Source of the DNA: a virus
Direction: 5' to 3' (one strand)
IMG/VR virus record: IMGVR_UViG_3300043602_000038
Location: 1-23,968 of that record
Length of the DNA: 23,968 nt
Each line of letters opens with the position of its first letter. The first letter of the stretch is position 1. The position numbers and the translations under genes were made by a program. The notes under the pieces were generated by a model. The model had not been told where the DNA came from, made no database searches, and saw only the letters and a list, made by a program, of their open reading frames with translations. This document shows positions 1-23,968 of the stretch, one piece after another.

Positions 1-1
1 G

Positions 2-1030
2 TTCGAAGCCCCTACGGGTTGGGGTAAGACGGTTGTTGGTGGAGCCATAGCAGCCGGTCTGGGCCAGCCTACGCTCATCGTGGTGACCAAGGAAGACCTG
101 ATGCACCAGTGGCGTGACTCGCTGACTCAGGTGCTCGGGATACCGGTCAGTAAGGTCGGACATATTCAGGGAGAGATTCAGGACTGGCAAGGTAAGCAGT
201 TTGTATTGGGCATGGTCCAGAGCCTGATGATCGAGGGGAAGTATCCATCCGAGATGTATCGGTATTTTGGGTTACAGATACTGGACGAGTGCCATCAGAT
301 GGCGGCGGATTGTTTCGTACGAGCCTGCCAATTTTTCTCCGCGAAGCTCCGACTCGGATTCAGTGCGACACCGACTCGCAAAGACGGGAAGACCAAGCTC
401 CTGTATTGGCACATTGGCCATATCATGGTCAAGGGCACGGTGATGACCGCCAAGCCCAAAGTGTTGGTGCGCCAGAGTCGGTGGTGCATTCCGACACGAC
501 GTGGCCAGTATGGTGAGAAGGGCGAAGTTATCCCGCATTCACCGGGCCGCATGATGCTGGTGAACAAGGCCATGGCATCGAGCGATATCCGGAACATGGA
601 GATCGTGAACTTCGTGCTACAGGCATACAAACAGGACCGTATCACGTTGGTCATGTCTGATCTTCGGGATAGTCATCTGAACCGGTTATTTCAGATGTTG
701 ACAAATGAAGGTATTCCGGGGCAAGATATCGGGTACTACGTCGGCGGAATGTCGAAGGTAGAATTGTCGCACACGAAGAAGCGACGAGTCGTCCTCGGGA
801 CGTATAAGATGTGCTCAACGGGCACGGATGTTCCTCACTGGGATACCTTGGTGATGGCGACTCCACGAGCCGACATTAAGCAATCTGTTGGCCGAGTGCT
901 ACGTGCGGTAGACGGGAAGAAACAGCCAGTGATTTTCGATCTGGTTGACAAGAACGCCATTTTCCAAAGTTTCCATTTGGCACGCCTGAAGCAGTACTAC
1001 GCTTTGGGGGCGAAAGTGGTTAAGGTCTAG
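2..1030 (+). CDS. Superfamily II DNA helicase, 5'-truncated by the window edge
   Basis: The open frame runs in from the left edge, so the N-terminus is missing; 342 residues are visible. The first codons encode a Walker A motif (APTGWGKT, motif I). A DECH box (motif II, bases 284-295), an FSATPT motif III and a C-terminal QSVGRVLRA motif VI follow in the normal order, so the catalytic core is almost complete. This is the SF2 architecture of UvsW/RadD-like phage helicases that remodel forks and recombination intermediates by ATP hydrolysis. The UvsX-like recombinase gene lies about 0.9 kb downstream, which fits a recombination role. An internal ATG at 80 lies after motif I and cannot be the true start. 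I am sure of the superfamily, not of the subfamily. Confidence 0.9.
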   Translation, partial: FEAPTGWGKTVVGGAIAAGLGQPTLIVVTKEDLMHQWRDSLTQVLGIPVSKVGHIQGEIQDWQGKQFVLGMVQSLMIEGKYPSEMYRYFGLQILDECHQMAADCFVRACQFFSAKLRLGFSATPTRKDGKTKLLYWHIGHIMVKGTVMTAKPKVLVRQSRWCIPTRRGQYGEKGEVIPHSPGRMMLVNKAMASSDIRNMEIVNFVLQAYKQDRITLVMSDLRDSHLNRLFQMLTNEGIPGQDIGYYVGGMSKVELSHTKKRRVVLGTYKMCSTGTDVPHWDTLVMATPRADIKQSVGRVLRAVDGKKQPVIFDLVDKNAIFQSFHLARLKQYYALGAKVVKV

Positions 1031-1040
1031 GAGAATGGGT

Positions 1041-1496
1041 ATGGCCCTGATTTGGAAGAACACGGCTACCGAAGTGTCGGAGCCTGTGAAGAGTGGATTC
1101 AGTTGGGATGCGTGGTATGAGAAGAACAAGACCCGACTGTCGGAGAAGAGAGCCAGACGATACCGTGAGGATGCGGCCTATCGGAACAAGGCTCTGGAAC
1201 GCAGCCGTGCCCAGCGTGGCACGAAGAAGGTCACGCCTACGGGCGACCACACGGTCTCGTTCAATGACGCTGCTCAGGCTGTGGGTGTCACCGTCTGGGT
1301 GTTACGGGAGTGGCGTCGGAAGGATTACTTTCCGGAGCCGCACCGTCGTGATGGTCGGCTGTGGTTCACGCCGTCACAGGTGAACTTGCTGTCGAGTCTG
1401 AAGGACTATTTTGCGACCCATGGGTCGAGAGTATCAGACCAGAATCGTTCAGGTCTGGAAGACGTGGTACGTTTGACGTACGCCAATTGGGATTAA
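1041..1496 (+). CDS. MerR-like helix-turn-helix DNA-binding protein
   Basis: 151 residues. The start at 1041 is preferred over 1035 because AGGAG at 1029-1033 is then 7 bases away rather than 1. The first half is highly charged (WYEKNKTRLSEKRARRYRED), a basic helical stretch common in small phage proteins. Residues about 70-115 read as a MerR-type winged helix: a SFNDAAQAVGVTVWVLREWRR helix-turn-helix, then a wing ending in RLWFTPSQV. No ligand or dimerisation domain is visible. A DNA-binding role is likely; the target is unknown. It sits between the helicase and recombinase genes and probably shares a transcript with the helicase. Confidence 0.65.
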   Translation: MALIWKNTATEVSEPVKSGFSWDAWYEKNKTRLSEKRARRYREDAAYRNKALERSRAQRGTKKVTPTGDHTVSFNDAAQAVGVTVWVLREWRRKDYFPEPHRRDGRLWFTPSQVNLLSSLKDYFATHGSRVSDQNRSGLEDVVRLTYANWD

Positions 1497-1511
1497 ATCC
1501 AAGGAGTGGGC

Positions 1512-1859
1512 ATGGCCCTGAAGCTGAAGAAAAACGGAACTGGGAAAGACTACACAGAGCATTTGCAGACGAAGCCGGTCACCGGCATGGTGTCATCGTC
1601 CAAGTCGGTGGCCGGTAAGGAAGTCGCAGCGTCAGCGTCAGAAACGCAGACCCTGCACCCCGGTGTGTTTCATAACGGCATGTCCATCACGGTCGAAGGT
1701 GGACGGGTCATCAACCTCGGGAACTACGAGACGGCCCGTATCGGTGTCACGATCACCGTGCCCTGTGACAAGGACTCGTTGAACGAGGCGTATGCCTTCG
1801 GGACGGCATGGGTGTCCGAAAAGATTGATGAAGCCGTGAAGATGGCCAAAGAAGAATAG
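1512..1859 (+). CDS. Hypothetical phage protein upstream of the recombinase
   Basis: 115 residues. ATG 1512 is chosen because AAGGAG (1501-1505 region) lies 6 bases upstream; the in-frame GTG at 1506 overlaps that site. The first 50 residues are Ser/Thr/Lys-rich and probably disordered. The second half (FHNGMSITVEGGRVINLGNYETARIGVTITVPC) reads as beta strands followed by a helix (NEAYAFGTAWVSEKIDEAV). The pattern is familiar from small phage proteins near recombination genes, but I cannot name a function. Its stop codon is immediately followed by the -35 of the next promoter. It shares the MAL+K start with its two neighbours, which may be chance. Confidence 0.7.
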   Translation: MALKLKKNGTGKDYTEHLQTKPVTGMVSSSKSVAGKEVAASASETQTLHPGVFHNGMSITVEGGRVINLGNYETARIGVTITVPCDKDSLNEAYAFGTAWVSEKIDEAVKMAKEE

Positions 1860-1889
1860 TTGACAAATCGTCACCCGATCTGGTAAGCT
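1860..1889 (+). promoter_or_regulatory. Sigma70-like promoter for the recombinase gene
   Basis: TTGACA at 1860-1865 directly follows the stop codon of the preceding gene; TAAGCT at 1884-1889 is a weak -10 after an 18-bp spacer. The AAAT following the -35 matches the other copies of this promoter family in the window. The predicted transcript would start near 1896, about 24 bases before the TTG start at 1920. Confidence 0.6.
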
Positions 1890-1919
1890 ACGCGCTCTCG
1901 CCATCGCAAGGAGTGCTCA

Positions 1920-3110
1920 TTGGCCTTAGTCGTAAAATCGACGGTCCCAGCGAAGCCCGTGCCCGTGGTACCCAAGAAAGCAGACAAGTCCAAGGTGCCA
2001 GCTTCTGGCAACCTGATGGAAGTACTAGCCGGGATACGCAAGGACAAGGGCGACAAGGTGGTCGTCGCCGGGAACATGATTCCCGTTGTGCGTCGGATGC
2101 CCACGGGCATCTTCGAATTCGATTTCTATACCGGTGGCGGATTCCCTTGTGGTCGGTATAGCATCATCTATGGTCCCGAAAGTTCCAACAAGACCAATCT
2201 CTGCCTGAAGGCTGTGGCCAATGCCCAGAAACAGCCTGCCCCCTGCAACAAAGCCATCTGGGTCAACGTCGAGCAGAGCTTCGATCCCGTGTGGGCCGAG
2301 AAGATGGGCGTTGACACCACACAACTTTTGGTGGTTAATGCCGGGTATGGTGAAGAGGCCATCGATCTGGTGGATGCACTGGTCCGCGCTGAGGACGTGG
2401 CTATCGTTGTTGTTGATTCAATGGCTGGACTCATCGCGTCCAAGGAAATCTCGCAGTCGGTCGAAAACTACGACATCGGGACGTCGGCGCTTCTGATCAA
2501 GCGCATGGTCAACAAGCTCATGATTGCCTTCTGTGAAGAACAGAAGCGTGAGCATGACCCGTGTGTCATCCTGATCAACCAAACGAGATTCAAGCCCGGT
2601 GTCATGTTCGGTGATCCGGAGACCATGCCCGGTGGTGAGGCCCAGAAATTCTTGTCCAGCCTGCGAGTCCGTGTGTACGCCAAGAACATCATCGACAAGG
2701 CCACGAACACGGTGGTGTTCAAGGACACGTCGGCGGTCATCAAGAAGGCCAAGGTGCCGGTCAGGGCGTCCAGCTTTGATTTCAAGTTCTGCGTGCATCC
2801 GGTGGATGATTTGCAGATTGGTGAGACGGACAGCTTCAACACGGTCAAGTCTCACCTTCAGGCGTTGGCGAAGCTGACGAAGACGCCCCACGGGTATAAG
2901 GTGGCGAAGCTCACCTTTCCGACGTTGACCGCGATGCAGGAGCGTTACATGAAGGACAACACCTTCAAGTTGCTCTTGCAGGGCATGGTCATCGAGGCGT
3001 ATAAAGACAAGCTCATGCTCGTGGAAGAAGCGGATTTTTCACCCAAGGATGTGCAGCCGGGGACACCTGTGGGTGTGCAACCAATTGCAAACGGAGACGC
3101 TGATGGATAA
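1920..3110 (+). CDS. UvsX/RecA-family recombinase
   Basis: 396 residues, close to the roughly 390 of T4 UvsX. It would form ATP-dependent filaments on single-stranded DNA and catalyse strand exchange in recombination-dependent replication. The P-loop at residues 85-92 is GPESSNKT. The Gly that precedes Lys in bacterial RecA is Asn here, a position that is also non-Gly in UvsX-type proteins. A Walker B strand (VAIVVVDSMAGL) and a DNA-loop region (INQTRFKPG...PGGEAQKFLSS) follow. The start is TTG at 1920, fixed by AAGGAG 6 bases upstream; no ATG fits. It has its own promoter. Its 3' end overlaps the next gene by 8 bases and carries a TGCAA-N4-TTGCA element. Assignment to UvsX rather than another RecA subfamily is inference. 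Confidence 0.9.
   Translation: MALVVKSTVPAKPVPVVPKKADKSKVPASGNLMEVLAGIRKDKGDKVVVAGNMIPVVRRMPTGIFEFDFYTGGGFPCGRYSIIYGPESSNKTNLCLKAVANAQKQPAPCNKAIWVNVEQSFDPVWAEKMGVDTTQLLVVNAGYGEEAIDLVDALVRAEDVAIVVVDSMAGLIASKEISQSVENYDIGTSALLIKRMVNKLMIAFCEEQKREHDPCVILINQTRFKPGVMFGDPETMPGGEAQKFLSSLRVRVYAKNIIDKATNTVVFKDTSAVIKKAKVPVRASSFDFKFCVHPVDDLQIGETDSFNTVKSHLQALAKLTKTPHGYKVAKLTFPTLTAMQERYMKDNTFKLLLQGMVIEAYKDKLMLVEEADFSPKDVQPGTPVGVQPIANGDADG
3076..3089. promoter_or_regulatory. TGCAA-N4-TTGCA inverted repeat, copy 1
   Basis: TGCAA CCAA TTGCA, a perfect 5-bp inverted repeat inside the last codons of the recombinase gene. It sits 13 bases before the ATG at 3103 and directly abuts the ACGGAG ribosome-binding site. 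As DNA it could be an operator; as RNA it is a 5-bp stem with a four-base loop next to the Shine-Dalgarno. Three further exact copies precede other genes (8481, 13138, 22219). Confidence 0.5.
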
Positions 3111-3432
3111 GCCTGTGCCTGACATGGTCAATCTGAAGGAGATGACCGTTGGAGAGTTCATGGAGGAGTATAGGCGTCTCGGTCATGCCATTCAGACAGG
3201 TGTCGGCTACGAACACGAGTATGGGTCGCAGGATGGCACGCCCAAGCATCTGCGGACGGGTCTTGCCAATGTGATGTCCGATCTCGGTTCCATCGGTCGC
3301 CTGTTGATTGCCAAGGGTGTCATTACGGAGCAGGAGTATTTCCACGCGATTCTTGATGGACTGAAACAGGAAGTGGCCGTTTACGAGCAACGTCTGGAGG
3401 CCCGTCTCGGGTCGAAGGTCACGTTAGCATAG
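3103..3432 (+). CDS. Hypothetical small phage protein
   Basis: 109 residues, starting at ATG 3103 with ACGGAG 6 bases upstream; it overlaps the recombinase stop by 8 bases, suggesting translational coupling. The protein is soluble and mostly helical (MTVGEFMEEYRRLGHAIQTG, then LANVMSDLGSIGRLLIAKG and EYFHAILDGLKQEVAVYEQR). It has no cysteines, no signal peptide and no motif I can assign. The recurring inverted repeat immediately before its ribosome-binding site suggests specific control. Being coupled to the recombinase, it could be an accessory factor, but nothing in the sequence proves that. Confidence 0.7.
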   Translation: MDKPVPDMVNLKEMTVGEFMEEYRRLGHAIQTGVGYEHEYGSQDGTPKHLRTGLANVMSDLGSIGRLLIAKGVITEQEYFHAILDGLKQEVAVYEQRLEARLGSKVTLA

Positions 3433-3440
3433 GAGAAGTC

Positions 3441-3800
3441 ATGAGACAGATTGACATGCACCACGACGGGCACGACCTGAACGAGTCCATCGTCATTGCC
3501 ACGGACGATCCGGATCAGAGTGGTGCCGCCCATACCTATGACCTGTCCATCAAGGGCACGAAGGTGGGCCTGATTCAGTTCCAGAAGGGTCCACGCAACG
3601 AAGAGGGTTCTACGCCGGGGGTGACGGAGGCTGCGGTCTTGGCCATCCTCATTGACCGTCTCAGAGGCTTTCAGGCGGGTCCGTATGCCTGCCGGGAGAA
3701 CGCCATTCAACTCACGAAGCTGGAAGAGACGTTGATGTGGACGAAGGAACGAGCGCACGCACGAGCGAAGCGCGGGGTGCTGGGCAAGAACGTCAAGTAG
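3441..3800 (+). CDS. Acb2/Tad1-type hairpin-domain protein, candidate nucleotide sponge
   Basis: 119 residues; ATG 3441 has AGGAG 5 bases upstream. Residues about 45-116 match the conserved pattern of the Acb2/Tad1 hairpin family as I know it: FQKGP (47-51), then IDRLRGFQAGPYACREN (71-87), a helix LEETLMW (94-100), and a terminal RGVLG (111-115). Family members from phages bind cyclic di- and tri-nucleotides or NAD-derived signals in inter-subunit pockets. They thereby blunt CBASS or Thoeris defence in the host cytoplasm. The first 40 residues are acidic and less conserved. The gene lies in a small-gene run just before an inserted homing endonuclease. Family assignment is fairly confident; ligand and function are inferred, since some members of this fold are uncharacterised. 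Confidence 0.75.
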   Translation: MRQIDMHHDGHDLNESIVIATDDPDQSGAAHTYDLSIKGTKVGLIQFQKGPRNEEGSTPGVTEAAVLAILIDRLRGFQAGPYACRENAIQLTKLEETLMWTKERAHARAKRGVLGKNVK

Positions 3801-3801
3801 G

Positions 3802-4290
3802 ATGTGGCCCCGGTTTCCACCCCTAGAGTTGACGGGTCAGAAGTTTGGCACGTTGACTGTTTTACAGAGGGATAAGAGTGATAGTCATCGAACTGTTTAC
3901 TGGAAATGCCAGTGTGACTGCGGAACTATTTCTGTAGTTTCTGGTCCTCTTTTGAAAAGAGGAAGCACTAAAGGGTGTAAAGCCTGTCGCCTGATTGCTG
4001 CAAATAATGGTAGACGTACACATGGCCGCACTGGGACCAAGGAGCATTTTGTTTGGAAGAACATGCTCAATCGGTGTCGAAACCCAAAGACAAAAGGGTT
4101 TGAGCACTATGGAGGTCGTGGCATAACCGTGTGTGATCGCTGGTTGAAGTTTGAACACTTCATAGCGGACATGGGATTATGCCCTCAAGGTTTGACACTA
4201 GAACGTAAGGATACGAATGGTAATTACTCACCAGAGAATTGTAAGTGGGCGAGTTGGTCTGAGCAGAACAAGAATCGGAGACCGTGGTGA
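3802..4290 (+). CDS. HNH/AP2-type homing endonuclease-like protein
   Basis: 162 residues. The N-terminus reads LTGQKFGTLTVL followed by a zinc-ligand-like CQCDCG...GCKAC cluster (residues about 35-60). The C-terminal half has the pattern WKNMLNRCRNP, YGGRGITVCDRW, then LERKDTNGNYSPENCKWAS, a combination typical of free-standing phage HNH/AP2 homing endonucleases. Base composition differs from its surroundings: 24 of the 60 bases at 3841-3900 are G or C, whereas a 60-base stretch at 7201-7260 has 33. That supports recent insertion. It begins one base after the preceding stop with a poor ribosome-binding site, and its end overlaps the next start. DNA cleavage is known for the family; the target here is unknown. 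Confidence 0.75.
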   Translation: MWPRFPPLELTGQKFGTLTVLQRDKSDSHRTVYWKCQCDCGTISVVSGPLLKRGSTKGCKACRLIAANNGRRTHGRTGTKEHFVWKNMLNRCRNPKTKGFEHYGGRGITVCDRWLKFEHFIADMGLCPQGLTLERKDTNGNYSPENCKWASWSEQNKNRRPW

Positions 4291-4655
4291 GTAGCAATCC
4301 GTACTTGAACCGGCTGGCCAACGCCGGGAAGAATGCACACGGGAAGAAGTCCGAGAAGCGAGTGGCCAAATCGATGGGAGCGAAGCTGCATCCCGCGTCA
4401 GGAGCCATGCGTGGTGCCAAGTCTGATGCGAGTATGCCCAAGTTCAGGCTAGAGATGAAATCTTCGACCACGCAGACACTGCCCATTGAGATGGCATGGC
4501 TCGTGAAGATCACGCAGGAAGCCTTGGCCCATGGGCAGACGCCAGCCGTGGTGGTGTCCTTTGTGGACCCGAGAGGCGAACCCCGCATGAAGCAGTACGC
4601 GGAATGGGTGCTCATGCCCAAGGTGGTATTTCAGGAGTTGACGCATGAAAACTGA
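4287..4655 (+). CDS. PD-(D/E)XK nuclease, Holliday-junction-resolvase-like
   Basis: 122 residues, starting at GTG 4287 (GGAG at 4277-4280 is 6 bases away; GTG 4284 would be only 3). A basic N-terminus (NAHGKKSEKRVAKSMG) supplies the first Glu. A HPASGAMRGAKSD loop with an Asp and then LEMKSST giving the ExK pair follow: the E...D...ExK order of archaeal-Hjc-like and phage resolvases. The downstream helix (IEMAWLVKITQEALAHG) and strand (PAVVVSFVD) match the fold. Its likely role is resolving or trimming branched DNA. The start overlaps the stop of the endonuclease gene by 4 bases, so the endonuclease was inserted immediately upstream. The nuclease class is well supported; the exact substrate is inferred. 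Confidence 0.7.
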   Translation: MSSNPYLNRLANAGKNAHGKKSEKRVAKSMGAKLHPASGAMRGAKSDASMPKFRLEMKSSTTQTLPIEMAWLVKITQEALAHGQTPAVVVSFVDPRGEPRMKQYAEWVLMPKVVFQELTHEN

Positions 4656-4881
4656 ATTGAGAACGGCACCACACACGATTGTTGAAGGTGCAGTGGTGGT
4701 TGAGATTTGGCATGACGGTCAGTTCATTGGCCAAGTCGTCGGAGCCGATGGCCCCGGAGTGCGTGTGATTTCGAAGCATCCGATGCTGCCCCAGTGGCAT
4801 GCTGACCAAGTCACGAAGATGGTGGAAATCAAGATTGTTCCGGCTCAGGGTCGTGAGGTAGAGTTTCCACCATCGCGGTGA
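4645..4881 (+). CDS. Hypothetical small protein
   Basis: 78 residues; ATG 4645 has AGGAG about 8 bases upstream and overlaps the resolvase-like gene by 11 bases. The sequence is beta-rich (VEGAVVVEIWHDGQFIGQVVGADGPGVRVIS), a single compact domain without cysteines or membrane segments. I do not recognise a family. Its coupling to the nuclease genes places it in the DNA metabolism transcript. Confidence 0.65.
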   Translation: MKTELRTAPHTIVEGAVVVEIWHDGQFIGQVVGADGPGVRVISKHPMLPQWHADQVTKMVEIKIVPAQGREVEFPPSR

Positions 4882-4885
4882 GGTC

Positions 4886-5107
4886 ATGCCCAAGACTAAG
4901 CACGCCACGCTGATTTTCAGTGATGGACGCATACTGACCGTCCCTGTGGGACAGGTTGATGGTTGGCCTGCGTTCATTGACCATGTGGATATCAGAGCCA
5001 CAGGACAGGTCATGCGGGACGCTACGTTGGCGGTGAGAGAGAAGACCATCCGGTTCAGTTATCACGGGTGTCAGTACGGGATTGGTGCTTACGTTGAGAC
5101 CGAGTAG
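4886..5107 (+). CDS. Hypothetical small protein
   Basis: 73 residues; ATG 4886 follows GAGG 3-6 bases upstream and sits 4 bases after the previous stop. Predominantly beta (HATLIFSDGRILTVPVG, then ATLAVREKTIRFSYHG), soluble, one cysteine. No recognisable motif. It reads as a typical compact phage accessory protein in the same transcript as the flanking nucleases. Confidence 0.6.
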   Translation: MPKTKHATLIFSDGRILTVPVGQVDGWPAFIDHVDIRATGQVMRDATLAVREKTIRFSYHGCQYGIGAYVETE

Positions 5108-5109
5108 TC

Positions 5110-6000
5110 ATGTCGTGGCTTCATAACGCCATACACCAGACTTTACGCCCCAAGCAATCCATCATCGGGGTGTTGAAGCGTCAGTTGGGTGGTCCCCAAC
5201 CGGGACGCTCGATGAAGATTGTTCATGCGTCGGATGTGACGAAGATCGATTTCTGTCCGAGGCGATGGGCTTTGTTCGACCTGTTTGAGAAGGAAGCCCA
5301 GACACAGTACGTCGCCACCGCTATGGATGTGACCTACCAGATGGGTCAGCACGCCGAAACGTTGGTGGTGGAGGAGTGGGCCGGTGAGGCAGTAATCGGC
5401 AACTGGATGTGCCGGTATTGTAATGACCAGCGGTCTATGGTACCTAAGCCCGGTGGCTGTTGTAAGGACGGTCGGAAGCACTGGTGGCGGCACATTCAGA
5501 TGGTGGTGGAAGCTCCGGAGTACGGTATTCAGGGTGGTGTAGACGCGCTGTTCAACGTCGATGCTCCACAACTGGTCGTGACCGAAGTCAAGACCATGAA
5601 TCCCACGGAGTTTGAGGCCATTCTTGCGCCACTCCCTGAACACCGGCTCCGAACGAATCTCTACATGTGGATTCTGGCGAACTCTAAGCATCCACATAAA
5701 GAAAAGATCAACACGCACGAAGCTCGTGTGCTGTATATTAGCCGGGGCTATGGAAAGCTCAACGCCGAATGGAACGAAATACTACCGTTCAAGGAATTCA
5801 CGGTCAAGCGGAATGACTTGGACCTGAACGAATTCTTGAAGCGTGCCAAGGCATTGAAAGTGTTCCGAGAGCAGGGTCTGATGCCGGGTGGCATTTGTGC
5901 AACCGCACTGGACAAGATTGCCAAGAACTGTAGTGTATGTCCCGCCTGTTTTTCAGGTAAGTATCCGGCTGGTGCAAACCCGCCCAAGGTTGAGGAATGA
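5110..6000 (+). CDS. Cas4/RecB-like PD-(D/E)XK exonuclease with Cys cluster
   Basis: 296 residues. Cas4 hallmarks appear in order: a first cysteine in SDVTKIDFCPRRWAL (C49), a catalytic Asp in GGVDALF (D145), E159 and K161 in TEVKT, and a RTNLYMW helix in the place of the usual QxxxY. A C-terminal CSVCPAC cluster follows (C274, C277, C280). In Cas4 and AddB relatives the four cysteines hold a 4Fe-4S cluster, and the enzyme trims DNA ends. An extra CRYC...CC group (about residues 100-120) may bind zinc. The start is ATG 5110, three bases after the previous stop, with weak upstream purines; ATG 5212 is an alternative. No CRISPR array or other cas gene is nearby, so a role in phage recombination is the better inference. 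Confidence 0.8.
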   Translation: MSWLHNAIHQTLRPKQSIIGVLKRQLGGPQPGRSMKIVHASDVTKIDFCPRRWALFDLFEKEAQTQYVATAMDVTYQMGQHAETLVVEEWAGEAVIGNWMCRYCNDQRSMVPKPGGCCKDGRKHWWRHIQMVVEAPEYGIQGGVDALFNVDAPQLVVTEVKTMNPTEFEAILAPLPEHRLRTNLYMWILANSKHPHKEKINTHEARVLYISRGYGKLNAEWNEILPFKEFTVKRNDLDLNEFLKRAKALKVFREQGLMPGGICATALDKIAKNCSVCPACFSGKYPAGANPPKVEE

Positions 6001-6248
6001 ACGTCCTGCATATCATGTATTGGTTCACGGGCCTGATGTTTGTGGTGACCATCACGCTTCTGGTGATACAGCTTACGTTCTTCCGGCGTCTGAACGCCAT
6101 CATGAAACGGATGGATGAACAAGCGCCTGAGTTCTTGAAGGTGCTGAAACGGGTGGATGAAGAACTGCCCGAAGTGATCACCGACCGCATCAAGCAGGAA
6201 CTGCCCGATGTGCTCATGAAGCGGTTCGATCAGGATCTACCGAGTTGA
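5997..6248 (+). CDS. Small single-span membrane protein
   Basis: 83 residues, starting in an ATGA overlap with the Cas4-like gene. Residues about 5-29 (MYWFTGLMFVVTITLLVIQLTF) form one transmembrane segment. The rest is an acidic, amphipathic helical tail with a repeated ELP pattern (EELPEVITDRIKQ, QELPDVLMKRF), probably coiled coil and probably cytoplasmic given the Arg/Lys after the membrane helix. I cannot assign a function; a membrane anchor for replication or host interference is possible but unproven. Confidence 0.65.
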   Translation: MNVLHIMYWFTGLMFVVTITLLVIQLTFFRRLNAIMKRMDEQAPEFLKVLKRVDEELPEVITDRIKQELPDVLMKRFDQDLPS

Positions 6249-6730
6249 AGACAGCCGGGATAGACGCGGCCACTTGCACCGGCATTGCGATGGTCGGTGA
6301 TGGTGAGGACCGGGGCAAGACCATCGAGATTCAGAAGCTGAAGGGGTTTCTGCGATTGCAATTGATTGCCAATGAGATATCGGAAACCCTCTCGATTTGG
6401 CAACCGCAATTTGTCGCAATTGAGCATTACGCATACGTTCGGAACGTGAATTCTTTCGTGACGCTGGTGGAAGTTGGGACGGTGGCGAGAGTAGCCGTCC
6501 GAGAGCTTGATATCCCATGGGTGGAAGTGCCGCCCACCGTCTTGAAGAAGTGGACCACGGGACATGGCAACGCCAAGAAAGAGCAGATGGCCGTCGCTGT
6601 CAAGGAACGCTGGCAATTTGCCAGTCATTCGCATGATATTGTCGATGCGATTGCTCTTGCTCAGATGGCTCAGCTTGGTTGGGAGGATGTTCTGAAAATC
6701 AAGGGCGTCACGGTCGGATGGGAAAAATAG
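6245..6730 (+). CDS. RuvC-like Holliday-junction resolvase
   Basis: 161 residues, close to bacterial RuvC length. The four acidic catalytic positions are visible: D7 in AGIDAATCTGIA, E60 in VAIEHYAY, and D131 and D134 in SHDIVDAIALA. RuvC-type enzymes cut four-way junctions symmetrically with Mg2+. The start is TTG 6245, overlapping the stop of the membrane-protein gene by 4 bases. There is little Shine-Dalgarno, so translational coupling is likely. With the PD-(D/E)XK protein at 4287, this phage appears to carry two unrelated resolvase types. A degenerate TGCAA-N4-TTGCC sequence inside this gene (6357-6370) is probably coincidental. Confidence 0.85.
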   Translation: MKTAGIDAATCTGIAMVGDGEDRGKTIEIQKLKGFLRLQLIANEISETLSIWQPQFVAIEHYAYVRNVNSFVTLVEVGTVARVAVRELDIPWVEVPPTVLKKWTTGHGNAKKEQMAVAVKERWQFASHSHDIVDAIALAQMAQLGWEDVLKIKGVTVGWEK

Positions 6731-6731
6731 A

Positions 6732-6761
6732 TTGACAAATCATTTACGGCTGGAATACAGT
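6732..6761 (+). promoter_or_regulatory. Sigma70-like promoter
   Basis: TTGACA at 6732-6737, 18-bp spacer, TACAGT at 6756-6761 (4 of 6 to consensus). The predicted start near 6768 coincides with a small hairpin ACCCC-AAATTC-GGGGT (6768-6783) followed by CTTTGTT. That hairpin may cap the transcript or act as a weak attenuator. It drives the gene at 6826, leaving a leader of about 58 bases. Confidence 0.65.
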
Positions 6762-6767
6762 GGACCT

Positions 6768-6783
6768 ACCCCAAATTCGGGGT
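6768..6783 (+). other. Hairpin at the predicted 5' end of the leader
   Basis: ACCCC (6768-6772) pairs perfectly with GGGGT (6779-6783) around a six-base loop and is followed by a short T-rich tract. It sits where the promoter at 6732 should begin transcription, so it would be a 5'-terminal stem. That could stabilise the mRNA; weak attenuation is the alternative. Confidence 0.4.
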
Positions 6784-6825
6784 CTTTGTTGGGCTAGTAG
6801 TCCAAGGAGTGGAAAGGGAGAGGTT

Positions 6826-7503
6826 ATGACAATCGGAGCATTTCGTAAGTCGGTGGGCAAGACGCTCACGGCGAAGACAGTGAAGACAGCATTGCGTGTC
6901 ACGTCGAGGAACACGCAGCGGACGCAGATCGCACAGGCGGCGGTAGCCCTGAAGGGCGATACGGGACGGCTGATTCAGAACATGGGTCAGTACCTGTTGG
7001 GTCTCCAGACCACGCAGGAGATGAAGGACGAGGCGTTTCAGACGCTTGGCGATATCGGTTATGACCTGACCGTTCTCGCACGGACCCTCAAGGTCAAGTT
7101 GCCATCCAGCACGAAGAAGTCCAAGCTGGTCGGAACCCGGTCGGCGGCTCTGTTGCAGTTCGACAGCCTGACGACGGATCTGTTGCGTCAGGTGGAAGTC
7201 AGCGTGTTCGTCAGCCCGAAGATGACGACTGTCAAGAAGATGGTCACGAACCCCAGCAAGGGTGGCGTCAAGGAAGAGCGGGACGTCGAGGTCGTGGACG
7301 CGGACGCCGACAAGGCGGCTGAGGCGGAACGCCAGACACAGATGAAGTCGTTCCTGTCTGGAGCCATCGACGTGTACTGGCGGCTGTGCTTTGACGTGAC
7401 GGGCAAGGCCCCGGCAGCGGTGCTGGATGCCAAGTTCGACCGGATGAAGGCGCAGTTCCCGAACGTCGAGTTCGAAGCCGAGAAGGAGACTGCTCAGGCG
7501 TAA
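6826..7503 (+). CDS. Hypothetical soluble protein
   Basis: 225 residues. ATG 6826 is preferred: the GGGAGAGG purine stretch is just upstream and the leader begins near 6768. The N-terminus is basic (RKSVGKTLTAKTVKTALRVTSRNTQRTQ). The middle is helical with Leu-rich stretches (MGQYLLGLQTT, LGDIGYDLTVLARTLKVKL), then an acidic linker (VEVVDADADKAAEAE) and a helical C-terminus (FLSGAIDVYWRLCFDVTGK). I see no catalytic motif, membrane span or zinc site. Its own promoter and position before another independently promoted gene suggest an abundant early or regulatory product, but I do not recognise the family. Confidence 0.75.
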   Translation: MTIGAFRKSVGKTLTAKTVKTALRVTSRNTQRTQIAQAAVALKGDTGRLIQNMGQYLLGLQTTQEMKDEAFQTLGDIGYDLTVLARTLKVKLPSSTKKSKLVGTRSAALLQFDSLTTDLLRQVEVSVFVSPKMTTVKKMVTNPSKGGVKEERDVEVVDADADKAAEAERQTQMKSFLSGAIDVYWRLCFDVTGKAPAAVLDAKFDRMKAQFPNVEFEAEKETAQA

Positions 7504-7512
7504 GCCGGGGCA

Positions 7513-7550
7513 GTTTCCCCTTGACAAATTCTGGGGAAACCGGGTAGACT
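7513..7550 (+). promoter_or_regulatory. Promoter overlapped by an 8-bp inverted repeat
   Basis: TTGACA at 7521-7526, 18-bp spacer, TAGACT at 7545-7550. The -35 is bracketed by a perfect inverted repeat, GTTTCCCC (7513-7520) and GGGGAAAC (7533-7540). There is no T-tract after the repeat, so an operator fits better than a terminator. It drives the gene at 7595. Confidence 0.65.
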
Positions 7551-7594
7551 TACAGCACGTTGATTTTGGCCCAAGAGGGGCAGAAGAGGAAAAC

Positions 7595-8392
7595 ATGTCA
7601 GAAGCAGAAGGGGCTGTGGCAACTGAGACCAAGCCCGAGACGGCAGTGATCGGGAAGAAGAAGGTCGAGAAGACCGGCAATCTCATCATGGACATTGCCC
7701 ATGAAGTGGAATTGCTCACGAAGACGAAGGCGCTCAACGAAGCGGAGCGGCTGGCCGAGAACATCGAGGTCAACTACTTCAAGATGGGCGGCATTCTCAA
7801 GCTCATCAACGACAACTCGTGGTTCGAAGGCTTCGAAGCGTTCGATGACTTCGTGGAAGAGAAGTACGGGTTTGCGTCACGCAAGGCGCGTTACCTGATC
7901 TCCATCTACGAGAACCTTGTCACCAAGATGATCCCATGGGAGAAGGTGGGACACCTCGGCTGGACCAAGCTCAAGGATCTGGCTCCCGTCATTACGCCGG
8001 AAACGGTGGATGAGTGGGTCGCCAAGGCCGAGAAGCTGACGGTCAAGGAGCTTCAGGCCATTCTCAAGCAGGAAGCTGGAGAAGGCACAGGCGACAAGAC
8101 CCAGAAGACCACGGAAGACGTGGTCAAGCTGACCTTCAAGCTGAAGGCGGATCAGGCGGATATCGTCGGTCAGGCGCTGGCGAAGGCCAAGGGCGAACTG
8201 CACACGGAATTTGACTCGGTCGCGTTGGAGAACATCGCGGCGGGTTACGTGGGTGGCACCACGGCGGTGGCGAAGCCGTTCAGCTTGGACGACGTGATCG
8301 AGGCCACGGGCTTCGAACCCTTGCTGAAGCGTGTTGCGGAACTGTTCCCGCAGTACGACATAACGGTCGCGTCCGTCGAGGCCGAAGCGTAA
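7595..8392 (+). CDS. Hypothetical protein, helical, possibly DNA-binding
   Basis: 265 residues; ATG 7595 with AGAGGAAAAC immediately upstream. After a disordered Glu/Lys-rich start, residues about 45-115 are helical. A block LINDNSWFEGFEAFDDFVEE followed by KYGFASRKARYLISIYENL and GHLGWTKLKDLAPVI resembles proteins in which a helix-turn-helix-like core regulates or binds DNA. I recall DUF3102- and ParB-like plasmid and phage proteins with this look, but the match is weak. A Lys/Glu linker (about 155-175) leads to a second alpha/beta domain. Codon third positions are strongly G/C. The dedicated promoter suggests high or regulated expression. Confidence 0.75.
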   Translation: MSEAEGAVATETKPETAVIGKKKVEKTGNLIMDIAHEVELLTKTKALNEAERLAENIEVNYFKMGGILKLINDNSWFEGFEAFDDFVEEKYGFASRKARYLISIYENLVTKMIPWEKVGHLGWTKLKDLAPVITPETVDEWVAKAEKLTVKELQAILKQEAGEGTGDKTQKTTEDVVKLTFKLKADQADIVGQALAKAKGELHTEFDSVALENIAAGYVGGTTAVAKPFSLDDVIEATGFEPLLKRVAELFPQYDITVASVEAEA

Positions 8393-8403
8393 GAACGCGG
8401 GAA

Positions 8404-8474
8404 ATTGCGGGTCGGAGTGGGCAAGTATGCCCGGTGGTGGAGTGGGGAACCGAACCATAAACTTCGACCCGCAA
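8404..8474 (+). other. Structured intergenic element with a 10-bp closing stem
   Basis: TTGCGGGTCG (8404-8413) and CGACCCGCAA (8465-8474) are perfect 10-base inverted copies enclosing 51 bases. Inside, GGGCA-AGTA-TGCCC forms a second short hairpin, and GGT/ACC pairs occur further on. It lies just after the gene ending at 8392 and just before the promoter-like region of the next. There is no T-run, so it is not a normal terminator. It has no T-arm or proper D-arm spacing, so I do not call a tRNA. A structured RNA or 3' mRNA element is possible. Confidence 0.45.
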
Positions 8475-8477
8475 TGA

Positions 8478-8506
8478 TTCTGCAACTGATTGCAACGTGA
8501 TAGACT
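8478..8506 (+). promoter_or_regulatory. Weak promoter containing TGCAA-N4-TTGCA copy 2
   Basis: TAGACT at 8501-8506 equals the -10 of two other promoters in this window. The corresponding -35 at 8478-8483 (TTCTGC) is poor. The inverted repeat TGCAA CTGA TTGCA (8481-8494) occupies the spacer, as would suit an activator or repressor. Predicted transcripts would start only a few bases before the ATG at 8519. Confidence 0.4.
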
Positions 8507-8518
8507 GTGCCACCTGAC

Positions 8519-8803
8519 ATGACATTGTGGTTCGTGTTCGGTGGTTTGTTCGTTATCCTCGGGTTTGTCGTTTTCTTTGGAGTCTTCACGATGGCGACAC
8601 TTGCTCAGGTGAATGCGTCTCTCCAAGCCCAGACCGAAGCCATTCAGGATCTGGAAGACCGTATCCCGCCCCCGGCAGCGGCCACCGAAGAAGACTTGAA
8701 CGCCGTGAAGGCTCAGATTGACCAGAACACGGCGTCAATCAACTCGATTTTGCCTGCCGCTGGCACACAGAGTGCTGATCGTGGCGACACTGAAAGACGT
8801 TAA
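8519..8803 (+). CDS. Small membrane-anchored coiled-coil protein
   Basis: 94 residues. Residues 3-24 (LWFVFGGLFVILGFVVFFGVF) are a strong transmembrane helix. Residues 25-90 are a Gln/Glu/Ala-rich coiled coil with a proline break (DLEDRIPPPAAATEEDL), presumably outside or along the membrane. The start at 8519 has no Shine-Dalgarno and would be nearly leaderless from the -10 at 8501. ATG 8591, with GGAG 9 bases upstream, would give a soluble coiled coil alone (MATLAQVNASLQ) that resembles the 29-residue peptide encoded at 8781. Both products may be made. A lysis-related role is possible by architecture only. Confidence 0.6.
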   Translation: MTLWFVFGGLFVILGFVVFFGVFTMATLAQVNASLQAQTEAIQDLEDRIPPPAAATEEDLNAVKAQIDQNTASINSILPAAGTQSADRGDTERR

Positions 8804-8870
8804 TCAGTCGTTGAAGGACCAAGAGAAAGCCATCAAGGAACTAGAAAAACGTCTCGGATGGAAACCGTAG
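8781..8870 (+). CDS. 29-residue coiled-coil peptide
   Basis: GTG 8781 to TAG 8870, overlapping the end of the previous gene by 23 bases in another frame. The product MATLKDVNQSLKDQEKAIKE... closely parallels the internal segment MATLAQVNASLQAQTEAIQD of the preceding protein, so the two are likely products of a local duplication. Heptad spacing of Leu/Ile/Val indicates a short coiled coil that could pair with its larger relative. The ribosome-binding site is weak. Confidence rests mainly on the similarity. Confidence 0.5.
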   Translation: MATLKDVNQSLKDQEKAIKELEKRLGWKP

Positions 8871-8872
8871 GT

Positions 8873-9082
8873 ATGCCAAAAGAACGCACAGCAGGGATGG
8901 TCGTCAGGCTAATGCTTGACAAGGGATTTGGCTTCATCAAAGGCGAAGACGGTAAGGAGTACTTCTTCCACCGGTCATCCACCGGCAACAACTGGGAACA
9001 GATGCAGGAATCGACACCTGTCACGTTCTCGCCCACCGAGGGGCCGAAGGGTCTCCGGGCTGAAGATGTTCGTCTCGTGTAA
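8873..9082 (+). CDS. Cold-shock-domain protein
   Basis: 69 residues, the normal length of CspA-type proteins. RNP1 is visible as KGFGFIKGEDG (residues 17-27) and the RNP2-like strand as EYFFHRSS; the C-terminus ends in the usual VTF...GPKGLRAEDVRLV strand pair. Such proteins bind single-stranded RNA or DNA and melt mRNA structure, often adjusting translation. ATG 8873 is preferred over 8858 because the family begins a few residues before the first strand. Phage-borne copies occur. It starts two bases after the 29-residue peptide gene ends, so the two are probably cotranscribed. Confidence 0.85.
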   Translation: MPKERTAGMVVRLMLDKGFGFIKGEDGKEYFFHRSSTGNNWEQMQESTPVTFSPTEGPKGLRAEDVRLV

Positions 9083-9096
9083 GGAAACATAGGGAC

Positions 9097-9125
9097 TTGA
9101 CAAACCGTTAGCACTGTGCCATAGT
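9097..9125 (+). promoter_or_regulatory. Sigma70-like promoter giving a near-leaderless mRNA
   Basis: TTGACA at 9097-9102, 17-bp spacer, CATAGT at 9120-9125. The spacer contains the small palindrome GCAC-T-GTGC. The next ATG (9136) begins only 10 bases after the -10, so the transcript would carry about four leader bases. No Shine-Dalgarno is present. Confidence 0.6.
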
Positions 9126-9135
9126 AGCGGCTCCC

Positions 9136-9495
9136 ATGTCTCCCCTTAGTCGTGAAGAAATTCTAGAAAATCTGGCGATGAATAAGGCAGCGGAACGCCT
9201 GACGGTCATCATGGGCCGCTTCAGACATGCCGGTGTCGATTCAGAAGACATTAAGGCCCTGAAGAGGGGCATTCTCGCGCTTCGGTCGTTTGGTTCACGG
9301 GATGAAGTGATCCTGAGACTCACCGATGCCGTGCTCGATGAGGTTGCAGAGAATTCATACAAAGAAGGCGGGTGGCGTGCTAGGATACGCGCCACTATCG
9401 TGAACGCTTTGTGTGGTCCACGACCTGAACTCTCCGAACGAGAAAAAATGATTGGAAATGATGCGAGTCCCAGACGCATCAGTAACGGTGCCTGA
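9136..9495 (+). CDS. Hypothetical protein, probably leaderless
   Basis: 119 residues, alpha-helical throughout (REEILENLAMNKAAERLTVIMGRF, then DIKALKRGILALRSFGSRDEVILRLTDAVLDEV), with a basic tail. No motif or membrane span is recognised. ATG 9136 is the first codon downstream of a promoter whose predicted start lies about four bases before it. The upstream bases (GCGGCTCCC) offer no ribosome-binding site, so leaderless translation is inferred. A helical regulator would fit, but the function is unknown. Confidence 0.65.
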   Translation: MSPLSREEILENLAMNKAAERLTVIMGRFRHAGVDSEDIKALKRGILALRSFGSRDEVILRLTDAVLDEVAENSYKEGGWRARIRATIVNALCGPRPELSEREKMIGNDASPRRISNGA

Positions 9496-9499
9496 CATT

Positions 9500-9527
9500 G
9501 TGTTGGTGTTGGGTCCGTCAACAACAC
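9500..9527 (+). other. Bulged hairpin before the PEP-CTERM gene
   Basis: GTGT (9500-9503) and TGTTG (9507-9511) pair with CAACA (9519-9523) and ACAC (9524-9527), giving nine base pairs with a three-base bulge. No T-run follows. It lies between the preceding stop and the ATG at 9552 and may act as a 3' end structure or as a leader element. Confidence 0.35.
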
Positions 9528-9551
9528 ATTCTGGGAGTAGGTTGGTAGATC

Positions 9552-10259
9552 ATGCGTAAGTTCGTAGGTATGCTTGCGTTGGCGATGGCGCTGTTCATGC
9601 CGCAAGTGGCGGGTGCAGCGACCATCACGTTTATGCAGTTCACCGAGGTGGTGTTCAACGCGCCGGTCACTCTCACGAATGACGGATCGGGGAACACGAC
9701 CATCACGGCGACCAACGTCTTGGTGGATGTGGGCTTGGACGAGAACTTCTGTCTCGATCCGGTGCTGTGCGGCGGGTTCGATGATACGCAGAACGTCACG
9801 TTCAACCTGAATGCCGCCAGCACGGGTGCTGCGGTGAACAACGGTGGCGTGATCAGTCAGGACTACGCGGGTACGTTTTCGTTCACGCAGGGTGGGATCA
9901 ATCTCTTGACCGTGACGTTCAGCGATGAACTGAGTGGTTCTGAGGATGGTTCCAATCCGGGCCTCAATGCGTCAGACCCGCCCGATACGTTCTCGGGCAC
10001 GTCGGACGTGCTGGACCCGGATCTGTTGGTTGCCCCGAGGGGCTTCGCGTTCAGCTTCTCGGCGTTCACCAGTGCTGGTGACGGTGGACTCGTGATCGTG
10101 AATAACTCGGTGGCGTCAGCGACGGCTGATATCTCGGGCACGCTCAATGCCAGTCCCTTGCAGGTTAGCGAAGTGCCAGAACCGGCTTCGCTGCTCCTGA
10201 TGGGGTCGGGTTTGGCGGCTATCGCGTCTCGCGTTCGTCGGCGTCGGAAGTCCAGCTAG
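9552..10259 (+). CDS. Secreted PEP-CTERM-anchored protein
   Basis: 235 residues. An N-terminal signal peptide (MRKFVGMLALAMALFMPQVAGA) is followed by a Thr/Asn/Ser/Gly-rich beta domain with few charges. The C-terminus (about 208-235) has the full PEP-CTERM tripartite signal: VPEPAS, a hydrophobic helix (LLLMGSGLAAIAS) and a basic RRRRK tail. In hosts with exosortase, this tag directs cleavage and surface or extracellular-matrix attachment. Two cysteines (FCLDPVLCGG) could form a disulfide. It depends on host sorting machinery, as no exosortase is present here. The gene stands apart between hairpins, like a cargo gene taken from a host. Family is confident; the biological role is unknown. Confidence 0.9.
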   Translation: MRKFVGMLALAMALFMPQVAGAATITFMQFTEVVFNAPVTLTNDGSGNTTITATNVLVDVGLDENFCLDPVLCGGFDDTQNVTFNLNAASTGAAVNNGGVISQDYAGTFSFTQGGINLLTVTFSDELSGSEDGSNPGLNASDPPDTFSGTSDVLDPDLLVAPRGFAFSFSAFTSAGDGGLVIVNNSVASATADISGTLNASPLQVSEVPEPASLLLMGSGLAAIASRVRRRRKSS

Positions 10260-10277
10260 ACCGGACTACCCTCTCGG

Positions 10278-10302
10278 TCACAGGTGCCGCACGCTCCTGT
10301 GA
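10278..10302 (+). other. Hairpin 1 of 3 after the PEP-CTERM gene
   Basis: TCACAGG (10278-10284) and CCTGTGA (10296-10302) form a perfect 7-bp stem, 11-base loop, starting 18 bases after the stop codon. There is no T-run after it. Confidence 0.45.
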
Positions 10303-10316
10303 GCAAGTCCTGTCTG

Positions 10317-10349
10317 GTCCCGAACAGGCGAGATTCGGGACAACTTTTC
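10317..10349 (+). terminator. Terminator-like hairpin 2, stem GTCCCGAA/TTCGGGAC
   Basis: A perfect 8-bp stem (10317-10324 with 10334-10341), nine-base loop, followed by AACTTTTCT. The T-rich tail suggests intrinsic termination of the PEP-CTERM transcript. An alternative stem, CCTGT (10309-10313) with ACAGG (10324-10328), would exclude it. Confidence 0.55.
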
Positions 10350-10353
10350 TCGT

Positions 10354-10387
10354 TCCCGAACGTGTCGAGAATTCGGGACAATTTTCT
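10354..10387 (+). terminator. Terminator-like hairpin 3, a near repeat of hairpin 2
   Basis: TCCCGAA (10354-10360) and TTCGGGA (10372-10378) form a 7-bp stem followed by CAATTTTCTG. The unit (TCCCGAAC...GAGA.TTCGGGACAA.TTTTCT) is a direct repeat of hairpin 2, so this is either a tandem terminator or a double binding site. Confidence 0.5.
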
Positions 10388-10404
10388 GATCAATGGAGTG
10401 AAAC

Positions 10405-10611
10405 GTGGCCGAACACCCGTATTCCACCGCACATACTGCGTGGGTGATGGAATGGCAGGAAAAGAAACATGCGTTGGGTTTGTGTTCCACCTGTGGCCAT
10501 CGTAAGACGCCCATCAATCCAAAGACTGGCCTGTCCATGTGGAAGTGTGATATTTGCCGTGCGAAGTACAATGAGTATCAGAGCAAACGGTATCAGCGGA
10601 GGAAGGCATGA
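10405..10611 (+). CDS. Small zinc-finger protein
   Basis: 68 residues. GTG 10405 is fixed by GGAG 6 bases upstream (10395-10398). Two CxxC knuckles are visible, LCSTCGHRK and WKCDICRAKY, spaced as in treble-clef or ribbon fingers, with a basic tail (YQSKRYQRRKA). Similar short proteins occur widely in phages. Nucleic acid binding is likely; the target is unknown. It lies 18 bases past hairpin 3, so it may depend on read-through or an unseen promoter. Confidence 0.7.
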   Translation: MAEHPYSTAHTAWVMEWQEKKHALGLCSTCGHRKTPINPKTGLSMWKCDICRAKYNEYQSKRYQRRKA

Positions 10612-11186
10612 TTGAAGACCTGACCGCGAAATTACGTTTGTTCCTGAGTGTGTCTGTGGAACCCGAGTCGTTGGCTCGGATTGAAGTGGATCAGGACTAC
10701 ATCGCTACGGCGAAGGGTCTGATTCTGCAAGCGGCCAATGAATTGGGGTCTATCGATGCCCTGATGGCGAGACGTCCAGCCCTCGATAAGCCGACACGGT
10801 ATGAGAACATTGCCCATGCCATCACAGTGGCTGGCCAGAAGACGGATGAGGTAGCGCGGCTGGAGGCTGACGTAGCACGGTTGGATTCGTCGCTCCGAGA
10901 GGTTCGTGAACGCAAGGACCAACGCATCACGGAACTGGTGCAGCAGTTGAGTCGGTGGAAGGACGAAATCACTGACATGGCGGTCGTGGATTGGTCACTG
11001 AGCGAAGCCAACAAAGACAATCCAAAGCAGATGGTGGCCGACATGATCGAGAACGCGGTCAGACAAGCTCTGGACCCTGCCATCTCGGCAGATGCCCAGA
11101 AGCTCATTGACCAAGGGATGCGAGTGAACCAGCGGGTGTGTGAGTGCGAAATCTACCAGACCTGCGAGGTGTGTAGGGCCACATGA
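10608..11186 (+). CDS. Hypothetical coiled-coil protein
   Basis: 192 residues, starting in an ATGA overlap with the zinc-finger gene; GGAGG is 5-8 bases upstream. Residues about 80-125 form a long coiled coil (DEVARLEADVARLDSSLREVRERKDQRITELVQQL written in heptads). The C-terminus has three closely spaced cysteines and a fourth (CECEIYQTCEVC), likely a metal site. No enzyme motif is visible. Coupling to the zinc-finger gene and the membrane winged-helix gene below suggests one operon. Confidence 0.7.
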   Translation: MIEDLTAKLRLFLSVSVEPESLARIEVDQDYIATAKGLILQAANELGSIDALMARRPALDKPTRYENIAHAITVAGQKTDEVARLEADVARLDSSLREVRERKDQRITELVQQLSRWKDEITDMAVVDWSLSEANKDNPKQMVADMIENAVRQALDPAISADAQKLIDQGMRVNQRVCECEIYQTCEVCRAT

Positions 11187-11506
11187 TCGGACGCTCTGAG
11201 CACTACATCGCTATCAACATCAGCATCGTTGTGCTGGTGGTTGTGGTCTTGGTGATCGTCGCCATTGTTCATCAGCGTCGTCGGTTCCAGCGAATCGATG
11301 CCGGTATTCTGGCTGTTCTGAAGGAGTCTCCGGGTCTATCCGCCCAGAACATTCGGGCGAGGTTGAGAGACGATAAGGGCCTGTATATCGGGTATCAAGC
11401 GATCTACGGACGCATGGAGATGCTTCACAAAAAGAAGAAAGTGACACGCTGGAATGTCCGCACAGGACAGTCAGGTGTCAACCAAAATCGCATCCTATAC
11501 AAGTGA
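11183..11506 (+). CDS. Membrane-tethered winged-helix protein
   Basis: 107 residues, ATGA overlap with the previous gene. Residues about 9-30 (IAINISIVVLVVVVLVIVAIV) are a single transmembrane helix followed by positive HQRRRFQR, implying a cytoplasmic C-terminus. Residues about 38-105 read as a winged helix: ILAVLKESPGLSAQNIRARL, the recognition-like helix YQAIYGRMEMLHKKKKV, and a beta wing TRWNVRTG. That resembles PadR/MarR-type DNA-binding modules. A membrane-anchored DNA-binding regulator is therefore inferred; this is unusual for a phage. The fold call is from pattern only. Confidence 0.65.
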   Translation: MIGRSEHYIAINISIVVLVVVVLVIVAIVHQRRRFQRIDAGILAVLKESPGLSAQNIRARLRDDKGLYIGYQAIYGRMEMLHKKKKVTRWNVRTGQSGVNQNRILYK

Positions 11507-11507
11507 T

Positions 11508-11537
11508 TTGACAGGACATTTGTCATCGTGCTACTAA
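11508..11537 (+). promoter_or_regulatory. Sigma70-like promoter with short leader
   Basis: TTGACA at 11508-11513, 18-bp spacer, TACTAA at 11532-11537 (weak). TGACA and TGTCA form a 5-bp inverted repeat across the -35 and spacer. Transcription would begin about four bases before ATG 11548. Confidence 0.5.
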
Positions 11538-11547
11538 CCATGACTTC

Positions 11548-11847
11548 ATGCCTTGCTGCCAAACCTGCGTGTTCTGGAAAAAGGATTGGGGCATCTGGGC
11601 GCATAATCGGTGGACAGGCCAGCATTTGGAGCGGGGCTGGTGTTTGTTTCGAAAGTTAGACCCACCCTTGGACATGCCTGCTACCGCCATTGCCTGTTTT
11701 CAATACCAGCAAGCCCCTGAACCACGAGAGGTATTCTATGCCCCCGGTGCCCAACCCATCGGCCCGACAGGAAGCCATCCAACGCATGTTGGAAGCTCTG
11801 AAAACACCAGTCAAGGATCTCAGCAAGTGGGAAGAAAACTTCCTTGA
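11548..11847 (+). CDS. Cys-rich small protein, near-leaderless
   Basis: 99 residues. The N-terminal 60 have a four- or five-cysteine pattern (CCQTC, GWC, IACFQY) followed by APEPRE, typical of small zinc- or iron-binding phage proteins. The last 35 residues are Pro/Gly/Ser-rich and overlap the next gene for 110 bases in another frame, so this tail may be an unstructured by-product. The start has no Shine-Dalgarno and lies about four bases after the predicted transcript start. ATG 11540 in another frame gives only 39 codons and is less likely. Confidence 0.6.
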   Translation: MPCCQTCVFWKKDWGIWAHNRWTGQHLERGWCLFRKLDPPLDMPATAIACFQYQQAPEPREVFYAPGAQPIGPTGSHPTHVGSSENTSQGSQQVGRKLP

Positions 11848-11938
11848 GTCGGTAACGGAGCAGTTCGAATCCCGTCATTCTCTGTCCGAACGCCAGTACG
11901 AAATCCTCGACAATCTCTACAGCGAAAAGACGGGGTAA
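11738..11938 (+). CDS. Small phage protein with LSxxExxFLESV/LSERQxxIL pattern
   Basis: 66 residues. ATG 11738 is set by GAGAGG about 7 bases upstream; an earlier in-frame ATG (11690) lacks such a site. The body (LSKWEENFLESVTEQF, then HSLSERQYEILDNLYSEK) is a two-helix pattern I know from many small phage proteins of unknown function. Its first 110 bases are also read in another frame by the preceding gene. Confidence 0.7.
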   Translation: MPPVPNPSARQEAIQRMLEALKTPVKDLSKWEENFLESVTEQFESRHSLSERQYEILDNLYSEKTG

Positions 11939-11940
11939 CC

Positions 11941-12270
11941 ATGCCTGACGTAGAGCTACCAGACGACGTTCGCAAGGAAATTCAGAAATACGCCGCAGAG
12001 AAGCAGATTTCCTACGAGTGGTTGGTCGATCTGTATCGACGTGGTTTCAACGCCAAGATTGGGGCCACTGGCCAGTTTCCCTTCGGGAAGATGCGACCGG
12101 ACGATCAGGGTGAACTAGCCATCGCCATGGGCACCGACGTCAAGAACGGTGTCGTCCGCATGGAGTTCGGAAAGCCTGTGGCATGGTTGGCTTTACCGGC
12201 CTCACAAGCACGTCAGCTTGCGAATCTGTTGCTGGAGAAAGCGGCAGAGTTGGAGAAGCATTTACACTGA
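11941..12270 (+). CDS. Hypothetical phage protein (FPFGK/GKPVAWL type)
   Basis: 109 residues, starting two bases after the previous stop. The N-terminal 35 residues form a helix pair (DDVRKEIQKYAAEKQISYEWLVDLYRR). The rest reads GQFPFGKMRPDDQGELAIAM and VRMEFGKPVAWLALPASQARQLANLLLEKA, a beta-helix pattern seen in widespread small phage proteins. No function is known to me. Translational coupling to the gene before is likely. Confidence 0.7.
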   Translation: MPDVELPDDVRKEIQKYAAEKQISYEWLVDLYRRGFNAKIGATGQFPFGKMRPDDQGELAIAMGTDVKNGVVRMEFGKPVAWLALPASQARQLANLLLEKAAELEKHLH

Positions 12271-12279
12271 GGTCGTCTT

Positions 12280-12462
12280 ATGCCCGAACAGATCAATACG
12301 AAACGGGTGGATGAATTGATTCGGACGCTCCGTAACGGCATGCCTACGGAGCAGGAGCGGGATGAGATTGCCGACAAGTTGCAGATCATGCGGAACGAGA
12401 TGCTGGAACTGCAACGTGTTCTTAACATGCTGCAAGAAGGTCTCCGACCACCACAGCCATGA
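12280..12462 (+). CDS. Small coiled-coil protein
   Basis: 60 residues, with GAGG about 10 bases before ATG 12280. Almost entirely helical and charged (TKRVDELIRTLRNGM, RDEIADKLQIMRNEMLELQRVLNML), consistent with a short coiled-coil homodimer. The stop overlaps the methylase start (ATGA). No functional motif is visible. Confidence 0.6.
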   Translation: MPEQINTKRVDELIRTLRNGMPTEQERDEIADKLQIMRNEMLELQRVLNMLQEGLRPPQP

Positions 12463-13022
12463 ACACTGCGACGAAGGAGAAGTTTGCCGCCCATACGTCG
12501 AAGGACGTCACGGCGGGTAATGCGTGTTTGGAGACTCCACCAGCGGTGTTCGTTCAACTGGTGAAAACGCATGGTCCGTTTGATATCGACTTGACGGCTG
12601 ACACGAAGCGGCATCTGTGCCCGGTGTGGTTCGGGCCGGGTAGTCTGTACGATGACGATGCCCTGACCGCTGCATGGACGGGCTTCGGGAAGACAGGCTA
12701 CAGCAATCCACCATACGGGCCGTTCGTGGCCATGATGTTGGAGAAGGCGAAGAAGGAAGCCACGTATGGATTCACAACGACGTTGCTCCTGCCTGTTCGT
12801 ATCACGAAAGCCTTCCATCATCATGTCTTGTATGGCGCGACGGAGGTGCTGTTCTGTGACAAGCGGATTGCGTTTTGGGAGAACGGCGCACCGAAGCTCG
12901 ACCCGAAGACTGGGAAGCCCACGGGGGCGTTGTTTGACAGCATGATCGTTCGATACATTCCGGGGATACGTTTTAGCCCACCAAGGGTGGGGTCGTGGAA
13001 GGTGCCAGCCCACAACGTTTGA
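12459..13022 (+). CDS. dam: Phage-type DNA N6-adenine methyltransferase (Dam)
   Basis: 187 residues, in the usual range for the phage Dam family. Motif IV NPPY is at residues 83-86 (GYSNPPYGPF), preceded by the FDIDLTAD segment and an AAWTGF loop, and followed by LLLPVRITKAFHHHVL and FDSMIVRYIPG strands characteristic of this family. It transfers a methyl group from S-adenosylmethionine to adenine. In phages this typically protects DNA from host restriction or marks replication and packaging. The start overlaps the preceding stop by ATGA. No companion restriction gene is visible, so it looks like a solitary methylase. The recognition sequence cannot be read from the sequence. Confidence 0.85.
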   Translation: MNTATKEKFAAHTSKDVTAGNACLETPPAVFVQLVKTHGPFDIDLTADTKRHLCPVWFGPGSLYDDDALTAAWTGFGKTGYSNPPYGPFVAMMLEKAKKEATYGFTTTLLLPVRITKAFHHHVLYGATEVLFCDKRIAFWENGAPKLDPKTGKPTGALFDSMIVRYIPGIRFSPPRVGSWKVPAHNV

Positions 13023-13047
13023 CAAGGTAAGGGCTGGGTCATAGACT
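13019..13047 (+). promoter_or_regulatory. Sigma70-like promoter at the methylase stop codon
   Basis: TTGACA at 13019-13024 overlaps the methylase stop; TAGACT at 13042-13047 follows a 17-bp spacer. The predicted start near 13054 coincides with AGGCC-GGGT-GGCCT (13053-13066), a 5-bp tetraloop stem. The leader to the gene at 13167 is about 110 bases and carries the inverted repeat at 13138. Confidence 0.6.
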
Positions 13048-13052
13048 TGCCA

Positions 13053-13066
13053 AGGCCGGGTGGCCT
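13053..13066 (+). other. 5'-terminal leader hairpin
   Basis: AGGCC and GGCCT pair around a GGGT loop exactly where the promoter at 13019 should begin transcription, paralleling the hairpin at 6768. Confidence 0.35.
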
Positions 13067-13137
13067 GTGCCGGATGTAGACGTTTGGTCACGCTTACGTC
13101 CATGCTGGGGAGCACATACGTCACAGCCACTCGGTTT

Positions 13138-13151
13138 TGCAACTGATTGCA
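13138..13151. promoter_or_regulatory. TGCAA-N4-TTGCA inverted repeat, copy 3
   Basis: TGCAA CTGA TTGCA, identical including spacer to the copy at 8481. It ends 15 bases before ATG 13167 and two bases before the AAAGGAG ribosome-binding site, well downstream of the nearest promoter. In this copy a translational or RNA-level role is at least as likely as a promoter operator. Confidence 0.5.
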
Positions 13152-13166
13152 GCAAAGGAGTGCGGG

Positions 13167-13421
13167 ATGCAAAAGTCAGCACCGAAGCAACCGGGTACGC
13201 CGAGTCACGAACCGAAGACCACGCGAGAGACCGCGCTGGAAGAAGCCAGAACGATGGTGGTTACGGCGCGGCAGACGTTTCAGGAGAAAGTGAACAAGGT
13301 TCTTTTGAACGCATCCGATGACGCCTACAGCTTGAGTCAAGCTATCGGTGAAGTGAGCATCGATGAAGCCTACGATGCGTGGGTCCGGAATCTGTTGGAG
13401 GATGCCAAGAAGCAGAGGTGA
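13167..13421 (+). CDS. Hypothetical small protein
   Basis: 84 residues. ATG 13167 is set by AAAGGAG 6 bases upstream; earlier in-frame starts lie before the inverted repeat. The N-terminus is disordered (KSAPKQPGTPSHEPKTTRETA). The rest is helical (LEEARTMVVTARQTFQEKVNKVLLN, then IDEAYDAWVRNLLEDAKKQ). No recognisable motif. The inverted repeat and long structured leader suggest tight control. Confidence 0.65.
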   Translation: MQKSAPKQPGTPSHEPKTTRETALEEARTMVVTARQTFQEKVNKVLLNASDDAYSLSQAIGEVSIDEAYDAWVRNLLEDAKKQR

Positions 13422-13424
13422 TGT

Positions 13425-13655
13425 ATGAAGCATGCCCGTGGTGATTACAATCGCATCCAAGACCCTGCTGAACTGATTCCCGAAGACGAACCAGTGTTTC
13501 TGATTCGTGGTCAGGATATGGTGGGCGCATCGGTGGTGCGTGAATGGGCGAGAGCCAACGACCGTGTGGGTGGAGACCCTGAATTGTCGGCACTAGCGAA
13601 CGCACAGGCTGATCGGATGGATGCGTGGCCGAAGAAGAAAAAGGCTGATGCGTAG
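13425..13655 (+). CDS. Hypothetical phage protein (PEDEPVFLIRGQD type)
   Basis: 76 residues; AGAGGTGATGT directly before ATG 13425, three bases after the prior stop. The sequence DYNRIQDP...IPEDEPVFLIRGQDMVGASVVREWA and DRMDAW is a pattern I recall from small conserved proteins in many tailed phages. I know of no proven function. It is compact, acidic and soluble with a Lys-rich end. Confidence 0.7.
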   Translation: MKHARGDYNRIQDPAELIPEDEPVFLIRGQDMVGASVVREWARANDRVGGDPELSALANAQADRMDAWPKKKKADA

Positions 13656-13670
13656 GAGTAAAATAGATGG

Positions 13671-14072
13671 ATGCCACGAGCCATGTTGGTGTTCATCGCA
13701 GTGTTATCTGGTGGGTGCGGCGACAAGCAGATCGTGGTTCCTACCGCCCACGAGTGTAACGCGCTTCGTATTGTGGGCATGGATGAACCAACGCCTGACA
13801 TTACGCACACGTGCGGGGTGTTACCACTGGTGAAGGACAGTCCGTTGACTAAGGCTCAAGGCGAACTGGATGCCTTGATGACCTCGTTGGAGTGCAAGAA
13901 CGCCAGACCCGTAGCGTCGTTTATCGTGAACACGGTGGAGCCGCTGGTGGAGACATTGATGGGTAGTGACCGCCCACTGCTGAGACTCGCTGGCACCGCC
14001 TTGAAGGCATCGTTTGCTGGCCCTAAAGTGATGTTGGAAGTGGGTCGGAATTGCCTCGGTGGCCAGAACTAA
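13671..14072 (+). CDS. Putative lipoprotein or secreted small protein
   Basis: 133 residues. The N-terminus (MLVFIAVLSGGCGDK) resembles a lipoprotein signal with cysteine at residue 16, but the lipobox is imperfect (LSGGC, no hydrophobic residue at -3). The mature part has three more cysteines and a helical C-terminal half (ASFIVNTVEPLVETL). AGGAG lies 12 bases before ATG 13671, a long spacing. ATG 13667 is closer but gives only 30 codons in another frame. Position just ahead of the packaging genes would suit an outer-membrane lysis or surface factor, but that is inference. Confidence 0.55.
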   Translation: MPRAMLVFIAVLSGGCGDKQIVVPTAHECNALRIVGMDEPTPDITHTCGVLPLVKDSPLTKAQGELDALMTSLECKNARPVASFIVNTVEPLVETLMGSDRPLLRLAGTALKASFAGPKVMLEVGRNCLGGQN

Positions 14073-14083
14073 GGCGACAGGTC

Positions 14084-14191
14084 ATGGAAGTGTGGTGGTG
14101 TTGGACGTGCCGGTGTAGCGTCAGAGGCTACACGAAGACCTGCCCGAAGTGTGGTGGTCAACTAGATCGGGTGTTGAAGAGTAAGAGGTAA
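14084..14191 (+). CDS. 35-residue zinc-ribbon microprotein
   Basis: ATG 14084 to TAA 14191, with AGG just upstream. The product is very Trp/Cys-rich: MEVWWCWTCRCSV, then TCPKCGGQLDR, giving two paired-cysteine knuckles suited to one zinc ion, and ends in a basic KSKR. It fills the gap between the lipoprotein-like gene and the terminase small subunit without overlap. Zinc binding is inferred; the function is unknown. Confidence 0.6.
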   Translation: MEVWWCWTCRCSVRGYTKTCPKCGGQLDRVLKSKR

Positions 14192-14193
14192 GT

Positions 14194-14808
14194 ATGGCCT
14201 TCGAACGCTTGCAAGAACTGGGGGAAGAGAAGTTCAGCAAGATCCTGAACATGCTGATGCGGGGCAAACCCGCGATGAGCGTGGCTCGTATCCTTCAGCA
14301 AGCACCACCGGACGGGTGGGGGCTGTTTCAGAAAATGTCGGAGAAGACGCTGACCCGGCAGTTGACTCGGCTACGGATTCACGCCGCAGAGGGAGCCTAC
14401 GGGCCAGAAGTTGCCAAACTGATTGCGGCTGGGGCGACCCCACAGGTGAGGTTGCTGGAAAATGTGTCCACTCCGGTGATTGCTCGACTGGAGGAAATGG
14501 CACAGATTCAGCGAGATCGTGTGATGAAACTGGTGGAGAAGGAAGAGAAGTGGAATACCACCATGCCCATCATGAACGACGTGCTGGAGAGCTACCGAAA
14601 AATGTTGCTGGATCTTCAGAAGGTCCGGTTTGATTTGGGGCTGGATGAGTTCAAAGGCCCGGTGGGTGTGACGACGGTACGAGGAGCGGCACAGACGACC
14701 ACTCTGCCCGATGGCACGAGCATCCAGAAGCAAGTGTTCGAAGCGATTACCATGGTCGATCAGATTTTCGACGCTCGTAAAATTCCACGCATCGTGGAAG
14801 CACGGTAG
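14194..14808 (+). CDS. Probable terminase small subunit or packaging partner
   Basis: 204 residues; AGAGGTAAGT before ATG 14194. It is almost wholly helical: an N-terminal segment ILNMLMRGKPAMSVARILQQ that could be a DNA-binding helix pair, then coiled-coil-like MAQIQRDRVMKLVEKEEKW and LESYRKMLLDLQKVRFDLGLDEF. It ends three bases before the large terminase gene, the classical position of the small subunit that recognises phage DNA. Assignment rests on position and overall architecture, not on a signature motif. Confidence 0.6.
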   Translation: MAFERLQELGEEKFSKILNMLMRGKPAMSVARILQQAPPDGWGLFQKMSEKTLTRQLTRLRIHAAEGAYGPEVAKLIAAGATPQVRLLENVSTPVIARLEEMAQIQRDRVMKLVEKEEKWNTTMPIMNDVLESYRKMLLDLQKVRFDLGLDEFKGPVGVTTVRGAAQTTTLPDGTSIQKQVFEAITMVDQIFDARKIPRIVEAR

Positions 14809-14811
14809 AAC

Positions 14812-16782
14812 ATGCTGGTTTTCAAACGGGGTTCGGGTAAGTCTCTGAGTCCAGAGAAGATCGATGAAAAGCGTCTGGATGAGGTGAACGACCGTGCTCA
14901 CCTGTATCTACGAAAGTTTCTTGGCCCCGATGCGGCTGAGAAAATCTGGGAGACCGGTCAGAAGATTACCAACCTGAATGAACGGGCGATGTTCTACGCC
15001 CAGACCGTGGTGCATGTCGAGAGCGAGTTAAGTGGGAAGCCGTCGCCTGCCAAAGACTTCGTGCAGTATCGGTGGAAGCCTGTCGGGATCAGAGAGTTCA
15101 TCTGTAGTCCGGACTTCCTGAATAAAGAGAAGGAAATCTATCCCGGTGTGCTGGAAGCCGCTGAGGAGTTGAACGGTGGTGGCTACGTTGAAGCCATCAT
15201 GACCGGAGGCATCGGCTCAGGCAAGACCACACTGGCGCTTTACACGAACGCCTACCAGTTGTACCTGCTGTCCTGCATGCACTCTCCGCACAAGCAGTTT
15301 CGATTGGACCCATCGTCGGAAATCCTGCTCGTGTTCCAGTCCATCACGAAGACGTTGGCGCAGGGCGTGGACTACCAGCGGTTCCGCAGCATGATTGAGG
15401 GGAGTCCCTACTTCCACAAATACTATCCGTTCCGGAAAGACCTGACGAACAAGCTCGTGTTCCCGAACCGTGTGGAAGTGATCCCGATCTCCGGTGCGGA
15501 GACTGCCGCCATCGGCCAGAACGTGATGGGCGGTCTCATTGACGAGTTGAACTACATGGCCGTCGTGGAGAAATCCCGAGTGGCCGTTGATAAAGGAACC
15601 TATGACCAAGCCATCCTCGTCTATAACTCGATTGCTCGACGTCGAAAGTCGCGCTTCATGGAGAATGGCAAACTACCGGGAATCCTCTGCCTCGTATCTT
15701 CGAAGAAATATCCGGGGCAGTTCACTGATCAAAAGGTTGCCGAGGCAGAACGCGATGCGACGATTTTTGTCTATGACAAACGTGTCTGGGATATAAAGCC
15801 AGAGGATTTCGGCAATCAGGGGTGGTTCCAAGTCTTTGGCGGGACCATGACCCAGAAGCCACGGATTCTGTTCAAGGATGAAGAAGTTCCGGACGATGAT
15901 CGACCGTTCGTGGTGTCGGTTCCGGAAGAGTTCCGGCTGGAGTTTGAGAAGGACGTCATCAACGCCCTGCGAGAAATAGCCGGTGTCTCTACGCTGGCTC
16001 GTCATCCGTTCTTCTTGGAAGTCAACAAGGTCCACAAAGGGTTCACGACACGCCAGTCTATTTTCAGTCAGCCTGTTGTAGATTTTGTGGCGCAACGGTT
16101 GACGCTGTTGAAGGGAAATTTCTGGAATCCCGAGGTGCCGAGGTTCGCCCATTGCGACTTGGCGCTGAGCGGGGATAGTGCTGGTTTGGTGGTTGGTACG
16201 GTCACGGGATTCAAGAATGTGTCGGGAGACAAGGGACAGCCTGCGTTCATGCCGAACATTTGGATCGATGGTGTCTTGGAGATACGGCCACCACGGAATT
16301 GCGAAATTTTGCTGAGTAAGGTCCGAGAGGTGATCATTGTCCTGAAGAAGATGGGACTGAACATCATCTGGGTGACGTTTGACCAGTTCCAGTCCAGCGA
16401 CTCACAGCAGATTCTGCGGCAGCAGGGTTTGATCACGGGCCACCAGAGCATGGATGAAATGCCGTGCCGAGCGTATGACTTCACGAAGACGGCATTCTAC
16501 GAAGGTCGGATAAATTGCCCGACGCATTTGAAGGTTCAACGTGAAATTCTGATGCTGGAAAAGGACGTGAAGACCGGGAAAGTAGACCACCCACCCGGTG
16601 GCAGTAAGGACTGTTCCGACGCCTTGGCTGGAGTAACGTATGGTTTGACCATGCGGCGAGAAATTTGGGGGCTGTATCGCATTCCGACCCTGATGATTCC
16701 GCAAAGTGTTTACGCCAACGTGGACAAGCTAAAGAAGGAACAGGAACAGCCTACGTACCATGCGGTAGAGGAGAGTGCCTGA
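14812..16782 (+). CDS. terL: Terminase large subunit
   Basis: 656 residues, a normal size for TerL. The ATPase half has Walker A GGIGSGKT (about 132-139) and Walker B GGLIDELN with D244 and E245. The nuclease half has the acidic residues of the RNase H-like fold, D449 in AHCDLALSGDSAG and D603 in KDCSDALAG. It powers packaging into the procapsid and cuts concatemers. The small subunit is immediately upstream and a second large gene begins at the stop codon (1-base overlap region), so the three are transcribed together. No portal gene follows directly, which is unusual. Confidence 0.93.
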   Translation: MLVFKRGSGKSLSPEKIDEKRLDEVNDRAHLYLRKFLGPDAAEKIWETGQKITNLNERAMFYAQTVVHVESELSGKPSPAKDFVQYRWKPVGIREFICSPDFLNKEKEIYPGVLEAAEELNGGGYVEAIMTGGIGSGKTTLALYTNAYQLYLLSCMHSPHKQFRLDPSSEILLVFQSITKTLAQGVDYQRFRSMIEGSPYFHKYYPFRKDLTNKLVFPNRVEVIPISGAETAAIGQNVMGGLIDELNYMAVVEKSRVAVDKGTYDQAILVYNSIARRRKSRFMENGKLPGILCLVSSKKYPGQFTDQKVAEAERDATIFVYDKRVWDIKPEDFGNQGWFQVFGGTMTQKPRILFKDEEVPDDDRPFVVSVPEEFRLEFEKDVINALREIAGVSTLARHPFFLEVNKVHKGFTTRQSIFSQPVVDFVAQRLTLLKGNFWNPEVPRFAHCDLALSGDSAGLVVGTVTGFKNVSGDKGQPAFMPNIWIDGVLEIRPPRNCEILLSKVREVIIVLKKMGLNIIWVTFDQFQSSDSQQILRQQGLITGHQSMDEMPCRAYDFTKTAFYEGRINCPTHLKVQREILMLEKDVKTGKVDHPPGGSKDCSDALAGVTYGLTMRREIWGLYRIPTLMIPQSVYANVDKLKKEQEQPTYHAVEESA

Positions 16783-18470
16783 TGTCGAGTTTCATGTCCT
16801 ACGGACCAGATGGTACGTTGGTCGGCGGCTTCAGACCCCTAAAGATCAAGCCACGTGGTGGCACGTGGCAAACCATTTCCGACACATCCTGTAACACGCC
16901 TGCATGGTTGAACGAGAAGGTCGTCATCTATCAGCAGAACGCCTACGACTCGGTGAAGGCCCAGAGTGATATGGAGATCGTGCTCCGTAGCATGCTGGCT
17001 GAGAACAAGATCAGTGAGTTCGAATACGCCCAGATCATGGGTGAGCCAGCCGAACTCGCCAGCCCAGAACAGAAAGCTCCGGTGTACCTGAAGACCACGG
17101 ATGGGCAGACGTTTGGTCGTGGAGCCAGCGTGTTGTTCGCTGGTAATAATCGGTGGGTGTCGCAGTATTCGATGAATCCTTGCACGCTCTACGACGGTAT
17201 GGACCGCACGATGATCGGAGACGTCCGAGCCACGGATGCTCAAGGACGCCCGATAGAGTGGTGGGGAGCCGGTCAGCATGGTGTCGGTGTGGACGGCACG
17301 CTTATCTATTGCCCCCGCTACCACGAAGGTCGCAGCGTCATCGTAGAGTTGTCTGACCGGACAACACTCATCCGTGATGAACGGGTGCTGGTGACCACGA
17401 CGTCGGTGATTGATCGCAATGCGGCGGTGTGTTGGGCGGCGGCTAAACCATCGCATGTGTGGTTCTGGAATGGGGAGTACTTCAAGGAATACCCGATAGC
17501 CTTCCCGTCCTATGGCGGTTCGATCTTCAGAGGGAGTGACCAGAAAATCTATCTGGTGTATGCCTCTGGCAAGTTCGAATACTGCATCGTCCACAAATTG
17601 GAAGACCCCACCAAGGGCTGGTGGTTTGGGCGCGAGGAGAAAGCCTACAACGGATGCGGGTGGACTGACATGGCCACCGGCAAGATGTGGATTGCATGGT
17701 CGGAGAACGCTGGAGCGACGTCGGAGTCGGTCATCGAGAAAGAACTAACGGGGCTGGCTCAGCCGTGGCCTGCGAAGCCCATCATTATCCCGGCCTTCGA
17801 AAAGACCGCACTGAAGATTGGCGTGGGGCTGTTCGATGATCTGAAAGGCCCACGCATCATCGACTACAGCGAGAAGCCGTCCAGCAATGTGGAGGCGGTG
17901 TTCTGGGATATTCGTAGCGGTGAGACGAAGGATGAGGCCAAGCGGCTGGCCGCGAGTCTCAAGGTGGGAGCCGAAGCCTATCGAGACGGGTACGGGATGA
18001 CCGTCACGCAGGTACCGAGTGGCTTCCGAGCACTCGTGTTCGCCTACCCATCTGCCGCCATCAGCGTGGATGAATCCGTAAACAAAGTGAAGGCTGTGCT
18101 CAAGGAGATGAAGGCCAAGCACATCCCGAGAGACATGGCGCTGGCGATGTATTGCCAGTACCGCGCACCGGGTAACTATGCTCTGCCACTTCAGAAAGTG
18201 CTCGACACGCTCACGAAGATGTGGAGTCTGGGCATCGACTACGAAGTGGGAGCGATGTGGTGCTTCACGAAGTATCGACGTGACGGCACGACACTCGTGG
18301 ATGGCGTGGACTATTGGCCAGAACTGCAAGAGGCACTGGACCGCATGAAGAAAGCGTCTGGAAATTGGGAGTGGTTCCCGCCGTTCAGTTCTGCCATTCC
18401 ACCGATTGAACCACCGAAGCCCCCCGTGGGAACACGTCCGTGGTTTCCCAAGATGAAAAGGTTCATGTAA
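16782..18470 (+). CDS. Large virion-associated-type protein A with C-terminal FPKMKRFM tag
   Basis: 562 residues. ATG 16782 overlaps the terminase stop; GAGGAGAG is a strong ribosome-binding site. Residues 1-350 contain repeated aromatic/Gly beta patterns (GNNRWVSQYSM, GVDGTLIYCPRYHEG, SDQKIYLVYASGKFEY, ATGKMWIAWSENAG) suggestive of a beta-propeller or carbohydrate-binding fold. Residues 365-540 are alpha/beta (GPRIIDYSEK, VFWDIRSGETKDEAKRLAASL, ALVFAYPSAAISVDESVNKVKAVLKEM) and could be a TIM-barrel hydrolase-like domain. A Pro-rich linker leads to GTRPWFPKMKRFM at the very end (550-562). I cannot name a family. Position and domains suggest a receptor or tail component. The product ends exactly at the tag shared with the next two proteins. 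Confidence 0.75.
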   Translation: MSSFMSYGPDGTLVGGFRPLKIKPRGGTWQTISDTSCNTPAWLNEKVVIYQQNAYDSVKAQSDMEIVLRSMLAENKISEFEYAQIMGEPAELASPEQKAPVYLKTTDGQTFGRGASVLFAGNNRWVSQYSMNPCTLYDGMDRTMIGDVRATDAQGRPIEWWGAGQHGVGVDGTLIYCPRYHEGRSVIVELSDRTTLIRDERVLVTTTSVIDRNAAVCWAAAKPSHVWFWNGEYFKEYPIAFPSYGGSIFRGSDQKIYLVYASGKFEYCIVHKLEDPTKGWWFGREEKAYNGCGWTDMATGKMWIAWSENAGATSESVIEKELTGLAQPWPAKPIIIPAFEKTALKIGVGLFDDLKGPRIIDYSEKPSSNVEAVFWDIRSGETKDEAKRLAASLKVGAEAYRDGYGMTVTQVPSGFRALVFAYPSAAISVDESVNKVKAVLKEMKAKHIPRDMALAMYCQYRAPGNYALPLQKVLDTLTKMWSLGIDYEVGAMWCFTKYRRDGTTLVDGVDYWPELQEALDRMKKASGNWEWFPPFSSAIPPIEPPKPPVGTRPWFPKMKRFM

Positions 18471-18480
18471 AGGTGACCTG

Positions 18481-19776
18481 ATGAATCATAGAGCGTGTAA
18501 TAACACAGGTGGTAGGTTCGTGGCCAATGGTCATCGTGTGACATTTGGTGGTGTCCCGTACGATGTTCCGCCTACTCCGTATACACCGGACATGCACGGG
18601 CCGTTGGTGGCATTCGCGTCTGCTGAGGATATCGGGACGCCTGAGTTTGGGACGTGGTTCATGCGGTCAGGTGAACAGCCGTTCCGCCCCACGGGTATTA
18701 ACTGGCGTTCATGGTGGCCCGGTCGGTTTGCTCCTGATGGCACGTATTACATGAGCGGGAAGCGTGGCGATCTGGATCAGGCGAGTGGACGGGCGTCCTA
18801 CTGGATGATCAGGACTGGGCAAGCGGCGGGTCCGTTCGCCACGGGCACCACGAACATCGAAGGCATCAGTGACTTCAAGGCTGATGGTCACGGTGGGTGG
18901 ATGCCGGTGTGGCAAAACAGGGGCAAGCCTCTCATCGTGGAAATCAATCGCACGCAGTATCGATTGCCGCTGTGGACGCAGGCCGGTGAGTGGCTCTACG
19001 GACAGATGACCGGAGCCTACGGAGACCAGCACATCACCAGAGATCCGAGCGGTGTGTGGAGACTCGTGACGACCAAGACGCCACCCCCCATCTTTCCCTG
19101 CGTGAAACAACAGCAGGACGGATCATTGCTCGTGGCGTGGGTGGGTGACAAGGAATCATTCATCTCATCGCATGATGGATGGCCGGTGCTGGTCATTGCG
19201 CCACCCGTGGTGAAGCCACCGAAACCACCCATCGAACCACCCATCGAACCACCGATTGAACCACCTGTTGAGCCACCGACTGGAACACGGTCACTGTTTC
19301 CGAAAATGAGGCGATTTATGAGTGAGACTGAACTGCAAATTCGTGGAGTCCAGAAGCAAGTGAATTGGAATCCAGACTTGGACGGCAAGGGCCATCGTCC
19401 GATCTGGGGGTCGATTCGTCCCGGTGCGTTTGATCAGCATACCGGTGAGGGCACCGTGATCATCGGGTCGCCCATTTCGAACGATGAAGTGGACCCTGAT
19501 TTGCGTCCGGAAGGACCACAGGATGACGGCGTGGATGAGTCCACGTCGCTGCAACTCAGGATGCGTCCCGGCGAACAGGAAGAGGGACAGGGGCAGCGCA
19601 TCGACGTGCAGTTCGTCAACGGTGACCAGTATCAGTTGACGGAGATGCCCGGTGGCGAATTGCAACTTCGTCGCAAAGACGCCATCGATTTGCAGGAACT
19701 GTGGAACGACGGCGTGTTGCAGAACGTGGAGCAGATATTCCACATGAGCGGTACGGCGCTCCGCGTGATTCGATGA
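18481..19776 (+). CDS. Protein B: propeller-like domain, PPIE linker, FPKMRRFM tag, C-domain
   Basis: 431 residues; AAGGTGACCTG before ATG 18481. Residues about 30-235 repeat short DGxxxxxW-type turns (FAPDGTYYMSG, DPSGVWRLVTT, QQDGSLLVAWVGD), consistent with a beta-propeller or glycan-binding fold. Residues about 245-265 are a PPIE/PPVE repeat, followed by GTRSLFPKMRRFM (268-280). The rest (281-431, from SETELQIRG) is an acidic/Gln-rich domain (EGPQDDGVDES, GEQEEGQGQRIDVQFVNGDQYQL). Met280 is an ATG with GAGG 4-5 bases upstream, so internal initiation could give a separate 152-residue product. The function is unknown; a tail or host-recognition protein is inferred. Confidence 0.7.
   Translation: MNHRACNNTGGRFVANGHRVTFGGVPYDVPPTPYTPDMHGPLVAFASAEDIGTPEFGTWFMRSGEQPFRPTGINWRSWWPGRFAPDGTYYMSGKRGDLDQASGRASYWMIRTGQAAGPFATGTTNIEGISDFKADGHGGWMPVWQNRGKPLIVEINRTQYRLPLWTQAGEWLYGQMTGAYGDQHITRDPSGVWRLVTTKTPPPIFPCVKQQQDGSLLVAWVGDKESFISSHDGWPVLVIAPPVVKPPKPPIEPPIEPPIEPPVEPPTGTRSLFPKMRRFMSETELQIRGVQKQVNWNPDLDGKGHRPIWGSIRPGAFDQHTGEGTVIIGSPISNDEVDPDLRPEGPQDDGVDESTSLQLRMRPGEQEEGQGQRIDVQFVNGDQYQLTEMPGGELQLRRKDAIDLQELWNDGVLQNVEQIFHMSGTALRVIR
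19205..19280 (+). repeat. 12-bp tandem repeat encoding PPIE linker
   Basis: Successive near-identical 12-base units (GAACCACCCATC and variants) encode KPPIEPPIEPPIEPPVEPP, about five copies. A shorter version ends the preceding gene (18403-18426). Such repeats are prone to length change and can serve as recombination points between neighbouring genes. Confidence 0.7.
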
Positions 19777-20756
19777 GGGCGTGGTTCCCGAGGATTCCCC
19801 GGTTCATGGTGACGGCAGTTCAGCCTCTGCCGCCACCGATGATGCCGGGAGAGTGGCCCACGTCTTCACCGGAAGACCAAGGTATGTCGTCGGCCATGTT
19901 GAACAACATCAAGGCGGCATACATCGGAGATGCCGCCATCGTCAGAAACGGATACTTGGTCAAGACGTATCGAGATGCCACGAAGAAGCGTGGGTGGGCA
20001 TCGTGTTGCCGGTCGGTTGTGTCCGATACGGTGATCGGGCATGCGTTGACCCATGGGCACATTCAGGGTGGTCTGCCGATGCTGGACAGGCCACTCACCG
20101 AGTTAGGCGTCGATGTGGCGGGTTACAAACATGGTACATACCTACACCACCCGTGCTCGTACACCCGTCCCGGTGAGGGCTGGGGCTACAGCAAGGACTG
20201 GGTACCTACGTCGTCGGCGCACAATGGTCTGTTCGTGAGGCTGACTCATCGCACGATGCACGATTACTTCAATCAGGAACTGGCCCCGCACATGCCCGGT
20301 GTGTGGTCGGTCATGAACAGCGGTGATGGTACACCACGGTTCGATGCCACCCCGATAGACGCCTGCCGGTGGGCATGGATGTGGCTCCTGCATGGAGCGG
20401 GTCTGGTTGACCCGGAGTTCGTCCGTAGGAGCATCGCCGGGGGTCCGCTGGGGGATGGCAACCCCAACCCTGTGGAGGGCTTCCAGACGCACCTGAGTCG
20501 GAATGGGGTGGCATGGGAGCTTGACCTGTGGGGTGTCCCAGATTGCTTCATGGCACGGGATGGGGGTGACCCCGGTAGCACGGTGGGCGCGGTGATCGGC
20601 ATTCCGGAACTGAATCTGGCGGTGGCGTATCGGAGCCAGTACCACTGTGATACGTTCCTGAAGGATATCTGCGATGCCTGTCATGACATTGCCCCGATGA
20701 TGATTGGCCCAGCCCGAGGTATCAAGAAGATGCGGAGGTCGAAGGCCACAGTGTGA
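19773..20756 (+). CDS. Protein C: diverged serine-hydrolase (beta-lactamase-fold) with RAWFPRIPRFM start
   Basis: 327 residues, starting in an ATGA overlap with protein B. After MRAWFPRIPRFM, the chain reads EWPTSSPEDQGMSSAMLNNIK...IVRNGYLVKTYRD, like the start of class-C beta-lactamase/esterase-fold proteins. The position of SxxK is filled by SCCR (in GWASCCRSVVSDTVIGHAL) and the YSN region by GYSKDW. GPLGDGNPNPVEGF and a C-terminal GAVIGIPELNLAVAYRSQY strand fit the fold's final sheet. The catalytic Lys is Arg, so it may be inactive or altered, for example a binding protein or an esterase with another mechanism. The fold call is by pattern, moderate confidence. Initiation at Met12 (19806) is also possible. 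Confidence 0.6.
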   Translation: MRAWFPRIPRFMVTAVQPLPPPMMPGEWPTSSPEDQGMSSAMLNNIKAAYIGDAAIVRNGYLVKTYRDATKKRGWASCCRSVVSDTVIGHALTHGHIQGGLPMLDRPLTELGVDVAGYKHGTYLHHPCSYTRPGEGWGYSKDWVPTSSAHNGLFVRLTHRTMHDYFNQELAPHMPGVWSVMNSGDGTPRFDATPIDACRWAWMWLLHGAGLVDPEFVRRSIAGGPLGDGNPNPVEGFQTHLSRNGVAWELDLWGVPDCFMARDGGDPGSTVGAVIGIPELNLAVAYRSQYHCDTFLKDICDACHDIAPMMIGPARGIKKMRRSKATV

Positions 20757-20766
20757 AGGAGATGAC

Positions 20767-21012
20767 ATGGATGTCCAGAAGTGGTTAGACGATAAGTTAG
20801 CCGCGAACGCGGAGGCCCAGAAGTACGTATCGAAGGTCTGGTTCATTCCGGTGGGCCAGCCCACGCCAGACGATGTGACGCACGTGCTGACATTGAGGTC
20901 AGCGTCGTCTCCGTTCCTGCGGGAACTGACCATCGGTCTGGTGGTGAAGCCCGAGTTCGTGGTGGCACTCGATGCGATTTTGGCGATGGTGACGACCCAG
21001 CCGAAGACGTAG
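20767..21012 (+). CDS. Hypothetical small protein
   Basis: 81 residues; AAGGAGATGAC sits directly before ATG 20767, ten bases after the previous stop. Mixed alpha/beta: helix DVQKWLDDKLAANAEAQKYVS, then strands VWFIPVGQP, VTHVLTLRS and a helix pair. It has no cysteines or membrane span. I do not recognise it. The next genes start after a promoter, so this is the last gene of the packaging transcript. Confidence 0.65.
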   Translation: MDVQKWLDDKLAANAEAQKYVSKVWFIPVGQPTPDDVTHVLTLRSASSPFLRELTIGLVVKPEFVVALDAILAMVTTQPKT

Positions 21013-21024
21013 AAATTGCAATCA

Positions 21025-21074
21025 ACTGCCACTACTTGACAAATCACTCCATGGTTTGGTAGAGTAGTGGCAGT
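21025..21074 (+). promoter_or_regulatory. Promoter framed by a perfect 12-bp inverted repeat
   Basis: TTGACA at 21036-21041, 18-bp spacer, TAGAGT at 21060-21065. ACTGCCACTACT (21025-21036) is the exact reverse complement of AGTAGTGGCAGT (21063-21074), so the arms overlap the edges of the -35 and -10. A degenerate TGCAA-N4 half (21017-21030) lies just upstream and shares the left arm. This is likely a repressor-controlled promoter for the gene at 21098. Confidence 0.65.
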
Positions 21075-21097
21075 GAATTTAGCTCATGGAGGAGCCG

Positions 21098-21298
21098 ATG
21101 CGTAACTTGCTCAAGGAAACAGTCGAAGCGATGCTCGTGAACCCGGTGGTGACCGATGAGGGTGCGGCATTGGCGGTGATGGGCGTGATCTATTGCGCGG
21201 TGTATCACGGCAACCCGGAGACGGAAGTCTGCCGTATGGTGTATAGCGCGATGAACCATCTGGACCCCAATCCCGAACCCGAAGAAGAGGTGCAGTGA
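21098..21298 (+). CDS. Hypothetical small protein
   Basis: 66 residues. ATG 21098 is chosen since GGAGGAG ends 3 bases before it; ATG 21086 overlaps that site. Helical (RNLLKETVEAMLVNPVV, then ALAVMGVIYCAVYHG), acidic C-terminus (PNPEPEEEVQ). No motif is recognised. The start of a tight multi-gene run controlled by the inverted-repeat promoter. Confidence 0.65.
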   Translation: MRNLLKETVEAMLVNPVVTDEGAALAVMGVIYCAVYHGNPETEVCRMVYSAMNHLDPNPEPEEEVQ

Positions 21299-21534
21299 TG
21301 GAAGGGCAAACTGCCGTCCGTTTCCTGTGCCTGTTCTGCCGGTGCCAGATTCAAGAGGCCGGGGTGGACCTGTTCACTATGACGCACACGGTGACGCAGT
21401 ACTATCCGAACGGCGTGACGGTAAAGAACTTCCAGCGTCACCCGGTGCGCGTGGAGTGGCCGGATACTCGTGAGGCAATGACCGAGGCCGACATGGACGC
21501 CATGGCGACCTATTACGGGCAGGTGATCCAATGA
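21298..21534 (+). CDS. Hypothetical Cys-containing small protein
   Basis: 78 residues, starting in an ATGA-type overlap with the previous gene; AGAGGTG lies just upstream. The N-terminus VRFLCLFCRCQ holds three cysteines that could form part of a metal site. The remainder has beta strands (VDLFTMTHTVTQYYPNGVTVKNF) and an acidic helix (EAMTEADMDAMATYYG). Function unknown. Confidence 0.6.
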   Translation: MEGQTAVRFLCLFCRCQIQEAGVDLFTMTHTVTQYYPNGVTVKNFQRHPVRVEWPDTREAMTEADMDAMATYYGQVIQ

Positions 21535-21827
21535 ACTGGGAACTACTGAAGGCGTTGGGAGAGAAGGCGACTCAAGGCCCGTGGACGACCAGTGAGACGT
21601 CGAGCGGTGGGCGCATTCTGAAGCGTGGCAAGGAAGAGCCGGTGAAGGAACGTCACCCGCAGTCGCACTTGCAGATTGTTCCGGCAGAAGATGCCGATTT
21701 CGTGGCCGCACTGGTGAATGCGTGGCCGCAGATTGTGGCCGAGCGTGAGCAGGACAAGGCGCGGATTCAGGAACTGGAACAGAGCGTTATGTATCTGGAA
21801 GCCGACCTTGAGAGTGAAGCGACTTGA
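21531..21827 (+). CDS. Ead/Ea22-like phage protein
   Basis: 98 residues, ATGA overlap with the gene before. The sequence follows the pattern of Ead/Ea22-type proteins: LLKALGEKATQGPWTTSE at the start, then PAEDADFVAALVNAWPQIVAERE and a terminal coiled coil (DKARIQELEQSVMYLEADLE). Family members are common in lambdoid and other phages; their role is not established. The stop lies inside a TTGACA, but the downstream sequence is a strong hairpin rather than a clear promoter. Confidence 0.65.
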   Translation: MNWELLKALGEKATQGPWTTSETSSGGRILKRGKEEPVKERHPQSHLQIVPAEDADFVAALVNAWPQIVAEREQDKARIQELEQSVMYLEADLESEAT

Positions 21828-21843
21828 CAAATAACGAGTAATA

Positions 21844-21879
21844 GGGGACTATTCGGTAGAGAGGTACCAAATAGTCCCC
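21844..21879. terminator. Long hairpin between convergent genes
   Basis: GGGGACTATT (21844-21853) pairs with AATAGTCCCC (21870-21879); after one C-A mismatch GGTA/TACC continues the stem around a six-base loop. The upstream gene ends at 21827 (+) and the reverse gene ends at 21885 (-), so the hairpin separates convergent transcripts. The T-rich flank is better on the minus side. Bidirectional termination or 3' end protection is the likely job. Confidence 0.6.
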
Positions 21880-21884
21880 CAAGT

Positions 21885-22166
21885 TTACCGGACGGGAAAT
21901 CGCCTGCGGGACATCTCGTCCACGTAAGCGTTGTGCTCTGCCACCGTCTTGGGCTTCCACGCATAGGGCCTGTGCCCCGGAGGCGGCGAAAGTACGGTCT
22001 TGACGGGTGAACCGTCAGACGGTCGAACATCGGGCGTCCAGTCGGTGGGCACGCCACTGATGCCGCCAGCCTGTGCCGCAGGGTGCGGCGTCGGCTTGAA
22101 CGGGGAAGCTGGCTTCTCGGATGCCGGTGATTTCGTGTCGGTGTCGGTAGTCTTGGTTTCAGTCAT
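21885..22166 (-). CDS. Reverse-strand, Pro/Thr-rich small protein (accessory cassette)
   Basis: 93 residues and the only supported minus-strand gene in the window. On that strand a GGGAG lies about 7 bases before the ATG. The N-terminal 40 residues are Thr/Lys/Pro/Ala-rich and disordered (TETKTTDTDTKSPASEKPAS). The C-terminus holds GHRPYAWKPKTVAEHNAYVDEM and a basic RRRFPVR end. The gene has its own promoter on the right and a hairpin on the left, so it is an independent cassette inserted in a + strand block. This is typical of a moron-type accessory gene. Function unknown. Confidence 0.7.
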   Translation of the reverse strand: MTETKTTDTDTKSPASEKPASPFKPTPHPAAQAGGISGVPTDWTPDVRPSDGSPVKTVLSPPPGHRPYAWKPKTVAEHNAYVDEMSRRRFPVR

Positions 22167-22209
22167 GGGGTACTCCCAGTCGAAGGTAATTCAAGTTCCG
22201 TGCCGTTGA

Positions 22210-22238
22210 ATTATAAATTGCAATTGGTTGCAGCACAA
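22210..22238 (-). promoter_or_regulatory. Minus-strand promoter with TGCAA-N4-TTGCA copy 4 in its spacer
   Basis: Reading the minus strand, TTGTGC (22238-22233), 17 bp, then an exact TATAAT (22215-22210). The inverted repeat TGCAA TTGG TTGCA (22219-22232) fills most of the spacer. The same AT-rich core read on the plus strand (TATAAA, 22212-22217) could serve the gene at 22249, making this a shared divergent control region. The repeat also ends 16 bases before the plus-strand ATG. Confidence 0.6.
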
Positions 22239-22248
22239 GGAGTGTGAC

Positions 22249-22521
22249 ATGGCCGAGGTAGTTGTAACGCAGAACGTGGTGCTGAAAGTAACAGACGCTG
22301 AGTGGCGGTTGATCATGAAAGGCTTGGCAACGTTGGCCGGGGTGAAAAACCTGTCGGTGCGACCGGACGAAGTGGAGAAGGCTGCGGAATTGAACAAGCA
22401 GTTGCTGACCCAGCGGGTGGGCGCAGTGCAGGCGCAGTTGAAGACGGCTGACGATGCGCTGGACAACGCTATCGAGAGCGAAGGAAAGACCGATTGGGTG
22501 AGGGAGAAGGAAGTCCGATGA
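22249..22521 (+). CDS. Hypothetical helical protein
   Basis: 90 residues; AAGGAG precedes ATG 22249 by about 6 bases, which rules out the upstream in-frame TTG at 22228 inside the inverted repeat. An N-terminal strand pair (VVVTQNVVLKVTDAEW) leads to helices (RLIMKGLATLAG, VEKAAELNKQLLTQRVGAVQAQLKTADDALDNAI). It heads a cluster of four genes joined by ATGA overlaps. No family is recognised. The divergent promoter and repeat imply coordinated control with the reverse-strand gene. Confidence 0.65.
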   Translation: MAEVVVTQNVVLKVTDAEWRLIMKGLATLAGVKNLSVRPDEVEKAAELNKQLLTQRVGAVQAQLKTADDALDNAIESEGKTDWVREKEVR

Positions 22522-22718
22522 CGACGTTGGTGGTGAAGCAGTGTTTCGTGTGTCAGGGCACGGATAACCATGTCTCGGAGATGACGGACGGCAAGTCCCG
22601 CCATCTGGTGTGTGACGGGTGTCGGGTGCTCGTGAACATGATGTTCGCGGTGTATGGTTCGTTGGAACGAGCCGTGCAAGAAGCGACTCAGGCGAAGCGA
22701 GGAGTCACAGGGCTATGA
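22518..22718 (+). CDS. Small zinc-finger-like protein
   Basis: 66 residues, ATGA overlap with the previous gene. Two CxxC pairs (KQCFVCQGTDNH and HLVCDGCRVLV) spaced by about 20 residues make a zinc-binding fold likely. A helix (MFAVYGSLERAVQEATQAKRG) completes the chain. Nucleic acid or protein binding cannot be distinguished. Confidence 0.65.
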   Translation: MTTLVVKQCFVCQGTDNHVSEMTDGKSRHLVCDGCRVLVNMMFAVYGSLERAVQEATQAKRGVTGL

Positions 22719-22927
22719 TTACGCTGGTGCAGAATCGCGTGTGGGTGATCTTCGATGACGCCCCGGAGGAGTTCGGGCCGGAAGGCATCGTCGGTGACGT
22801 GGCCTACGCCAGCAAGCTGGATGCTGACTGGAAGCTCGGTCAGTTGAAGGCAGATAAGCCGTATGAACATCAGTATTGCACGGTGAAAGGTCTGCGTATT
22901 CTCCCGAAGAAAAAGGTGAAGCGATGA
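22715..22927 (+). CDS. Hypothetical small protein
   Basis: 70 residues, ATGA overlap with the zinc-finger gene. Mainly beta with a short helix (MITLVQNRVWVIFDDAP, then ASKLDADWKLGQLKADK) and a Lys-rich end (LPKKKVKR). No known motif. Coupled translation with its neighbours suggests a shared module. Confidence 0.6.
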   Translation: MITLVQNRVWVIFDDAPEEFGPEGIVGDVAYASKLDADWKLGQLKADKPYEHQYCTVKGLRILPKKKVKR

Positions 22928-23424
22928 GAGTGGGGTTCACGGGCACGTCCGCAGGACTGACCAACGACCAGTTGATTCAGGTCCACATGCTGTTGGGCGA
23001 CCTGAAGACGTCTGGAGCAACACAGGCCACCCATGGGATGTGCATTGGAGCCGATGACCAGTTCCACGAGCAGGCGAGAGGCTTCGGCTACTTCATCATC
23101 GGTGTGCCCGGTGTGAATGCTTACGGTGACGTCTACAAGCGTGCCACGTGCGTGTGTGATCTGGTGATGCCGCCGAGGCCCTTTCTGATTCGAAATCGTG
23201 ACCTTGTGTCGGAGTCGGACGTGGTCATTGCGTGCCCGAGAGAAACGATAGAGCAGTTCCGTGGTTCAGGGACGTGGGCGACCATCAGGTATGCCCGAAG
23301 AGCCAAGAAGCCGCTGGTGATTGTGTGGCCGGATGGTTCAGGACGGGTGGAGCACGTGGTGAACGTCAGGACGCTGGAGGAATATCGGGTGTCGTTGACA
23401 AACACAGCCATTGTGTTATCCTAA
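22924..23424 (+). CDS. SLOG/LOG-like Rossmann-fold protein
   Basis: 166 residues, ATGA overlap with the gene before. Rossmann features appear in order: VGFTGTSAGLTNDQ, HGMCIGADDQFHEQARGFG (beta-helix with a conserved HG...GAD), YFIIGVPG, then PPRPFLIRNRDLVSESDVVIACP, and GSGTWATIRYARRAKKPLVIVWPDG. The GSGTW loop followed by a helix and strand resembles the nucleotide-binding loop of the SMF/DprA-LOG (SLOG) superfamily. Members bind or cleave nucleotides or NAD-type ligands and appear in nucleotide-signalling and defence contexts. Enzyme activity here is not shown. Together with the Acb2/Tad1-like gene it could act against signalling-based defence; that is inference. Confidence 0.65.
   Translation: MRVGFTGTSAGLTNDQLIQVHMLLGDLKTSGATQATHGMCIGADDQFHEQARGFGYFIIGVPGVNAYGDVYKRATCVCDLVMPPRPFLIRNRDLVSESDVVIACPRETIEQFRGSGTWATIRYARRAKKPLVIVWPDGSGRVEHVVNVRTLEEYRVSLTNTAIVLS
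23395..23422 (+). promoter_or_regulatory. Sigma70-like promoter with leaderless start
   Basis: TTGACA at 23395-23400, 16-bp spacer, TATCCT at 23417-23422. AACACA-GCCAT-TGTGTT is a 6-bp inverted repeat in the spacer. ATG 23429 is 7 bases past the -10, exactly where transcription should begin. Confidence 0.6.
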
Positions 23425-23428
23425 GTGC

Positions 23429-23623
23429 ATGAACATCACGATGACGGTCAATTTCGGGACGCATGATGACGCCGAACGTGCGCGTCGTCAGGTGGAAGAT
23501 CACAACGCGGGTGCCACGTCGGTGGACAAGGAAGTGACTCGGGTGCCACGTCATGGGTGGTCGTTCACGGTGCGGACGGACGACATTGATGCCCTACAGG
23601 GGCTGCTTGAAGAGTTGAGGTGA
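23429..23623 (+). CDS. Small protein from a leaderless transcript
   Basis: 64 residues. ATG 23429 coincides with the predicted transcript start and has no Shine-Dalgarno. Alpha/beta (MNITMTVNFGTHDDAERARRQV, then GWSFTVRTDDIDALQGLLEEL), resembling a small ferredoxin-like fold. No family is recognised. An in-frame TTG at 23411 would lie inside the promoter and is rejected. Confidence 0.65.
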   Translation: MNITMTVNFGTHDDAERARRQVEDHNAGATSVDKEVTRVPRHGWSFTVRTDDIDALQGLLEELR

Positions 23624-23625
23624 GT

Positions 23626-23865
23626 GTGGCTGATTTGTACAAGGAAGCGGTGGCGTGGGGTTTGGAGAAGGCCAAAGAGGAATTGGCTGGGACGCATTTT
23701 TCACCCGGTGGGCCGAAGTTTCAGGAGACGGCGCAGTATTGGGCCGCATGGTGGGCCGGTCGTCGGGCGTCTGATGCGTTGCTGGATGAAGCGCGGAAGG
23801 TCGGCGTGACGGATGCCCAGTGGGAAGCCTTGCGTGCCAAAGCCGCTGAGGTCGCTTATGACTGA
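23626..23865 (+). CDS. Hypothetical small helical protein
   Basis: 79 residues. GTG 23626 is favoured since GAGGTGA lies upstream; GTG 23620 is the alternative in the same frame and overlaps that site. Helical and Ala/Trp-rich (KEAVAWGLEKAKEEL, FQETAQYWAAWWAGRRASDALLDEARK). No membrane helix and no known motif. It overlaps the last gene by 8 bases. Confidence 0.55.
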   Translation: MADLYKEAVAWGLEKAKEELAGTHFSPGGPKFQETAQYWAAWWAGRRASDALLDEARKVGVTDAQWEALRAKAAEVAYD

Positions 23866-23968
23866 CAACAGGAAGTATCAGCTACCACCCGAGTTGCCCC
23901 CTGAAGACCCACAGATGACCGTGGAGGCCCTGAAGCACGTCGTGCAGGAGTTGACCCACAAGATTCAC
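23858..23968 (+). CDS. Start of a further gene, cut by the window end
   Basis: ATG 23858 overlaps the previous stop by 8 bases and the frame stays open to the edge: 37 codons seen, beginning MTDNRKYQLPPELPPED and continuing with TVEALKHVVQELTHKI. A Pro-rich start followed by a helix. Too short to assign; the right-hand part lies outside the window. Confidence 0.55.
   Translation, partial: MTDNRKYQLPPELPPEDPQMTVEALKHVVQELTHKIH

Follow-up and report, generated by a model that had tools for sequence, protein, structure and literature searches.

The closest described systems for the phage protein considered here are the Tad1 proteins (Thoeris anti-defence 1) and, with far less likeness, the Acb2 proteins. 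Three dimers make up the Tad1 hexamer, and the order of elements in its chain is β1-β4 followed by α1-α2 (PMC12043709). gcADPR and cyclic dinucleotides are bound in pockets to which one protomer contributes loops and its C-terminal tail and the other its helices; the trimer interfaces bind cyclic trinucleotides (PMC12043709). Among Tad1 homologues, the binding of cyclic trinucleotides and gcADPR is kept, while the range of cyclic dinucleotides varies (PMC12043709). SBSphiJ7 Tad1, from a Bacillus phage, is an experimentally studied anti-Thoeris protein (PMC12043709). Solved structures are available for the Tad1 of a Clostridium botulinum prophage (cbTad1; PDB 7UAV, 7UAW, 8SMD, 8KBE, and 8KBF) and for CmTad1 (PDB 8KBB, 8KBC, and 8KBD). 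Acb2, known from T4 Vs.4 (PDB 7UQ2) and Pseudomonas p26 (8H2J), has the helical hairpin family in common with the protein described below and lacks an N-terminal β-sheet.

The tad1 homologue lies at positions 3441-3800 on the plus strand of the window, that is, the whole stretch of 23,968 nucleotides analysed, which makes up the entire IMG/VR virus contig. In the ORF listing it starts with ATG and has 119 codons, encoding a protein of 119 amino acids. A Shine-Dalgarno-like TAGGAGAA is located 3 bases 5′ of the ATG; the preceding gene is 8 bases away and the following gene 1 base away. A promoter scan gave nothing useful near tad1, and a scan of the whole window yielded no tRNA or Rfam match. 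The original prediction of an Acb2/Tad1-type sponge was based on the motifs FQKGP, IDRLRGFQAGPYACREN, LEETLMW, and RGVLG, all of which are found in the product in the claimed order. The gene has a 98% relative in L001, a 42-kb contig that carries the window's neighbourhood around tad1. The two copies differ by 1, 2, and 17 changes at codon positions 1, 2, and 3, mostly third-position changes, which correspond to a dN of 0.011 and a dS of 0.24. This third-position bias and the low dN relative to dS indicate that the tad1 frame is under purifying selection. The notion of a degenerate or nonfunctional tad1 relic has practically nothing to recommend it, as the frame is intact, dN/dS is about 0.05, and the invariant residues of the family are retained.

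The 119-aa protein is a member of the Tad1 sponge family, a well-supported and ordinary assignment; proteins of this family sequester small cyclic nucleotide signals with which bacteria respond to infection. Homology to characterised Tad1 proteins was found with cbTad1, SBSphiJ7 Tad1, PHROG 2428, and a profile of relatives. All solved chains of cbTad1 were retrieved by phmmer from the PDB sequences (E=5e-19), and CmTad1 was retrieved by PDB sequence search at E=3e-13; across the hairpin (residues 44-119), the protein and cbTad1 agree at 40 of 76 residues. PHROG 2428 matched residues 11-119 at E=7e-25, and this value, together with that of cbTad1, shows that the motif likeness is not a matter of chance. 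SBSphiJ7 Tad1 is similar in the hairpin (E=1e-21, 44% identity over 79 residues) but differs in having 142 aa, an extended N-terminal part, and a loop of 13 residues. The profile built from 17 viral relatives reached cbTad1 at E=8e-31, its N-terminal part included. Across 44 aligned relatives, F47, Q48, G50, P51, G60, F77, Q78, G80, R104, R108, R111, and G115 are invariant. As a separate observation, a Tad1 profile also matched the C-terminal half (residues 114-227) of gp184 (PDB 8Y6V chain I, 230 aa) at E=1e-19; thus, a structure has been solved for a longer phage protein that contains Tad1.

The Pfam model of the Acb2/Tad1 hairpin (PF24729) recognised the protein at 20.3 bits (E=0.00063), below its gathering cutoff of 27 bits and hence short of Pfam membership, so that an annotation by Pfam only would miss the gene. 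The anticipated match to an Acb2/Tad1 profile was therefore obtained, though under the cutoff, and the PHROG search pointed strongly to Tad1. The same model gives 71.4 bits to T4 Acb2 (Vs.4) and 34.2 to SBSphiJ7 Tad1, and at E<=0.01 it matches 27 of the 44 aligned relatives and leaves 17 without a match; these differences indicate that PF24729 leans towards Acb2. Since its score is sub-threshold, the protein is not filed by PF24729, and the tests for Tad1 are independent of this model. PADLOC and NCBIfam contain no model that matches the 119-aa protein.

The fold gives the same indication. The AlphaFold2 monomer, predicted from the alignment of 44 relatives, has a mean pLDDT of 93.9 and a pTM of 0.84. 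DSSP of the model assigns strands at residues 2-4, 17-21, 32-37, and 40-47 and helices at 63-79 and 85-110, and this E-E-E-E-H-H order agrees with the β1-β4, α1-α2 succession of Tad1. The best 20 Foldseek matches are all Tad1, headed by cbTad1 with 1″-3′ gcADPR (E=1.8e-10, TM 0.86), and the first match after the Tad1 set has E=1.1. In the VIA comparison, cbTad1 is aligned with Z 13.7 and an rmsd of 1.7 Å over 115 residues at 38% identity, as against Z 7.5 for the best unrelated row; CmTad1 has the same fold (Z 12.3 over 115 residues) at 30% identity. The alignments with cbTad1 by VIA and Foldseek span residues 2-119, and thus cover both the N-terminal antiparallel β-sheet and the two long helices of a Tad1 protein. 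The likeness to cbTad1 extends over the full-length fold, whereas the overall identity in structure alignment is 38-39% and the sequence of the N-terminal sheet is largely different.

The hairpin expected in the monomer is accordingly present in the AlphaFold2 model, and so is an N-terminal β-sheet domain (residues 1-47; 3441..3581, plus strand), which is defined by the alignments, the profile match, and the model strands. This bears on the earlier impression that the first 40 residues were not obviously family-like, which did not hold: they build the Tad1 β-sheet and carry a G28-A29-x-H31-x-Y33 signature that at least about 90% of relatives retain. In the relatives whose alignment runs through these positions, most keep R2, N14, D22, P24, G28, A29, H31, and Y33, and cbTad1 carries GGAYHEY in the N-terminal part reached by the relatives' profile. 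The N-terminal region is more variable than the hairpin.

The sheet is also what separates the protein from Acb2. An Acb2 identity, namely, a hexamer built of the hairpin alone and adapted to the cyclic dinucleotides and trinucleotides of CBASS, would account for the shared hairpin family PF24729. T4 Acb2, however, with its 88 aa, has nothing like the N-terminal sheet seen in the 119-aa protein, and sequence likeness between the two is barely detectable: BLASTP with T4 Vs.4 gave a match of 12 residues only (E=0.029). The phmmer and Foldseek matches are Tad1 chains, none of them labelled Acb2; conversely, T4 Vs.4 used as a PDB query retrieves Acb2 chains and not Tad1. With 119 aa and an N-terminal sheet in place of a hairpin-only chain of about 90 aa, and with similarity to Vs.4 limited to 12 residues, Acb2 was rejected as the identity of the protein and is very improbable. 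Of the joint Acb2/Tad1 call, the Tad1 part is retained, the PHROG, PDB sequence, and PDB structure searches all being strong, and the Acb2 part is dropped.

The FQKGPRNEEGSTPG loop (residues 47-60; 3579..3620, plus strand), delimited by the relatives' alignment and the cbTad1 sequence, has 14 residues. Its length is 13 in 30 of the 44 relatives, 14 in 11, and 15 in 3; cbTad1, which was crystallised with gcADPR, also has a 14-residue FQKG loop of similar letters, with FQKGA where the phage protein has FQKGP. The Acb2/Tad1 helical hairpin (helices 63-79 and 85-110; 3627..3770, plus strand) is placed by the sub-threshold PF24729 match, DSSP, and residue mapping. Within it, F77, N87, R104, and R108 align with F82, N92, R109, and R113 of cbTad1, the presumed ligand contacts there. 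F77, R104, and R108 are invariant in the 44 relatives and N87 is found in 41 of them, so that the pocket residues of a Tad1 are in place at these four positions. The cbTad1-like loop length and these conserved residues make a cbTad1-like ligand range the best guess from sequence. An alternative is a Tad1 fold with a shifted ligand preference, for example, for cyclic oligonucleotides with little gcADPR binding. The varying length (13, 14, or 15) and sequence of loop 47-60 within the family leave room for such a shift, as do the differences in cyclic dinucleotide range among Tad1 homologues (PMC12043709). It is nonetheless rather unlikely, given that the loop matches that of the gcADPR-bound cbTad1 crystal in length, with similar letters, and that the presumed contact residues are conserved.

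On this homology, the tad1 product is very probably a Tad1 signal sponge, and its assembly, ligands, and effect on infection can be proposed from the characterised members. The 119-aa protein would most likely assemble as the Tad1 hexamer of three interlocked dimers. Each pocket would be formed by loops of the N-terminal sheet and the C-terminal tail of one protomer, together with the helical hairpin of its partner, and would accommodate 1″-3′ and 1″-2′ gcADPR and perhaps cyclic dinucleotides. Cyclic trinucleotides would be bound at the two trimer interfaces. Because the sponge would hold these signals but not cleave them, Thoeris ThsA would stay inactive during infection, as might the effectors of CBASS. 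We thus infer from homology that the protein may have anti-Thoeris or anti-CBASS activity.

In the window, tad1 is part of a co-oriented run comprising a helicase, a MerR-like gene, a RecA/UvsX-like recombinase (1920-3110), a 109-aa gene, tad1 itself, an HNH endonuclease, a Holliday junction resolvase, an exonuclease, and RuvC. The 109-aa gene upstream (3103..3432, plus strand) has no assigned function; it has no PHROG match, a longer reading (3049-3432) has no Pfam match, and its counterpart in L001 stands at 91%. The HNH endonuclease gene (3802..4290, plus strand; PHROG 374, E=2e-57) begins 1 base 3′ of tad1. In L001 and L002, a MazG-like gene takes its place (6369-6731 in L001; Pfam PF12643, sub-threshold).

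The comparison with L001 singles out tad1. Its DNA identity is 94.4%, against 82% for the upstream gene, 84% for RecA, and 71-89% over the compared neighbours, a difference that suggests the exchange of a one-gene cassette. Third positions differ in 17 of 119 codons in tad1, in 42 of 109 in the upstream gene (Fisher p=4e-5), in 40 of 122 in the resolvase (p=8e-4), and in 133 of 367 in RecA (p=4e-6). Identity climbs sharply at about 3427, just 5′ of the tad1 ATG, and divergence is immediate on the 3′ side because the window has the HNH gene where L001 has the MazG-like one. The simplest reading of these sequences is that recombination recently exchanged tad1 without its neighbours; co-conversion driven by the HNH endonuclease is possible. 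The conserved gene order around tad1 is shared solely with L001 and L002, and the other viral loci are without the tested neighbours, except for HNH genes that a few of them have elsewhere; tad1 is therefore mobile across phage backgrounds. A more speculative proposal, which we hold to be improbable, is that the window's clade, marked by a 14-residue FQKGPRNxEGSTPG loop, forms a Tad1 subgroup with a ligand range unlike that of the tested Tad1 proteins, moving as a one-gene cassette beside the HNH endonuclease/MazG-like site.

A DNA search of a phage collection with the whole window gave a short RecA match only, and hence no named phage relative. Nine tad1 relatives at 39-47% identity occur in genome contigs of Verrucomicrobiia, Sphingomonas, Piscinibacter, Oscillospiraceae, and others; scattered as they are over unrelated bacteria, they allow no host assignment. 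Elsewhere in the window, positions 9552-10259 encode a 235-aa protein that begins like a signal peptide and contains the PEP-CTERM sorting motif (Pfam PF07589, E=8e-7), which is unusual in a phage contig. It has a relative in L001 (83% identity in the matched segment, 69% query coverage) and no match among 50,697 phage records, and may point to an exosortase-bearing host. Downstream of a terminase-like gene, three large consecutive ORFs (16665-18470, 18481-19776, and 19701-20756) have in common a motif, [WL]FP[KR]xxRFM, placed at the C-terminus, in the middle, and in the N-terminal part, respectively, with sites at 18441-18467, about 19310-19350, and 19782-19808. A degenerate DNA pattern for it, derived from the same copies, has 2 matches in the window and 0 in shuffles; none of the three ORFs has a Pfam or PHROG match.

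The locus contributes a well-supported Tad1 carried by an uncultivated lineage of phages, and the presence of this protein implies gcADPR-type (Thoeris) or CBASS signalling in the host group. Tad1 proteins are under-detected by the Pfam hairpin model alone, as 17 of the 44 aligned relatives miss even E=0.01. A mosaic pattern limited to one gene would, in turn, fit counter-defence genes that move independently of their neighbours.
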